From: a virus
Strand: one strand, 5' to 3'
DNA length: 55,590 nt
Virus record (IMG/VR): IMGVR_UViG_3300005466_000009
Location: 1 to 55,590 of that record
In this document: positions 1 to 55,590 of the stretch, one piece after another
Numbering within the stretch: the first letter of the stretch is position 1
Layout of the letters: the number at the start of each line of letters is the position of its first letter
The notes under the pieces: generated by a model
What the model saw: only the letters and a program-made list of their open reading frames with translations
Told to the model about the DNA's origin: nothing
Databases searched by the model: none
Position numbers and translations under genes: made by a program

Positions 1-1
1 C

Positions 2-289
2 CGCGGCACCACGCTGATTTCCGCCCGCGTGACCGGACCGTTCTCGGCCCGTGACGCCGCGCGCCAGCCGGGTTGCACGGAGGCCACGCTCCAGTTGCCG
101 ACCACGCTCGGCGGGGCGGGCTGGCCCGATTGGATCTTCGAAATCGTCCGCAAGATCATGACCGAAGGGGAGACGACCATGCCGCGACCGAAGCGGGAAG
201 ACGACGGCACGAGGGATGCGCGCGAGGAACTGGAGCGCCTGGTTGAAGCGGAGGAGGAGGCGCAGGGCAACGGAGACGATGACTCCTGA
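2..289 (+). CDS. 3' part of a hypothetical protein split by the opening of the circular map
   Basis: This is the continuation of the gene that begins at 55382. Bases 1-30 repeat 55561-55590, and the reading frame is continuous when the two ends are joined, giving one protein of about 155 residues. The visible part ends in a highly charged tail rich in Glu, Asp and Arg. An internal ATG at 181 has a purine-rich stretch before it and could start a separate short charged protein, but no stop separates the two parts. No family recognised. It is probably the first gene of the operon running to about 3395, driven by the promoter at 55319. Confidence 0.75.
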   Translation, partial: RGTTLISARVTGPFSARDAARQPGCTEATLQLPTTLGGAGWPDWIFEIVRKIMTEGETTMPRPKREDDGTRDAREELERLVEAEEEAQGNGDDDS

Positions 290-346
290 AGCCTGCTTGA
301 CCGGCACGTGCCACCACCCGGAACACCAGCAAGGGACCGTGATCCA

Positions 347-1141
347 GTGAAGTTCGAAGACGCGAAGCGCGCAGTCCAGGATGGCCAGCTGCTCCCCATC
401 CTGGACTGCGCCCAGAACGCCAGGGAGGCGGCGGAGCAGACGATCTCCCTGGCGCGCATCGCCCGCGAGTTCCACGGGCGCCGGCTCGGCCAGTTCAACG
501 CGCTGGTCCGCCAGACCGAAGAGGACGCGACCACGCTGGAGGAGCTGCGCGAGGAGAACACGCAGCTGACCTCCGCGCTCGGCGCGGCGAACGAGGAAAT
601 CCGGCGCCTGCGCATCGAGAACCACCGGTCGGCGCAGCGCGCGTTCAAGCTCCAGCCGGGCCTGCGCGTCCGGGTCGGCGACCACCTGGGCGAGGTGGTT
701 GACCAGCCGGTGATGGTGCCGGTGCTGTTCGACGGGATGCACGTGACCGGGCGGTTCGACGAGAAGTTCGTTCACTGGGTGCCGCCGACCGGCACGGTCA
801 CCGACGGCGCGGGCAAGGTGCTCGGCGAGGCGACCGGGCTGCGCGTGACCCCGCTGGAGCCGCGGGAGGAGGACGGCACGCCGATCCCGTACACGCTGGT
901 CGATCGTCCGGTGCCCGTCGACGGCGAGCGCCGGCGCTTCCATCACCAGCCGGGCGACGCGTCCGACTACCTGGAGGCGCTGTCCGACGAACTCGACCAC
1001 GGTCCGCGGCGTCCGCTTCGGATCGAGACGATCGCCTCGGGGCACGTGCTCAAGATCCACATCTCGTTCGACGTGCCCGATCGCCGCGGCGAGCTGACCG
1101 ACCTGCTATTCGTGGCGGAGAAGGGACCGGACGGACGATGA
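347..1141 (+). CDS. coiled-coil hypothetical protein
   Basis: 264 residues from GTG 347, chosen because AAGGGA lies ten bases upstream; a GTG at 308 in the same frame would add a proline-rich 13-residue leader with no ribosome site. Residues about 55-100 are a heptad-like Leu/Glu/Arg stretch, a likely coiled coil. The middle part reads as a small beta domain (residues about 105-190), and the C-terminal part has alternating hydrophobic strands. The stop overlaps the next start as ATGA, implying translational coupling. Function unknown. Confidence 0.75.
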   Translation: MKFEDAKRAVQDGQLLPILDCAQNAREAAEQTISLARIAREFHGRRLGQFNALVRQTEEDATTLEELREENTQLTSALGAANEEIRRLRIENHRSAQRAFKLQPGLRVRVGDHLGEVVDQPVMVPVLFDGMHVTGRFDEKFVHWVPPTGTVTDGAGKVLGEATGLRVTPLEPREEDGTPIPYTLVDRPVPVDGERRRFHHQPGDASDYLEALSDELDHGPRRPLRIETIASGHVLKIHISFDVPDRRGELTDLLFVAEKGPDGR

Positions 1142-1209
1142 ACTACATCTGCATGGTGTGCCGCGACAGCGGGTTCTGCGCGGTCTGCGGCGCGGGACGG
1201 TCGGAGTGA
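1138..1209 (+). CDS. 23-residue CxxC-CxxC miniprotein
   Basis: A very short frame opened by ATG overlapping the previous stop (ATGA) and closed by TGA at 1207-1209. Four of its 23 residues are Cys, arranged as two CxxC pairs (CMVC and CAVC), which is a minimal zinc-knuckle pattern. The overlap and the cysteine spacing argue for a real gene; its size alone would not. Compare the 23-residue Cys-rich frame at 43405-43476 on the other strand. Confidence 0.55.
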   Translation: MNYICMVCRDSGFCAVCGAGRSE

Positions 1210-1292
1210 GCGGCCGCGAGGGTGTGCGCCTCGTGCCCGCGAGTCAGCGCCTCCCGATCAGGGTGTCGCCGACTCTGCCGACGGAGCCGGCC

Positions 1293-1949
1293 ATGCCCCC
1301 GTCGACGTCCCAGCGTCCGTACTCGCCGGGACTGTTTGGCGAGTACGCGAAGGACGCCGTCATGCGGCTCGCCCCTGGTGGCATCTACGCCTGCCCGGTC
1401 GAGCCGTGCGACGCCACCTGGGACGTCCCCGAGGTCACGGTGACCGCGGCGCTCGACGCGTCCGGCCAGCACACCGCGGTCTACACGGGTGTCCAGAACG
1501 CGGAGGTCGAGCGCGAGGTGCGCGCCCATCTGGAGGGGCACGACGTGGAGGACTGGGTCTTCACGATCCGGCACATCCGCTGCGACGTGACCGACCTGGC
1601 GAGCCAGCTCGACGAGGCGCACGAGCGTCTCCGCGCGCACGTGTTCAAGGCGCAGCGCGTCACGGTGCCCGTCTGGCCGGTCCCCGAGGTCGGCGCTACG
1701 TCGGCGCTGATCGAGTGGCAGACGGCTCTGCTGTGCGAGTGGGGCGCGAAGTTCATCCGCGCGCGGGAAAACATCCTGAACGACCCCGCGCAGTTCGTGA
1801 CGCGGATGGAGCTGATCGGCGAGCTGTCCGGGATCCGCGTGGCGCTCTGCCTGCTGCACGGGCTGGACCCGCGGCACGACTCGGACAAGGACGGACCCGC
1901 CGACGACATGATCTCGGCGTGGATCGAGCAGCACCCGGAGGTCCGGTGA
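1293..1949 (+). CDS. hypothetical protein with C2H2-like zinc motif
   Basis: 218 residues from ATG 1293, preceded by GGAG at a good distance. GTG 1206, overlapping the previous stop, is in frame and would add 29 residues of uninformative sequence. Near the N-terminus a CPVEPC pair is followed about 45 residues later by HLEGH, a plausible C2H2 zinc site. The rest is helical with Trp-rich patches. No family assigned. Its 3' end overlaps the next gene as GTGA. Confidence 0.7.
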   Translation: MPPSTSQRPYSPGLFGEYAKDAVMRLAPGGIYACPVEPCDATWDVPEVTVTAALDASGQHTAVYTGVQNAEVEREVRAHLEGHDVEDWVFTIRHIRCDVTDLASQLDEAHERLRAHVFKAQRVTVPVWPVPEVGATSALIEWQTALLCEWGAKFIRARENILNDPAQFVTRMELIGELSGIRVALCLLHGLDPRHDSDKDGPADDMISAWIEQHPEVR

Positions 1950-2134
1950 ACGCCAGGCGCAAGATCAAAGACGAGTCGATCCGCTACAACATCACGCTGC
2001 GGGTGGGCCGGTACTCGAAGAACTGGAACGGCACGGCGACCGGCCTGCGTGCCGCGGTGCTGGTGGCGTTCGGCTTGGGCCTGCGTCACGTGCCCGGAGT
2101 CGACCACAGCCACAACGGGGACGAGGTCCGATGA
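1946..2134 (+). CDS. small basic hypothetical protein
   Basis: 62 residues, GTG start overlapping the preceding TGA and stop overlapping the next ATG (ATGA). Basic N-terminal half, then a short hydrophobic stretch and a His-containing tail. The double overlap in a tight operon is the main support. Confidence 0.6.
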   Translation: MNARRKIKDESIRYNITLRVGRYSKNWNGTATGLRAAVLVAFGLGLRHVPGVDHSHNGDEVR

Positions 2135-2328
2135 GGCGACCCCTGCTCGGCCGGTGCGATCTCTGCCGCTGCAAGGTGTGGCAGGGCAGGGACGGCGACG
2201 AGCAATACCGGTCGGGCGCCCCGCACCACCACCGGAAGGCGTACGTGGTCCAGGTGGACGACCCGGAGCCCGGTCCCGACCGGGCCTGGTACTGGGAGAC
2301 GCCCGGCTTCAACCCGGCGTGGCGGTGA
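2131..2328 (+). CDS. small CxxC protein
   Basis: 65 residues, ATGA-coupled to the gene before it. It has one CDLC pair near the N-terminus and an HHH run in the middle, so metal binding is possible. The Trp-rich C-terminus is unremarkable. Function unknown. Confidence 0.6.
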   Translation: MRRPLLGRCDLCRCKVWQGRDGDEQYRSGAPHHHRKAYVVQVDDPEPGPDRAWYWETPGFNPAWR

Positions 2329-2335
2329 GCGGCTG

Positions 2336-2785
2336 ATGGTCACGCGCCGAACGGTGGTGGTCACCTGCGACACGGTGTACCCGAACTGGGGTCCGTGCCG
2401 CCTGAAGTGGGAGCAGTCCGACCCGGAGCGCCAAGACCCGACCAAGATCAACTACGACCTGCGCAAGGCGAAGTGGCTGCGCATCGACGGCGTGGACTAC
2501 TGCCCCGTGCATCACCCGCTGCCCGCCCATCGGCCTACCGACTCGAGTCAGGGGGAGCCCGTGACGGTCCCGGCCAGGCCCTACCACCTGCCGCCGAAGG
2601 GCTACGTCCCGCCGGTCCGGTGCCGCGACTGCTGGATCCGCATCTACTTCGGCCCGGTCGTCGGCGGGCACATGTGGCAGCACCTGTCTCCGCCGGAGAC
2701 CCCGCACCTGGTGGTGATGCGGGAGGCCGGCTGGTTCGACACGGCCACCGGTCGCACCCGCCACGACCTCGGGATGGGCGAGTGA
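2336..2785 (+). CDS. hypothetical protein with cysteine pairs
   Basis: 149 residues. Cysteines occur as C-x9-C near the N-terminus, as YCPVHH in the middle and as CRDC further on, with interspersed His, suggesting one or two zinc-ribbon-like sites. The start follows the previous stop by a few bases and the stop overlaps the next GTG. No family recognised. Confidence 0.65.
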   Translation: MVTRRTVVVTCDTVYPNWGPCRLKWEQSDPERQDPTKINYDLRKAKWLRIDGVDYCPVHHPLPAHRPTDSSQGEPVTVPARPYHLPPKGYVPPVRCRDCWIRIYFGPVVGGHMWQHLSPPETPHLVVMREAGWFDTATGRTRHDLGMGE

Positions 2786-3156
2786 GCACCGTGCGCGTGA
2801 CCCTGGTCGTCGACGTCGACACGGTGCCGGACCTGCTGCGGACGCTGCGGGCCGCGCGGGACACGATGCGCGCAGGCCACGAGCGGCACGGCATCGAAGA
2901 CGAGCCCGGCGCGGTCGCCAACATCGCACGCCTTCAGGCGCTGATCGACGCGTGCCCGCCGGTCCCTGCGCCGACACTGGTCAACGCGCTGGACCTTCCG
3001 GAGGCGTGGCTTGTGGGAGTACCGGCCACGGATTGGCTCGGCAAGGTGCCGGCCACCTGCGGGCACCCTGCCGATGCGATGTGCCCGCGGTGCTGCAACT
3101 GGCCGAAGTGCCCCGACTGCAAGTGGTACCACGACCCGGAGGTGGACTGCCCGTGA
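2782..3156 (+). CDS. hypothetical protein with C-terminal cysteine cluster
   Basis: 124 residues from GTG 2782 (GTGA overlap). The N-terminal two thirds are helical. The last 35 residues hold a dense cluster, C-GHPADAM-CPRCC followed by CPDC and a final DCP, which fits a treble-clef or zinc-ribbon site. One of several successive zinc-pair proteins in this operon. Confidence 0.65.
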   Translation: MSTVRVTLVVDVDTVPDLLRTLRAARDTMRAGHERHGIEDEPGAVANIARLQALIDACPPVPAPTLVNALDLPEAWLVGVPATDWLGKVPATCGHPADAMCPRCCNWPKCPDCKWYHDPEVDCP

Positions 3157-3395
3157 TCCACCACGTGGTCGTCTGTGACCTGCACCTGACCAGCGGGGAG
3201 CGAGTCCTGTTCCAGCACAAGGGGTCGATGCGCACGGTAGAGCGTGCCGCCCACCAGGCCGGATGGCTGACCCTCGGGTGGCCGCGGCTCGACCTGTGCC
3301 CCAAGTGCGCGCAGACCGATCGCGGCGAAGCGCCCACGCTGCTGCGCAGCTTCCGACGCCTGCTCGTCGACGCGCTGAGACGGCACCGGTCGTGA
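3153..3395 (+). CDS. small zinc-pair hypothetical protein
   Basis: 80 residues, GTG start overlapping the previous stop. Begins IHHVVVCDLH and carries CPKC near residue 52, so two half-sites for a metal could come together. The C-terminal tail is Arg/Leu rich. Last convincing member of the operon that starts across the map join. Confidence 0.6.
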   Translation: MIHHVVVCDLHLTSGERVLFQHKGSMRTVERAAHQAGWLTLGWPRLDLCPKCAQTDRGEAPTLLRSFRRLLVDALRRHRS

Positions 3396-3513
3396 CCCTG
3401 CCCGGCGACCGGCAAACTCAGAGTGCCGTGCGGTCCATCGGTCCAGTTCAGGTAGCCATCCCACCAAGGTTTTCTACGGCTGTAGATCCCGTGACGAAAG
3501 GAAATGCTTAGCC

Positions 3514-3642
3514 ATGCGTACGTTCTGGGGAGCCCTGCTCGATCCGGCCGAACGACCCTGGGCGCTGACGTTCTTCCTCGTGTTCTGGGTGCTGATCATG
3601 CTGGCGGCCTTGTTCGCCGGGGGCGACACCTCGGGTTGGTAG
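3514..3642 (+). CDS. 42-residue single-pass membrane protein
   Basis: A short frame with GAAAGGA upstream of ATG 3514. After a charged N-terminus (about 16 residues) it has one hydrophobic helix of about 20 residues, then a short Gly/Asp tail. Likely inner-membrane miniprotein of unknown role. The 120 bases before it contain a small dyad, TCTAC-GGCT-GTAGA, at about 3473-3486. Confidence 0.55.
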   Translation: MRTFWGALLDPAERPWALTFFLVFWVLIMLAALFAGGDTSGW

Positions 3643-3719
3643 CGCTGAGTAACCGATCAAGATCAAACTATCCACCTGCACGGGGCTGAGACCCTGACTC
3701 GATCACGGAGGGTGAAAGC

Positions 3720-4181
3720 ATGTCCGGAGCGTGGAACCGCTGCTCGGCCGTTCAGTGCTGGTCACCGGTGGTGGACACGCCTGCTGGAGTGCCGCTCTGC
3801 CTGGAGCATCGCGAGCAGCTGGCCCGCGAGTTGGGCGCGAAGGCGTCCTCAGTCGTCTACTACCTGACGTGGGACGGGGGCTGCTCGATCAAGATCGGGA
3901 CGTCGACGCGCCCGCGGCTGCGGTTCAAGCAGCACTCGAAGGATGTGGGCAAGCCGGTCACGGTGCTGGCCGTTCACCCTGGCGGCTACGCCGAAGAGCA
4001 GGTGCAGCACGCGCGCTTCCGTGACCTGCTCTTGCCTGGACAGTCCGAGGTGTTCCGCGCGGGTCCGGCGCTGCGCGAGCACGTCGCTTCGGTAAACCAC
4101 TTCTGGCCGAACTGGGAGGCGCTGGTGTCTGCGATCGAGTCGGCTCGACCTCGGCGCCCGCGTGCCAGTTCGATGATCTGA
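3720..4181 (+). CDS. GIY-YIG-like (T5orf172/Mug113 type) nuclease-domain protein
   Basis: 153 residues; ATG 3720 with GGAGGGTGAAAGC just upstream. The central part has the pattern of the T5orf172 branch of GIY-YIG nucleases: VVYYLTW, then SIKIGTSTRPRLRFKQH, then a Glu-containing helix and a second basic segment. The N-terminus holds two Cys-containing stretches that may bind zinc. The expected role is a DNA-cutting or DNA-binding accessory protein. Assignment is by motif only; catalytic activity is inferred. Confidence 0.55.
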   Translation: MSGAWNRCSAVQCWSPVVDTPAGVPLCLEHREQLARELGAKASSVVYYLTWDGGCSIKIGTSTRPRLRFKQHSKDVGKPVTVLAVHPGGYAEEQVQHARFRDLLLPGQSEVFRAGPALREHVASVNHFWPNWEALVSAIESARPRRPRASSMI

Positions 4182-4190
4182 CCGGCCGAC

Positions 4191-4261
4191 TTGCGCTCCC
4201 CCTGCCGTAGGGGGTACGCTCATGGCACACCAGGAACGACCGACACCACGGGAGAACCGAG
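4191..4261 (+). promoter_or_regulatory. promoter and conserved leader for 4262
   Basis: -35 TTGCGC at 4191-4196, 18 bp, -10 TACGCT at 4215-4220 preceded by GTAGGGGG. The leader contains GGAACGACCG and GGGAGAACCG before ATG 4262. Confidence 0.75.
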
Positions 4262-5305
4262 ATGGCACACGGCCTGACCGCCAAGCAGTCCGAAGCGATC
4301 GAGTACATCGACGCCAACGGCAACGCCGGCCCCTACCGTCAGCGCACCCTAACCTCGCTGGTCGAGCGCGAGTTGATCGCGAGCACCCACCCGTCCAGCA
4401 CGGACGCGGCTTACAACTACCGGGTCACCGCCAAGGGGTACGCCCTGTTCAGCAAGGTCAACCGGCGGCACGTGAACGGGCGCACCGTGTCCGACCCGAA
4501 CGCGCCGACCTTCCGCGCGCTCGACGTGGTGGCCTACCGTCGCGACGCCGTCCGCCCCACCCGTCCGGCCAGTGCGCTCGACGCCGTCGACGAGCCGGCC
4601 GACCAGGGCACGGTGAACGGGTACAGCGCGAAGCCGGGCCAGCGCGTGTACGTGATCGACGCGAGCGACCCTGAGACCGTGCTCGCCGGGACGGTCCAGC
4701 CCGCGAGCCGGCTCTCCGCCGGCGTGATGACCGTCCAGCTCGACGACGGCTCGATCCGCCGGCCCGTGCTCGCGCTGACGTTGGACGGTCTCCGCGCCAC
4801 CTACGGCGGGTCGGAGGAGTTCGAGACCGCCCAGCGCGAGGCACCTCGGCCCCTCGTGATGCTGCACGACTACCAGCGCGGCGAGGCCATGCACGTGCTC
4901 GGCCAGACGTTCGGCGCCGTCGGTGTCGACGGGCTGGAGGAGCTGCTGTTCCGCTACGAGAACGACGACCAGTCGCCGGACGCCCCGTACCGGTCGATCC
5001 CGTTCTCGCAGCTGCGCTACTCGCACTACTACGTGGCCATTTGCCCGCACGCCTTCGAGAACCAGGGGGCAGGCTGCCTCACCTGCAACCCGTTCCCGTC
5101 GACGGACCACCTGATCGGCCGAATGGTCACCTTGGACCCGATCGACAACCCGCGCCGGGGGACGGTGTCGGGAGTGCTGGCCCGCACGGAGCGGGGGTCT
5201 TCCTCGGACCACGTGGTGGGGGTGCTGCGCAGCGGTCACCGGGTGCGGGTGCCGCGCTCGCTGGTTGAGGCCACGCTCGCGAACCTGCCGAAGACCTCGG
5301 CGTGA
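4262..5305 (+). CDS. two-part hypothetical protein with N-terminal winged-helix-like region
   Basis: 347 residues. Residues about 5-65 read as a winged helix-turn-helix (LTAKQSEAIEYIDANG, LTSLVERELI, YRVTAKGYALF). The C-terminal 71 residues (from PFPSTDHLIG) are clearly related to the 76-residue protein at 6892-7122 (PFPATDHMIG, both closing on VRVPR), so the same small domain exists fused and free. The segment just before it has HAFENQGAGCLTC, a possible metal site. A DNA-binding regulator is possible; the C-terminal domain is unknown. Confidence 0.7.
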   Translation: MAHGLTAKQSEAIEYIDANGNAGPYRQRTLTSLVERELIASTHPSSTDAAYNYRVTAKGYALFSKVNRRHVNGRTVSDPNAPTFRALDVVAYRRDAVRPTRPASALDAVDEPADQGTVNGYSAKPGQRVYVIDASDPETVLAGTVQPASRLSAGVMTVQLDDGSIRRPVLALTLDGLRATYGGSEEFETAQREAPRPLVMLHDYQRGEAMHVLGQTFGAVGVDGLEELLFRYENDDQSPDAPYRSIPFSQLRYSHYYVAICPHAFENQGAGCLTCNPFPSTDHLIGRMVTLDPIDNPRRGTVSGVLARTERGSSSDHVVGVLRSGHRVRVPRSLVEATLANLPKTSA

Positions 5306-5565
5306 ACCCGGCTTGGTCGTGGCTGCTGGCCGTGATCGGCGCCGCGGGCTACCTGCTGGTGGTCCGCGGCGCCTGGGCGGGCCTGCTGGTGGGGCTGCTG
5401 GCCCAGCTGTTATGGCTGGCGTACGCGGTGGTGACGGAGCAGTGGGGGTTCCTGGTGTCGGTGTGCCTGTTCGGCGGGGTGAACCTGTGGGGGTTGCGCT
5501 CCCACGTCCGTAGGGGGTATGCTTCAACCACACCAGGGACAACCGAGAGGGAGAACCGATCATGA
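5302..5565 (+). CDS. membrane protein whose 3' end encodes the next promoter
   Basis: 87 residues, GTG start overlapping the previous stop. Two to three hydrophobic segments cover residues 5-65. The last 25 codons run through the promoter and leader of the next gene and end exactly at its start (ATGA), so the C-terminal tail is dictated by a regulatory element. Function unknown; a small membrane protein. Confidence 0.6.
   Translation: MNPAWSWLLAVIGAAGYLLVVRGAWAGLLVGLLAQLLWLAYAVVTEQWGFLVSVCLFGGVNLWGLRSHVRRGYASTTPGTTERENRS
5494..5561 (+). promoter_or_regulatory. promoter and conserved leader for 5562
   Basis: TTGCGC at 5494-5499, 18 bp, TATGCT at 5518-5523 after GTAGGGGG. Leader carries GGGACAACCG and GGGAGAACCG. 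It lies inside the end of the preceding gene. Confidence 0.8.
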
Positions 5566-6095
5566 CGAACACCAGCACCAGCACCCGCCGACCGGCCACC
5601 AACGCCGACCTCACCGTCGACGCGATCGTCTACATGGGCCGCGGCAAGGTGGCCTACCGGGTGTTCACCGTCGTTCGCCCCGGCGTCGTCGGCATGGTCA
5701 AGGTGACCAGCAAGAACCAGAACCCGACCCGCTTCGCCAAGTGGACCGCGGCGGAGCTCACCGTTGAGGCCCCCGCGCCGGCCACCGTCGCGGAGATCGA
5801 CGAGGCGCACAAGATCAACGACGAACTCGACCGCGCGCTGAACGACGCCGCGGCGCTGGCGGAGCGGATGCGGGCCGTGCCCGCCAACGCGGTCAACGAA
5901 GACCAGCTCGTGGACATGCTCCAGAACTCCGGCGTCTACCTGGACCTCGTGCACGCGGCGCTCTACCGGCTCCGCACCCGCGAGACGACGGCGCTGACCC
6001 AGGGCGCCACCACCTGGCAGTTCCGCAAGCTGGAGGCGGACGTGTTCGTGGTGGAGGCGGTCCCCTCGGCCCGCCGGTTCCGCGCCGGCCACTAG
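5562..6095 (+). CDS. hypothetical protein
   Basis: 177 residues; ATG follows the conserved leader. The N-terminal 75 residues look like a small beta-barrel (alternating Val/Ile strands, KVAYRVFTVV, VVGMVKVTSK). The middle (about 80-130) is helical and Ala/Glu rich, and a short beta segment closes the protein. Not recognised. A perfect hairpin terminator follows at once, so this is probably a single-gene unit. Confidence 0.7.
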   Translation: MTNTSTSTRRPATNADLTVDAIVYMGRGKVAYRVFTVVRPGVVGMVKVTSKNQNPTRFAKWTAAELTVEAPAPATVAEIDEAHKINDELDRALNDAAALAERMRAVPANAVNEDQLVDMLQNSGVYLDLVHAALYRLRTRETTALTQGATTWQFRKLEADVFVVEAVPSARRFRAGH

Positions 6096-6105
6096 CCCCT
6101 GACCA

Positions 6106-6144
6106 GCGGGGCACCTGCACCCTTCCCCGGTGCAGGTGCCCCGC
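6106..6144 (+). terminator. strong hairpin terminator
   Basis: 16-bp perfect arms (6106-6121 and 6129-6144) around a 7-base loop, followed by a pyrimidine-rich TTCCCC stretch. Placed right after the stop at 6095. Confidence 0.8.
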
Positions 6145-6174
6145 TTCCCCGTTCAAGATCGAGAGGAACCCGAC

Positions 6175-6765
6175 GTGACGGCCCAGAGTCCCGCCGACCA
6201 GACCGCCGACCAGCTCGACGAATTCGGCGACCACGTGCACGCCTACGCCACGCAGCACGGCGTTGAGCCCGATGGCCGCGCGGCCATGCTTGCCCACGTG
6301 AGCGTGCCACTGCCCGCGCACCTCGTGCTGCGCCTGTGGCACCTGGCGCGCACGGCGAGTCGTCAGCTCCGCGTGCTGTCCGAGATCGCCCGCGCACAGG
6401 GCGACCGGGTCCGACAGCTGGAGGCGCAGACCGGCGCACAGCAACTGGAGCTGTCGCAGCTGCGCGGCACGGAGTCCGAGCGGCTGGAGGCGCTGTCCCG
6501 CTGGGCGGTCGGGTTCGCCGCTGAGAACGACGTAGAGCCGTCGAAGTGGCCGGCGCTGGTGGACGCTCAGCGTCGGCACGATGAGGCGCTGTGGGCACGC
6601 CTGGACACCGATCGTCAGCGCCTGGAGTCCTACCGCCTGGAGGTGCTCGCGGTGGCGGAGCAGGTGCGGACCATGGAACCGAAGGGGCCCGGCGGGCTCG
6701 ACGTGGAGCAGGTGGGTCGGGTGCTGCTCGCGCTGGACCGGGCGTACCGCAAGTCGCGGAAGTGA
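6175..6765 (+). CDS. long helical hypothetical protein
   Basis: 196 residues from GTG 6175, chosen because GAGAGGAAC precedes it; the upstream GTG at 6130 sits inside the terminator hairpin. Nearly all predicted helix: charged, Leu-heptad stretches (RQLRVLSEIARAQGDRVRQL, then ERLEALSRW). Likely a coiled-coil oligomer. Function unknown. Confidence 0.65.
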   Translation: MTAQSPADQTADQLDEFGDHVHAYATQHGVEPDGRAAMLAHVSVPLPAHLVLRLWHLARTASRQLRVLSEIARAQGDRVRQLEAQTGAQQLELSQLRGTESERLEALSRWAVGFAAENDVEPSKWPALVDAQRRHDEALWARLDTDRQRLESYRLEVLAVAEQVRTMEPKGPGGLDVEQVGRVLLALDRAYRKSRK

Positions 6766-6772
6766 GTCCGAA

Positions 6773-6795
6773 GGGGGTATGTATTCATTGGCTAT
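6773..6795 (+). repeat. 23-bp repeat, copy A (inverted relative to 7736-7758)
   Basis: Bases 6773-6795 are the exact reverse complement of 7736-7758. The core reads ATAGCCAATGAATACAT on the minus strand. A diverged third copy is at 7551-7567. Includes the GGGGGTAT arm seen at the promoters, and overlaps a small dyad, ATTCAT-TGGCT-ATGAAT. Confidence 0.8.
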
Positions 6796-6822
6796 GAATC
6801 CAAACTAATTTCCGTAGGGGGG

Positions 6823-6891
6823 TTGCATCGGTCTGCCCGTAGGGGGTATGCTTTGGGTACACCAAGGGACAACCGATCAGGGAGAACCGAA
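6823..6891 (+). promoter_or_regulatory. promoter and conserved leader for 6892
   Basis: TTGCAT at 6823-6828, 18 bp, TATGCT at 6847-6852 after GTAGGGGG. Leader with GGGACAACCG and GGGAGAACCG. A second CCGTAGGGGGG lies in direct orientation just upstream of the -35. Confidence 0.8.
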
Positions 6892-7122
6892 ATGACGAAC
6901 ACCACCCCCGCCCCCTTCCCCGCCACCGACCACATGATCGGCGTGCACGCGAGCCTGGAGCGGATCGGCGCGAAGCGCGGACAGGGCAACATCCCCGGCG
7001 TGATCGTCAGCGTGGACCCCGCCCCCGCCGGCGCGAAGATGACCACCGCGGTCGTCCGGGCTGACGAGGACGGTCAGGAGTACGTGGTGCGGGTGCCGCG
7101 GGAGATCGCCCAGCAGCGCTAG
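6892..7122 (+). CDS. small single-domain protein, paralogue of the C-terminus of the 4262 product
   Basis: 76 residues. The start is set by the conserved leader; an upstream in-frame start at 6823 would lie inside the promoter. Shares PFPxTDHxIG at its N-terminus and VRVPR near its C-terminus with residues 277-347 of the 4262 protein, with matching spacing. Predicted all-beta. A terminator follows. Function unknown. Confidence 0.7.
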   Translation: MTNTTPAPFPATDHMIGVHASLERIGAKRGQGNIPGVIVSVDPAPAGAKMTTAVVRADEDGQEYVVRVPREIAQQR

Positions 7123-7129
7123 CCGGAGG

Positions 7130-7160
7130 GCTGCCCCGCCTGGTCGCCAGGCGGGGCAGC
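7130..7160 (+). terminator. hairpin terminator
   Basis: 14-bp perfect arms (7130-7143 and 7147-7160) with a 3-base loop, eight bases after the stop at 7122. Confidence 0.75.
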
Positions 7161-7209
7161 GTCCTGACCAGCCATGGAAGCGCTCTCACGAACTTTCTCG
7201 GACAGGGGG

Positions 7210-7245
7210 TTGCATACCCCCCACACGGTGGGGTATGCTTCATAC
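7210..7245 (+). promoter_or_regulatory. promoter for a leaderless message (7246)
   Basis: TTGCAT 7210-7215, 18 bp, TATGCT 7234-7239; ATG 7246 follows after six bases, where transcription should begin. GCATACCCC and GGGGTATGC form an inverted repeat across the spacer. Confidence 0.75.
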
Positions 7246-7467
7246 ATGACGACGACGAAGAACACCGCAGAGGCCACCGCCACCCCCGCCCAGTCCGCCT
7301 ACCTGACCAGGCTCCGCGTGGAGCTGAAGATCACCGGCAACCGGATCACCCTCCGCAAGGCGCCCGCGGGCTCGGCCGGGACGATCATCGTCACCGAATA
7401 CGACAAGGCCAGCGGCGACAAGGCGACCGCGCTGGTCAGCCAGGACGGCACGGTTACCTTCCCCTGA
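7246..7467 (+). CDS. small hypothetical protein, probably leaderless
   Basis: 73 residues from ATG 7246. An in-frame start at 7174 is upstream of the promoter and is rejected. After a Thr/Ala-rich N-terminus the sequence is a compact beta-rich domain (LRVELKITGNRITLRKA, TIIVTEYD, TALVSQDGTVTF). No ribosome site is present because the predicted transcript starts at the ATG. A terminator follows. Confidence 0.65.
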   Translation: MTTTKNTAEATATPAQSAYLTRLRVELKITGNRITLRKAPAGSAGTIIVTEYDKASGDKATALVSQDGTVTFP

Positions 7468-7471
7468 TCTC

Positions 7472-7506
7472 CCCGCCCCGCCGGTGAGGCCCACCGGCGG
7501 GGCGGG
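7472..7506 (+). terminator. hairpin terminator
   Basis: 15-bp perfect arms (7472-7486 and 7492-7506) around a 5-base loop, immediately after the stop at 7467. Confidence 0.75.
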
Positions 7507-7550
7507 TGTCCCACCCTCTCCCACCTGTCCGACCCGAGTGGAATGGATCG

Positions 7551-7567
7551 ATAGCCGATGAATGCAT
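7551..7567 (+). repeat. diverged third copy of the 6773/7736 repeat core
   Basis: ATAGCCGATGAATGCAT differs from the core ATAGCCAATGAATACAT at two positions. It overlaps the start codon of the 7558 gene. Confidence 0.6.
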
Positions 7568-7731
7568 TTCTCGCCCGGACCCCCGGCGCCGGCGAGCTGC
7601 CCCCCGGCGCGCTCGACTACGCCTGGGTCGCCCTCACCGCGGCGACCGGCTACCTGATGGCCAACCCGTGGACGTGGGTGGTGGGCGCGGTGCTGGCGGG
7701 GCTCGCGCTGCGCGGGGGCAAGCGGAGGTAG
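7558..7731 (+). CDS. 57-residue small membrane protein
   Basis: ATG 7558 lies inside the diverged repeat; there is no clear ribosome site, so the start is uncertain. The protein has one long hydrophobic region from about residue 20 to 52, broken by NPWTW, so one or two membrane helices, then a basic GGKRR tail. Unknown function. Confidence 0.5.
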   Translation: MNAFLARTPGAGELPPGALDYAWVALTAATGYLMANPWTWVVGAVLAGLALRGGKRR

Positions 7732-7735
7732 ATCG

Positions 7736-7758
7736 ATAGCCAATGAATACATACCCCC
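7736..7758 (+). repeat. 23-bp repeat, copy B
   Basis: Exact inverted match to 6773-6795. Its ATACCCCC end forms the left arm of the palindrome over the promoter of 7832. Confidence 0.8.
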
Positions 7759-7831
7759 TACGGGTTGCGCTGCGGCGACCGTAGGGGGTATGCTTATGCC
7801 ATCACCGGAACAACCGCCAGGGAGAACCGAC
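7751..7831 (+). promoter_or_regulatory. palindromic promoter and leader for 7832
   Basis: TTGCGC 7765-7770, 18 bp, TATGCT 7789-7794. Arms ATACCCCCTACGG (7751-7763) and CCGTAGGGGGTAT (7779-7791) form a 13-bp inverted repeat flanking the -35. Leader with GGAACAACCG and GGGAGAACCG. Confidence 0.85.
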
Positions 7832-8155
7832 ATGCCGAAGCTCATCGCCCCGCCCGCCCACCTGAAGAACTTCGACTTGGACGCGTTGGTCTTCAACGTG
7901 GCTGAGGTCGAGCCGTCCGAGGTCAAGACGTTCCCGATCATCACGGGCCGCTGGTACGTCAACACCACGACCGGCGTGCACGCGCGGACCCTGTACGACT
8001 CCCAGGCGGACGTCACGTTCGCGGAGGTGTGGGCGCCGTTCTACCCGGACACCACCCCGGACCGGAACGCACACGGCAACGTGGGCCTCACGCCCGGCGC
8101 CCGCCGGAAGGCAGAGCGTTCGGTCCGCGCGCACCTGGCCCGCACGGACTGGTGA
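7832..8155 (+). CDS. hypothetical protein
   Basis: 107 residues; the start is fixed by the leader (an in-frame ATG at 7796 is inside the promoter region). Mixed alpha/beta with the central strand pattern FPIITGRWYVNTTTG and VTFAEVWAPFYPD, and a basic C-terminal helix. Not recognised. Confidence 0.65.
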   Translation: MPKLIAPPAHLKNFDLDALVFNVAEVEPSEVKTFPIITGRWYVNTTTGVHARTLYDSQADVTFAEVWAPFYPDTTPDRNAHGNVGLTPGARRKAERSVRAHLARTDW

Positions 8156-8159
8156 ATCC

Positions 8160-8240
8160 ATACCCCCTACGGTCTTGCACTCGCAGGACCGTAGGGGGTA
8201 TGCTTGTCGTACAGGGACAACCGCACCAGGGAGAACCGCC
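8160..8240 (+). promoter_or_regulatory. palindromic promoter and leader for 8241
   Basis: TTGCAC 8175-8180, 18 bp, TATGCT 8199-8204. Perfect 15-bp arms at 8160-8174 and 8187-8201 around 12 bases; the clearest operator-like site in the genome. Leader with GGGACAACCG and GGGAGAACCG. Confidence 0.85.
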
Positions 8241-8714
8241 ATGACGCAGACCACCGCCCCCGCCTTCCGCTACATCGGCATCACCGACGAGTGCGTGGAG
8301 TGCCAGTGCTGCGGCAAGACCGGGCTCCGCTCGACCGTCATCCTGGCGGTGCTCGACGCGGACCAGAACGCGGAAGACGTCACCTACTACGGCTCGACGT
8401 GCGCGGCCCGCGCGCTCGCCGTCAAGGGTGGCGGCCGCGCGGTGCTCCAGTCCGCGCGCTGGGCGCACGAAAAGACCCTGACGGCGGCAGAGTCCGCCCG
8501 CCAGGCGCTCGCGTTCTACGGGCTCCCTGAGGTCGGTACCCCTTCGCTGCGCGAGCTGCGCGAACCACTGTGGAAGTACGTCGACGCGCACTCGAACGCC
8601 ATGTGGATGGAGGGCAGCACCGCGGACGAGAACCGCGCTCGCCTGGTGGAGTCGCTGGGCCGCTGGCAGGCCCAGCTGGCGGAGGCCGCGCTGCTCACTC
8701 GGGCCGCGGCGTGA
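8241..8714 (+). CDS. zinc-site protein of a common actinophage type
   Basis: 157 residues from ATG 8241 after the leader. The N-terminus carries CVECQCCGKTGL, and about 35 residues later YYGSTCAARAL; this C-x2-C-x-CCGK pattern followed by YG-x2-C is seen in many actinobacteriophage proteins of unknown role. The rest is helical. The stop overlaps the next GTG. Confidence 0.7.
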   Translation: MTQTTAPAFRYIGITDECVECQCCGKTGLRSTVILAVLDADQNAEDVTYYGSTCAARALAVKGGGRAVLQSARWAHEKTLTAAESARQALAFYGLPEVGTPSLRELREPLWKYVDAHSNAMWMEGSTADENRARLVESLGRWQAQLAEAALLTRAAA

Positions 8715-8995
8715 GGTACCTGTTGGAGGTGACGGTGCGGCCCGCGGACTACGTCCAACAGTCGCACCGTCCCCGGACGGAACACACGATCGAACGGGTG
8801 TTCGAGTTCGTGGAAGCGGCGAGCTCGCCGTTCACGGTGTCCGAGTGCTGGCGGGCCGCCTACGGGTCGTACGGGTGCGTGCGCGCCACGCTCGCGTCGA
8901 TGCGGCAGAACGGGCTGCTGACATGCGTGAATCCGGGCCGGTCGCCGGCGCGCTACATCCGCTCGGATCACGGGGTTGCGCACCCCGCACCGTAG
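8711..8995 (+). CDS. small winged-helix-like protein
   Basis: 94 residues from GTG 8711 (GTGA overlap). Residues about 28-80 have a helix-turn-helix rhythm: IERVFEFVEAA, FTVSECWRAAYGSYGCVRAT, LASMRQNGLLTCV, then a wing. Possible DNA-binding regulator; specificity unknown. The last codons lie within the next promoter. Confidence 0.6.
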   Translation: MRYLLEVTVRPADYVQQSHRPRTEHTIERVFEFVEAASSPFTVSECWRAAYGSYGCVRATLASMRQNGLLTCVNPGRSPARYIRSDHGVAHPAP

Positions 8996-9040
8996 GGGGT
9001 ATGCTTATCCCACAGGGACAACCGAGCAGGGAGAACCGCC
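8976..9040 (+). promoter_or_regulatory. promoter and leader for 9041
   Basis: TTGCGC 8976-8981, 18 bp, TATGCT 9000-9005 after GTAGGGGG. Leader with GGGACAACCG and GGGAGAACCG. Confidence 0.8.
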
Positions 9041-9349
9041 ATGCTGAACACCACCGCCCACCGCGCCGGCATCGCCACCGTCGAGATCAACCCCGCCGAC
9101 CTCGCCGACCTGATCGGCGCCCCCCTGCTCGACCCCATCGCCACCCGCACCGTGCACCCCTCCCGCGCCATCCTGGTCCGCGCCTACGAGGCGGCCCTGT
9201 CCCGCTACGTGGCCGCCAGCGACCCCGACGAGCGCCTGGTGCACCTGGTGGACGCTCGCGACGCCGGCCGCGCGCTCGACGCCTACGGCCACGTGTTCGA
9301 CGCCGACGTGGTGATCGACCGCGTGAACGCCCGTCACGGCGTCGCCTAA
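9041..9349 (+). CDS. hypothetical protein
   Basis: 102 residues. The start follows the leader. Ala/Asp-rich and mostly helical (AILVRAYEAALSRYVA, LVHLVDARDAGRALDAYG). No family or motif recognised. Confidence 0.65.
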   Translation: MLNTTAHRAGIATVEINPADLADLIGAPLLDPIATRTVHPSRAILVRAYEAALSRYVAASDPDERLVHLVDARDAGRALDAYGHVFDADVVIDRVNARHGVA

Positions 9350-9355
9350 AATCCG

Positions 9356-9438
9356 TACCCCCTACCGGTTGCGCACCCCGGCCGGTAGGGGGTATGCTTG
9401 TGTCACACCACGGAACAACTCCACGGAGGAGAACCACC
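9356..9438 (+). promoter_or_regulatory. palindromic promoter and leader for 9439
   Basis: TTGCGC 9369-9374, 18 bp, TATGCT 9393-9398. Arms TACCCCCTACCGG (9356-9368) and CCGGTAGGGGGTA (9382-9394): note that this arm pair has changed together relative to the TACGG form. Leader with GGAACAACTC and GAGGAGAACCACC. Confidence 0.85.
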
Positions 9439-9837
9439 ATGATCGCGAGCAACCGCCACCGTCGCGCCCAGCTCCGCACCGTCACCCGCAACGTGCGCGA
9501 GCAGCGACGTGCGGCCAAGCGCATGACGCTCGCCGTCGTCGCCCCCGTGCGGACCCAGCTGCTCGCCGTCGGTGTCGACGCCGCGACGGCCCGCCGGTTC
9601 GCCCCCGCGTTCAGCCGCGGCCTCGTCCGGGCCGCGACCGGCACCACCGTGATCAAGCTGCACGGGCGCCGGACCAAGCGGGTAGAGGTCAAGCTCTACG
9701 ACCGGTCGCGGTTCTTCGACCGCCTGGCCACCTACCGCCCCGCGAAGGACGCGAACGCCCGGCGCGTGTTCGCCCGCGCGTTCGCCGCGCTGGTCGAGTC
9801 GACCCCGGTCACCGTCGACGTCCGCCCGGCGGCCTGA
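9439..9837 (+). CDS. very basic hypothetical protein
   Basis: 132 residues, start fixed by the leader. The first 30 residues are extremely Arg-rich. Later come KLHGRRTKRVEVKLYD and RFFDRLATYRPAKDANARR. Nucleic-acid binding is likely from charge alone; no family recognised. Confidence 0.65.
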   Translation: MIASNRHRRAQLRTVTRNVREQRRAAKRMTLAVVAPVRTQLLAVGVDAATARRFAPAFSRGLVRAATGTTVIKLHGRRTKRVEVKLYDRSRFFDRLATYRPAKDANARRVFARAFAALVESTPVTVDVRPAA

Positions 9838-9881
9838 ACCACCTGTACCGATTCAGAAACACCCGACCCGAGGGGACCCTC

Positions 9882-10010
9882 ATGCTCGTGACCCTGCTCG
9901 CTGCCCTGCTCCAGTTCGTCGCTACCTGCTGCTGCGGCTGCAACTGCGGCAACCAGGTGGCCGCCGGTCAGCCCATGTGCACGCCGTGCGCGAACGGCAA
10001 TTGCCCCTGA
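9882..10010 (+). CDS. 42-residue Cys-rich exported or membrane miniprotein
   Basis: ATG 9882 after GAGGGGACCCTC. One hydrophobic helix (residues 2-15) leads into CCCGCNCG, and the tail has CTPCANGNC; eight Cys in all. It could be a signal sequence followed by a metal- or disulfide-rich knot, or a lipidated tail, since a Cys follows the hydrophobic stretch, although no proper lipobox is seen. Unknown role. Confidence 0.55.
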   Translation: MLVTLLAALLQFVATCCCGCNCGNQVAAGQPMCTPCANGNCP

Positions 10011-10046
10011 TAGCCTGACCACCTCACGCAGCACGTACCAGGCCGA

Positions 10047-10083
10047 AAACCCCCCGCACTCCGCACCGGAGGGCGGGGGGTTT
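10047..10083 (+). terminator. rho-independent terminator
   Basis: AAACCCCCCGC (10047-10057) pairs with GCGGGGGGTTT (10073-10083), followed by TTTCTTC. Separates the early region from the structural operon. Confidence 0.8.
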
Positions 10084-10091
10084 CTTCGCGT

Positions 10092-10097
10092 TACGAT
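10092..10097 (+). promoter_or_regulatory. possible late promoter -10 (TACGAT)
   Basis: TACGATCA lies 36 bp before ATG 10134 with no GGGGG prefix and no good -35. The same TACGATCA occurs before the capsid gene at 18213, which suggests a second promoter class for virion genes. Weak. Confidence 0.3.
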
Positions 10098-10133
10098 CAG
10101 CGAGGAACTCGCCCCTCGGGAAGGACCCTCACC

Positions 10134-10544
10134 ATGGCCCGACGCTCTGTCCCATCCGCCCCCGCCGTCGAGACGGTGCCCGTGCCGACCGCGCTGCGCT
10201 GGCACGCCTGGTACCCGGCGCTGTTCGTGCTGCACGGCGACCAGCGGAAGATCCTCCGCAACTGCAAGGTGTTCGCCGCCGACACCGGCCTGTACGTCTA
10301 CCGGACTGACCCGGCCGACCTCCGCCAGGTGGACGCCGCTACCCCCGACTGGTACTCGGCGATCGACTACGACAAGACAGCGAAGCCTGCCGACGACCAG
10401 ACTGCACGGAACACAGGTATCCGGATCCACACAGCCGCCGGCCAGGTGACCATCACGCCTAGGGCTGGATGCTCGTGTGCAGGGCAGACGCTGAAGGGTT
10501 GGTTCCCCGAGTGGGCGCACGTGATGCACGAGTGGAAGCCGTGA
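10134..10544 (+). CDS. hypothetical protein at the head of the structural operon
   Basis: 136 residues; GAAGGACC upstream of ATG 10134. Contains WHAWYPALFVLHGDQRKILR and a later beta segment, and ends in GCSCAGQTLKGWFPEW, a short Cys motif. The stop overlaps the next GTG. Position suggests a packaging-end or head accessory gene, but nothing identifies it. Confidence 0.6.
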   Translation: MARRSVPSAPAVETVPVPTALRWHAWYPALFVLHGDQRKILRNCKVFAADTGLYVYRTDPADLRQVDAATPDWYSAIDYDKTAKPADDQTARNTGIRIHTAAGQVTITPRAGCSCAGQTLKGWFPEWAHVMHEWKP

Positions 10545-10858
10545 GGCGCTGGTCTACGCGATCCTCGGCCACGCTGGCGGGGCTCGCCGTCAACGGGCTC
10601 GCCGCGTACCGGATCACGCGGCTGCTCCAGCGCGACAGCCTGCCCCCGCTGCCCGCGGTCCGTGAGCACCTGACGAACAAGTACGGGCACCTGCCCGTGG
10701 CCGACCTGATCGACTGCCCGTGGTGTCTGGGGTTCTGGGTGTCCGCGGGTGTCGTCGCCGCGAGTGCCTCCCCGTACCGGCGCGTGTGGGCTCCGCTCGC
10801 CGCGGCGCTGGCACTGTCCGCCGTGGTCGGCCTGGTCTCCACGCACACTCACGACTAG
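10541..10858 (+). CDS. DUF1360-like membrane protein
   Basis: 105 residues, GTG start in a GTGA overlap. The pattern LAAYRITRLLQRDSLP then IDCPWCLGFWVS followed by two hydrophobic helices matches the DUF1360 family common in phages and bacilli; its function is unknown. The CPWC pair is the family hallmark. It immediately precedes the portal gene. Confidence 0.7.
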   Translation: MRRWSTRSSATLAGLAVNGLAAYRITRLLQRDSLPPLPAVREHLTNKYGHLPVADLIDCPWCLGFWVSAGVVAASASPYRRVWAPLAAALALSAVVGLVSTHTHD

Positions 10859-10867
10859 GGGGCCGTT

Positions 10868-13714
10868 GTGCCGCTGATCGACCGTGTCCGCGCCTCCGGG
10901 GCTGCCTTGGCGGGCAAGGCTCCGAAGCTGCCACCCCCGCCTGAGCGTCCGGGCGGGGGTGCTGTGCTGACGGCGGCAGGGGTCAAGATCCAGCCGTCGA
11001 CGTCGCCGGACCAGCTGCGCGCGTTGGCCGCGATCCGCCAGCGCTGGCAGTCCCAGGCGTGGGGGTACCGCGAGCTGATCCCGGAACTCCGGTACGCGCT
11101 CCGGTTCCGGGCGGGCGCTATCGCGCGCATCCGGCTCTACGCCGCCCAGGTGAACCCGGACCCGACCGACGACGAGCCGATCGCTCTGTCGCTGCGGCTA
11201 TCCGACGACGAGGACAAGCGCAAGCGGGTGACGATCTCGCCCGACCTCGCGCAGGCCGCGGAGGAGGCGCTCGCCCGGCTGCCCCTGTCGGACGGGATGA
11301 GCTTCCTGGGTCGCTGGTCGGAGAACTTCGACACCGCGGGCGAGGCGTGGCTACACGGGTTCGTGGACTACCAGACCGGCGAGGAAACGTGGAAGATCCG
11401 CTCGACCTCGGAGATCGAAGTCTCGGCGGACGCGCGCACGGTGATGCTGAAGGACCCTTCGCTGCTCGGCGCACAGCGTCGGCTCGACCTCGGCGTGGCC
11501 GGCTACGGCGAGCAGGAAGACACGCCCGGCACGGAGGAGCTGTACCGGCTGTGGATCGAGCACCCGGAAAAGGCGCACGAGGCGGACTCTTCGTTGCGGT
11601 CGATGCAGACGGTGCTGGAGGACATCGTGCTAGCGGGCCGCGAGCTGCGCGCGGCGAGTCGGTCGCGGATCGCGGCTAACGGCCTGCTGCTCGTGCCGCG
11701 CGGGCTCACCCTGCCGATCAACACGAGCGAGGACACCGACCGGCCGGACGACTCGAAGATGGCGCGGGACCTTCAGATCGCGCTGGTGAGTCCGATCAGC
11801 AACGAGGGGGATGCGGGCAGCGTCGCGCCGATCATGATCACCGGTGAGACGGTGGACCTGAAAGAGGTCCGCCACCTCACCTTCGCCCGCGAGGACTCGC
11901 CGACCCTGCTCGGCAAGCAGCAAGCCGGCCTGACCCGCATGGCCAACGGGCTCGACGTCCCACCCGAGATCATCACCGGCATGTCGGACGCGAACCACTG
12001 GTCTGCCTGGCAGATCGACGCGGCGACCGCGCGGCACCACATCGAGCCGTCGACGCGGCTCATGGTCGACAGCCTCACGACGGCCTACCTCCGCACGACC
12101 CTGCTCGCCCAGGGGTTCAGGCTCGAAGAGGTCCGCCTGGTCGTGGTCTGGTACGACCTCGGGGGGTTGACGGAGAACCCGAACCGGCGACAGGACGCGA
12201 TCGACGCGCGCAAGACCGGCGATATCGGCCCTGCCGCGTTCCGCAAGGCGCTCGGCTTCAACGACGAGGACGCGCCCACCCCTGAAGAGATGCTCTACAT
12301 GATCGCTATGAACAGTGGCATGGACCAGACCACTGCGACCGCGATCCTGGCGGCGTACGCGAGGCACGTCTCCGAAGGGAAATTGGAGATCGACGTGCCG
12401 GACGTGTCTGCCGCTGTGGCGGCCGCGGGTCGACAGCCTCCCGCCGTGGGGCCGGCGCCGGTCCAGCCGGGCGACGCGCCGGGGTCGACTCCCGATACGG
12501 CTCCGAGCGGCATCGCGGCGAGTGCTCATGGAAGCGCTCTCACGGCCACGGCCAGCGCGGACGCCGTATCCGGACGCGAGATCCCGATCATCCACAGTGG
12601 ACTGACGGCGGCCGCGGACCCCGAGTTCACCTACCGCCTCGCGCTCGAAGAGGCCCGTGCGCTGATGGAGACCGACCGCGCCATCCGCGCCCAGGTGCAC
12701 GCCGCGGCAGAGGCCGCGCTCGTGCGAGTGCTGGAGCGCGCCGGGTCCAGGCTGCGCAGCAAGGCGACCGCCGACCGCGAGCTGTCCCTCAGCCTCCGCG
12801 GCGCCGACCCGTTCACGGTGCTGCACACCATCGGCCGGACCCGCGCGTTCGCGCTCGGCGGCACCGATGAACACCTGCTCGCCGACGCCTTCCGCGAGCT
12901 GGAGGAGGTGTTCGTCAACCTCGTGACCCTCGGCATCTCGGCCATCGTGGACCGCGTGCTGCGGATGCTCGGCCTGAAGCGGGACTCGGGTCCCGGCAAG
13001 ACGGTCGCCGGGCGCATGACCCAGCGCATGACCAGCCGCATCGACGAGGGCTGGGCCAGCCTGCACGGGACGCTGCTCGACCGGGCGCGCGAGAAGATGT
13101 TCGGCGACGGCCCGCCCGACAGCGACGAGGGCGAGCTGATGGCCGGCGCGGTCCCGGCCTACGCGGTCCGCACGGCGCTCGCCATCGTCGGCGGGCTCGA
13201 CGAGTCGACCGGCGGGCTCGACGAACTCGGCCGGTCCGTCGACGGCGAACCGGTCGGCGGGCTCGCCAACGGCGACACCGTCACCCGCGAGGTGGAGGAG
13301 GCCGGCGGCGTCGCGGTCGGCTACACGTGGGTGTACGGGATCACGCCGCTGCACCGGAAGTTCGACCCGCACCTGGACTTGGAGGGCAAGCGGTTCGCCG
13401 ACTGGTCGGATCCCATCCTGGACACGATCGACAACTACGGCGGCCGCTACGCGTGGGTTGGCCCGCACTTCCGGCCCGGCGACCACGGCGGCTGCATGTG
13501 CGACTACGTGCCCGCCTACGCGCTGCCCGCCTACGCCGACCAGGTGGACCAGCGGCTCCGGGTGCCCACGAAGGGAATGGCGGAGATCATCGCGCTGGCG
13601 GAGGGCGACGACCGCGCGGGCCGCACCGGCACGACGGCGCAAGAGCAGCGGGCGCGCTGGCAGCACATCCAGGATCTTCAGGCCCGATTCATCACCAAGG
13701 GAGGCGCGGCGTGA
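10868..13714 (+). CDS. portal protein fused to a MuF-like C-terminal domain
   Basis: 948 residues, about twice a usual portal. Residues about 1-490 resemble actinophage portals: RELIPELRYALRFRAGAIAR near the start, a helical stem, and LTFAREDSPTLLGKQQAGL followed by LDVPPEIITGMSDANHW. The following 60 residues are a low-complexity linker, and residues about 560-948 are helical and end in a MuF-type (PF04233-like) segment: a His/Phe-rich strand, GDHGGCMCDYVPAYALP and a closing helix. The portal forms the 12-subunit DNA channel at one capsid vertex; MuF domains are minor head proteins often packaged in the capsid. Fusion is inferred from the uninterrupted frame. Stop overlaps the protease GTG. 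Confidence 0.85.
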   Translation: MPLIDRVRASGAALAGKAPKLPPPPERPGGGAVLTAAGVKIQPSTSPDQLRALAAIRQRWQSQAWGYRELIPELRYALRFRAGAIARIRLYAAQVNPDPTDDEPIALSLRLSDDEDKRKRVTISPDLAQAAEEALARLPLSDGMSFLGRWSENFDTAGEAWLHGFVDYQTGEETWKIRSTSEIEVSADARTVMLKDPSLLGAQRRLDLGVAGYGEQEDTPGTEELYRLWIEHPEKAHEADSSLRSMQTVLEDIVLAGRELRAASRSRIAANGLLLVPRGLTLPINTSEDTDRPDDSKMARDLQIALVSPISNEGDAGSVAPIMITGETVDLKEVRHLTFAREDSPTLLGKQQAGLTRMANGLDVPPEIITGMSDANHWSAWQIDAATARHHIEPSTRLMVDSLTTAYLRTTLLAQGFRLEEVRLVVVWYDLGGLTENPNRRQDAIDARKTGDIGPAAFRKALGFNDEDAPTPEEMLYMIAMNSGMDQTTATAILAAYARHVSEGKLEIDVPDVSAAVAAAGRQPPAVGPAPVQPGDAPGSTPDTAPSGIAASAHGSALTATASADAVSGREIPIIHSGLTAAADPEFTYRLALEEARALMETDRAIRAQVHAAAEAALVRVLERAGSRLRSKATADRELSLSLRGADPFTVLHTIGRTRAFALGGTDEHLLADAFRELEEVFVNLVTLGISAIVDRVLRMLGLKRDSGPGKTVAGRMTQRMTSRIDEGWASLHGTLLDRAREKMFGDGPPDSDEGELMAGAVPAYAVRTALAIVGGLDESTGGLDELGRSVDGEPVGGLANGDTVTREVEEAGGVAVGYTWVYGITPLHRKFDPHLDLEGKRFADWSDPILDTIDNYGGRYAWVGPHFRPGDHGGCMCDYVPAYALPAYADQVDQRLRVPTKGMAEIIALAEGDDRAGRTGTTAQEQRARWQHIQDLQARFITKGGAA

Positions 13715-15774
13715 CCGCACCAGTGATCGACACCGACGCGCCCGTGGCGGACGTCCCCGAGAACGCGGTACCCATCCGCCTGCCCGTGATGGCGATCGAA
13801 GGGATGCCGACCGCTGACGGCAGGCTGCTGGAGGTCGGCGCCATCGGACACCGTGCCTTGCCGCTGAGCCTGCTCGCGCAGACCCGCACGCCCGACGGCG
13901 GCGACGGCCACGACAACGCGGACATTGTCGGCGCGGTCACCGGCATGACCCGCTTGCCCGGCCCGTCGGTGATCTCGCGGCAGACGAACGAGCCCTTCCC
14001 GGAAGGGACGTTCGTGTGGTCCGGCGTCGGGTGGATGTACAACGACGTGCCCGCCTACCGCATGGTCAGGGACCGGGCGCTCTCCGGGAACTCGATCGAC
14101 CTCTCGGCCGTGGTCGCGGAGCTGATCTACCCGGAGGGGTCCGAGGACGACCCGGAGGCGGAGCCGATCGGCGTCCGCATGACGGAAGGCACGATCGCGG
14201 CGACCACGCTCGTGGCCCAGCCGGCGTTTCCCGACGCCTACATCGAGATGGACGGCGAGCTGCTCGTTCCCGAGGGTGGTCAGGTCATCACGGCGTCGGC
14301 GATCTCGTGGCGCGCGGGCGAGCTGGGCGACGCGTGCGTGCCGTGTTCGGTGCTCGCCGACGACCCGGACCCCGTCGAGCCCGTGACCGATTCAGAGGAC
14401 CCAGAAAACCCCAGCTCGCCGGACGAGGTGGACGACGACGAGGTGCCGGAGCACCGCACCGACGGCATGGTCGCGCTCGTCCCGGCCGACCCGGAGGCCT
14501 ACGCCGTCCCCGGTGGCGCCCCGGCCAGCGAGCTGCACGTGACCCTGGCCTACCTCGGCGACCGGGTGGACACCTGGACCGACGAGCAGCGGACCGCGGT
14601 GCACGAGGACGCGCGACAGCTCGCCAGCGCGTGGGGTTCCGCGCCCGCGGATGGAGCCGGCGGCGAGCGCGCCCGCGTGTTCGCGCACGCCATGTTCAAC
14701 CCGGACGGCGGACCCGACGGCGACATGACCCCGTGCGCGGTCTACCTGCTCGGCGACTCGGAGAGCCTGTCTGCGCTGCGCTACGCCGTCGTCGACGGAC
14801 TCAAGCAGCGCATCGGCGACGCCGACTGGCCCGACCAGCACGAGCCGTTCGTGCCGCACATGACCGCGGGCTACGGGCTCGACCTCTCGGCCCTGTCGCT
14901 CACCGGCCCGATCGAGTTCGACCGCATCCGCGTCGCGATCGGCGGCGAGGTCACCGACTACCCGTTCGGCGGGGGCGAGGCGATCGTTGCGGCCGCTATC
15001 CCCACGCTGCCCGCCTACGCGTTCGAGCAGCCGGAGCCCGACCACTACCAGGCGATGACCGTGCGAGAGGGGCCGGACGGGCTGCTGCTCGTGTCCGGCC
15101 ACGTCGCCGCGTGGGGCGCCTGCCACATCGGGTTCGCCGGAGAGTGCAAGCTCGCGCCCCGGTCGCAGACCGACTACGCGTACTTCCACACAGGCGAGGT
15201 GCGCACGGAGCGCGGCGAGCTGGCCGCGGGGGTCATCACCATGTCCCGCGACCCACAGGTGGAGGGGCACGCGAGCACGGCGCCGCGGGTCAACGGGCGG
15301 CAGGCTGCGCTGCACTACGACAACGTGTGCACCGCGGCCGCCGACGTGCGCGCGGTGGACGGCCGTCACGGTATCTGGGTGTCCGGCGTGCTGCGCGGGA
15401 ACCTGTCCTCGGAGGAGGTGCACACCTTCCGCATGTCCGGCCCGTCCGGCGACTGGCGTCGAATCCGCGGCTCGCTGGAGATGGTCGCGGTGCTCCAGGT
15501 GAACACTCAGGGGTTCGTCGGTCCGCGGGCACTGGTGGCCGGCGGCGAGGTGGTCGCGCTCGTGGCGGCTGGTCGCCCTCGGCCGTCGACGGAGCCGGAG
15601 GCGCCCGCTGCCCATGGGGATGCCGACGTTGCCGAGTTGGCGAGCTGGGTGCGCGAGCAGCGCAACGGCCAGCTGCACGCGGCCGCGGTCGCGGAGCTGG
15701 GCGGGATCGACGTCGACGCGCTCCAGGCGGAGGCGCTCGCCGACCTCGACCGATGGGCCGCGCTGCTGGACTGA
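13711..15774 (+). CDS. capsid maturation protease with an embedded 2H phosphoesterase domain
   Basis: 687 residues from GTG 13711 (overlaps the previous stop). Residues about 15-200 resemble prohead protease folds (DIVGAVTGMTRL, LSGNSIDLSAVVAEL). Residues about 253-435 hold two HxT motifs, ELHVTLAYLG (His276, Thr278) and HMTAGYG (His383, Thr385), spaced as in 2H phosphoesterases (LigT, CPDase and the Acb1 family). Residues about 450-640 are the domain typical of actinophage capsid maturation proteins (GHVAAWGACHIGF, HYDNVCTAAADVR, GIWVSGVLRGNLS, SGDWRRIRGSLEM). Linkers are Asp/Glu/Pro rich. It probably processes the capsid during assembly; the 2H activity is inferred from motifs only. Confidence 0.8.
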   Translation: MTAPVIDTDAPVADVPENAVPIRLPVMAIEGMPTADGRLLEVGAIGHRALPLSLLAQTRTPDGGDGHDNADIVGAVTGMTRLPGPSVISRQTNEPFPEGTFVWSGVGWMYNDVPAYRMVRDRALSGNSIDLSAVVAELIYPEGSEDDPEAEPIGVRMTEGTIAATTLVAQPAFPDAYIEMDGELLVPEGGQVITASAISWRAGELGDACVPCSVLADDPDPVEPVTDSEDPENPSSPDEVDDDEVPEHRTDGMVALVPADPEAYAVPGGAPASELHVTLAYLGDRVDTWTDEQRTAVHEDARQLASAWGSAPADGAGGERARVFAHAMFNPDGGPDGDMTPCAVYLLGDSESLSALRYAVVDGLKQRIGDADWPDQHEPFVPHMTAGYGLDLSALSLTGPIEFDRIRVAIGGEVTDYPFGGGEAIVAAAIPTLPAYAFEQPEPDHYQAMTVREGPDGLLLVSGHVAAWGACHIGFAGECKLAPRSQTDYAYFHTGEVRTERGELAAGVITMSRDPQVEGHASTAPRVNGRQAALHYDNVCTAAADVRAVDGRHGIWVSGVLRGNLSSEEVHTFRMSGPSGDWRRIRGSLEMVAVLQVNTQGFVGPRALVAGGEVVALVAAGRPRPSTEPEAPAAHGDADVAELASWVREQRNGQLHAAAVAELGGIDVDALQAEALADLDRWAALLD

Positions 15775-15829
15775 TTCCCTCGAGGGATTGTTGAAATCTG
15801 AACTACACCTCGAGGGATCCCCGAACACA

Positions 15830-15865
15830 GAACGGCCCGTCCCGGTCACCCGAGACGGGCCGTTC
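15830..15865 (+). terminator. bidirectional terminator between convergent genes
   Basis: GAACGGCCCGTC (15830-15841) pairs with GACGGGCCGTTC (15854-15865). It sits between the rightward protease and the leftward 15912 gene and can serve both. Two CCTCGAGGG motifs precede it (15777-15786 and near 15809-15817). Confidence 0.75.
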
Positions 15866-15911
15866 CTGTCGTTCACCCCTGAACCACGCTCCACGAGCAG
15901 CAGGGCAGAGC

Positions 15912-16334
15912 CTACGCGTCGGCGCCGTACGCCTTGTCGCGAGCCCTGCGCAGCGTGCGGATCGCGCGGTTGCAGCCCTCGCGGTCGAGCTGGATCGCGA
16001 ACTGCACCACGGGCTCGCCGAACGCGTAGCGCATGTGCCCGGCCAGCACGTTCACGATCCGGTTCACGTCGTCGTCACTCAGGTTGGGGAGCGCGCTCGA
16101 CGCGACCAGCGCCCGCGTCCGGAGGTAAACGTCCGACTCGTTCGGGTTGGCGATCATGGCGTCGGTGCCCTCGCGGTTCGACGACACCTGCACCCAACCA
16201 TCGGGCTGCTCGTCCTCGTGCAACGGGGTGGGGCCGGACGACCAGCCGATCTCCAGGAACGGCTGCGGGGGCTGCACTTCTTCGCCCGGCATGGTGGACC
16301 GGTTGTGTCGGTCGTGGATCTTCTCGTGCGGCAT
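15912..16334 (-). CDS. hypothetical protein, antisense gene within the head region
   Basis: 140 residues; start ATG at 16334 preceded on its strand by GGAGGTAACACG. N-terminal third is polar and Pro-rich with many charges, the rest helical (ALVASSALPNLSDDDVNRIV, then IRTLRRARDKA). The only leftward gene in the structural region. No family recognised. It may be driven by a TACGAT box at 16386-16391 on the minus strand. Confidence 0.7.
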   Translation of the reverse strand: MPHEKIHDRHNRSTMPGEEVQPPQPFLEIGWSSGPTPLHEDEQPDGWVQVSSNREGTDAMIANPNESDVYLRTRALVASSALPNLSDDDVNRIVNVLAGHMRYAFGEPVVQFAIQLDREGCNRAIRTLRRARDKAYGADA

Positions 16335-16397
16335 CGTGTTACCTCCATCGTTCACCCATAACGGGGGCCTTAACGGGCCGCGCTCATCGTACCTCGT

Positions 16398-16468
16398 TTG
16401 ACAACCCCCGCCCATAGGGGGTACCGTTCGCAGGGCAAGGGGAACAACGGACCACGGAGGACCCAAAC
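16398..16468 (+). promoter_or_regulatory. promoter and leader for 16469
   Basis: TTGACA 16398-16403, 18 bp, TACCGT 16422-16427 preceded by ATAGGGGG; ACCCCCG overlaps the spacer. Leader with GGGAACAACGG and GGAGGACC before GTG 16469. Confidence 0.75.
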
Positions 16469-16762
16469 GTGAAAAGCCTTCCGAAGAACCGGCGCGAGGC
16501 CGCCGACCAGATCGGCTTTCGACTCATCGCCGCGAACCTGCTGCCTCCCGGAGCCAAGCCGAACATCGTCGTGATCGCGCCGCAGCACGGCGACTACATC
16601 GCGGTGAACGCCCCGGCCGGGGCGAGCCAAGAGGCGTGGCGCGAGGTGCTCGCCGCGCTACCGTGGCGTGTCCGGCTGGAGCTCGCACACTCGGGATCGC
16701 AGGGCACCACGTTCCGCGTGTACCCGGCACCCGACGACAATCCGCCCCCCGCCGACAGCTAG
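16469..16762 (+). CDS. small hypothetical protein
   Basis: 97 residues, GTG start after the leader. Alpha/beta: RREAADQIGFRLIAANLL helix, NIVVIAPQHGDYIAVNAP strands, EAWREVLAALPWRVRLEL, then a final strand and a Pro tail. Unknown. First gene of a small operon placed between protease and capsid genes. Confidence 0.65.
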   Translation: MKSLPKNRREAADQIGFRLIAANLLPPGAKPNIVVIAPQHGDYIAVNAPAGASQEAWREVLAALPWRVRLELAHSGSQGTTFRVYPAPDDNPPPADS

Positions 16763-16771
16763 GAGACGCTC

Positions 16772-17074
16772 GTGCACATCCCGGTGGAGGCGCGCGTTCG
16801 GTGCGACAAGTGCCGTGCGTCGGTCGTGTGGTGCGAGACCGCGGCGAAGTCGCGCGGTATCCCGGTCACGGTCGCGGTGGACATCGAGCCGACCACGGAA
16901 GGGCTCGCGCTGCACGAACAGGTGATCATCTCGGTCACCTCGGGGGGGAAGTACTTCGCCGGAGGGTTCGCCACCCGCGCGAAGCGTGACGCGGCCGCGG
17001 CAGCCGGAGTGCAACTGCACATGCCGCACAAGAGGACTTGCCGTCCACCGCGCTCGCAGTGGACGAAACGCTAG
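16772..17074 (+). CDS. hypothetical protein with zinc-ribbon-like ends
   Basis: 100 residues, GTG start with GGAGACG upstream. N-terminal RCDKCRASVVWC and C-terminal HMPHKRTC could together bind a metal. The middle includes a beta hairpin with TSGGKYFAGGF. Unknown function. Confidence 0.65.
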   Translation: MHIPVEARVRCDKCRASVVWCETAAKSRGIPVTVAVDIEPTTEGLALHEQVIISVTSGGKYFAGGFATRAKRDAAAAAGVQLHMPHKRTCRPPRSQWTKR

Positions 17075-17085
17075 AAGGGGGATCC

Positions 17086-17526
17086 ATGTTCCGCATCGAT
17101 CGAAGAGGCGCCGTAATCGGCTTGGCCGTGTCCGCCGGCGCGGTGCTCGCCGCGCTGCTGACCGGCTCGGCCGGAGCAGAGGGCGACACGCCCGTGCAGC
17201 GCCGTGACATCGTCGTCCGCCAGGCGACCCCGTCCGCTCCGTCGGTGAACCTGACGAGCGACGACCCCGGCGCCGTGCACGGCGCGGTGTCCGTGCCCGT
17301 CGACGGTGCGGTTCAGTCCAGCGCGACCGACCGGGCTCCGGTCCAGCTTGTCGCCGACGACCCGACCACCCTGCCGCCGGCGCCGGTCGCCGACGAGCCC
17401 GACCCGACCACGGAGGCGCCCGCCCCGCCACCCCCGCTGATCAACACCCCGGACCCGACCCCGACGATTCCGGCCAGCCCGGAGAACACCCCTATCCAGA
17501 CCCCTACCCTCGCCCCCACGAACTGA
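17086..17526 (+). CDS. exported Pro/Thr-rich protein
   Basis: 146 residues from ATG 17086 (AGAAGGGGG upstream; an in-frame ATG at 17038 overlaps the previous gene). Residues 5-31 form a classical signal sequence (RRGAVIGLAVSAGAVLAALL then TGSAGAEG). The mature part is Val/Asp/Pro rich, ending in a long Pro/Thr tail like a surface stalk. The frame predicts export to the host envelope, unusual inside a head operon. Role unknown; a host-modifying gene is possible. Confidence 0.65.
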   Translation: MFRIDRRGAVIGLAVSAGAVLAALLTGSAGAEGDTPVQRRDIVVRQATPSAPSVNLTSDDPGAVHGAVSVPVDGAVQSSATDRAPVQLVADDPTTLPPAPVADEPDPTTEAPAPPPPLINTPDPTPTIPASPENTPIQTPTLAPTN

Positions 17527-17542
17527 CCGGAGACTGAACCCG

Positions 17543-18118
17543 ATGGCTGAACAGATCGAACTGCCCAACCCGTACCTGGACGACCAGGCGGACACGAAGA
17601 ACCGCGCCGGCCTGATGTACTCGGCGCTGAGCACCCTCGCCATGACGCGCCTCCACCACCCCGTGCAGACGGAGGACTTCACGGCCATGCTCGTGCAGGT
17701 GGCGATCGGCGCCGTCGTGGGTCGCCGCGAGGACGAGAGCCGCGAGGACAGCGCGAGCCGCGGCGCCAAGGCGATCGCGTGGGGCCTGTCGCTCGCGGTC
17801 CACAGGCTGGCCGGCCAGGAAGTCGACTTCACCGACCCCGACCCGGTGCCGGCCGATCACGTGTGCAACTGCGGCGCCGACCACCTGGCGCAGCAGCGGA
17901 CGAAGGATGCGTTCTTCGCGGCGTCCGTCGACGGCAACCCGGACACCGCCGTCTCCGTCCTGGTGAACGCCTTCGGCAGTCAGGACCACGTGCAGGCCGA
18001 CATGGTCGAGCGGTTCGGCCCGATGCAGAAGAACCACGTCGAACGGTTCTACCTGGCACAGCTGTTCGACGACGCGGTCCAGCGGCTGTCGGAGAAGATG
18101 TACGGCCACGCCGCCTGA
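17543..18118 (+). CDS. hypothetical protein before the capsid gene
   Basis: 191 residues, ATG 17543. Helical (YSALSTLAMTRLHHPVQTED, AKAIAWGLSLAVHRL), with VCNCGADHL in the middle. A strong terminator follows, so it ends the small operon that starts at 16398. It does not resemble a known scaffold. Unknown. Confidence 0.65.
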   Translation: MAEQIELPNPYLDDQADTKNRAGLMYSALSTLAMTRLHHPVQTEDFTAMLVQVAIGAVVGRREDESREDSASRGAKAIAWGLSLAVHRLAGQEVDFTDPDPVPADHVCNCGADHLAQQRTKDAFFAASVDGNPDTAVSVLVNAFGSQDHVQADMVERFGPMQKNHVERFYLAQLFDDAVQRLSEKMYGHAA

Positions 18119-18132
18119 TCGACCGCACAGAC

Positions 18133-18168
18133 GTAGGCCCCCTGCCGTGGCACCGGCAGGGGGCCTAC
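18133..18168 (+). terminator. hairpin terminator
   Basis: 15-bp perfect arms (18133-18147 and 18154-18168), loop six bases, then TT. Isolates the capsid gene from upstream transcription. Confidence 0.8.
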
Positions 18169-18212
18169 TTGCGCGCGTGCACAACTCCGCGACGGCCGCT
18201 CGTGCTCGCCCC

Positions 18213-18218
18213 TACGAT
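18213..18218 (+). promoter_or_regulatory. possible late promoter -10 (TACGAT)
   Basis: TACGATCA, as before 10134, in the 206-bp gap between terminator and capsid gene. No convincing -35. The terminator upstream makes a promoter in this gap likely; this is the best candidate. Confidence 0.35.
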
Positions 18219-18324
18219 CACCGGAAACGGGGCACCACCCGCGAGACGGCCTAGCCGCTCTCCGTAGTCCGGCCTAGCTGGATCGTCCCGCCTGGACCGA
18301 ACTGCACAAGAGGGGATAGCACTC

Positions 18325-20064
18325 GTGGACTACAACGAAGTGATTGGCCGCCTCGCCGAAGCGACGGATGCGGAGCTGCGCGAGGCGCTCGCCGCCGTTG
18401 CCGCGGCTGGCGACCAGTACCGGTCGGGTCCCGTCACGGCTGAGACCGTCACGGCAACGGCTGCGCTCGCGGTCGCCGCGGGCAAGCTGTCCGGCGAGCG
18501 CATTCGCCGCGAGCAGCTGGCCGAAACGCAGAGGGCGCAGCTGGCCGAACTGGCGCAGCTGTCCGAGCTGCCCGCCGAGACGCCGCCTGCCGCCGACCCG
18601 CCCGCGGAGCCGGACCCGGCGCCCGCCGACCCGCCCGCCGCAGACCCGCCGGCCCCCGTCGAGCCTCCGGCCGCACCCGAGAACGGAGCACCGGCCGTGG
18701 TCGCTGGAGCTGGCCCCCGTCGCCCTGTGGGCGCGATCCCCTTCGCCGGCCAGCAGCCGGCCGCCCCGGCGCAGTACAAGCGGTCGCGCACCACTGCCGC
18801 CGTGCTGACGGCTCTGCCGGGCGCGAACGCGACGGACGCGGACGTCGCCACCCGCGAGGGTCTGGCGACCGTGTTCGCCAACCGTCGCCGCGGCCTGTCC
18901 GACTCGGCACCGGTCGGCAAGATTCCGCTCGTCAAGGTCACCTACGGGTTCGACGAGGCGCGGCACCTGCGCGCCAACGCGACCCCGTTCGAGAACCTGC
19001 GCAAGCTGGAGGCCGTCGTTGACGACGCTCGCGGTCGCCACGCCGTCGACAACGCGCTGGTTGCCGCCGGCCTGTGCGCCCCCCTGGAGGTGCTCTGGGA
19101 CGTGCCCGTGGTCGGTGACGCCGATCGTCCGGTGCGCGACTCGCTGGCCCGCTTTGGCGCCGACCGTGGCGGTATCACCTACCGCGGCGCGGTGGACGGC
19201 GTGCTCCAGACCGGCGGTATCGGCAACTGGACGGAAGCCCAGGACGTCGCGGACCCGATCGTCCCGAAGACGTGCTTCGCGGTCACCTGCCCCGGCCTGC
19301 TGACGGCTGAGGTCGAGGCGATCTACGCGTGCCTGGAGTTCTCGAACATGAGCACCCGGTTCGACCCGGAGCTGATGGACGCGCAGATCCAGTCCCAGAT
19401 GATCGCGCACGCGCGCATCGCGGAGAACAAGATCCTCACGGCGATGACGGCGGCGAGCAAGCCGCTGTACACCAACCGCCTGCTCGGCGCGGTGCGTGAC
19501 CTGCTGACCACGATGGACAAGGTCACGGCGTACTACCGCAACGTGCACCGCCTGAACGACGCGCCGTCGCTGCGCGCCATCCTGCCCGCGTGGGCGCGCA
19601 ACCTGATCCGCGCGGACGTCACGCGGCAGATGGTCGGCGACGGCCTGATCTCGCTCGCCGTGACGGACGCGATGATCGACGACTGGTTCCGCGTCCGCAA
19701 CATCAACATCACCTGGCACCTGGACGGCATCAACCCGGCCGACCTTACGGACCCGACCCCCGACGTGGTCACGGCGAACCAGCTCTACGCGCTGGCGGGC
19801 GCCTCCACGGAGGTGCCCGGCTTCCCGAGTTCGGTCAACATGCTGCTGTACCGCGAGGGCGACTGGCTCTACCTGGACGGCGGCGAACTCAACCTCGGCA
19901 TCGTGCGGGACTCGGAGACGAACTCCGAGAACCGGTTCCAGACGTTCTCCGAGGAGTTCTCCACCGTCACGCACCGCGGCATCGAGCCGCTTGCGATCTA
20001 CGCGCAGGTCGAGCCCACCGGCCAGAGCGCGGCCACCGTCTCGACGGCGTCCGCCGCGGACTAG
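18325..20064 (+). CDS. major capsid protein with N-terminal scaffold-like region
   Basis: 579 residues, GTG start with AGAGGGGATAG upstream. Residues 1-70 are a helical charged segment, 80-125 a Pro/Ala linker, and 150-579 the body of an HK97-type capsid protein by length, position and pattern (ANATPFENLRKLEAVVDD, GGITYRGAVDGVLQTGGIGN, acidic C-terminus). The N-terminal part looks like a delta domain removed by the protease encoded upstream. HK97 assignment is inferred from context. Ends at a hairpin. Confidence 0.8.
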   Translation: MDYNEVIGRLAEATDAELREALAAVAAAGDQYRSGPVTAETVTATAALAVAAGKLSGERIRREQLAETQRAQLAELAQLSELPAETPPAADPPAEPDPAPADPPAADPPAPVEPPAAPENGAPAVVAGAGPRRPVGAIPFAGQQPAAPAQYKRSRTTAAVLTALPGANATDADVATREGLATVFANRRRGLSDSAPVGKIPLVKVTYGFDEARHLRANATPFENLRKLEAVVDDARGRHAVDNALVAAGLCAPLEVLWDVPVVGDADRPVRDSLARFGADRGGITYRGAVDGVLQTGGIGNWTEAQDVADPIVPKTCFAVTCPGLLTAEVEAIYACLEFSNMSTRFDPELMDAQIQSQMIAHARIAENKILTAMTAASKPLYTNRLLGAVRDLLTTMDKVTAYYRNVHRLNDAPSLRAILPAWARNLIRADVTRQMVGDGLISLAVTDAMIDDWFRVRNINITWHLDGINPADLTDPTPDVVTANQLYALAGASTEVPGFPSSVNMLLYREGDWLYLDGGELNLGIVRDSETNSENRFQTFSEEFSTVTHRGIEPLAIYAQVEPTGQSAATVSTASAAD

Positions 20065-20070
20065 TCGGCA

Positions 20071-20109
20071 GACCGGCGGTCGGGTGATTCGCTCGCCCGG
20101 CCGCCGGTC
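20071..20109 (+). terminator. hairpin after the capsid gene
   Basis: GACCGGCGG (20071-20079) pairs with CCGCCGGTC (20101-20109), with an inner helix. No T tract; may attenuate or stabilise the capsid message. Confidence 0.5.
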
Positions 20110-20133
20110 CGGCACTCCCGAAAGGAGTAGGGG

Positions 20134-21282
20134 ATGTTCGTCCCCATCGAGCCGATCGCCGCGTCCGCCCCATCCGGCGGTCTGCGCCGGTCGACGACCG
20201 AAGTTCGCGACGGCGCTCGCTGGGAATCCGGGTTCGCCTGGCTTCCGGAGCGCTGTCCGACCGCGCGCACGTTCGACCCGTGCGCGGGCAACGTGGCCGA
20301 GATCGTCACGGCCACCGTCACCGGTGGTCCCACCGGCGGCACGATGACGTTCTCGGTCGGTGCGCAGACGACGGCGGCGACGGCGTTCAACGCCGCGGCT
20401 TCCCTCGTGCTGACCCGGCTGGAGGCGCTGTCCAACGTCAACCCCGGAGACCTCACCGTCTCGGGTCCGGCCGGTGGCCCGTACGTCATCACCTGGCGCG
20501 CGGACATCGTGGACCCGCCGACCATCACCGCCAACGGTGCCGGCCTCACCGGCGGCACTGCGCCCGCCGTCAACGTGGTGACCACGCAGGCCGGCTCCAC
20601 GGTCTACGGGGCTCGGCACGGCGACAACTCGGCGGAGCAGGTCTACCACCGCCCGGTCGGGTTCCGAGTCGACCGCACCTGCACGACGCTCGGCGGCGCC
20701 GTGCAGGTGGACGAGGAGTCCGTGCGCAAGCAGGCAGACGCGATCACCTCCTACGAGATGGCGCGCGAGCTGTGGACCGGCGAGCGCACGCAGGCCAACC
20801 CGTTCGTCATGCCGGAGGGTGGGTCCGACACCAACCGGTACCTCGCGTCCGCCGACGCGACCGTGATCGCCGGCGGCTTCACGCCGCTTGACGGGCTCGG
20901 CGTGGTGGAGGAGGAGGCGCGGGCCGGAAACCTCGGGATGGACGTGGTGATCCACGTACCGATCCAGCTGGTGCCGCACATCGCGGAGGCCCTGGTCCGC
21001 ACCGGCAACATCCTGCACACCCACACGGGCGCGCTGGTGGTCGCCGACGCCGGCTATCCGGGCACGAGCCCCGAAGGTGAGTTGGAGGAGGATCGGCGCT
21101 GGATCTACGCGACCAGCACCGTCAACCATCGGCTGTCCGAGATCATCACGGACGCGTTCGTGGACCAGCGTGCGAACCGGCGGACCGTCGTCGCGGAGCG
21201 CCTGTTTGCCACGTACTTCGACCCGTGCACCCACTACGGTCTAGCGGTCGTCGTCCCGACGCCTGCTGCTGACCCCGCGTAA
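20134..21282 (+). CDS. structural protein carrying an inserted beta-domain
   Basis: 382 residues; AAAGGAGTAGGGG before ATG 20134. Residues about 52-153 are a beta-sandwich-like repeat domain (VTGGPTGGTMTFSVG ... GPYVITW ... ITANGAGLTGGTAP) found again in the next protein. The rest is conserved-looking (VVIHVPIQLVPHIAEALVRT, ALVVADAGYPGTSPEGE) and ends in a Cys-containing strand. A virion protein from position and from the domain; exact role (minor head or capsid-associated) not established. Confidence 0.65.
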   Translation: MFVPIEPIAASAPSGGLRRSTTEVRDGARWESGFAWLPERCPTARTFDPCAGNVAEIVTATVTGGPTGGTMTFSVGAQTTAATAFNAAASLVLTRLEALSNVNPGDLTVSGPAGGPYVITWRADIVDPPTITANGAGLTGGTAPAVNVVTTQAGSTVYGARHGDNSAEQVYHRPVGFRVDRTCTTLGGAVQVDEESVRKQADAITSYEMARELWTGERTQANPFVMPEGGSDTNRYLASADATVIAGGFTPLDGLGVVEEEARAGNLGMDVVIHVPIQLVPHIAEALVRTGNILHTHTGALVVADAGYPGTSPEGELEEDRRWIYATSTVNHRLSEIITDAFVDQRANRRTVVAERLFATYFDPCTHYGLAVVVPTPAADPA

Positions 21283-21293
21283 GGAGAGCGAAC

Positions 21294-22277
21294 GTGGCTG
21301 GAGAATGGGACGGCAGCGGGAGTCTCTTCGCGCTGGGCGTCCGCATGACCAACATCAACACGGCCGGCGTGCCGATCGTCGGCGCGAACCAGGCCTACGT
21401 CACCGACTCGCTGGTGACCGTGTCCATCGGGCTGGAGTACGAAGAGGGCGAGGAAATCACGCAGAAGAACGGCTCCGGCCGAATCTGCATGTCCTACCGT
21501 GCCCCGGACACCCTGAAGCGAGGGACGATCTCGGAGCTTCAGGTCTGCACGCCTGACCCGAACTTCCTGGTCTTCGCCATGGGTGGCGACACGATCGAGA
21601 TCCCTGCCGTCGCGGAGGTGCAGACCGGCACGATCACCGGCACCCCGACCGGCGGCACGTTCACCCTGACCTACCTGGGTGACACCACGGCGCCGATCGC
21701 GTACAACGCCGTGTTTGGCGTGGTGCAGACGGCGCTGCTCGCGGGCACCAGCCTGGACACGGGCGACGTGGTCGTGACCGGCGGCCCCGGTCCGGGCACG
21801 CCGTACGTGTTCACGTTCAACACGTCGCTGGGCAACCCGGCCGTGCTGACCGCCGACGGCTCCGGCCTCACCGGCGGGTCGTCCCCCGCCATGGCGATCA
21901 CCACGACCACGCCCGGCACGGACCTGCCGACCACCATCGGCTACCGGGCGCCGCTCGTGGGCTCCGACCCGAAGCCGAACGGCATCGGGCTGGAGTTCTG
22001 GACCAACGCCATGTCCGACGGTGCGATGACGGCGAACCTGCCGTACCTGCACTGGGTGCTCGGTCGTGCGAGGATCCGGCCGTCGGACGCGTGGAAGGCT
22101 GGCGCGGAGGACCCGCTGCTGCCCGCCTTCGAGGGGTTCTCCGAGCAGAACGCCAACTTCGGCGACGGCCCGGTGGGCGACTGGCCGTACCCGTCCGACC
22201 GTGTGTGGCAGTTCGCACGCGTCGCGACCCTGCCGGACCTCACGCCAGGGTTCGTCGACGTGCTGGCGGACGTGTAG
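21294..22277 (+). CDS. structural protein, possible major tail or decoration protein, with the same inserted domain
   Basis: 327 residues, GTG start with AAGGAG upstream. Outer parts: LVTVSIGLEYEEGEEITQKN and LKRGTISELQVCTPDPNFLV before, and a C-terminal half with GIGLEFWTNAMSDGAM. Residues about 110-206 are the repeat domain of the 20134 protein (TPTGGTFTLTYLGDTTA ... GTPYVFTF ... LTADGSGLTGGSSP). Followed by a terminator, as expected for a highly expressed protein. Tail tube is my best guess, although it lies before the connectors. Confidence 0.55.
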   Translation: MAGEWDGSGSLFALGVRMTNINTAGVPIVGANQAYVTDSLVTVSIGLEYEEGEEITQKNGSGRICMSYRAPDTLKRGTISELQVCTPDPNFLVFAMGGDTIEIPAVAEVQTGTITGTPTGGTFTLTYLGDTTAPIAYNAVFGVVQTALLAGTSLDTGDVVVTGGPGPGTPYVFTFNTSLGNPAVLTADGSGLTGGSSPAMAITTTTPGTDLPTTIGYRAPLVGSDPKPNGIGLEFWTNAMSDGAMTANLPYLHWVLGRARIRPSDAWKAGAEDPLLPAFEGFSEQNANFGDGPVGDWPYPSDRVWQFARVATLPDLTPGFVDVLADV

Positions 22278-22314
22278 ACCTCCGGTCCCGAGACCGGCGG
22301 ACGGGTGAGGAAGG

Positions 22315-22344
22315 GGGCCGGAGGCGAGCAGTCGTCTCCGGCCC
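22315..22344 (+). terminator. hairpin terminator
   Basis: GGGCCGGAG (22315-22323) pairs with CTCCGGCCC (22336-22344), followed by TTCCCTTC. A second small hairpin, CCGGTC/GACCGG, lies at 22282-22297. Confidence 0.6.
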
Positions 22345-22371
22345 TTCCCTTCGATCGAGAGGAAAGCCGCG

Positions 22372-22710
22372 GTGGCCCAGTCCAACGCAAGCAAGGCGGT
22401 CGCAGAGGACGCCATCGGGGCCGTTGCCCGGTGGTTCTCGCTGCACACCGCGGACCCTGGCACGACCGGGGCGAACGAGATGGCCGGCACCGGCGCGGCG
22501 CGCGGTCAGACGACGTGGAACGCGGCCAATCCGGCGACGGGCACCAAGGCAGGATCTGAGGCCGTGATCGGCGCGGCCGCCGGCACTGCCACGCACTGGG
22601 GCCTGTGGACCGCGTCCTCCGGCGGCACGTTCCACGCGGGCGGCGCGTTGACCGTCCCCGAGGTCTACGGCGCCCCCGGCACGTACGGTCTCACCCCGAC
22701 GATGACCTAG
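22372..22710 (+). CDS. small structural protein of an actinophage-type family
   Basis: 112 residues, GTG with GAGAGGAAAGCCGC upstream. The pattern FSLHTADPGTTGANEMAGTG, TTWNAANPATG, THWGLWTASSGGTFHAGGAL is typical of small beta-rich virion proteins in actinophage head-tail regions. Likely decoration or tail-associated. Function inferred from resemblance and position. Confidence 0.55.
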   Translation: MAQSNASKAVAEDAIGAVARWFSLHTADPGTTGANEMAGTGAARGQTTWNAANPATGTKAGSEAVIGAAAGTATHWGLWTASSGGTFHAGGALTVPEVYGAPGTYGLTPTMT

Positions 22711-22721
22711 GAGTTCCTGAC

Positions 22722-24191
22722 GTGACCGACTGGGACCTGTTCGGCGCTACGTCGGGTCCGGCTACCACGACGGTGGACGGCACCAACTCCTACACGCTCG
22801 GCGTCGAGTGGAGCGTGAACACGGGGAGCCGGTGGCTGAAGGGCTACCGGGCGTGGCGGCCGCCGGACCTCGGCGTCGTGGGGCCGCTGTCCGCGCGCAC
22901 GTGGGAGTCCGTCGCGGAGTCGCCCGTGGCGAACACGGACGCCGCGTTCACGCTGTCCGGTGGCGGGTGGCAGACGGTGCTGCTCGCGACCCCGCAGCCC
23001 CTCACTCCGGGTACGCGGTACCGGACCGGCGTCCACTTCCCTGGCGGCCGCTACAGCTTCACCGCGAGCTACTGGGGATCGAGCGTGGTCAGTGGCGCGC
23101 TGGTCGGCCACAGTCAGGCGACGTCGACGAACGGCGAGCAGGGCAGCCTGCTCGCCGGGGCGAGCCTCGCGTTCCCTGGGAACGGCTCGCCGAACGCGGC
23201 GAACTACTGGATTCAGCCGATCATCACGGACGAGGACCCGTCGGCGGACTTCCGTCAGGGGGCCGTCTCGTTCTCGATCCCGGTCGGGCTGGACACGTCC
23301 GGCGAAAAGTCGGGCATCGGCGCGGTGTCGATGGGGCTCGGCGCGGTCGGGCTCGGCACGGCGGGCGACAAGTCGGCGATCGGCTCCGTGGCCATGGCGT
23401 TCCCGATCGGCATGGGCGTCGTCGGGTCGGACTCCGATCACTCGCAGGCCGCGGTGTCGGAGGTGCTGTGCTCGCCGTGGGCGACCCCGGCTGACATCCC
23501 GCAGGCGATCAAAGACGATCTCGGTCTGACCGATGCCCAGCTGCTCGATCCGCTGATGCGCGCCTCCGAACTCCTGTGGGCGCTCACCGGCCGGCGGTGG
23601 TACGGCGCGGGCTGCACGGAGGAGGTACGCCTCGTCCCGGAGCTGTCGGCCGACCACCACGAGTCGTGGGGAACGTGCGGGTGCTGGAACGTCGCGCCCG
23701 GCGCCCCGTATCAGCACATGGACCAGCCGCGCGCGGTCCGCCTGCCGCGCGAGCCTGCCGCGGTGACCTCGGTCGTGGTGAACGGGGAGACCCTGCCGTC
23801 GAGCGCGTACACCCTGGCCCGCGCCGGGTGGCTGGAGCGCATCGACGGTGGACTGTGGGACGTCTGTTCCGGCACGACGGTGATCACCTACACCTACGGC
23901 GAGCCGCCCCCGCGAGGTGGTCGAGCGGCCGCCGTCGTGCTCGCCGTCGAGCTGGCGCGCGACTTCTACGGGATCAAGGGCTGTCGCCTGCCGCAGCGCA
24001 CAACCAGCGTCACCCGCCAGGGAGTCACCATCGAGATGTTCGACCCGATGGAGTTCCTGAAGGACGGCGGCGTGGGCATCGTGTCCGCGGACATTTGGAT
24101 CAAGAGCGTGAACCCCGGCAACCGGTCGCAGGCCGGTACCGTGTGGTCACCCGACCTACCCGAAGCACGTCGACGAAGGGCTGTCCCGTGA
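22722..24191 (+). CDS. DUF4082-like domain fused to a head-tail adaptor
   Basis: 489 residues, GTG with AGGAG upstream. Residues about 15-160 match DUF4082-type beta domains (SYTLGVEWSVNTGSRWLKGY, ANTDAAFTLSGGGWQTVLLA, LTPGTRYRTGVHFPGGRYSF). A Gly/Ser-rich bridge with imperfect repeats (SGEKSGIGAVSMGLGAVGLG, then AGDKSAIGSVAMAF) runs to about 245. Residues 250-489 are an adaptor-like protein (CSPWATPADIPQAI, RASELLWALTGRRWYGAGC). The adaptor docks on the portal; the N-terminal domain may decorate the neck. Fusion seen, roles inferred. Confidence 0.65.
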   Translation: MTDWDLFGATSGPATTTVDGTNSYTLGVEWSVNTGSRWLKGYRAWRPPDLGVVGPLSARTWESVAESPVANTDAAFTLSGGGWQTVLLATPQPLTPGTRYRTGVHFPGGRYSFTASYWGSSVVSGALVGHSQATSTNGEQGSLLAGASLAFPGNGSPNAANYWIQPIITDEDPSADFRQGAVSFSIPVGLDTSGEKSGIGAVSMGLGAVGLGTAGDKSAIGSVAMAFPIGMGVVGSDSDHSQAAVSEVLCSPWATPADIPQAIKDDLGLTDAQLLDPLMRASELLWALTGRRWYGAGCTEEVRLVPELSADHHESWGTCGCWNVAPGAPYQHMDQPRAVRLPREPAAVTSVVVNGETLPSSAYTLARAGWLERIDGGLWDVCSGTTVITYTYGEPPPRGGRAAAVVLAVELARDFYGIKGCRLPQRTTSVTRQGVTIEMFDPMEFLKDGGVGIVSADIWIKSVNPGNRSQAGTVWSPDLPEARRRRAVP

Positions 24192-24676
24192 CGCACCTGG
24201 ACCCGTTCGCCCCCGCGGACTCGCCGCTGCACCCCTCCTACGTCAAGCCGGTCGAGCGCGTCGAACTCCTGGCCTACTCGCCGGAGGAGTTCGACGCGCT
24301 GGCCGCGCTGTTCCCGGACGACGCCCCCGACGGCGGCTGGAAGCACACCGTCGAGCACGAGAACGCGATCGTTGACCTAGCGGCAGAGCTGGAGTCGCTG
24401 TTCGGCGCGTACGGCACGACCGAAGAGGTTGAGGCCGCGCAGGACGGGCAGGGCTACCCCGCGTTGACAGACCTCCGCCAGCGCGCCAACGAGCGCCTCG
24501 CGGAGCTGGTCGCCGCTCGCCCGGCCGACAGCGCGCTGAAGCCGGAGTGGATCGCGTACTACCGGCTGGTGTTCAGCACCGCGACCGAAGAGCAGGCCTC
24601 CGCGCTGACGGTGGCGGAGCTGAAAGAGCAGACCAAGCTGGAGGGTGTCGCCGCGACGGACGGATCCGCCTCGTGA
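24188..24676 (+). CDS. hypothetical head-tail region protein
   Basis: 162 residues, GTG in a GTGA overlap with the adaptor. Helical, acidic (EFDALAALFPDDAPDGGW, EWIAYYRLVFSTATEEQASA). Lies where a head completion or stopper protein is expected, but sequence gives no specific match. Confidence 0.6.
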   Translation: MTHLDPFAPADSPLHPSYVKPVERVELLAYSPEEFDALAALFPDDAPDGGWKHTVEHENAIVDLAAELESLFGAYGTTEEVEAAQDGQGYPALTDLRQRANERLAELVAARPADSALKPEWIAYYRLVFSTATEEQASALTVAELKEQTKLEGVAATDGSAS

Positions 24677-25206
24677 CCGCCCCGTCCGGCAAGGCGATCA
24701 ACACCGCGGAGATCGGGCAAGTGATCTTCGATGGGGTGGTGGCCCACTACGCCGCGGCGAGCGCAGCGGAGCCCCTGCCCGCGCGGCGCTACCTCGCGCC
24801 CGGCGACGCCGCGGCGGTCGCGTGGGACTGCGAGCAGTTCACGGTGTCGCTGATCGGCGTAGGGCTCGGCGTGGCGCCCGACGCGGCGCAGCTGAGCGCG
24901 AAGCCCGGCACGCACTCGGGCGTGGCTGGGATGCGGCACGCGGTGTACAGCGCACTGCTCGTGCGCTGTACACCGACGATCGACCGCGACGGCCCGCCGG
25001 AGGTCGCGGTGCTGGACCCTGCGGGTCGGGCCTACCTGCGGGACGTCGGCTTGATCTCGCAGGCGCTCGTGGAGATCGGCTCGCGGTTGCGCGGGCTCGA
25101 CCGCTCGGCCGTGATCACGGCCGGCAACGTGCAGCCGATCGGGCCTGGCGGTGGTTTCGTGGGTCTGGAGGGTCAGCTCACGGTCTCCACGGTGCACCTC
25201 ACATGA
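24673..25206 (+). CDS. hypothetical connector protein
   Basis: 177 residues, GTG overlapping the previous stop. Alpha/beta with EIGQVIFDGVVAHYAAASAA at the N-terminus and a beta-rich second half. Its position between adaptor and chaperone genes suggests a head-tail connector or tail terminator. Not recognised by motif. Confidence 0.55.
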   Translation: MTAPSGKAINTAEIGQVIFDGVVAHYAAASAAEPLPARRYLAPGDAAAVAWDCEQFTVSLIGVGLGVAPDAAQLSAKPGTHSGVAGMRHAVYSALLVRCTPTIDRDGPPEVAVLDPAGRAYLRDVGLISQALVEIGSRLRGLDRSAVITAGNVQPIGPGGGFVGLEGQLTVSTVHLT

Positions 25207-25613
25207 TCGTCTACTCGGCAGGCTCGGTCACCTTCTACCCCGGTGAGCCGCGGGCGTTCGCCATCACCGACGGGGACATCGGGCGCGATCTCACCCGGCG
25301 CATGTCCAACGTGCAGATGGGAGCCCGGTTCCGTGTGCGGGTGCGGACCGGCACGCTGCTGTCGACCGTGCGCAAACAGCCCGGCCAGAACTCGCGGTTC
25401 CAGTACGTCGACGTCGTGGCCGGCTCTCGACGACAGGCCCCCTACGTGATGTACGAACACGACGGAACGCAGGCGCACATCATCCGGGCGCGGCGCCGCA
25501 AGATGCTCCGGTTCGTCTCGAACGGGCAGGTCTTGTTCCGTCGCGAGGTCCGCCACCCCGGCACGACCGGTACGTTCTTCCTGACGCGCTCGCTTCCCCT
25601 CGCGGCCGCGTGA
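25203..25613 (+). CDS. small basic head-tail protein
   Basis: 136 residues, ATGA overlap. Strongly basic, with VRVRTGTLLSTVRKQ, VMYEHDGTQAHIIRARRRKM and VLFRREVRHPGT; this resembles the HK97 gp10-like/minor tail group (a basic protein with H-x5-PxGT near the end). Likely tail completion or connector. Confidence 0.6.
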   Translation: MIVYSAGSVTFYPGEPRAFAITDGDIGRDLTRRMSNVQMGARFRVRVRTGTLLSTVRKQPGQNSRFQYVDVVAGSRRQAPYVMYEHDGTQAHIIRARRRKMLRFVSNGQVLFRREVRHPGTTGTFFLTRSLPLAAA

Positions 25614-25642
25614 CCAACCCTCACCCAAGGGAGCACCACCCG

Positions 25643-26248
25643 ATGAAGACTTTCGGCACCAAGAACACCCGCCCTATCGAGCGCATCCCGTTCGCGCTGT
25701 GGGTGGAGGTCGACGACGAGTCCGTGGAGAAGAGGTTCCTCGCACGCAAGGTGCAGGACTTCGGCGCCATGGTGATGACGGCGATTCACGCGGGCCGCGA
25801 CAGTGGCGCGGCCATGGGCGGGATGCTGTCGATGATCCGTCGCCTGCTCGACAACAAGGACGGCGTGCCGGCGGACTGGAGCCCGGTTGAGGTCGAGCCG
25901 CCGAAGCCGACCGGCACGCTCGTGCTGGAGGAGGCGGAGCCCGGCTGGCCCGGCGCGCAGGCGTTCACCGGTGAGCTGGTGGACGAGACGGAGCGCAAGT
26001 ACGTGCCCAGCTTCCGCGCGCCGGCGCACCTGCCCGAAGGGCACCCGCTGGCGCAGTGGGCCGGACAGCTGATCCCGATGGAGCGCGCGGAGGAGTTCAC
26101 GGCCGAAGAGGTCGGGTCCTCGCGTCGCCGCTGGGACTACCTGATGTCCGAGGACAACGACGCGACGATCAAGGAAAAGGACCTGATCGAGCTGTTCGAG
26201 TACCTGTCCAGCCTGGCGGCGAACCGCCCTACGCAACCGTCATCCTGA
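25643..26248 (+). CDS. tail assembly chaperone, first frame
   Basis: 201 residues from ATG 25643 with AGGGAG upstream (GTG 25610, overlapping the previous stop, would add 11 residues). Acidic protein immediately before the tape measure, the standard place for the G protein of the G/GT pair. It includes ERIPFALWVEVDDESVEKRF and ends with IELFEYLSSLAANRPTQPSS. A second open frame overlaps its 3' end in the -1 frame, so a frameshifted longer product is expected. Confidence 0.75.
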   Translation: MKTFGTKNTRPIERIPFALWVEVDDESVEKRFLARKVQDFGAMVMTAIHAGRDSGAAMGGMLSMIRRLLDNKDGVPADWSPVEVEPPKPTGTLVLEEAEPGWPGAQAFTGELVDETERKYVPSFRAPAHLPEGHPLAQWAGQLIPMERAEEFTAEEVGSSRRRWDYLMSEDNDATIKEKDLIELFEYLSSLAANRPTQPSS

Positions 26249-26586
26249 TCATCGGGTTGACGGAAAGCCCCATCTACGGCCCGTTCATCCGCGGGCAGCT
26301 CGCACTTGCGCACGTGACGTTGCAGACCCCGCTGTCCACGTGGCTAGATGCGGTCTACGCGGCGTACGTCGCGGCCCCGCACGAGGCGTTGCAGGCAGCG
26401 GCAAAGCAGATGGTGATCCAGTCGGCGAGGCTTCGGCCCGACCGGGACACCTGGGGGAAGCTGCCTGAGCACCAGGCCTTGGCGGGGAAACTGGGCCGTG
26501 GGGCCGGAGCGGAGGCAGGCGGCGGTGCTTCACCGACAGCGGCTCGCAGGGGGCCGGCTCGACCACCGCGGCGGCCGCCCCCGTAG
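26174..26586 (+). CDS. tail assembly chaperone, -1 frameshift extension
   Basis: The -1 frame is open from before 26056 to the TAG at 26584-26586 and has no credible start of its own. Its conserved-looking part, TVILIIGLTESPIYGPFIRG onward, begins where the first frame ends. The best slip candidate is G-GAA-AAG at 26173-26179 (zero-frame codons GAA AAG), which is imperfect; the exact site is unproven. The C-terminus is a Pro/Arg-rich tail. Coordinates mark the frame from the candidate slip site. Confidence 0.6.
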
Positions 26587-26604
26587 TCACGAGGGGCGGT
26601 AGCC

Positions 26605-29508
26605 GTGGCCCGCATTATTGCGGAAGCCGGGGTGCGGCTGCGCGCGGACGACAAGGGCCTTGCGCAGAGTATCTCCCGCATCCTCCGCACGGCCATCTCC
26701 GACGCGAGCAAGTCCCTCGGCGACGGCGAGTCGACCAAGGGGGTCGAGCGGGACGCCACCAAGTCGGCGGCAAACATCCGCTCGATCTTCGGCAACGTGT
26801 TCCAGTCGATCTCCAAGAGCGCCGGGACCGTGCTGTCCGGAGCGCTGTCCGGTGCCCGCTTCCTCGCCCTGGGCGCGGCCGCGGGCGCCGCGATCTCCGG
26901 CATCACGGCCATGTCCGGGGCGCTCATCGGCGTGGTCGCAGCGGCGAGTCAGGCCGCGGGCGCGATAGGCATCCTGCCTGCCGCGTTCGCGGCGCTGCTC
27001 GCCGTGCAGACCACGCTGAAGCTGGGCCTGAAGGGTGTCAGCGACTCGTTTTCGGCGCTCGCGTCCGGCGACGTCGACGCGCTCAACGAGTCGCTGAAGA
27101 AGCTCTCGCCCAGCGCCCGCGACTTCGTGTTGGCCGCGCGGGACCTGAAGCCCGTGTTCGACTCGATGCAGCTCGACGTGCAGGAGAGGCTGTTCGCGGG
27201 GCTCGGCGCGGAGCTGACCAAGCTCGGCGGACGCTATCTGCCGGTCGCGGCGTCCGGGTTCGGCAGGCTCGCCGATGAGCTGAACCTGACCGCGAAGAAC
27301 GTGGCCTCGTTCCTGAACACGGACGCCGCGTTCGCGAAGTTCTCGACGACCACGGACAACATCGTCCTAGGGTTCACGGAGGCTCGGCAGGCCGCCGGTC
27401 CGCTCACCTCCGCGATCCTGGACATCGTCACCGCGGGCTCGACGCAGCTGCCCCGGCTCGGCACGGCCATCCAGAACATCGCGGCGAACTTCAGCACGTT
27501 CATCGGGCAGGCCGCGGACAGCGGTCGACTCGAAGCGTTCTTCTCGAACTCGCTCGACGTCGCCGCGCAGCTGGGCCGCATCCTGGGAGACCTCGGCGTC
27601 GCGATCGGCAACGTGTTCGCGATCGGGTCAGGCGCGGGCCGCGGCTTCCTGAACGTGCTGGAGTCCGGCGCGCAGGCCTTCCGCGACTTCACGGAGTCGG
27701 CATCGGGGGTCTCGGCAATCGCCGGGTTCTTCGAGTCCGTCCAGACCGTGGCCAAACAGCTACAGCCGATCCTGCTCGGCGTCGCCCTGGCGTTCGGCAA
27801 CGACCTCGCGCCGATCCTGACCTCGCTCGCGTCGAGCGTCGGGCCTGGCGTGCTCGCCATCGTGCAGCAGCTGTCGCCCACCTTCCAGGCGATGGCCCCT
27901 GGGATCACGGCGCTGGGCGGCGTCTTCGGCCAGCTGCTGGCCGCTATGGCGCCGCTGCTGCCCGCGATCGGCCAGCTGGTCGGTCAGCTTGCCGGGGCGC
28001 TCGCGGGCGCGCTGACGGCCGCTCTGCCGTCCATTACGGCGTTTATCGCGAAGGTGACCGAATCGCCGGGCACCTTCGCCGCGTTCGCCGCTGCCATCGC
28101 CGGGATCGCCGGGGCGTTCGCGTTCATCACCGGCCCCCTGGCGTCGCTGCTCGGCGCGCTCGGCCCGCTGAAGGCGGTGCTCGGCCCGCTGGTGGCGGAG
28201 GGTGGCGCGCTCGCGCGGGTGTTCACAGTGCTGACCGGCCCGGTCGGCTTGATCATCGGCCTGTTCGTGGCGCTGTTCGCCGGGTCCGAGCAGTTCCGCA
28301 ACGCGGTGCTCGGCCTGGTGACGGTGGTCGGCCAGCTGGTCGGCCAGCTGGTGTCGGCGCTGCTGCCCGTGTTCGACGCGCTCATGGCCGCGATCGGCCC
28401 GCTGATCGAGCAGCTGGGAGCCGCGCTCGCGCCGGTCATCACGCTGGTGGCGAACCTGCTCTCCGCGGTGCTGCCCCCGGTGATCGCGGCGCTGACGCCG
28501 ATCATCAACGCCCTGATCCCGATCATCATGCAGGCGGCCGACGTCTTCAGCATGATCATCTCCGCGGTGACCCCGGTCATCGAGATCATCACCGGCGCCC
28601 TGATCCCGATCATCTCGAACCTGCTGCCCGTCGTGACCACCGTGTTCAACGCGATCGCCAGCGTGATCACGGCCGCCATGCGCATCGTGCAAGGCATTAT
28701 CGACGTCGTCCTAGGATTGATTTCCGGAGACTTCGACCGGGTCTGGTCCGGCATTCAGAACATTGTCCGGGGTGCGGTCGACTTCATTCTGTCCGTTATT
28801 CGCGGCACATTCCAGATTATCGGTTCGGTAATCTCGAACACGTGGAACGCCGCCGTTGACCTGGTGTCCTCGGCGTGGAGCGCCATCCGCGGCGCGGTCT
28901 CCAGCGGCGTCGACAACGTCGTGAGCTTCGTGCGCAACCTGCCCGGCAACATCGTGTCCGCGCTGGGTTCGCTCGGCAGCCTGCTCGTGTCCGCCGGACG
29001 GGACCTGATCAACGGCCTGATCAACGGCGTGAAGGCGGTCGCGGGCAATATCGCGGAGAGCGTGCTCGCCCCCATTCGCGACAGCGTGAACAAGGTGAAA
29101 TCGTTCCTCGGCATCAGCTCGCCGTCCAAGCTGTTCAAGGAAATCGGCATGTTCTCCGGGGAAGGCCTGATCGACGGATTCGCTGCCATGGCGCCGCGGA
29201 TCGCGGCAGAGGCGTTGGCCATGGCGAACGCGCTCGTCGACGCGACGGCCCCCAACCTCACGGCCGGCCTGTCGCTGGGCTCCGCCGCGTCCGGTGGCGG
29301 TGCTGGAGGCGGTGCTCCGGGGACGGTGCAGGTGTTCCAGACGAACGTAGCGCAGCCCGGTTCGGACATCCTGTCCTTCGGCAACCAGGTGCTCGGGAAC
29401 GCGCAATACGATCTTGCGTCGGGGGCGTCGCTGCGAAGCGTGTCCTTCGGTTCCGTGCAAGCCGGCATGGCCGGACCCGACTTCGTGCCCGGCCTAGGGA
29501 GAGCCTGA
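26605..29508 (+). CDS. tape measure protein
   Basis: 967 residues, GTG with GGGGCGG upstream. Longest frame of the tail module, directly after the chaperones. Rich in Ala/Gly/Leu/Ile hydrophobic helices (residues about 70-125 and 385-690), with an N-terminal basic coiled region. The tail-end portion is amphipathic repeats and a short SPSKLFKEIGMFSGEGLIDG motif typical of tape measures. At roughly 1.5 angstrom per residue the tail would be about 145 nm. No lysozyme or peptidase motif noticed. Confidence 0.85.
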   Translation: MARIIAEAGVRLRADDKGLAQSISRILRTAISDASKSLGDGESTKGVERDATKSAANIRSIFGNVFQSISKSAGTVLSGALSGARFLALGAAAGAAISGITAMSGALIGVVAAASQAAGAIGILPAAFAALLAVQTTLKLGLKGVSDSFSALASGDVDALNESLKKLSPSARDFVLAARDLKPVFDSMQLDVQERLFAGLGAELTKLGGRYLPVAASGFGRLADELNLTAKNVASFLNTDAAFAKFSTTTDNIVLGFTEARQAAGPLTSAILDIVTAGSTQLPRLGTAIQNIAANFSTFIGQAADSGRLEAFFSNSLDVAAQLGRILGDLGVAIGNVFAIGSGAGRGFLNVLESGAQAFRDFTESASGVSAIAGFFESVQTVAKQLQPILLGVALAFGNDLAPILTSLASSVGPGVLAIVQQLSPTFQAMAPGITALGGVFGQLLAAMAPLLPAIGQLVGQLAGALAGALTAALPSITAFIAKVTESPGTFAAFAAAIAGIAGAFAFITGPLASLLGALGPLKAVLGPLVAEGGALARVFTVLTGPVGLIIGLFVALFAGSEQFRNAVLGLVTVVGQLVGQLVSALLPVFDALMAAIGPLIEQLGAALAPVITLVANLLSAVLPPVIAALTPIINALIPIIMQAADVFSMIISAVTPVIEIITGALIPIISNLLPVVTTVFNAIASVITAAMRIVQGIIDVVLGLISGDFDRVWSGIQNIVRGAVDFILSVIRGTFQIIGSVISNTWNAAVDLVSSAWSAIRGAVSSGVDNVVSFVRNLPGNIVSALGSLGSLLVSAGRDLINGLINGVKAVAGNIAESVLAPIRDSVNKVKSFLGISSPSKLFKEIGMFSGEGLIDGFAAMAPRIAAEALAMANALVDATAPNLTAGLSLGSAASGGGAGGGAPGTVQVFQTNVAQPGSDILSFGNQVLGNAQYDLASGASLRSVSFGSVQAGMAGPDFVPGLGRA

Positions 29509-29509
29509 C

Positions 29510-30451
29510 GTGACCGCTCCGAACCCGCTCGCCACGTTCCCGGTCCCGCTCACCACGGAGAACGCCTACCGCATGGGGCCGCTGTTCGAAGAGTCGCCCG
29601 TCGATTTCTGGTGGAACACGCAGCACGATGACGGCACGTTCACCGCGTGCGATGAACCCCCCGGCTGGGAGGGGCTGGAGTACATCACCCCCGTGGACCA
29701 GGTGGGCGGCCGCGACGGCGGCCTACTCGGCCCGTCGTCGATCGCGCCCCGGCGCCTGAACGTGCAGGGGATGCTGTCCGCGGACACCCCGGCGCTGCTG
29801 CGTCAGAAGGTGGCGGAGATCCGGCGAATCCTCGGCCCGCAGACCCAGAACGGCCCGCGCCAGCCGGTCGTGTGGGAGCAGTTCTCGCCCGGCTACGACG
29901 AGCGCGTCGCGATGATCACCAGGCCGGAAGGGGGTCTCGAGTTCTACGTGGCCTACGGCGGCACGGTGGCGACCGTCCGGTTCAGCCTGATCGCGGCGAA
30001 CCCGGTGTGGAAGTACCTCTCGGGCGCGTTCGAGACCATGCAGGTAGGGCTGCTCAACCCGGCGCTCGTGGCGGGCCGGACCTACGACAAGACCTACCCG
30101 TACACCTACGGCACCAGCACCAACCCCGGTGGCGAAATGGTCGTGGTCAACCGCGGCAACATCGACGCCTACCCGATCTTCACGATTCGCGGCCCGGCGA
30201 ACCTGCCGATCATCACGAACGCGACGACCGGCGCCAGCTTCCGGGTGAACGCCATCGTCGCCGCGGGCGAGGCGAACCAGGTGGTGATCGACTCGCGCAC
30301 CGGCAAGGTGACCCCCGGATTCATCCGGCTCTCGGGTCGGCCGTTCACCCTCGCGCCCGGCCCGAATACGATCCGCTGGCGGATCTTCGTCGACTCCGCC
30401 TACCACCCCGATGCCTTCCTCCGCCTGGACTGGCGTTCCACCTACAGCTAG
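29510..30451 (+). CDS. distal tail (Dit-like) protein
   Basis: 313 residues, GTG start one base after the tape measure stop. N-terminal half has the beta pattern of siphovirus distal tail proteins (GPSSIAPRRLNVQGMLSADT, LLRQKVAEIRRIL, VAYGGTVATVRFSLIAANP); the C-terminal half is a galectin-like beta domain (NRGNIDAYPIFTIRGPANLP, FTLAPGPNTIRWRI). Forms the hub between tail tube and tip. Confidence 0.75.
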   Translation: MTAPNPLATFPVPLTTENAYRMGPLFEESPVDFWWNTQHDDGTFTACDEPPGWEGLEYITPVDQVGGRDGGLLGPSSIAPRRLNVQGMLSADTPALLRQKVAEIRRILGPQTQNGPRQPVVWEQFSPGYDERVAMITRPEGGLEFYVAYGGTVATVRFSLIAANPVWKYLSGAFETMQVGLLNPALVAGRTYDKTYPYTYGTSTNPGGEMVVVNRGNIDAYPIFTIRGPANLPIITNATTGASFRVNAIVAAGEANQVVIDSRTGKVTPGFIRLSGRPFTLAPGPNTIRWRIFVDSAYHPDAFLRLDWRSTYS

Positions 30452-30460
30452 GAGACGGTC

Positions 30461-31657
30461 GTGCCGATCATTACGCCGCCGGCGTTCCTCCAGGCAGGGT
30501 CGTACTCGGCTCGACTGGACCGGCTCTACAACAACACCGCCCCGTCCTGGGCGGATATGAACTCGCTGATCATCACCGCGCGGCAGGGGTTCTACTCCGG
30601 GCACGTGCCCGCCTACACCAACGGCGCCGGCATGGACGTCGTGGTCGGTCCGTGCATGGGCCTGATCCGCAACACGTTCGTCTCGGCGTCCGGCGATTAC
30701 AAGTTCGCGAACGACTCGAACATCACCTTCACCCCGGCCGCGAGCTCGCCGACGCTGAACCGCTACGACATCCTCGGCTTCCGGGTGCGGGACAACTTCT
30801 ACGACGCGCTCGGCTTCAACGAGATCATCCCGGTGGTGATCCAGGGGGCGAACTCGGCGGGTGTCCCGACGGACCCGGCGCTGCCCAACGCGTTTATCCC
30901 GGTGCTCCGGGCGGTGGTCAACGCGGCCGCGACGGCGCCGATCCTCCAGTCGCTGATCGTTCGCACGTCGAACGATGGCAGCGTGTTGCCGATCGGCTCG
31001 CTGGCCGAACGCAACCTGATCATCAACCCGTGGCTCGGTGCCCGCATCACCCGCACCGACATGGGCTGGGATGAGACCTGGGACGGCACGGCGTGGCGCA
31101 CGGAGAACTTCGTGCTCACCGCAGCGAGCGCGAACGTCACCAACCCGCGCGTCGGCCAGATCATCATCCTGACCACGAACGGGATCGCCTACCGGTGGAG
31201 CGGCTCGACGTGGGACGCCGTCGCGTTGATGGACGTCCCGCCGTCGGGGACGTGGCGGCAGAACGCGAGCTTCCCGATTCCGGCGACGACCGACACCAAA
31301 CTGACGTGGGACACGGTGGCGCGCACGGCCGCCGGCGGGATCGTCTACTCGGCCGGCAACTTCACCCTCCCGAAGATCGGCAAGTACGACTTCCACGTGG
31401 CCGTGCGGTACAACGTCGCGCAGGCGCTCTACCTGTGGGTCGCCCCGTCCGCGTCGAGCCTGGGCGCCCGCGGCAAGATGTCCACCCCGTCCGGCTCGCT
31501 CAACCTGTCGATGTCCGCGAGCGTCGACGTGCTCGTGCCGAACGAGCAGTGGTCGGTGTACGCGTGGGCAGGTGGCGCGACCAACCTCGTCCGCGAGAAC
31601 TCCAGCACCGACGACTGGCCGCCGTACGTCTCGATCAAGTACACGGGCACCCTGTGA
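30461..31657 (+). CDS. minor tail protein with C-terminal TNF/C1q-like domain
   Basis: 398 residues, GTG after AGGAGACGG. Residues 1-190 resemble upper-baseplate or tail-appendage proteins (PSWADMNSLIITARQGFYSG, NRYDILGFRVRDNFYDALGF). Residues about 255-398 have a jelly-roll rhythm with FTLPKIGKYDFHVAVRYN and a final VSIKYTGTL, common in receptor-binding trimers. A candidate receptor-binding component; inferred. Confidence 0.6.
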   Translation: MPIITPPAFLQAGSYSARLDRLYNNTAPSWADMNSLIITARQGFYSGHVPAYTNGAGMDVVVGPCMGLIRNTFVSASGDYKFANDSNITFTPAASSPTLNRYDILGFRVRDNFYDALGFNEIIPVVIQGANSAGVPTDPALPNAFIPVLRAVVNAAATAPILQSLIVRTSNDGSVLPIGSLAERNLIINPWLGARITRTDMGWDETWDGTAWRTENFVLTAASANVTNPRVGQIIILTTNGIAYRWSGSTWDAVALMDVPPSGTWRQNASFPIPATTDTKLTWDTVARTAAGGIVYSAGNFTLPKIGKYDFHVAVRYNVAQALYLWVAPSASSLGARGKMSTPSGSLNLSMSASVDVLVPNEQWSVYAWAGGATNLVRENSSTDDWPPYVSIKYTGTL

Positions 31658-32961
31658 CCTCCGCCGCGGAGGCGTCCGCCCCCTACCCGCTGTTCAGCGA
31701 CCCGATCGCGACGGACACGCAACAGGTCCGGTACACCTACTGGCCGGTCGCGTTCCAGAACGGCGACATGGTCGTGATCTCCAACCAGTCGCTCCCCCTG
31801 TCCGGCGTGCAGTACTCGCAGGTGATGAGGGGCGTCGGCGAGCTGAAAGCCACGCTCCAGCTCGCCGACCCCGAGGTCCGCGAGATGAACCCCTGGGACA
31901 AGGTGGTCCCGCGCAAGACGGGGATCGTCGTGGTGCGCGAGGCCGCAGACCCGATCTCCGGCGAGTGGATCGGCCAAGTCGTGTGGTCCGGCATCGTGTG
32001 GAAGGCGCCGCGCAACCCGCAGACCGGCCGCATGGAGATCATGGCCCAGACCGTCGAGAGCCTCTGGGCTCGACGGCTGATCACCAAGGCCATCTCGTGG
32101 AACCTGATCGACCAGACGACGATTGCCGCCGACCTGCTGAACCCGGCGAACTTCTCGCTCATCCCGTTGGGGTCGGGTCTGTGGAAGGGGTGGATCACGA
32201 TCGACCCGCCCACCAACTTGACCGGCGTCCTGCGCCAGCACCACTACGACGAGGGGCAGGAAACCAACCTGCTGGAGGCGCACCAGGCGCGCTCCCAGCT
32301 CGCGACGAACTCCTACGAGTGGACGACCAGCACGCGGGTGCTGTCCGGCGACACCCCGGCGAGCGCGAACTCCTACCGCCCGGTGTTCGAGCTGGGCTTC
32401 CCGAAGCTGGGCAACCAGGTGGGCGACCAGTACACGATCCCGCGGCTGGTGTTCGACTCGGCGGGCGCGGGCAACGTGACCGCGTTCGGGTTCACGCACG
32501 ACGGCGGCAACGTGCCGAACATCGTGTGGGGTCGCGGCAAGGGCTACGAGGCGTTGCAGACAAAAACGCAGGTCCAGAACCAGGACGCCTCCGGGGTCCC
32601 CGAGTGGTCCTACGGTTTCCTCCAGACCGAAGCGCGGTTCTCGGACGCGGATGTCACCAGCGTGAGCACCCTGCAGAGTCACTGCTACCGGTACATGTGG
32701 GAGCGACTCAGTTCCGAGCGGTTCATCTCCAACCTGACGGTGCGCGGCGACCAGGCCCCCTACTTCGGCACCTACGGCATCGGCGACGAAGTGATCTTGG
32801 AGACGAACGACGTCACCTGGCCGGAGGACTGGTACCCCGAGTCCGGATTCGTCGAGCTGCTCGTGCGGATCTACGGCTGGACCGTCACCCCGCCCCAGGG
32901 TGAGACGGCGGAAAAGGTGGAGCTGCTGATCAGCGGAGGTGCTTTCGGTGACAACGGCTGA
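31654..32961 (+). CDS. tail tip (Tal/Gp37-like) minor tail protein
   Basis: 435 residues, GTG overlapping the previous stop. Pattern of the siphovirus Gp37/ReqiPepy6-like family: SQVMRGVGELKATLQLAD near the N-terminus, WSGIVWKAPRNPQTGRMEIM, FELGFPKLGNQVGDQYTIPR and YGIGDEVILETN at the end. The family builds the tail tip below the Dit hub. No hydrolase motif seen. Confidence 0.65.
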   Translation: MTSAAEASAPYPLFSDPIATDTQQVRYTYWPVAFQNGDMVVISNQSLPLSGVQYSQVMRGVGELKATLQLADPEVREMNPWDKVVPRKTGIVVVREAADPISGEWIGQVVWSGIVWKAPRNPQTGRMEIMAQTVESLWARRLITKAISWNLIDQTTIAADLLNPANFSLIPLGSGLWKGWITIDPPTNLTGVLRQHHYDEGQETNLLEAHQARSQLATNSYEWTTSTRVLSGDTPASANSYRPVFELGFPKLGNQVGDQYTIPRLVFDSAGAGNVTAFGFTHDGGNVPNIVWGRGKGYEALQTKTQVQNQDASGVPEWSYGFLQTEARFSDADVTSVSTLQSHCYRYMWERLSSERFISNLTVRGDQAPYFGTYGIGDEVILETNDVTWPEDWYPESGFVELLVRIYGWTVTPPQGETAEKVELLISGGAFGDNG

Positions 32962-33733
32962 GCCGGAGTACTACGCGCCACGGGTGCCCACCCTGGTCGA
33001 CACCGTCTCCTACACCAACCGCCTGGTGGACCAGATCCTCCGGACCAACCCGCTGACCGATGCGTCGGTGAGCACGGGCCTGATTCGGTGGCTCGGCAAC
33101 TACCACAACGGCGACGGCTCGAACGTGAACTTCCTGTGGATCGGGGCGTTCAACCCGGCCGACACCAACCTGCCCGGCAACCCGCCACAGCGCGGGTTCT
33201 CGCTCGTGCGCGACGACTCGCGCGGAGGCGTCTCGGCTATCGCCCTGTTCGACGCCAACCCCGGCGCGTCGCCCGGCCTCAAGCAGACGCTGTTCTTCAC
33301 CTCAGGTGACGGCAAGCGGCTGATGGAGGAGTCTCGCGACGGAGGGCAGCGCTACCCGGAGCACCCGGTCACGATGGGCGCGATCGGCTCCGACCTCGCC
33401 CTGTGGCCCGGCACCAACACGGCATCGGCCGCGTTCGGGATCATCTGGGAGGGTCGGTTCTCCGTGATGGGCAACCGCCTGCACTACCGGATGATCGTCG
33501 CGACGGACAGCGGCACCTCGGGAAACTTCCGGATGCGCATCGAGATGCCGGGCGGCGACGTGGTCGGACCGACGCACAACCAGGCGTCCTCCGGGACGAG
33601 CCTGGCGGAAGGGTCCGTGGACGTGGCGGCCGCGCGCGGCACCACCGTGCGGCTGTACTGGGAGGGGTCGCGCACCGGTGGCGCGGGCCTCTGCCGGACG
33701 ACGCCGATCGCGGTCCGCTGTCACACCGTGTAG
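32948..33733 (+). CDS. minor tail / receptor-binding candidate
   Basis: 261 residues from GTG 32948, chosen because GGAGGTG lies about seven bases upstream; it overlaps the previous gene by 14 bases. N-terminal 60 residues are an attachment-like segment, the rest a beta-rich domain (VNFLWIGAFNPADTNLPGNP, FGIIWEGRFSVMGNRLHYRM, TTVRLYWEGSRTGGAG) like carbohydrate-binding folds. Last tail gene, typical for host-recognition proteins. Confidence 0.6.
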   Translation: MTTAEPEYYAPRVPTLVDTVSYTNRLVDQILRTNPLTDASVSTGLIRWLGNYHNGDGSNVNFLWIGAFNPADTNLPGNPPQRGFSLVRDDSRGGVSAIALFDANPGASPGLKQTLFFTSGDGKRLMEESRDGGQRYPEHPVTMGAIGSDLALWPGTNTASAAFGIIWEGRFSVMGNRLHYRMIVATDSGTSGNFRMRIEMPGGDVVGPTHNQASSGTSLAEGSVDVAAARGTTVRLYWEGSRTGGAGLCRTTPIAVRCHTV

Positions 33734-33818
33734 CCGTCGGATGATGTGACAACTGACGGCGGATCACGCGCAACTGCCGTGACAGACTCCGGGGGGCGCC
33801 CGACTACCCCCTAGGAGT

Positions 33819-34274
33819 ATGGCTGTGTGGACCCTTCCGGACCTTGCCGGTCAACCGGGCTGGGTCGTGGTCGTGGTGACCGCCTTGTTCACCGCGGGCA
33901 CGCTGGGCGCCGCGTGGCTCCGCAAGCGCTCCCCCGGCGAGATCGAGCCTGCCGAAGGCGACGCGGAAGCAAGTGAGCTGGAGGCCGGAGCGGTACCGTC
34001 CATCCAAGCAGCCCCCCAAGACGGCGCCACGAGCGCGATTCACAACGCGCTGGCCATCCTGGCGGCTGAAGCCAACGAGTCACGCGAGGCTCGCGCTGAG
34101 ACGGACCGAATCCGAAAGGAGCTGGAGGCGGTGCGGGAAGACCTCCGGGTAGCACGGGTGCAGCTGGAGCGGGCGGAGCTGGAGCGCAGCACGGCGGCGA
34201 CGCGGTTGCTGCGCTGCGAGGCGCGGGTAGAGCTGCTGACCGAACAGGCGCAGCACCGCGGGGGCACGGCGTGA
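33819..34274 (+). CDS. membrane-anchored coiled-coil protein (spanin- or holin-accessory-like)
   Basis: 151 residues, ATG with TAGGAGT upstream. One membrane helix (residues 14-32, WVVVVVTALFTAGTLGAAWL), a basic turn, an acidic linker, then a long coiled coil (residues 80-140, RKELEAVREDLRVARVQLER). The topology and the place after the tail genes suggest an envelope function in lysis, but it may be unrelated. Confidence 0.6.
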   Translation: MAVWTLPDLAGQPGWVVVVVTALFTAGTLGAAWLRKRSPGEIEPAEGDAEASELEAGAVPSIQAAPQDGATSAIHNALAILAAEANESREARAETDRIRKELEAVREDLRVARVQLERAELERSTAATRLLRCEARVELLTEQAQHRGGTA

Positions 34275-35122
34275 GCGCCCCGGACCGCGCTACCGACGTG
34301 GCCCGTGACGCCTACGTGTCCGGCACTGCCGCGGCGAAGGCGGTCGGCGAGACGCTGAGCCGCAAGGCTGACCGGCCGGACGTGTGGAAGATCGCCGGGG
34401 TGGCCGCGATGATCTCCGCCGCGGTCGCTATCGCCATCTCCGTCCCGGCCGCGATCTCCGCGTCGCACACGCAGGCGACGGCGGCCGCTGCGGACGCCAC
34501 TGCCCGCGAGGGTCGAGCACGCGCAGAGGAGGCGTACGCCGCGGCGAGCCTGGCGAATGAAGAGCTGAAGCGCCGCGGACAGCCGCCGATCCCGCTGCCC
34601 GTCCCGACAGACCAGACCGTGCCCGAAACGCTCGTAGCGGCCGCCACAGCGCGCGTGCTGGCATCCCTGCCGGAGTCCGGTGCGTACAGCGCGCAGACCG
34701 TAGGCCAGGCGGTCGCGGCGTACTTCGTCGCCAACCCGCCGACCGTGCCCGCGGAGCTGATCGCGAACCGGGTCGCCGACTACCTCCGGGCCAACCCGCC
34801 CGTGGTCCCGACCCCGGAGCCCGGAGCCGACGGCGAGGACGGGCGCGACGGCGAGCCCGGAGTTCCCGGTCAAAAAGGTGACCAGGGCGAACGCGGCGAA
34901 AAGGGGGACCCTGGAGTTCCCGGTCAAACACCGACCGCGGCAGAGATCATGGCTGCGGTGAACCAGGCGGTCGCCGACAACCCGTCGCTGCTCTGCGCGG
35001 GCAAGGGGACGTTTACCCTGGTGCGTGGCGTGCTCACCGCGCCCGACCCACAGCAGCCCGGCCAGACCGTGGCACGGGACATCTGGACGTGCGAGCCGAC
35101 CTCGGCCGCACCGACAACCTAG
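34271..35122 (+). CDS. membrane protein with collagen-like repeats
   Basis: 283 residues, GTG overlapping the previous stop. A membrane helix at about 38-62 (IAGVAAMISAAVAIAISVPA), a coiled segment, Pro-rich spacers with the repeat FVANPPTVPAELIANRV / YLRANPPVVP, then about 12 Gly-X-Y triplets (GEDGRDGEPGVPGQKGDQGE onward), and a small C-terminal domain. Collagen triplets normally trimerise; with a membrane anchor this would be a trimeric stalk. Lysis-region neighbour; function unknown. Confidence 0.65.
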   Translation: MSAPDRATDVARDAYVSGTAAAKAVGETLSRKADRPDVWKIAGVAAMISAAVAIAISVPAAISASHTQATAAAADATAREGRARAEEAYAAASLANEELKRRGQPPIPLPVPTDQTVPETLVAAATARVLASLPESGAYSAQTVGQAVAAYFVANPPTVPAELIANRVADYLRANPPVVPTPEPGADGEDGRDGEPGVPGQKGDQGERGEKGDPGVPGQTPTAAEIMAAVNQAVADNPSLLCAGKGTFTLVRGVLTAPDPQQPGQTVARDIWTCEPTSAAPTT

Positions 35123-35132
35123 GAGCCCGATC

Positions 35133-35483
35133 ATGTCGACCCCGGCAGAACGGAACGCGGAAGCCGCGAAGCGGATCCGGAACAAGGGAATCAGCCTGCT
35201 GCGTACGGGCGTGCCCGCGGTGTGGGGCTACGTGCTGACGCTGGTGGCGGAGCGCCTCCCGGTGCTGACGCCGCTGCTCGACGACCCGCAGGTTTTCGGC
35301 GCGTTCGCCGCGGTCACCATGTTCGTCTGGTACGCGATCATGCGGTGGGTGGAGCCGAAGCTGCCCGCGTGGCTGACGACCCTGGTGCTCGGCGCGAACG
35401 CGGTACCGGTGTACGTGGACCCGAACCCGACGGTGACGCCGTTCCTGCCGCCGGTCATTCCGACCCAAGGCGAGAACAGGTAG
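35133..35483 (+). CDS. holin-like membrane protein
   Basis: 116 residues, ATG with AGGAGCCCG upstream. Basic amphipathic N-terminus, two to three membrane helices (VPAVWGYVLTLVAERL, FGAFAAVTMFVWYAIMRW, WLTTLVLGANAVPVYV) and a Pro-rich tail. Size and topology fit a holin, but the endolysin is 11 kb away, so this is inference only. Confidence 0.55.
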   Translation: MSTPAERNAEAAKRIRNKGISLLRTGVPAVWGYVLTLVAERLPVLTPLLDDPQVFGAFAAVTMFVWYAIMRWVEPKLPAWLTTLVLGANAVPVYVDPNPTVTPFLPPVIPTQGENR

Positions 35484-35527
35484 GCTCGCCGCGAGGGTAG
35501 GACATCGGGTTCCAGTCTCTCGCAGCG

Positions 35528-35564
35528 CGAAGGCCCCCTCCGTGTTCGGCGGAGGGGGCCTTCG
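35528..35564 (+). terminator. bidirectional terminator between convergent blocks
   Basis: 15-bp perfect arms (35528-35542 and 35550-35564), 7-base loop. Ends the rightward virion operon and the leftward early block. Confidence 0.85.
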
Positions 35565-35575
35565 TGTGTCTGCGG

Positions 35576-35869
35576 TCAGGCGTTCTGCGCGCGGACCCAG
35601 CTCGGCGCGAGCCAGGGGATGCAGCGCCCGGAGGCGATGTCCCGGTGGACCTGGCGGTCCCAGTCGGCGTCGGTGCCGTCGATCAGGTTGATGGTGCACG
35701 CCCGGTAGGCGAGCTTGCCGCTGTCGTCGCGAAGGCTGTGGATCTGGCGGGCAACGGTGTCGATGGTCCCGTGCAGCACGGCCACGTAGGTGCGCACCTG
35801 TCCAACGGAGGGGCGGTGCGAGCTGACGGGGGCGGTGCGGAGGCGGTAGCGGACTGCGTAGGTAGCCAT
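35576..35869 (-). CDS. small hypothetical protein
   Basis: 97 residues from ATG at 35869, fixed by the conserved leader on the minus strand. Beta-alpha-beta look (TYAVRYRLRTAP, GQVRTYVAVLHGTIDTVARQ) then GTDADWDRQVHRDIASG. Unknown. It is the last gene of the leftward block and has its own promoter. Confidence 0.7.
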   Translation of the reverse strand: MATYAVRYRLRTAPVSSHRPSVGQVRTYVAVLHGTIDTVARQIHSLRDDSGKLAYRACTINLIDGTDADWDRQVHRDIASGRCIPWLAPSWVRAQNA

Positions 35870-35935
35870 CTCGGTTCTCCCTGTTCGGTCGTTCCTGATA
35901 GCGGAAGCATACCCCCTACGGAGTCGGCCGGTCAA
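35870..35935 (-). promoter_or_regulatory. promoter and leader for 35869 (minus)
   Basis: On the minus strand, TTGACC (35935-35930), 18 bp, TATGCT (35911-35906) after GTAGGGGG. Leader with GGAACGACCG and GGGAGAACCG. Confidence 0.8.
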
Positions 35936-36153
35936 ATCGACAGGGGCAACGGCACATCGTCGCTGGTCACGGGAATGTCGGCGGCACCAACAATCCCCAG
36001 GCGCACCGGCTCGCCCGCCAACGCGGCCAAGGTGTCGACCTCGTGCCGCAGTCCCGCCAGCACCGCCGACCGGTTCGCCGCGCTGGAGTCGACGTCCAGC
36101 GAGTGGAGCAGGCGCTGCGCGCGACGCACCGCCTGCACCGCCTGCTCGTCCAC
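35932..36153 (-). CDS. small helical hypothetical protein
   Basis: 73 residues, start at 36153, just two bases after the preceding stop. Helical Ala/Arg/Leu N-terminal part (EQAVQAVRRAQRLLHSLDVD) and an extended tail. Unknown. Confidence 0.6.
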   Translation of the reverse strand: MDEQAVQAVRRAQRLLHSLDVDSSAANRSAVLAGLRHEVDTLAALAGEPVRLGIVGAADIPVTSDDVPLPLSI

Positions 36154-36155
36154 CG

Positions 36156-36695
36156 CTACCTGTCCGCGCTGTCGTGGCGCTGCAACATCGTGTCCAGCTG
36201 GTCAGCCGAAATCCCGAGCAGCGCGGCCGCGGCCTCGCGACGCTCGTCGGCGACAGCCGCCGGCAACTGGACCACGCCGCCGGCGGACTCCTCCGCCATG
36301 CGCGGGCCGATGTGCTCGCGCCACACGCGGCACGGCCAGACCTCGCCGTCCTGCCCGCACCGGTCCGGCTCACCCTCCACCGCGCGGAGGAAGTGCGGCC
36401 GCCCGTCGTACAGGTTCGCCGACGGCTCGTCCGGGACAGCCGCGGTGGCCTCGCGCCGGGCGACCTCGCGGCTGTAGTCCTCCGCCAGGCTGTGGCCCAG
36501 CTCCGTCTGCGCGGCGAGCGCCTGGCGGGCCGCGGTCTCCTGCTCGCGCTCGGCCGCGGCGTCGATCTGCCTCTGTCGCTCGGCCGCGGACTCCTCGTCC
36601 GACAGCGCCGGCGGCGGAGGGCCGTCGGCCTCAGCGAGGTCTGCCTCCCAGTCGCGCGGCTCCTCCGGGGGGAGGTCGAGAATCGGGGGGGTCAT
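36156..36695 (-). CDS. acidic coiled-coil hypothetical protein
   Basis: 179 residues, ATG at 36695. Pro/Asp-rich N-terminus, then a long Glu/Ala/Arg helix (residues 40-90, AERQRQIDAAAEREQETAAR), a middle with PDRCGQDGEVWPCRVW, and a last helix with LGISADQLDTMLQRHD. Unknown. Confidence 0.6.
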   Translation of the reverse strand: MTPPILDLPPEEPRDWEADLAEADGPPPPALSDEESAAERQRQIDAAAEREQETAARQALAAQTELGHSLAEDYSREVARREATAAVPDEPSANLYDGRPHFLRAVEGEPDRCGQDGEVWPCRVWREHIGPRMAEESAGGVVQLPAAVADERREAAAALLGISADQLDTMLQRHDSADR

Positions 36696-36698
36696 CGG

Positions 36699-37484
36699 CT
36701 ACCGCCTTGCTCTCGGAGTGGTCTTGCGCGTCATCGTGACACCGTCGAGCTTCCGCTTGGTGTCGATGGTCGCGAGTACTGCGCCCGACAGCGGGTCGTC
36801 ACCTCGGCGGGCCACCTCGGCGGCGAACTCGCGCACCTTCGACACCTGCGGAGTGAACGAGCCCAGCGCAACGTAGACGTCGATCGCCTGCATGAGCGCT
36901 TCGGCGAGCACCTCGCCCAGCGACTCGGGGTCGTCGGGGCTGTCGCCTTCCACGATGCGCACCACGGCCGTGGTGAACGACATCGACGCGTAGTGGTCAG
37001 GGGTCGGCGAGCCGTCGAGCTGCTTGGTCGCCGGGCCGTCGATCACGTCCCGGCCGATCACGTGCGCGGCGACGGCTGCCTTCAGCGCCTCCTCGTCCAT
37101 CGTGTGGACGTTGCTCGATCCCACCTTCAGGGTGATGTCCCCCTCGGGGTCCGGCACCGTGAGGTTGGAGTTCGGCACCCCGTCCTGCTCGCCGACGGCG
37201 TCCGCCAGCAGTTCAGCCTGAAGTTCACTGAACAACTTGCGGCCCGCTTCGAAGCCGCTCTTGTACCCCTTCGCAAGCTCGAAGCCTCTGGCCATCGTGC
37301 GGTGCAGATCGAACGTCTGTTCGGGCGTCGGGTTCTCGCCCAGCTCGGCGCGGGCTACAGCGAACGCGCGTTCGATGCCCAGCTTGAACAGGCGGGTGAA
37401 CTCCACCGGCTCCGGCAGTCCACCCATGCTGATGGGCGCCAGCTCGACGGCGAACGGGATGTGCTCTGCGTTCGGGTCGGTCAT
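36699..37484 (-). CDS. hypothetical protein
   Basis: 261 residues, ATG at 37484. Mixed alpha/beta; LGIERAFAVARAELGENPTP and GFEAGRKLFSELQAELLADA helices, then a beta part with LTVPDPEGDITLKVGSSNVH. Basic tail (TMTRKTTPRARR). Unknown, in a leftward operon of short unknown genes. Confidence 0.6.
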   Translation of the reverse strand: MTDPNAEHIPFAVELAPISMGGLPEPVEFTRLFKLGIERAFAVARAELGENPTPEQTFDLHRTMARGFELAKGYKSGFEAGRKLFSELQAELLADAVGEQDGVPNSNLTVPDPEGDITLKVGSSNVHTMDEEALKAAVAAHVIGRDVIDGPATKQLDGSPTPDHYASMSFTTAVVRIVEGDSPDDPESLGEVLAEALMQAIDVYVALGSFTPQVSKVREFAAEVARRGDDPLSGAVLATIDTKRKLDGVTMTRKTTPRARR

Positions 37485-37768
37485 CGGGTTCCCTCTCGAA
37501 TCTGCGCGCTCGCGGAGTCCAGCGAGCGCGCCAGCTCGACCAGCGCGACACCCGTCGGGGTGGTCTGGCCGAAGTGTTCGGCTATCTCGAGCATGTCGTC
37601 GGAAATATCGGCGAGCGCCTCCGCCTTGATCACCGGCGTGACCACCGCGACCAGGCCGGCGGCGAGCGCCTGAGCGGCGTCCTCGGGGAGCAGTACGCCG
37701 CCGACCCGCCGGAGCGCGTCGAGCGCTTGGGCGAACCCGGTCAGGTCGGCGGCGTACGCGCGGGTCAC
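37481..37768 (-). CDS. small hydrophobic-helical hypothetical protein
   Basis: 95 residues, GTG at 37768, overlapping the following gene by four bases. Ala/Leu-rich helices (EDAAQALAAGLVAVVTPVIK), not clearly a membrane segment. Unknown. Confidence 0.55.
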   Translation of the reverse strand: MTRAYAADLTGFAQALDALRRVGGVLLPEDAAQALAAGLVAVVTPVIKAEALADISDDMLEIAEHFGQTTPTGVALVELARSLDSASAQIREGTR

Positions 37769-37769
37769 G

Positions 37770-38099
37770 TCAGACCCAGCGCGGCGAGTCGGGCTCGTCG
37801 CTCCACAGCCGCAGCACGCGGGCCGCGGCGTCGCCGGCCTGGCGCATCACCGGCGGGGGCACCGACCCGAAGTCGTGGCCGATCGCGAAGACCGTGACCG
37901 TGGTCGTGTCGCTGACCATGTCGAACGCGAACGAGTCCGAGCGCTGGCCGGCGAGCTCGGCGACGGCGTCCGGCCCCTGGCGTACTGCTCGGCCGCTCGG
38001 CGAGTCGAGCCCGGAGAGCGACGCGAGCGTGCGGCGAACCGCGGCGGCGACCGTCGTCATCCGCGGCATCCGCGGCGTCCAGTCCTGTCCGGAGTTCAT
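37770..38099 (-). CDS. hypothetical protein
   Basis: 109 residues from ATG at 38099 (ATGA overlap with the upstream gene). An N-terminal helix (TTVAAAVRRTLASLSGLDSP), then a short beta part (DTTTVTVFAIGHDFGSVPP) and a helix. Unknown. Confidence 0.6.
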   Translation of the reverse strand: MNSGQDWTPRMPRMTTVAAAVRRTLASLSGLDSPSGRAVRQGPDAVAELAGQRSDSFAFDMVSDTTTVTVFAIGHDFGSVPPPVMRQAGDAAARVLRLWSDEPDSPRWV

Positions 38100-38455
38100 C
38101 CCTGGGCCTCTTTCGTCATCGTGATCTCGGTCGTGCGGTAGGTCTCCAACGTGTCGCGGTAGCCGCGGGTGCGGACCGCGGTCTGCCTCGTGACCTCCAG
38201 CACCGCGAGCACCTGGTTGGCTTCGGCGATCAGCTCGACGAGCGTCCGCCCCTCGGCCTGCTTGGGCCACACCTCGCGGGCCGCGTCTACCCCCTGCTGG
38301 TAGGCCTGCACCTTGTGCATCATGTCGCCAAGCAGGTGCTGCGTGCAGGTGGGCGGGTCGGACGCGGGGAACGAGGGGGCGCCGCAGTCCTGCGCGTTCT
38401 CGCCGTCCCAGGGGATCATCCGCACGCACGGGCGGGCGACGTAGCCAGAGGTCAT
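38096..38455 (-). CDS. hypothetical protein with Cys/His pairs
   Basis: 119 residues from ATG at 38455, chosen because it overlaps the upstream stop. N-terminal PCVRMIPWDGENAQDCGAPS and PPTCTQHLLGD hold three Cys and one His, a possible metal site; the rest is one long helical region. Unknown. Confidence 0.6.
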   Translation of the reverse strand: MTSGYVARPCVRMIPWDGENAQDCGAPSFPASDPPTCTQHLLGDMMHKVQAYQQGVDAAREVWPKQAEGRTLVELIAEANQVLAVLEVTRQTAVRTRGYRDTLETYRTTEITMTKEAQG

Positions 38456-38802
38456 GATCGGTATCCCTTCGCGGTGGCGGTCTCGGTCGGGATGCGCTCG
38501 ACGAGCACGATGCGCGTCGGGTCGGTGTCCCACACTTCGTCGATCATGGGGAACACGCACTCGCTGCACGCGTCGGCGGTGAGCTGGTTGCCGTCCATGT
38601 CGTAGGCGTAGATGTTGCACTCGACGCGGGCGCCGTTGAGACCGCACTTTTCGCAGGCCTCGCCCTGGTTGTCGACGGTGTCGACCGCGACGTAGCGGAT
38701 CAGGTAGCTGCTCAAGACGTCGCGCTGCGCCATCGGCACCGTGACGTTTTGGAACGGGTGGGTTGTCCGCTTGATCCACGCGTTCATCAGGGGTTTTGCC
38801 AT
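38452..38802 (-). CDS. zinc-pair hypothetical protein
   Basis: 116 residues, start ATG 38802 set by the leader. Two CxxC pairs, ACEKCGLNGARV and ACSECVFP, separated by about 35 residues, form a likely four-Cys zinc site. Possibly a small DNA- or RNA-binding protein. First gene after the promoter at 38803-38869, leading the operon down to about 35932. Confidence 0.65.
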   Translation of the reverse strand: MAKPLMNAWIKRTTHPFQNVTVPMAQRDVLSSYLIRYVAVDTVDNQGEACEKCGLNGARVECNIYAYDMDGNQLTADACSECVFPMIDEVWDTDPTRIVLVERIPTETATAKGYRS

Positions 38803-38869
38803 GTGGGGGTCCTCCGGTTCGTCGTTCCCTCTGCCGGGAACGATACCCCCCTCTGGCGGGGGGTGTCAA
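38803..38869 (-). promoter_or_regulatory. promoter and leader for 38802 (minus)
   Basis: Minus-strand TTGACA (38869-38864), 18 bp, TATCGT (38845-38840) after GAGGGGGG. ACCCCCC in the spacer and GGGGGGT near the -10 form a dyad. Leader GGGAACGACGAACCGGAGGACC. Confidence 0.75.
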
Positions 38870-39042
38870 ACCAGGCGGACCAACGCGTACGCCGCGGCCA
38901 CCACGTAGCCGACCACCCCGCCCAGCACCACCAGCGCAGTCCAGTCGACCCCGCCGACCACCGCCCGGTGCCCGCCCCCCGCGTGCCGAAGCTCGCGAGG
39001 GACGTGCACCCGGCGGCCGCCGGTTCGGTGATGGCGACCCAT
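38866..39042 (-). CDS. 58-residue single-pass membrane protein
   Basis: ATG at 39042 overlaps the SSB stop (TGATG). A His/Arg/Gly-rich N-terminal 30 residues is followed by one hydrophobic helix (TALVVLGGVVGYVVAAAYAL). The stop overlaps the -35 box of the next promoter. Unknown. Confidence 0.6.
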   Translation of the reverse strand: MGRHHRTGGRRVHVPRELRHAGGGHRAVVGGVDWTALVVLGGVVGYVVAAAYALVRLV

Positions 39043-39545
39043 CAGAACGGCGGCTCGTCGGCGAACCCGCCCCGGTTGCCGGAGTGGGCCGGAGGCGCGC
39101 TACCCCAGGGGTCGTCGCTCGGCGGCTGCTGGCGCTGCTGCTGGGCCGGACGCTGCTGCTGGGCCTGCTGCCCGCCGGAGCGCTCCGCACGCTGCGAGCG
39201 CGCCGGGTGGAACTTGATCGACGGACCCATCTCGTCCACCGTCAGTTCCATCACGGTTCGTTTCTCGCCCTCGGACGTCTCGAACGAGCGCTGGCGCAGC
39301 GTGCCGATCGCGATGACCCGGTCGCCGCGCTTGAACGACTCGGTCACGTTCTCCGCCAGCTGACGCCAGGCGTTGCAGCGGAGGAATAGCGCGTCGCCGT
39401 CTTTCCATTCGTTCGTGCCCTTGTCGAAGTACCGGGGCGTCGACGCGACCGTGAACGAGGCGACCGCGACGGAACTCGCGGTGAACCTGAGTTCCGGGTC
39501 GGACGTCAGGTTGCCCACAATGGTAACGGTGGTTTCGCCTGCCAT
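39042..39545 (-). CDS. ssb: single-stranded DNA-binding protein
   Basis: 167 residues, ATG at 39545. N-terminal OB-fold of bacterial SSB type: [79 protein letters not shown] Gln-rich linker leads to an acidic tip (FADEPPF), the usual docking tail for host replication proteins. Protects ssDNA during replication and recombination, with the ERF protein encoded upstream in the same block. Confidence 0.92.
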
Positions 39546-39547
39546 GA

Positions 39548-39925
39548 CTATTCTCCCTGGAGTTTGCGGAGCGCTTCCATTTCCTTACGGCAAAAGAGCG
39601 GGTTTTCTCGGATCTGTTCCACGAGGTAATCCGCGTACTCCTGCTTGGTCCAGCCCTGCATCTCCATCGGGAAGCGATCGAAGTACTTCGATTCGTCGAT
39701 GCAGTCCCAGTCGGCCTCTCGCAACTTCTCCGCGATCGTCGCGACGATGGGCCGGAGCACCTCGTCCAACTGGTCGCGGAGGGTGGGGTCCGCGTTGAGC
39801 GCGTTCGCGAAGGCGGGCGTGCGCTCGTCCGCCTGCCCTGACGCGATCTGCCAGCCCGCGGCGAGGTAGCGTTCCGCCGCTTCGATCGCGCCATCCATGA
39901 TCTCTGTTGCGCTACACCAGCCCAT
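39548..39925 (-). CDS. hypothetical protein
   Basis: 125 residues, ATG at 39925. Helical throughout ([39 protein letters not shown]), with [20 protein letters not shown] in the C-terminal part. Located directly upstream of SSB in the same operon. Unknown. Confidence 0.6.
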
Positions 39926-39940
39926 GCCGGTCCCTTTCGA

Positions 39941-40192
39941 TTAGACGGGGGTGAGGTCGTGCGCGGCCGCGGAGGAGGTGATCCCGCCACCCACGTGTGG
40001 CGGGTCCTCCTCCGCGTTGCCGAGTCCGTTCAGCGTCTGGATCAGTCTCCATCCGGCGACCACCGCCAGGCCGCCTTTGACCAGAACGAAGGGAGTGCAG
40101 ATTGCGATGCACGTCCACAGGAAAACCATTGCGAAACCATTGACGGTCTTATCCGAGCGCTTGATCCACGCCCGGAGCTTCGGGGGAAACAC
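39941..40192 (-). CDS. small membrane protein
   Basis: 83 residues, GTG at 40192 next to the previous stop. One or two membrane helices (NGFAMVFLWTCIAICTPFVL, VKGGLAVVAGWRLIQTL) and a polar tail. Unknown. Confidence 0.55.
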   Translation of the reverse strand: MFPPKLRAWIKRSDKTVNGFAMVFLWTCIAICTPFVLVKGGLAVVAGWRLIQTLNGLGNAEEDPPHVGGGITSSAAAHDLTPV

Positions 40193-40918
40193 TTACGTAC
40201 GCCTTCCATTGTTCGGACCGGGCGAGCCACCGGCGCTCATCGACCCGCCGATGGACTTCAGCACCGACTGGTATCCGGAGAGTGAGGCGCGAAGATTGTG
40301 CATGGCAGCGGCCACTACCTTTTTCTGCATTTCGGCCGCCGTCTTTTGGAGGTAGAGATCCTTTACCGCGACCAGTGCAGCCGCCTTCCGGTCGGCCTCC
40401 GCCCCGCCAGCCACGCCAACGAGCGCCTCCGCGTAGCCCATCTCGTAGGCGGCCCCCGCCTCGTAGGCGAGGCCGATCAGCTGCGCCTCGTAGACGGTGC
40501 CCGCGTCGATGCGCCGGACGACGTCAAGGATCTGCTGCTCCAGCATCTCCGGGGTGTAGTGGACAGTCGGGTCCACGTGGTCGAGCTGGCGGGCCAGCCG
40601 GTGCAGCAGCCCCTCCGCGACGTCCTCCGGCGGGACCGGCTGACGGCTGACCTCGGTCGCGCTGCCCTCCACTTCCCATGGCGGCTCGTCCGGGTAGGGG
40701 TTCGGCGCTGCTCCCGCCGGCGCCAGCGGGTAGAGCGGGAACACCTCGTAGCACCCGCACAGGATGATCGGATCGCCCGCGCCGTCCACGGTGACGTCCG
40801 CCCGGTTGGCCTGCGGGCACGAGCCGTGCCCGCTGTTGATCAGCCGGTCGGCCACGTAGTCGGCGCCGCGTTCCTCGTGCTCGCGGGCGAGGTCGGCCGC
40901 GTCACCCACGGGCCACAT
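40193..40918 (-). CDS. hypothetical protein
   Basis: 241 residues from ATG 40918, overlapping the end of the ERF gene (GTG 40909 is an alternative). N-terminal part has two Cys-containing segments (GHGSCPQANRADVTV, ILCGCYEVFPLYPLAP); the C-terminal part is helical (AAYEMGYAEALVGVAGGAEA). Co-transcribed with ERF and SSB. Unknown. Confidence 0.6.
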   Translation of the reverse strand: MWPVGDAADLAREHEERGADYVADRLINSGHGSCPQANRADVTVDGAGDPIILCGCYEVFPLYPLAPAGAAPNPYPDEPPWEVEGSATEVSRQPVPPEDVAEGLLHRLARQLDHVDPTVHYTPEMLEQQILDVVRRIDAGTVYEAQLIGLAYEAGAAYEMGYAEALVGVAGGAEADRKAAALVAVKDLYLQKTAAEMQKKVVAAAMHNLRASLSGYQSVLKSIGGSMSAGGSPGPNNGRRT

Positions 40919-42293
40919 CCCTCGCGCTCGCCGCGGCCTGGGTAGCCGTGGCCTCCACCCTGTCCAACAGGTTGCCGTTGAGCTTCAGGTGCATGGCCAG
41001 GTTCGCGCCTTCCACGATCATCCCGCCCAGGCCTTGCGCCTGCACCGCTTCGTTGATCCGGTCCAGGCGGGCGCGCGCCTCGGCGAGCGGAACCGAGTTC
41101 AGCTTGTTCAGCGCGGCCACCACGGCGATCGCCTTTTCGCCGGGGGTCCGGTCGTCGATCGGCTCGGCGACCGGCGGGGCGGGCTCGTCCGCGGGCGCCT
41201 GCTGCGCCTCGTGCCGCTCGTGCTCGACGCGAGCCCGGTCGCGCTGCGCGGCCTGCTGGTCCTGGTACCGCCGGTCCTCGTCAAGGTCGATCGGCGGGGT
41301 CGTCTCGCCGTCGGACTCGGGGGCGCCGAACGGGATGCACAGCCCCTGCAAGAGCGCGTACTTGAACGCCATCGAAGCGGCCTTGCTGGTCGCCTTGTCG
41401 CCCAGGTCGCGACCTTCGCCGACCATCTCCAGCGCGTGTTCGGAGCCGTCGTCCGGGTCGACGAACACGTACCGGGCCTTGATCGTTACCGAGGTCCACA
41501 GCCTTCCGGACGCGGTGAACTGGTCGGACGTGCTGCTGACGATCTCCGTGCGGAGGATGAGGCCCACCTCGCGGATGCCGTGACCGACGGCGTCCATGGC
41601 GGCGTCGATCGAGCGGAACCCGTAGCCGCCCATCTTGACGTCGGCCACTTTGTCCTTGGTCAGCGCGGCCACGTTCTTTTGGAGCTGGAGCACCTTGCGC
41701 AGCACACCCTGCCCGCGGCTGCTGAAGCTGACGACGGTGTCCGAGGTGGCCGGGGTGCGGTGCTCGAACTCGGCCATGCGCTTGGTCAGGGCGTCGATTG
41801 CCCGGCCGTAGGAGCCCTGCTCTTGGCGGAGGTGCTGAACGTCCTTGTCGAGCTCGGCCTGTTCGCGGTTCAACTTCTCCACGTCGTCGCCCAGCTCGGC
41901 GGGGTGGTTGACCGCGCGGATCTCGGAGAGCGTCACGCGGATGTCCTCGCGCAACTTCTCGTAGGCGGCGACGTCCTTCCCTGCCCAGTCGCCCACCCTG
42001 GCGACGGTCTCGGCGACCTCGTTCAGCGCCTTGCCGAGTGCGTCGATGTCCTGGTCGAGCGCGGGCACCTTGGCGAGCGCGGCCGCCTGCTCGTCGGTGA
42101 GCGTGGGGCCGCTGAAGCTGACGGCGGACGCGCCACTGCCCAGGCTCTCGATCTTGCGGTCAAGGTCGGTGATGAGCGCGAGCGCCTGATCGGCCTTCTC
42201 GCTGGCGGTGGGCTTGCGGCCGCTCGGCGGGGGCACCACCGGCGGCGTGTCGGATACGGGTTCGGTCGGGCCGTAGGACGCGGGGGAGGACAT
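40902..42293 (-). CDS. erf: ERF-family single-strand annealing protein
   Basis: 463 residues, ATG at 42293. Residues about 30-190 are coiled coil (charged Leu heptads). Residues about 200-330 carry the ERF signature: KMGGYGFRSIDAAMDAVGHG, VGLILRTEIVSSTSDQF, TSVTIKARYVFVDPDDGSEH, VGEGRDLGDKATSKAASMAF, KYALLQGLCIPFG. C-terminal tail is Gln/Arg-rich then helical. ERF proteins anneal complementary strands in phage recombination and genome circularisation. Larger than typical ERF (about 200) because of the added coiled coil. Confidence 0.85.
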   Translation of the reverse strand: MSSPASYGPTEPVSDTPPVVPPPSGRKPTASEKADQALALITDLDRKIESLGSGASAVSFSGPTLTDEQAAALAKVPALDQDIDALGKALNEVAETVARVGDWAGKDVAAYEKLREDIRVTLSEIRAVNHPAELGDDVEKLNREQAELDKDVQHLRQEQGSYGRAIDALTKRMAEFEHRTPATSDTVVSFSSRGQGVLRKVLQLQKNVAALTKDKVADVKMGGYGFRSIDAAMDAVGHGIREVGLILRTEIVSSTSDQFTASGRLWTSVTIKARYVFVDPDDGSEHALEMVGEGRDLGDKATSKAASMAFKYALLQGLCIPFGAPESDGETTPPIDLDEDRRYQDQQAAQRDRARVEHERHEAQQAPADEPAPPVAEPIDDRTPGEKAIAVVAALNKLNSVPLAEARARLDRINEAVQAQGLGGMIVEGANLAMHLKLNGNLLDRVEATATQAAASARDVARG

Positions 42294-42309
42294 CGGGTTC
42301 AGTCTCGAT

Positions 42310-42858
42310 TCAGTAGGAGCCGGTGGCCACGAAGTGCTGGAGTCCGGCCTCCAGCACGTGGGTCACAGTCTGTCCGGGCACACCGACAATCGCGTTCCTG
42401 ATGCGGTGGTACTCCGCGATCGGCACACGGAAGCGGTAGTTCTTGTAAGGGGCGCCCGGTCCTCGCGTGTTGTCCCGCGTCTTGGCCACGTTCGGAATGA
42501 CCAGCGGTTCGTAAGCGAGGTTCTCGAACTGGTACTTCCGCTTGACGTCGGTCGGACCCGGCACGAACTCCGGCACGGGCGCCGGCCCGACGGGGTCCCG
42601 GTTCAGCGCGGCGTACAGGATGTGCCGACCCACGTGCGCCATGTCGTCGCCGACGCTCTTCGCCTTGGACTTCGCCCGGACGTAGAGCGCGGTCGGCACG
42701 ACCAGCTCGAAGGTGTGGTACGGCCGTTCGGGCGCCACGGGACGCGGCGTCTTGGCCGCCTTCGGCTTCGGCTCGCGCTTCGCCCGCGGCTGACGCTGAC
42801 CGGGCAGAGGCTTCGCCGGTTGAGCCTTGGGCAGCAGGTCAAGTGCTGTCTTCGTCAT
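42310..42858 (-). CDS. basic hypothetical protein
   Basis: 182 residues, ATG 42858; AAAGGGGGTACCC precedes it. N-terminal 45 residues are Lys/Arg/Pro-rich and disordered. The rest contains FELVVPTALYVRAKSKAKSV and PYKNYRFRVPIAEYHRIRNA, two similar-looking halves that each pair a strand with a helix, as if a small DNA-binding unit were duplicated. First gene of the leftward early block after the divergent promoter. Nucleic-acid binding is inferred. Confidence 0.6.
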   Translation of the reverse strand: MTKTALDLLPKAQPAKPLPGQRQPRAKREPKPKAAKTPRPVAPERPYHTFELVVPTALYVRAKSKAKSVGDDMAHVGRHILYAALNRDPVGPAPVPEFVPGPTDVKRKYQFENLAYEPLVIPNVAKTRDNTRGPGAPYKNYRFRVPIAEYHRIRNAIVGVPGQTVTHVLEAGLQHFVATGSY

Positions 42859-42921
42859 GGGTACCCCCTTTCAGCGGTGGTTGTCTTCGGCAACCGTACC
42901 CCCTACTGTGGTGGGATGCAA
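42859..42921 (-). promoter_or_regulatory. promoter for 42858 (minus), facing the HNH promoter
   Basis: Minus-strand TTGCAT (42921-42916), 17 bp, TACGGT (42898-42893) after GTAGGGGG. Its -35 covers the ATG of the HNH gene. The conserved two-unit leader is missing here. Confidence 0.7.
42881..42915 (+). promoter_or_regulatory. candidate promoter for leaderless HNH message
   Basis: TTGTCT 42881-42886, 17 bp, TACTGT 42904-42909, six bases, then ATG 42916 at the expected +1. Overlaps the divergent promoter almost completely. Confidence 0.55.
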
Positions 42922-43290
42922 CCCAACGGAACCCCCTGGACCATGCGGGCCTCGCGCCCGATCATCTGGGAACGGTGCGGCGGACGCTGCGAGGTCAGCG
43001 GCAAGCCGATCGAGTTCGAGACGTTCGACGCGCACCACCGGCGCCTGAAAGGCATGGGCGGGACCAGCCGCCCCGACCGGGACGCGCCGTTCAATCTGCT
43101 CGCGCTCCACCCACAGGTGCACAACCCCGGTCCGGGGACCGTGCACGGCGAGCGCGACTGGTCGATCAGCCGCGGCTACATGATCGAGAAGCACAACCAG
43201 GCGCCGCAGAGGCGGCCCGTCCTGCTGTACGACGGGCGCTGGGTGCTGCTGACCGAGACGGAGTTCTACGTGCCGTTGCCGTGGACCTGA
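42916..43290 (+). CDS. HNH endonuclease
   Basis: 124 residues from ATG 42916, probably leaderless. HNH core: ERCGGRCEVSGKPIEF, DAHHRRLKGMGG (His40, His41), FNLLALHPQVHN (Asn60, His65, His69). The CxxxC around residues 20-24 precedes the motif, and C-terminal strands close the domain. HNH nucleases in siphoviruses often sit near terminase and aid packaging; this one is about 5 kb from terminase, so a free-standing homing or packaging role is open. Confidence 0.85.
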   Translation: MQPNGTPWTMRASRPIIWERCGGRCEVSGKPIEFETFDAHHRRLKGMGGTSRPDRDAPFNLLALHPQVHNPGPGTVHGERDWSISRGYMIEKHNQAPQRRPVLLYDGRWVLLTETEFYVPLPWT

Positions 43291-43293
43291 AGT

Positions 43294-43387
43294 TCGCCGG
43301 GCAGGATTTGAACCTGCGTTTCCGCCCCTGCCCGGACCTCTTGATCCAGGTGGTCGGCGGCGTCCTGGGCCGCTAAACGACCGGCGA
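43294..43387 (-). tRNA. tRNA-like element with an abnormally long anticodon loop
   Basis: On the minus strand, TCGCCGG pairs with CCGGCGA (7 bp acceptor). The D arm GTTT-AGCGGCCCA-GGAC and the T arm GCAGG-TTCAAAT-CCTGC are canonical and Glu/Gln-like. The anticodon stem CCGCC/GGCGG holds 29 bases instead of seven, with a small inner hairpin (ACCT/AGGT). No CCA is encoded. No anticodon can be assigned with confidence; it may be a broken tRNA, an unusual long-loop tRNA, or a tRNA mimic. Confidence 0.55.
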
Positions 43388-43404
43388 AGCCAAGCTTGCG
43401 CGGA

Positions 43405-43476
43405 CTAGCGCTTCCGCTTCAGTCGCAGGATGCGGCAACCGTCGTCGCAACGCGGGTCCTTGCAGCCAGTGCACAT
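43405..43476 (-). CDS. 23-residue Cys-rich basic miniprotein
   Basis: ATG at 43476, with GGAGGT six bases upstream on the minus strand, and TAG at 43407-43405. The frame has four Cys (MCTGCKDPRCDDGC) followed by a basic tail (RLKRKR). A tiny zinc-knuckle-like peptide is likely. The ribosome site and the cysteine spacing support it despite the size. Confidence 0.5.
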   Translation of the reverse strand: MCTGCKDPRCDDGCRILRLKRKR

Positions 43477-43523
43477 AGGAGACCTCCGGGTTCCTGATGA
43501 TAACGTTCGGTGAGTAAAGGAAA

Positions 43524-43552
43524 TGCCCCGCGACGGTGAGACGTCCGGGGCA
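43524..43552 (+). terminator. hairpin before the antirepressor gene
   Basis: TGCCCCG (43524-43530) pairs with CGGGGCA (43546-43552), with an inner GACG/CGTC. May end transcription from the HNH side or structure the leader of the next gene. Confidence 0.4.
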
Positions 43553-43583
43553 GTGGAGCTAGACCTAGGTGGAGGACTGCTCA

Positions 43584-44405
43584 ATGAGCGAGCTTAGCCT
43601 ATTCGTGACCCCCGCGGTGTCGACCCCCGCGGAAGCGTTCGAGTTCAACGGCCAGTCCATCCGGACCGTGATGCTCGACGGCGAGCCGTGGTTCGTCGCA
43701 CTCGACACCACTCGGATTCTCGACCTCGCCAACCCGCGGACCACGATGGCGCTGCTGGATCCCGAGGACAAGGGGGTCCACACCATGGACACCCCTGGCG
43801 GACCGCAGCGTCTCGCCATCGTGAACGAGTCCGGCCTGTACTCGCTGATCTTCCGGAGCCGCAAGCCGGAGGCTGAGGCGTTTCGGCGGTGGGTCACCCG
43901 CGAGGTGCTGCCCGCCATCCGTCGCACCGGCCAGTACGTGCCCGCCCCCCGCGTGCCCCAGACCCTGGCGGAGGCGCTCCAGCTCGCAGCCGACCAGGCT
44001 CGTCAGGTGGAGGCGCTGGAGCAGGCTCGCCGCGAGCTGGAGCCGCGAGCGCAGGGCTACGACACGTGGGTGGCGACCGGCGTCACCGTGGAGATCGGCG
44101 CCGCGGCGAAGGTGCTCGCGAGCTTCGGCGTCAAGGTCGGCCGGACGCGCCTGTACCGCGACCTCCGCGCGCAGGGCTGGGTGTTCCAGAACTCGACGGA
44201 GCCGATGCAGGGAGCCGTTGAAGCGGGGTACGTGGTGGTCGAGTTCGGCAAGGCCTACCTCCACCCGAAGACCGGCGAGACGGTGAGCGGTGAGCCGCGG
44301 ACCAGGCTCACCCCGAAGGGGCTGGAGCGCCTGCTGGCGGGCCGGTACGGCGTGCCCGTGTCCGACGCGTTCCGCTCGGCCGTCGCCGCGGCAGGTGAGG
44401 CGTGA
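43584..44405 (+). CDS. antirepressor (Bro-N plus KilAC-type)
   Basis: 273 residues from ATG 43584 (GGAGG eight bases upstream; GTG 43569 is in frame). Residues about 12-115 are a Bro-N domain: FNGQSIRTVMLDGEPWFVAL, TRILDLANPRTTMALLDPED, VNESGLYSLIFRSRKPEAEA, FRRWVTREVLPAIRRTGQY. A helical middle leads to a KilAC-like C-terminal domain (VGRTRLYRDLRAQGWVFQN, RLTPKGLERLLAGRYG). In temperate phages these proteins release repression; here no repressor or integrase is visible, so its target is unclear. Overlaps the next gene by GTGA. Confidence 0.85.
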   Translation: MSELSLFVTPAVSTPAEAFEFNGQSIRTVMLDGEPWFVALDTTRILDLANPRTTMALLDPEDKGVHTMDTPGGPQRLAIVNESGLYSLIFRSRKPEAEAFRRWVTREVLPAIRRTGQYVPAPRVPQTLAEALQLAADQARQVEALEQARRELEPRAQGYDTWVATGVTVEIGAAAKVLASFGVKVGRTRLYRDLRAQGWVFQNSTEPMQGAVEAGYVVVEFGKAYLHPKTGETVSGEPRTRLTPKGLERLLAGRYGVPVSDAFRSAVAAAGEA

Positions 44406-45358
44406 GCGTTCAGGCCACCACCTGGGTTTGGGAGCACAGCGAGTCGACCGGGAACGCGCGCCTCGTGCTGCTCGCGGTAGCTGACGCCGCCGACGCGCAC
44501 GGGGGGAACTCGTGGCCGTCGCAGGAAACCTTGGCGACCATGGCGCGGGTGAGCGTCCGCACGGTGCGGCGCCTGGTCGCCGACCTCGTGGAGCTGGGCG
44601 AGCTGGAGGTGATCGAGCACGCGGGCGGAACGGCGTTCACGCGAGCTGACCGGCGGACGCACCTCTACCGCCTTGTGAAAATGCCTGGTCAGAACGGGCG
44701 GACAACCGTGTCCCCCCGTCCATCCACGGGCGGACAACGGGCCACCGACGGGCGGACAAAGCGAGCGCCACGGGCGGACACTGGTGTCCCTATAACACCC
44801 TCTTTGAACACCCCTAAGAACAACTACCCCTCCGGGGGGGCGACGGTTCCCGCCGCGCCCGCTGAAGACGTACCGTCGACTGCTCACCCCGAACAACGCT
44901 CGGAGGACCCGATGCCTCGTCCCAAGCCTGCCGCCGACGCGCCGGCGCTGTTCGACGTCGAGCGCCCCACGCCGCCCCCTGCGCCGTTCTCCGCGGCCTC
45001 CGTGGTCGGTGCCTACGTCACCAGCTACCAGGCGCACCACGACGCCGTGAGGCCTACGCGGGGCACCCTCGGTCAGGTGTCCCGCGCGGCGAAAGCGCTC
45101 ATCGACGCGGGCGACGCGACGGAGGAGGAGCTGCTCGCGGCCGCGGTCGAGCTGGGCAAGACGGCGTTCGCGAACCTGGACCGCCAGGTGATGATGGCCC
45201 GCCGGTCCTCGCGCGGTCCGAGTCGCGTGGAGCCGACCGGCTCGGCGGCGTGGCAGGGCTCCGACGAGGCGATGACCGCCGAAGCCGACCGCCTGGTGGC
45301 GGAGGATCCGGAGCTGGCGGCGTGGCTGGCGGGCGCTGACGCGCAGGTTCCCGCGTGA
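44402..45358 (+). CDS. winged-helix replication-initiator-like protein
   Basis: 318 residues, GTG start in a GTGA overlap. Residues 1-90 form the helix-turn-helix region typical of phage replication proteins: GNARLVLLAVADAADAHGG, WPSQETLATMARVSVRTVRR, LGELEVIEHAGGTAF. A polar, Thr/Arg-rich linker carries repeated GGQ/GRT segments, and the C-terminal region is helical. It lies directly before a DnaC-like gene, so it probably acts as origin-binding or loading partner. Family (DnaD/RepA-like) inferred from the layout. Confidence 0.75.
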   Translation: MSVQATTWVWEHSESTGNARLVLLAVADAADAHGGNSWPSQETLATMARVSVRTVRRLVADLVELGELEVIEHAGGTAFTRADRRTHLYRLVKMPGQNGRTTVSPRPSTGGQRATDGRTKRAPRADTGVPITPSLNTPKNNYPSGGATVPAAPAEDVPSTAHPEQRSEDPMPRPKPAADAPALFDVERPTPPPAPFSAASVVGAYVTSYQAHHDAVRPTRGTLGQVSRAAKALIDAGDATEEELLAAAVELGKTAFANLDRQVMMARRSSRGPSRVEPTGSAAWQGSDEAMTAEADRLVAEDPELAAWLAGADAQVPA

Positions 45359-45363
45359 TCGGG

Positions 45364-45399
45364 CTCGCGTCCCCCGGCGATAGGGGGTACGGTTGGAGC
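45364..45399 (+). promoter_or_regulatory. candidate promoter for a leaderless DnaC-like message
   Basis: TACGGT at 45388-45393 preceded by ATAGGGGG, six bases, then ATG 45400 at the expected +1. The -35 (CTCGCG at 45364-45369) is poor. CCCCC upstream could pair with the G run. Confidence 0.45.
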
Positions 45400-46170
45400 A
45401 TGGGCGACAGCAGGCGACTCGACGACCGCGTGAACGCGGCGATCCAGAAGCGTGCCGCGATCGATCGAGCGGCGGAGGCCAAGCGGCTGAACCGGCCGCC
45501 ATGGGCATCCGTCGTCATGGACATCGCGGCGAAGAACGGCGTCGAGCTGAGCAAGCTCCGGTGGCCGTCGGACGCGGAGATGCAGGCAGCCGACGAGCGG
45601 GCCGGCATGGAGTGGCGGCAGGCCAAGACGCGCGTCCAGCTTTCGCGGATGCCGGTCGCCTACCGGGACGCGGAGCTTCCGCGCAGCCCGTCCGGCGTGA
45701 TCGCGCTGAAGTGGCTGCGCGACTTCCGCGCGGGCGACCGCAAGCCGCTCGCGATCCTCGGCCCGACCGGCACCGGCAAGACCTACACGGCCATGGCGCT
45801 CGCGCGGTTGCTGCTCACGGAGGATTCCGTGCCGGTCACCATCGTGACCTCCGCGGACCTGATGGCTGCGCTTCGCCCGTCGACGGTGGCTGAGCACGCA
45901 AACTTGGACCTGATGGCGCTCGCCGTCGCCCCGGTGATGGTGCTCGACGACCTCGGCGCGGAGCGCATGTCCGACTGGACGGAGGAGCAGCTGTACCGGC
46001 TGGCGGACGAGCGGTCCCGCAACGCTCGTCCGACCATCGTCACGAGCAACCTGGAGGGCTCGGCGCTCCGTGCCCGCTACGGCGACCGCGTGATCGGTCG
46101 CCTGTTCGGCGGGGCTGCGCTGATCAAGCTCGACGGCGCCGACCGTCGCGCGCTCCCCGAGGGTTTCTGA
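45400..46170 (+). CDS. DnaC/IstB-like AAA+ ATPase (helicase loader)
   Basis: 256 residues from ATG 45400; GTG 45355, overlapping the previous stop, is in frame. N-terminal 70 residues helical and basic. Walker A LGPTGTGKT (residues 120-128), Walker B VMVLDDLGAER (Asp183-Asp184), sensor-1 TIVTSN, and an arginine-rich end GDRVIGRLFGG. Replication loader ATPases of this family deliver the host helicase. Follows the initiator-like gene. A terminator closes the unit. Confidence 0.85.
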   Translation: MGDSRRLDDRVNAAIQKRAAIDRAAEAKRLNRPPWASVVMDIAAKNGVELSKLRWPSDAEMQAADERAGMEWRQAKTRVQLSRMPVAYRDAELPRSPSGVIALKWLRDFRAGDRKPLAILGPTGTGKTYTAMALARLLLTEDSVPVTIVTSADLMAALRPSTVAEHANLDLMALAVAPVMVLDDLGAERMSDWTEEQLYRLADERSRNARPTIVTSNLEGSALRARYGDRVIGRLFGGAALIKLDGADRRALPEGF

Positions 46171-46173
46171 CCT

Positions 46174-46218
46174 GCCTGCCCGCCCGTTCGCGCTCCGCCA
46201 AGCTCCGGGCGGGCAGGC
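46174..46218 (+). terminator. hairpin terminator
   Basis: 13-bp perfect arms GCCTGCCCGCCCG (46174-46186) and CGGGCGGGCAGGC (46206-46218) with a 19-base loop, right after the stop. Confidence 0.7.
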
Positions 46219-46244
46219 CTTCCACTCGACGAGAGGTGCACGGC

Positions 46245-47222
46245 ATGGTCTCGGTCAGACAGGTTGTCGACCGGCTCCGAGAGGTGGGGCTCACGGTCCA
46301 CGAGTGGCCCGGTTGGGACGGCCGCGGCAACGAAGGCGTCGGGCAGATCGACCCACGCGGCGCCGTCCTGCACCACACCGGTTCCGCCTACGGCAACGCG
46401 TACCAGACGCTGGTCACGGGCCGCGCCGACCTTCCCGGCTTGCTATGCAACTTCGCCGGGAACGCGGACGGGACGTTGACGGTCGTCGGCTCCGGGCTCG
46501 CCTGGCACGCCGGCCCCGGTGGCGGACCGAACCTCGGCCCCCTCGCGCAGTTCGGGACCCGGCTCAACCGGCAGACCCTCGGGCTGGAGATCGTCTACCC
46601 CGGATACCAGGCGATGACCGCGGCCCAGCGTCACGCCGCGCTCGTGTTCTCGGCGGTGGTCGCGGAGCTGTGCAGCGGTGGTGACGTCAGCTGGATTCGC
46701 GGTCACGGCGAGGTGAGCAGTGAGGGCAAGTGGGATCCGGGCCGCGGTGACGGCACATCCCGCATGATCGACATGGGCGCCTTTCGTCAGGAGGCGTCAA
46801 CCATCCTGAACGCGGAGGACGAGATGCTCACGCCGAACGACGGAAACACCAGGTGGGCCGCGGCCAACCCGTACCTGCCGGACAACTCGCCGAACAAGGT
46901 CGAGACGCACCCGGTCGCCTCTTGGGTGGGCTGGTCGGCGTTCCACGGCCTGGAGGCGGTGCGCCTGGGCAGGCTCAGCCTCGCCATCCTGACCGACCTC
47001 GCCAACGACCCGGACATCACCCCGGCCGCGCTGGAGGACATCGTCCGGCGCAGCGACGCGGAGCACGCGCCCGTGGTGGCGAGCATGGTCGTTGCGGGTG
47101 TCAACGCGGAGATCAGCGACCTGGTGCGCGAGGCGCTGGAGAAGGTGCAGGAAGACGACAGCGACAGCGACGTTGCCGCTCTGCTGCGCCGGATCGCGGG
47201 CCTGGTCCCTGCGCCGGCCTAG
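46245..47222 (+). CDS. endolysin, N-acetylmuramoyl-L-alanine amidase
   Basis: 325 residues from ATG 46245 (GAGAGG upstream; GTG 46236 lies in the ribosome site). Residues about 15-175 are an Amidase_2 domain: AVLHHTGSA (His43, His44), LAWHAG (His88), LGLEIVYPG, RGHGEVSSEGKWDPG (His154, Lys162, Asp164). His/His/Asp are the expected zinc ligands and Lys162 the catalytic partner. Residues 190-325 are a helical C-terminal region without a recognised wall-binding repeat. It cleaves the lactyl-peptide link in peptidoglycan. Followed by a strong terminator. Confidence 0.9.
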   Translation: MVSVRQVVDRLREVGLTVHEWPGWDGRGNEGVGQIDPRGAVLHHTGSAYGNAYQTLVTGRADLPGLLCNFAGNADGTLTVVGSGLAWHAGPGGGPNLGPLAQFGTRLNRQTLGLEIVYPGYQAMTAAQRHAALVFSAVVAELCSGGDVSWIRGHGEVSSEGKWDPGRGDGTSRMIDMGAFRQEASTILNAEDEMLTPNDGNTRWAAANPYLPDNSPNKVETHPVASWVGWSAFHGLEAVRLGRLSLAILTDLANDPDITPAALEDIVRRSDAEHAPVVASMVVAGVNAEISDLVREALEKVQEDDSDSDVAALLRRIAGLVPAPA

Positions 47223-47238
47223 CCTGATCAACTGCACT

Positions 47239-47278
47239 GCGCGAGCCCCTGTCACCTGCGCGTGACCGGGGCTCGCGC
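47239..47278 (+). terminator. hairpin terminator
   Basis: Outer arms GCGCGAGCCCC/GGGGCTCGCGC (47239-47249, 47268-47278) and inner GTCAC/GTGAC around CTGCGC, then TGTTT. Confidence 0.8.
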
Positions 47279-47280
47279 TG

Positions 47281-47348
47281 TTTGGTACCCCCCTTGTGGG
47301 CGGGTATGCTGATCTTGTCCGATGACTGCCGATCGAGAGGGGTGCGAC
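47281..47348 (+). promoter_or_regulatory. promoter region for the terminase genes
   Basis: TATGCT at 47305-47310 after GGGCGGG; best -35 is TTTGGT 47281-47286 at 18 bp. TACCCCCC in the spacer continues the family theme. A GAGAGGGGTGCGAC ribosome site precedes GTG 47349. Confidence 0.55.
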
Positions 47349-47942
47349 GTGGGCGCGAAGACAGGCGTCAAGCCGAAGCCGAAGCCCCCGAAGGTGCCGC
47401 GCGCGAGGTGCGGCGCGCAGACGCGCAGCGAGGACAAGCACGCGTGCCGGCTGTACCCGCTGAAGTTCTCGAAGCGCTGCAAGCTGCACGGCGGCAAGAC
47501 GCCCGGCGCGATCAAGGCAGCCGAAGCGGCCCGCGCGCAGGCCCAGCTGGACAAGTACCTGAAGCGGCTCGACATCGACCCGGAGCCCGTGACCGACCCG
47601 CTCCGCGCACTCGCCGACCTCGCGGGCGAGGTGACCCGGTGGAAGAACCTCGCGCGGATGTACGTCCAGCACCTGGAGTCGTTGCGCTACAGCGGCTTCC
47701 AGGGGGGCGAGCAGATCCGCGGCGAGGTGGTCATCTACGAACGCGCCATGGACCGGTGTGTCCAGGTTTTGGCCACGATCGCGAAGCTGAACATCGACGA
47801 GCGGCTGGCCGCGATCGACGAGCGCCAGGCCGCCACCGTGGACCGCGCGCTGACCGCGGCACTGGAGGAGTTGGGTCTGCCACCGGAAGACCGTCAGCGG
47901 GCCAGTGAGACCCTCGTGCGCCACCTCCGGATCGTCGCTTGA
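47349..47942 (+). CDS. terS: terminase small subunit candidate
   Basis: 197 residues from GTG 47349, chosen because the ribosome site matches others in this genome (tcgagagg-n-GTG); ATG 47322 is in frame. The Lys/Pro-rich N-terminus leads to RCGAQTRSEDKHACRLYPLK and KRCKLHGGKTPGAIKA, the HGG motif found in proteins that precede the large terminase in many phages. A helical C-terminal half suggests oligomerisation. Expected to recognise the packaging site. TTGA overlap with terL. Confidence 0.7.
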   Translation: MGAKTGVKPKPKPPKVPRARCGAQTRSEDKHACRLYPLKFSKRCKLHGGKTPGAIKAAEAARAQAQLDKYLKRLDIDPEPVTDPLRALADLAGEVTRWKNLARMYVQHLESLRYSGFQGGEQIRGEVVIYERAMDRCVQVLATIAKLNIDERLAAIDERQAATVDRALTAALEELGLPPEDRQRASETLVRHLRIVA

Positions 47943-49711
47943 CCAGCCTGCTGGACCGGGTCGCCGACCGGCGCGAGCGGCGCCTCAACCCACAGCCGTC
48001 GAAGATGGCGCAGCGCTTCCGCACGCCCGGCGAGCTGGCCCGGTTCATCCGCCCGGACACGCTCCAGACCCCGATGCTCGACCTGATCGACGACGCGATC
48101 ATGCAGGCCAACGCCGGCGAGCACCGGCACTGGATCATCAACACCCCTCCGCAAGAGGGCAAGTCGACCAGGATGCAGGCGGCCGCGCTGTGGCTGCTCG
48201 GCCAGGACCCGACTCGGCGCGTCGCGTTCGCGAGCTACGAACAGGGGCTCGCCACCGTCTCCAGCCTGGCGATCAGGCAGTTCATCGAGACGCACGGCTC
48301 GACCGCGCCCGGTCGTCCGGACGTGGACCGCGAGGACGTGTTCGGCTTCCGGATCGACCCGGCGCGCGGGGCTGCCCACCGGTGGGCACTCGCCCCGAAC
48401 GAGGATCTCGAGTTGCCCGGTGGCGTGATCTCCGCCGGCATCGGGTCGGGCCTCACCGGCAAGGCGGTCGACGTGATGATCGTCGACGACCCGATCAAGG
48501 ACGCGATCCAGGCGGACTCGCACACCGTGCGGAAGAACCTGAAAAACTGGTGGGAGTCCGTCACCACCACCCGCCTGGGCCGCAACGCGATCGTCATCGT
48601 GGTGCAGACCAGGTGGCATGAGGATGATCTCGCCGGGTGGTTGATCGACATCGACGACCCGACCGCCCCGAAATGGAAGGTGATCGCGGTCGCCGCCCAG
48701 GCGCTCGCCGAAGACCCCGCGCAGAAGATCGGCCCCGACCCGCTCGGCCGTCAGCCCGGCGAGTGGATGATCTCGGCGCGCGGCCGCACCCCGGAGGAGT
48801 GGGTGGCCAAGCGTCGCGACATGGGCCGCGGTGGTCGCTGGTGGAACGCGATGTACCAGCAGCGCCCGGCGCCCCCCGAAGGCGGCGTGTTCAAGCACGA
48901 GTGGTTCAAGCGCGACCGCATCCACACCTTGCCGCCGATGGGCAGGGTCATCGTGGAAGTCGACCCCGCCGACAACACGGGCGAGGGCGACGAGGCCGGG
49001 ATCATCGTGGCGGGCACCGCGACCAACGGCCGGCACATCGTGATCGCCGACTACTCCGGGCACTACACGGTCGCCGGGTGGTTCCGCCGCGCCTACTTCG
49101 CCGTGATCGAGCACGAGGCGCACATCCTGAGGTGGGAGTCCTCGCTGTCCCGGCTGAAGTTCTCGGCGGCGAGCGTGTGGAAGGCGCTGCGCAGCGAGGC
49201 GCACACGCTGCTGACGTGCTGGCGCGAGGCCTACGGCCAAGAGCCGTTCGCCGCCGACGCTCCCCCGCACCGCAACGTGGTCGACGCCGCGGTGCGCAAG
49301 CTCGCGCGGCCGCTGGACTCCGACGAGGACGACGGCCTCCAGCACGATCTGCTGCTCGAACTCTGGCCGTACGTGCTCGGCGTGCTGCGCCTGCCGTCCA
49401 CCGGCCCGCGCGTGCAGGCCCACCGTGCGGAGGGCGACAAGCTCCAGCGCGCGGAGCTGGTCGAGCCGCTCTACGCGGAACGCCAGGTGTCGCACCTTGG
49501 GTTTCATTCCGATCTCGAACACGAGATGGCCACGTGGATGGTCACGCAGAAGAGTCCGAACAGGATGGATGCTGTAGTGCACGTGCTGCTGGAGCTGTCC
49601 TCGCACGGCGGGGGCGGCGAGGTGGTCGCGAACCCAACCCGGTTGCCGCGCCACCTGGGAGTGCGGTCGCAGATCCTGCCGTCCTCGGCCAGCGTCATGA
49701 CCCGGAGGTGA
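47939..49711 (+). CDS. terL: terminase large subunit
   Basis: 590 residues, TTG start in a TTGA overlap. ATPase domain: Walker A TPPQEGKST (residues 69-77), VAFASYEQGLAT, Walker B VMIVDDPIKD (Asp183-Asp184), coupling segment TRWHEDDLAGW. Nuclease domain: VEVDPADNTGEGDEAG (Asp342) and the later ETSV-like acidic positions. Translocates DNA into the prohead through the portal and cuts the concatemer. Confidence 0.93.
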   Translation: MTSLLDRVADRRERRLNPQPSKMAQRFRTPGELARFIRPDTLQTPMLDLIDDAIMQANAGEHRHWIINTPPQEGKSTRMQAAALWLLGQDPTRRVAFASYEQGLATVSSLAIRQFIETHGSTAPGRPDVDREDVFGFRIDPARGAAHRWALAPNEDLELPGGVISAGIGSGLTGKAVDVMIVDDPIKDAIQADSHTVRKNLKNWWESVTTTRLGRNAIVIVVQTRWHEDDLAGWLIDIDDPTAPKWKVIAVAAQALAEDPAQKIGPDPLGRQPGEWMISARGRTPEEWVAKRRDMGRGGRWWNAMYQQRPAPPEGGVFKHEWFKRDRIHTLPPMGRVIVEVDPADNTGEGDEAGIIVAGTATNGRHIVIADYSGHYTVAGWFRRAYFAVIEHEAHILRWESSLSRLKFSAASVWKALRSEAHTLLTCWREAYGQEPFAADAPPHRNVVDAAVRKLARPLDSDEDDGLQHDLLLELWPYVLGVLRLPSTGPRVQAHRAEGDKLQRAELVEPLYAERQVSHLGFHSDLEHEMATWMVTQKSPNRMDAVVHVLLELSSHGGGGEVVANPTRLPRHLGVRSQILPSSASVMTRR

Positions 49712-49714
49712 ACC

Positions 49715-50179
49715 GTGGATATTCCGCTCGGACCACCGCGCGACGTGCCCCATCGGGCGCGCGTGATCAGCCTCCAGGTGGAGCAGCTGCTCGACGGCAC
49801 GATGAGGTTGTCGACCCCGCACGCTCGCGGGTGGGCCGCGGTCGCCCGGACGCCGGCGGAGCTGGCCCGCAGTCTGTCCGCCGCGTTCATCGAGACCAGC
49901 GTTGCCGCCTACTCGCGGGCGCGCGGCGAGGCCTACGACTTGGACGTGCTGACGAGCCACGTGCCCGGCGACGCGTTGGCGAACCTGCCTCCGCAGCGGG
50001 TGCGCTCGAAGTCGCCGAACCGGCGGAAGGCGCACAGTCCGGCGGACTGGCAGAAGGTGACGATGGCGGATCGTTCGGGTGCGGTGTGGCGGTCGCCGGG
50101 TGGCCGGATGTACGGCGAGGACACGCAGGCGGTGCAGTCGGTGATCCGTAAGCGCGCGTCCATGGGCCTACCGACTTGA
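49715..50179 (+). CDS. hypothetical protein after terminase
   Basis: 154 residues, GTG with GGAGG upstream. Helical first part (ARSLSAAFIETSVAAYSRAR), then a basic stretch (RVRSKSPNRRKAHSPADWQK) and VTMADRSGAVWRSPGGRMYG. Ends the terminase operon. Unknown. Confidence 0.6.
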   Translation: MDIPLGPPRDVPHRARVISLQVEQLLDGTMRLSTPHARGWAAVARTPAELARSLSAAFIETSVAAYSRARGEAYDLDVLTSHVPGDALANLPPQRVRSKSPNRRKAHSPADWQKVTMADRSGAVWRSPGGRMYGEDTQAVQSVIRKRASMGLPT

Positions 50180-50210
50180 TACCCCCGTCCAACGGGGGTA
50201 CGCTGGCGGG
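50176..50210 (+). promoter_or_regulatory. palindromic promoter for leaderless 50211
   Basis: TTGATA 50176-50181, 17 bp, TACGCT 50199-50204; ATG 50211 six bases later. TACCCCCGT (50180-50188) and ACGGGGGTA (50192-50200) form a 9-bp inverted repeat with a 3-base centre. Confidence 0.7.
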
Positions 50211-50519
50211 ATGGACATGGACATCAATGGAGCACTGCGACGGCTGGAGTGGGCCGGCTTCACGGTCACGTTCCAGCCCAACCCGGACGAGGCCAACGAG
50301 GCGCGCTACCTCGGCGTGAGCACGGACGGGTGGTTCGCCACCCGCGTCCGCCTGCCGGTCGGCGCGACCGCACCCGAGGTGCACATCGGCATCCGGGCGG
50401 AGCGCAAGCCTGACGCGTTCGTGTACTGGCGCCCGTCGTCGATGCCGATGCTGAGCCGCGGCCACGCGCTGGTGACCGCCTTCGAGTTCGTGGAGGTCGT
50501 TCGCCACGCCATGCAGTAA
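50211..50519 (+). CDS. small hypothetical protein, probably leaderless
   Basis: 102 residues. ALRRLEWAGFTVTFQPNPDEAN, then FATRVRLPVGATAPEVHIGI and FVYWRPSSMPMLSRGHALVT; alternating strands and two helices. No ribosome site, consistent with a transcript that begins at the ATG. Unknown. Confidence 0.65.
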   Translation: MDMDINGALRRLEWAGFTVTFQPNPDEANEARYLGVSTDGWFATRVRLPVGATAPEVHIGIRAERKPDAFVYWRPSSMPMLSRGHALVTAFEFVEVVRHAMQ

Positions 50520-50525
50520 CCCGGA

Positions 50526-50598
50526 TGGGGGTATGCACCCCCGATGGTAGGGGGTATGCTTCAGGGGACGGAACAACCGGAGTACCGGAAGGACCAGC
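50526..50598 (+). promoter_or_regulatory. promoter and leader for 50599
   Basis: TATGCT 50555-50560 after GTAGGGGG. GGGGGTATGC occurs twice in direct orientation (50526-50535 and 50550-50559). The -35 is unclear (GTATGC or ATGCAC). Leader GGAACAACCG then GGAAGGACC. Confidence 0.6.
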
Positions 50599-51066
50599 AT
50601 GGGCAGCGAAGAGAACGAGCAGCGCCGACGCTTCCGCGAGCAGCAGAAGCGCGAGGCAGACGAGCGCCGACAGGCCGCGCTCGACGCCGCGGCCGCCGAA
50701 GAGCGGACGCGTGCGGAGTACGGCAGGCGCGAAGACGCCAAGATCGATCAGGAATTCCGCGGCCTATTCGGTGACGCGTCCCTGGAGGAGTTGCGGGAAA
50801 ACCTGGACTGGATGGACGACGATGCCGTAAAAGATCGCATCAGAAAAATCGCCAAGGCGCACAGCAAGGGCGATAACAGGCGCGCTAGAAGGATCGCCAA
50901 GAGGAATGCGCCCGCCATCAAAGCCGCAAACAAAGCGGCAAAGAATAAGAAAAAGAAAGCAAGCGGCTGTGGCCTGCTGTCCATCTTTCTCGTGAGCGGG
51001 CTGGTCGCAGCGTTCGGGTCGGCCGGTTGGCTGGCCATCGACACGATTGGAGCACTGATCAAGTGA
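50599..51066 (+). CDS. charged protein with C-terminal membrane anchor
   Basis: 155 residues, start after the leader. The first 110 residues are a long charged helix (Arg/Glu/Lys/Ala), ending in a Lys-rich run. Residues about 125-150 are one membrane helix (GLLSIFLVSGLVAAFGSAGW). This tail-anchored layout recurs in the 51259 product. Codon use is slightly more A-rich than neighbours. Unknown. Confidence 0.65.
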   Translation: MGSEENEQRRRFREQQKREADERRQAALDAAAAEERTRAEYGRREDAKIDQEFRGLFGDASLEELRENLDWMDDDAVKDRIRKIAKAHSKGDNRRARRIAKRNAPAIKAANKAAKNKKKKASGCGLLSIFLVSGLVAAFGSAGWLAIDTIGALIK

Positions 51067-51236
51067 CGAACTTCGGCAGGCCGGGCGACGTCGGCGGGGC
51101 AGCGGAAGACCCGGAGCGTCAGCCGACCCGTGAAGAGGTCGCCGACGCGCTGGAGGACCGCGAGCAGGGCACCGCAAAGGAGCGCCTGAAGGCGGCCCGC
51201 AAGGACAGCGCGGCTCGCGGTAACCGCAAGCGCTAG
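51063..51236 (+). CDS. small charged hypothetical protein
   Basis: 57 residues, GTG overlapping the previous stop. Charged and probably disordered or helical (TREEVADALEDREQGTAKER, KAARKDSAARGNRKR). Unknown. Confidence 0.5.
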   Translation: MTNFGRPGDVGGAAEDPERQPTREEVADALEDREQGTAKERLKAARKDSAARGNRKR

Positions 51237-51258
51237 ACCCACCAGGACGGAGCCTGAC

Positions 51259-51471
51259 GTGTACGTATATGACCGGAGCGGCAACTACAAAGGGCGCGCG
51301 GGCGGACCTGTCCGCGACGTCCGGACCGGCAAGCTCCAGCACATGGGACCCCCGCGCCCGACCCCGACCGCGAAGAAAAAGGGCGGCTGTTTCAAGGCGG
51401 CCGCGCTGGTCGTCGGACCGCTGGCGCTCGCCGTCGCGGGGGTCGTCGCGCACGTCGCCGACTGGGTTTGA
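51259..51471 (+). CDS. small tail-anchored membrane protein
   Basis: 70 residues, GTG with AGGACGGAGCC upstream. Basic N-terminal half, AKKKGGCFKAA, then one membrane helix (LVVGPLALAVAGVVAHV). Resembles the C-terminus of the 50599 protein in layout. The last gene before the non-coding stretch. Confidence 0.55.
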   Translation: MYVYDRSGNYKGRAGGPVRDVRTGKLQHMGPPRPTPTAKKKGGCFKAAALVVGPLALAVAGVVAHVADWV

Positions 51472-51503
51472 CTACCCCTGCCCAGGACGGGTAGGGTTCC
51501 CGT
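51468..51503 (+). promoter_or_regulatory. promoter of the 51504-52315 RNA
   Basis: TTGACT 51468-51473, 18 bp, TAGGGT 51492-51497. CTACCC and GGGTAG form a dyad over the spacer, as in the protein-gene promoters. Expected +1 near 51504. Confidence 0.65.
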
Positions 51504-52206
51504 TGCCGGCCACCGGAACTCGCGAGGGGGAGCCTTCGCCGGTCCGGCTTCAACTTCTCACCGCCATTCGGATTACCGGTGAGACGGGGGCGACGCACCT
51601 GACATGGAAGGTGCGTCACGTTCGCCAGGCGGCTTGCCTCAAGTCGAGACGCCTGGCGAATACCCCGGCAAAGCTGCAACACCTCGCGCGCGCCGATGGG
51701 GGACTGGTCCAGGACAAGTGGCCGAAAGGTCCAGGGCAGCGACCAAGTCACGATTCGGCGCGGCGAGTGCGCAGGAATGGGAAGTGCCCGAACGAGCGCG
51801 CTGTTGGGGGCACCACTCCAGGGGACGGGGATAGCCTGGGGATCGGTCCGGCTCGGCACGCCGCGGGCACGGTGGGGTTCGACTCCCCCGCCGTGTCGTT
51901 GCCGAGTCGGACCCCTAAAACGCCGTGAGGTACCGCACCCCCGTGTGGCCTCTCGGAAGTGCCGGCGAGTCGGTTCGTCTCCTCCTCGCCGGGGCGGAGC
52001 GTGGCTCGTCCAAGCAGGACACCTCCGGGTTGGCGCTGGGTAACCGGCGCCACGGGGCGGGGAGATCAGGGTGTCAAGCCCCTGGCCACGCGCGCAGCGA
52101 GCAGTACCGCAGGGGTAAAGCGTTGTCCAGCGTGGACCTGGTCGGGCTGTGGTTGAACCTGGGTAGGGCCGTCGTGCTCGGACGTCACGGCGACTTGCAC
52201 CAGGAC

Positions 52207-52273
52207 GGGCGTGGGGACGGGTTGGCCCCGTCGCGGGGGAGACCCCGAAGACCGGTTCGAGTCCGGCTCGCCC
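52207..52273 (+). ncRNA. tRNA-like 3' domain of the large RNA
   Basis: GGGCGTG pairs with CTCGCCC (one T-T mismatch), D-like arm GACG/CGTC, a 5-bp arm CGGGG-GAGA-CCCCG with only four loop bases, and a T arm CCGG-TTCGAGT-CCGG. 67 nt in all. Without an anticodon loop it cannot decode; it looks like a tRNA mimic or tRNA remnant. Confidence 0.45.
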
Positions 52274-52274
52274 A

Positions 52275-52315
52275 GCGGAAGCCCCTGCCGGTCACCAAGC
52301 GGCAGGGGCTTCCGC
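52275..52315 (+). terminator. terminator of the large RNA
   Basis: 16-bp perfect arms (52275-52290 and 52300-52315) around a 9-base loop. Confidence 0.8.
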
Positions 52316-52320
52316 GCGTC

Positions 52321-52389
52321 TTGCCAACCCCCGTTCATTGGGGGTACGCTACGTCCATCACCGGAACGACTCACCAGAGGAGAACCACC
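52321..52389 (+). promoter_or_regulatory. promoter and leader for 52390
   Basis: TTGCCA 52321-52326, 18 bp, TACGCT 52345-52350; ACCCCCGTT and TGGGGGTA form an imperfect dyad. Leader GGAACGACTC then GAGGAGAACC. Confidence 0.75.
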
Positions 52390-52656
52390 ATGCTGATCGG
52401 ACAAGACCTGCCGATCCTGCTCGGCGACGAGCACGGCACCATGTGGGTGGACAACGCGAACGGCACGGTCACCAACACGGGCGACGAGAACGACGGCCGA
52501 CCCGACCAGCACTGGGACGATGTCCCGGTGGAGGTCATCCGCGAGCTGCACAGCGGTCAGTGCCGCTCGCGCGGCGAGCTGGCCGAGTGCCCCGGTGGCC
52601 CGGACTGCGCGGAGTTCGAGCGCATCGCCGGCCTGTTCCTGGGCCTGCCGGCGTGA
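52390..52656 (+). CDS. small acidic hypothetical protein
   Basis: 88 residues, ATG after the leader; longer frames upstream cross the RNA gene and promoter. QDLPILLGDEHGTMWVDNAN, then CRSRGELAECPGGPDCAEF with three Cys. Overlaps the next gene as GTGA. Unknown. Confidence 0.65.
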   Translation: MLIGQDLPILLGDEHGTMWVDNANGTVTNTGDENDGRPDQHWDDVPVEVIRELHSGQCRSRGELAECPGGPDCAEFERIAGLFLGLPA

Positions 52657-52856
52657 GCAACATCGGACCGAAGACGGGGGAACGATGGACCGGGGCGGGA
52701 CCGGAACTCGACGGCTACCGCGTCGAGCTGTCCGCCGACGGCGAGGCGGCGTTCGTCACCGATCCGGACGGCGACACCACGTCGCTGTCCCGCGCGGCGT
52801 GGGTGCCCGTCGCCGACGCGCTGCTGGCGCTGCACGCCGCGGCCGCCCGGCGCTGA
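52653..52856 (+). CDS. small hypothetical protein
   Basis: 67 residues, GTG in a GTGA overlap. Beta hairpin pattern (LDGYRVELSADGEAAFVTDP) then a helix (AAWVPVADALLALHAAAARR). Unknown. Confidence 0.55.
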   Translation: MSNIGPKTGERWTGAGPELDGYRVELSADGEAAFVTDPDGDTTSLSRAAWVPVADALLALHAAAARR

Positions 52857-52960
52857 CCTGGTGGGGGCGAGCACGGGCCGCGCTGCTCGTGCTCGCCTCC
52901 TTGCCTCTTGGACTGTCGATCGGCCTGCTGCTGCTGTGGGCCTACGTGGAATGGAGCTAG
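52853..52960 (+). CDS. 35-residue membrane miniprotein, start uncertain
   Basis: The frame overlapping the previous stop reads CTG ACC TGG TGG and then one long hydrophobic helix ending WAYVEWS. A CTG start would give a CTGA overlap but is non-standard; GTG within the helix is the only other in-frame choice. The hydrophobic pattern supports coding. Confidence 0.4.
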   Translation: MTWWGRARAALLVLASLPLGLSIGLLLLWAYVEWS

Positions 52961-52966
52961 ATCAAC

Positions 52967-53335
52967 ATGGACCCCGAAGACCCGATGAACATCGTGGACT
53001 CCGAAGTGGAAGCGCTCGCCCGGATACCGCTGCTCCAGCGTGCCGCCGTCCCGCCCGATCTGGAGCACCTGTCCGTCGCCGACCTGATCGGGTTCACCAA
53101 GTCGCTGGCCGACCTGAACCACGTGCTCGTCGACAACCTGAACTCCATGATCCGGGCGGCCGAATTGTTCGCGGCCTCCGTCGGGTCCGTAGTGGCCGCA
53201 CAGGTCGAGCTGGTCGAGCGCCTGGAGGCCGACGAGCAGGCGGCCGCAGAGCAGGCGAGCGAGACTTCTGCGGCCGCGGACTGGCCGGGCAGTGTGCGCC
53301 CCGAGTCGCTGGGCGGGGCGAACCTCCCCGCCTGA
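52967..53335 (+). CDS. helical hypothetical protein
   Basis: 122 residues, ATG 52967 with weak ribosome site (GGAGC further upstream). Helical with LSVADLIGFTKSLADLNHVL and VSELV-like stretches, acidic tail. Unknown. Confidence 0.55.
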   Translation: MDPEDPMNIVDSEVEALARIPLLQRAAVPPDLEHLSVADLIGFTKSLADLNHVLVDNLNSMIRAAELFAASVGSVVAAQVELVERLEADEQAAAEQASETSAAADWPGSVRPESLGGANLPA

Positions 53336-53346
53336 CCTGCGAGGAC

Positions 53347-53418
53347 TTGCACATTACCCCCGGTCGTGGGGGGTAATGTGTGCCCGTTTCCGGAACGACC
53401 CGTCAGGGGAGAACCACC
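53347..53418 (+). promoter_or_regulatory. palindromic regulatory site and leader for 53419
   Basis: CACATTACCCCC (53351-53362) and GGGGGTAATGTG (53369-53380) form a 12-bp inverted repeat. The -10 would be TAATGT (53374-53379); TTGCAC at 53347 is 21 bp away, too far for a standard -35. Leader GGAACGACCC then GGGGAGAACC. Confidence 0.55.
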
Positions 53419-53964
53419 GTGTTCACGCTCGTGTCCCGCTCGCTGCATTCCGCGCTCTACGGCGTCCCCGTCTGGTGGCTGCTGGTCGCCTCGTGGTGGG
53501 ACCTGTGCACACGCTCGCCGCTGGCCGCGCAGTTCTACCAGCCGGTGTGTCTGGCGTTCGCGCTGCTGGTGCTGGCGGGCTGTGGCGGCTACGTGTCTGC
53601 CGGCTTGCAACCCCCATCAGTAGGGGGTAGGGTTCAGCAGGACAGGGAACAACCCGACCAGGGGAGAACCGAGCAGCATGGACCACTTCGTCGCACTCGC
53701 GTGCATCGTCAGCGTGTTTTGGTACTCGCTGCCCGCCTACGCCACGGCGCCATCACGCGTCGCCCTGGTGCTGAGCACGCTCTTTCTGCCGGTCATCGGC
53801 TGGGCCTGGACCGTGCGGGCCGGCTACCTGGCCCGGCGCGAGCTCGCCGCGGGCCGCGCAACCGTGAGCGCGATGGAGGCGCACTGGCAGCGGCTGTGCG
53901 CCGTGGAGTTCTGGCGCGAGAAGCTGACCTCGGGAACCCCGGTCGAGAAGATCAACGCGGCTGA
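53419..53964 (+). CDS. membrane protein with no stop before the next gene
   Basis: GTG 53419 follows the conserved leader. The first 70 residues are a plausible two-helix membrane protein (VWWLLVASWWDLC, VCLAFALLVLAGCGGYVS). The frame then stays open through the promoter and 287 bases of the next gene, with Arg-rich low-quality sequence that looks like the shadow of the 53678 frame. The stop may be genuine or result from a lost stop or a sequence error. Confidence 0.45.
   Translation: MFTLVSRSLHSALYGVPVWWLLVASWWDLCTRSPLAAQFYQPVCLAFALLVLAGCGGYVSAGLQPPSVGGRVQQDREQPDQGRTEQHGPLRRTRVHRQRVLVLAARLRHGAITRRPGAEHALSAGHRLGLDRAGRLPGPARARRGPRNRERDGGALAAAVRRGVLAREADLGNPGREDQRG
53605..53677 (+). promoter_or_regulatory. 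promoter and leader for 53678
   Basis: TTGCAA 53605-53610, 17 bp, TAGGGT 53628-53633 after GTAGGGGG. Leader GGGAACAACCCG then GGGGAGAACCG. Confidence 0.75.
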
Positions 53965-54031
53965 GCTGCTCGCGCTCTGGGGCGAGTCCGCACAGCCGCC
54001 CGACCTCGGCCCGATGGACTTCGACGGCTGA
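53678..54031 (+). CDS. membrane-anchored hypothetical protein
   Basis: 117 residues, ATG after the leader. Two hydrophobic segments (residues 4-20 and 26-48), then a helical cytoplasmic part with MEAHWQRLCAVEFWREKL and EKINAAELLALWGES. Unknown. Confidence 0.65.
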   Translation: MDHFVALACIVSVFWYSLPAYATAPSRVALVLSTLFLPVIGWAWTVRAGYLARRELAAGRATVSAMEAHWQRLCAVEFWREKLTSGTPVEKINAAELLALWGESAQPPDLGPMDFDG

Positions 54032-54065
54032 TTTCCCCCATCACTTCGAGCGTGAGGAACTGACC

Positions 54066-54494
54066 ATGATCGAACACGACGAGAACGTGGCCGACTTCTA
54101 CCTGGGGCGCGGCCGCGACGCGAAGTACCTGGGGACCGCCGGCGACTGCTCCCCCGAGCAGCTCGCCGTGTGGCTCCGGTTCACCGCCGACAACCCGGAG
54201 GTCGAGCCGTTCCACGCGGCGAGCTTCAGCACCGCGGTGCTCGACCTGATGAACAACGACGAGCCGGTGCCGGAGCCCGACCACTACGGCGAGGTGCTGC
54301 GCTTCGGTCGTCGCTCGTGGACCACGTGGCCGCACGAGTACGACACCAGCGCTGGCACGGCGTGGACGTACAGCTTCGACAAGGGCTCCGTCTTCGTGGA
54401 CCACAACGGCTTTCCGTTCGCCGTCATCTACTGCAACGGCGGCCGCAACCCGGTGCCGTACCCGACGCTGGCGCCGGCAGTCGCCCCGTCATGA
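54066..54494 (+). CDS. hypothetical protein
   Basis: 142 residues, ATG with GTGAGGAAC upstream. Acidic, alpha/beta: DENVADFYLGRGRDAKYLGT, CSPEQLAVWLRFTADNPEVE, WTYSFDKGSVFVDHNGFPFA. Two Cys, no motif. ATGA overlap with the next gene. Unknown. Confidence 0.65.
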   Translation: MIEHDENVADFYLGRGRDAKYLGTAGDCSPEQLAVWLRFTADNPEVEPFHAASFSTAVLDLMNNDEPVPEPDHYGEVLRFGRRSWTTWPHEYDTSAGTAWTYSFDKGSVFVDHNGFPFAVIYCNGGRNPVPYPTLAPAVAPS

Positions 54495-54640
54495 TCGGGT
54501 CCGTGCATCCCAGCGTGCGTATCACCAACGCCAACCCGAACGCCAGGCACCGCGGGTCGAACGGCTGTTTCGATCTGGTGCTCGCGCCGGTGGTCCTGCT
54601 CGCCACCGTCGCCATGATCTTCTGGAAGAGGACCCGATGA
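54491..54640 (+). CDS. 49-residue tail-anchored membrane protein
   Basis: ATG in an ATGA overlap. Polar N-terminal half, then one membrane helix (FDLVLAPVVLLATVAMIFW) and KRTR. Stop overlaps the following ATG. Unknown. Confidence 0.6.
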   Translation: MIGSVHPSVRITNANPNARHRGSNGCFDLVLAPVVLLATVAMIFWKRTR

Positions 54641-55266
54641 GCCTTGGCGGCAACCTGGTCCGGGCTAACAACATGCGGCCCGGTCAGACCCCGGAAAAGC
54701 AGAGCCTGCGCCAGCACCGGCAGTGGTGGCACGACGAGATCAGGCGCCGTGAGGAGGTCGACTCGGCGGACGTGGTGCCGCTGGCGCCGACCTCGCTCCC
54801 GCTGCTGCCTGCGCTCGCGCTGCTGCACGCCGATCTGCGCGACGAGTACCGCGACGCTCTACACGGGCGCCGGACCGTGTTCCATCGTCGGGTGCGGGTC
54901 CGCGGCGCCGACGGTCAGGTGCACGTCGTGTGGCGTATGCCGCTGATGGCGCCGTCCGCCGACCTGACGTCGCTGTGGCCGGGCCGTCTGGAGCCGCACG
55001 TGTCGCAGGCTGCCCACGCCTTGGTCGAGCGGCAGGCGTCCGCTGAGGCCGAACCGCGGGTGGGTCGCGCGCTGTTCCGTGCGCGGCTGCTCGGCTACGG
55101 GTTCTCGGCGAAGGTGGTGGACGAGGCGCTGACGCGCGCAGCGTCCGGTGCTCACGTGCAGCTGAACCGGAAGCAGTTCGGCAAGGCGGCACTGCTCGTC
55201 GACGGCGTCGAGCTGGCGGCGAACGGGGCGCTCACGTACGCGCGGGCGGTCGCCCGTGAGTCCTGA
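54637..55266 (+). CDS. hypothetical protein
   Basis: 209 residues, ATG overlapping the previous stop. Helical N-terminal part (KQSLRQHRQWWHDEIRRREE), a beta-rich centre (FHRRVRVRGADGQVHVVWRM) and a C-terminal alpha/beta part with LLGYGFSAKVVDEALTRAAS. Unknown. Confidence 0.65.
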   Translation: MSLGGNLVRANNMRPGQTPEKQSLRQHRQWWHDEIRRREEVDSADVVPLAPTSLPLLPALALLHADLRDEYRDALHGRRTVFHRRVRVRGADGQVHVVWRMPLMAPSADLTSLWPGRLEPHVSQAAHALVERQASAEAEPRVGRALFRARLLGYGFSAKVVDEALTRAASGAHVQLNRKQFGKAALLVDGVELAANGALTYARAVARES

Positions 55267-55318
55267 TCTGGCGCTGTACCTGGCGCGGCAGGGGCTCCAG
55301 CAGGGGCCTCTGTCCAGC

Positions 55319-55381
55319 TCGACAACCCCCCACGATGTGGGGTACGCTTGTGGCTCGGAACCCGAACCCGAAGAGGACCCG
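55319..55381 (+). promoter_or_regulatory. promoter and leader for 55382
   Basis: TCGACA 55319-55324, 18 bp, TACGCT 55343-55348; ACCCCCCAC and GTGGGGTA form a dyad. Leader GGAACCCGAACCCG then GAGGACCCG. Probably drives the operon across the map join to about 3395. Confidence 0.65.
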
Positions 55382-55590
55382 ATGCCACCTCACGTTCCGG
55401 CCGTCAACGGCCCGCGTACCTGCGAAGAGGCCTCGCGCAGCACGGTCGTCACCGTCACGCTGAAGCTGAAGGGATACCCCGAACTGCGCACGGGCGACGC
55501 GTTCGACAGCCGCATGTTTCGGCCGTCTCGGATCCGCGTGGTGGTGGGCCGCTCGACGGGCCGCGGCACCACGCTGATTTCCGCCCGCGT
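55382..55590 (+). CDS. 5' part of the hypothetical protein that continues at base 31
   Basis: Start ATG 55382 with AGAGGACCCG upstream. The visible N-terminal 69 residues include a beta segment (STVVTVTLKLKGYPELRTGD, then RIRVVVGRST). Bases 55561-55590 are repeated at 1-30, and the frame runs on unbroken into the 2..289 feature. Confidence 0.75.
   Translation, partial: MPPHVPAVNGPRTCEEASRSTVVTVTLKLKGYPELRTGDAFDSRMFRPSRIRVVVGRSTGRGTTLISAR

Follow-up and report, generated by a model that had tools for sequence, protein, structure and literature searches.

A large structured RNA gene with a tRNA-like 3' domain in an uncultured actinobacterial phage, and like-placed RNA genes in its relatives

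Introduction

In the 55,590-nucleotide stretch of viral DNA analysed here (the window) an 812-nt unit at positions 51504 to 52315 is probably an independent gene whose product is a large structured non-coding RNA. It is one of a set of like-placed RNA genes in its clade, and most likely works in the manner of GOLLD. The best reading is a new large-RNA family of phages that would work like GOLLD without being a member of it. To our knowledge, only a few classes of large ornate RNA have been described. GOLLD and ROOL, the two phage-linked ones, are RNAs of several hundred nucleotides that are carried by phages, often beside tRNA genes, and that form RNA cages of unknown function, GOLLD assembling into a 14-mer.

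Results

Genome and boundaries of the RNA gene

The window carries a 30-nt terminal repeat and is thus probably a complete genome, that of an uncultured actinobacterial phage. PHROGs recognises a terminase, a portal, a major head protein, a tape measure, an endolysin, an Ant-like anti-repressor and an Erf-like annealing protein, and the relatives found by terminase and portal are mostly actinobacteriophages. With a codon-usage gene caller trained on the phage itself, the region 51472-52389 is the largest non-coding gap and the only one longer than 400 nt. It contains the RNA gene, which in this phage and its relatives is placed between the DNA-packaging and capsid genes, and which is delimited by the following features.

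51504-52315, plus strand: large non-coding structured RNA gene, 812 nt, its putative start placed from the promoter
51468-51497, plus strand: promoter TTGACT-18-TAGGGT, a member of the phage's own family of promoters whose spacer holds an inverted repeat
52275-52315, plus strand: terminator-like hairpin with 16 perfect pairs (52275-52290/52300-52315) and no U-run
52321-52350, plus strand: next phage-type promoter, which serves gene 52390-52656 and bounds the RNA gene

The upstream promoter consists of TTGACT (51468-51473), 18 nt and TAGGGT (51492-51497); this specific pattern occurs once in the window and never in shuffled sequence, and it is kept in the homologue L007 described below. A looser layout, with the inverted repeat in the spacer, is present 11 times in the window compared to 0.35 expected, so the initial annotation was right to call this a family-type promoter, and transcription of 51504-52315 would start from it. 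The same annotation had placed a 16-bp terminator at 52275-52315; the stem is indeed perfect, but the U-run is absent, and an intrinsic-terminator scan consequently gives the hairpin no score. The promoter at 52321-52350 lies directly 3' of this hairpin. The promoter/operator family, TTGNNN-CCCCC-N-GGGGG-TANNNT, is phage-wide (for example at 4191, 8976, 9369, 16398, 50176, 52321 and 53605), and promoters with the inverted repeat in the spacer are also found in the relatives L007, G009, G014, G021 and G022.

Comparison with L007 shows conserved pairing, not a conserved frame

Dense inverted repeats had been noted in the unit and are present, with a minimum free energy for 51504-52315 of -453.7 kcal/mol (z = -6.2, from 20 shuffles only). 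In 200-nt windows the folding energy of the unit is unexceptional for this GC-rich genome, and many coding windows fold equally well; hairpin density by itself therefore proves little, and we rejected folding energy as proof of an RNA. The comparison with L007 is decisive where folding energy is weak evidence. L007 comes from another metagenome, has the RNA unit downstream of a terminase 86% identical to that of the window, and is the sole close (true) homologue of the window RNA; a last viral scan for further members of this sub-type, A, returned L007 alone.

Relative to the window, the RNA unit of L007 shows indels of -1, -2, -7 and -10 nt, which break reading frames. With pairs predicted in either sequence and then scored in its partner, 57% of the changed pairs were kept in 51500-51690 and 50% over the whole unit, compared to 20% in 47 windows of coding sequence from these two phages, among which the maximum was 36%. 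A consensus fold of both sequences has nine double compensatory and 12 one-sided compatible changes, although because it is fitted to both sequences the unbiased number is the fraction of pairs kept. L007 thus conserves base pairs and not an amino-acid frame, and codon log-odds are negative for every long plus-strand ORF tested in 51504-52315, which bears out the earlier statement that no credible reading frame is present.

The 3' half of the RNA and the next gene share a block of 96-100% identity with L007 (approximately 51906-52700), in which differences fall at the three codon positions as 2/5/1 in the RNA part and 1/0/4 in the following gene. We do not regard the ~98% identity of the RNA 3' half as special conservation, since it belongs to a recombination (mosaic) block that reaches 52700. 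A second mosaic block of 96% identity joins 53332-54643 to L007 15412-17090, where L007 has ~370 and ~220 nt extra.

Elements within the RNA

The following elements, all on the plus strand, make up the unit.

51556-51584, plus strand: hairpin with conserved loop ATTCGGATTAC; four of its eight pairs differ in L007, three doubly compensated, one by G-U and none broken
51592-51617, plus strand: hairpin with invariant loop TGACATGGAA
51620-51661, plus strand: long hairpin TTCGCCAGGCG..CGCCTGGCGAA, with one compensatory G-C to A-T change
51690-51765, plus strand: hypervariable arm, replaced in L007 (-2 and -7 nt), containing a GGCC-GAAA-GGTC GNRA hairpin
51845-51913, plus strand: 15-bp arm, in which L007 has another hairpin in place of the tip 51860-51897
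52207-52274, plus strand: tRNA-like 3' domain, with acceptor GGGCG/CGCCC, a D-like hairpin and a T arm at 52251-52267

The tRNA-like 3' domain proposed in the initial annotation is confirmed by a T arm, ACCGG-UUCGAGU-CCGGC, with four of five pairs and by a 5-bp acceptor. The place of the anticodon arm is taken by a GNRA-capped stem at 52234-52247, and the domain has no 5-bp anticodon stem with a 7-nt loop. The two GNRA stems noted previously fare differently, as CGGGG-GAGA-CCCCG at 52234-52247 is real and conserved, whereas GGCC-GAAA-GGTC at ~51720-51733 lies in a stretch replaced in L007. Rfam ranks tRNA-Sec highest in this region (52207-52273), a weak match of 22.4 bits under a cut-off of 47, and no tRNA covariance model reaches its gathering score in the window. 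An ARAGORN call of tRNA-Pro at 52188-52274 was discarded because it has no believable anticodon arm, and an attP within the tRNA-like end was likewise discarded because the window has no tyrosine integrase. The consensus fold also permits 51526-51534 to pair with the acceptor strand of the tRNA-like domain.

In the window phage the swapped arm tip at 51860-51897 is itself T-arm-like (GGGGTTCGACTCCCC). A 45-nt match of 84% identity to this part (51844-51888) is present in genome G091 of the Pseudonocardia family (L174, ~1500-1545); it too is T-arm-like, no tRNA is called there, and it is the sole match among 299 genomes of that family. The window also contains a second tRNA-like gene at 43291-43389 on the minus strand, which was missed by ARAGORN and cmscan. 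It has a perfect 7-bp acceptor, a tRNA-Glu-like D arm, a T arm GCAGG-TTCAAAT-CCTGC and an anticodon stem CCGCC/GGCGG, with a 28-nt hairpin extension replacing the anticodon loop. L007 keeps the gene, with T.G replaced by C-G in the extension.

Like-placed RNA genes in related phages

Among phages with portals 42-45% identical to that of the window, each one fetched and checked has one such terminase-portal gap on the same strand. These non-coding units are ~0.6-1.5 kb long, have one to three tRNA-like domains each, and, as read by eye, each begins with a promoter and has a terminator-like hairpin. We distinguish four sub-types: A (the window phage and L007), B (G014 and G021, 73% identical to one another), C (G011, G012, G013, G016, G020 and L041, which are modular and mosaic) and D (G018). 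Full T-arm motifs number eight in 8.3 kb of RNA genes, where 0.08 would be expected from sequence elsewhere in the genomes; at the level of four of five pairs, where alone the window's own two count, 13 are found compared to 0.44 expected. The Rfam tRNA model is above its cut-off in three relatives (L041, 44.9 bits; G016, 38.7; G011, 37.3).

The tRNA-like modules retain the acceptor and T arm, and in sub-type C also the D arm, with anticodon arms that are aberrant or missing in most relatives inspected. The first tRNA-like element of G011 is nearly normal, ARAGORN reads that of G018 with a 7-nt loop, and T loops vary, being TTCGCGT in G011 and G016. L041 has three tRNA-like domains in a row at 3380-3820, with spacers. 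Five members of sub-type C have a core of similar fold in which, by hand alignment, two variable helices show double changes and none broken. A module, helix-AGUA-stem(UCGCA loop)-GAAC-helix, is common to sub-types B and C. It lies outside the tRNA-like elements, RNAs that have it contain a single copy, and no genome has more than one; it is absent from the window, L007, G018, G016 and G020.

Neither nhmmer nor blastn finds similarity between the sub-type A RNA and the other sub-types, and HMM and motif searches likewise gave no link from A to B or C. The window nevertheless has the layout of the set, a ~0.6-1.5 kb terminase-portal unit with a phage promoter, a terminator-like hairpin and a tRNA-like domain, and sub-type A has place, promoter, hairpin, length and tRNA-like 3' end in common with the others. 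Their shared position makes common descent of the sub-type A RNA with those of the relatives probable.

Comparison with catalogued RNAs

No catalogued family in Rfam, with the GOLLD, ROOL and tmRNA models included, matches 51504-52315. The earlier suggestion of a large structured RNA, of a new class or a distant relative of a known one, is supported both by this and by the conservation of pairs rather than frame. The GOLLD model (RF02032) matches none of 11 records (the window phage and ten relatives) at E <= 1, nor does a permissive cmscan return GOLLD, whereas the model scores Mycobacterium GOLLDs at 124-160 bits; these controls come from eight genomes that belong to a single genus of Mycobacterium type, a label that we infer from the cited papers. 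An HMM built from the same eight gives only short, non-significant matches, most of them to tRNA D arms. The ROOL model (RF03087) is also without a match, and since it gave no match in its control either (phage K), the weight of this negative rests on the permissive cmscan.

The window RNA resembles GOLLD as a phage or prophage RNA, often longer than 800 nt, with a variable 5' part, a better kept 3' part and embedded tRNA or pseudo-tRNA elements (PMC12286853; PMC6582537). Such elements are seen here too in the eight Mycobacterium-type GOLLDs (L176-L183, at ~1570), where the ARAGORN reading differs between SeC, Arg, Glu, unreadable and none. Being a large phage RNA with an embedded tRNA-like element is insufficient for membership, however, and the window RNA differs from GOLLD in having no covariance-model match, in carrying its tRNA-like domain 3'-terminally, ahead of the terminator, and in having no tRNA array nearby. 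The 3' end of sub-type B has GGGGAAGTA..CCCC and GAGACCGGCC/GGCCGGTCTC, as in Mycobacterium GOLLD, and in the sub-type B RNAs L123 and L130 the hairpin GGGGAAGTACGCGATCCCC and the stem GAGACCGGCC/GGCCGGTCTC resemble actinobacterial GOLLD elements.

ROOL, which often lies near tRNA islands, is likewise a large ornate RNA of phages with unknown function, but its covariance model does not match. With tmRNA (RF00023) the window RNA shares large size and a tRNA-like domain, but the domain is contiguous rather than split between two ends and there is no tag ORF; ARAGORN found no tmRNA, and the tmRNA model recovers only a T-arm fragment in G021 (14.7 bits). Phage tRNA genes have the same acceptor and T-arm architecture, but the domains in the window and its relatives are embedded in a longer RNA and have aberrant or missing anticodon arms.

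Searches outside the clade

A sequence search of cultured phages and plasmids for the window RNA found no relative, only short matches to tRNA-Cys genes, and the cultured relatives Tonitrus, CloverMinnie, BatteryCK and Clawz have no such terminase-portal gap in the stretches read. Pattern matches in L024, L162, L164 and L165 were set aside as chance, lying mostly or wholly in coding sequence. A genome scan through the portal gave a single host-genome relative (L172), the 57.7-kb Pseudonocardia thermophila contig NZ_FRAP01000030.1, which encodes the clade's portal (33%) and terminase (43%) and has no RNA gap in the stretch examined. This contig hints at Pseudonocardiales hosts.

Discussion

Several other explanations of the locus were weighed. 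That it is an untranslated leader or coding region, with ORF 51925-52656 providing an N-terminal extension of gene 52390, is hardly tenable; the ORF is open in both the window phage and L007, but its codon log-odds are -17.8 before 52390 and +41.3 after, the changes in it fall mostly at codon position 2, and a terminator-like hairpin and a promoter intervene before the gene. Each locus has one to three tRNA-like elements, of which some are near to real tRNAs (the first element of G011, for example), and this is in keeping with a degenerate array of decaying phage tRNA genes and spacer sequence. Such an array is very unlikely, since the spacers are conserved and covary, the common AGUA/GAAC module is located outside the tRNA-like elements, and the locus has its promoter and hairpin in every complete relative examined. 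The similar layout, embedded tRNA-like element and phage origin, together with the 3' end of sub-type B, would fit a very divergent GOLLD that is invisible to the Rfam model, but the failure of both model and permissive search in records of the clade, set against the strong scores of the Mycobacterium GOLLDs, and the insignificant HMM matches make this unlikely.

Host enzymes that attack tRNA include anticodon nucleases such as VapC, PARIS/AriB and retron effectors, and a possible, if doubtful, explanation is that the RNA is a tRNA decoy or anti-defence RNA, whose modules, having no usable anticodon loop, would soak up or resist such enzymes. The retention of the acceptor and T arm (with the D arm in sub-type C) beside aberrant anticodon arms speaks for this, as does the replacement of the anticodon loop by a 28-nt extension in the second, free tRNA-like gene of the window phage. 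Phage tRNAs with changed anticodon loops have been proposed to evade tRNA-targeting defences (PMC10264068). However, a decoy would not account for the remaining structured RNA, where covariation is best; T loops are also variable in G011 and G016, and no defence target was identified.

We favour a new family of large phage RNAs with a GOLLD-like role, as suggested by the likenesses to GOLLD set out above. The phage would make the RNA during infection, and it would fold into a multi-domain molecule in which the 5' part is modular and the 3' domain mimics a tRNA. The tRNA-like part or parts would most likely be an added module through which the RNA engages machinery that reads the elbow and acceptor of a tRNA, not its anticodon. 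More tentatively, this new class may be a scaffold with one to three anticodon-less tRNA mimics that capture or mislead host tRNA-handling enzymes during infection, for which tRNA-targeting defence nucleases, RNase P or ribosome-associated factors are candidate targets.

A further phage-borne set of RNAs with tRNA-like elements, unrelated in sequence, suggests that phages have repeatedly arrived at a large structured RNA with a tRNA module. The sub-types, together with their stripped-down tRNA mimics, make this idea testable, module by module.
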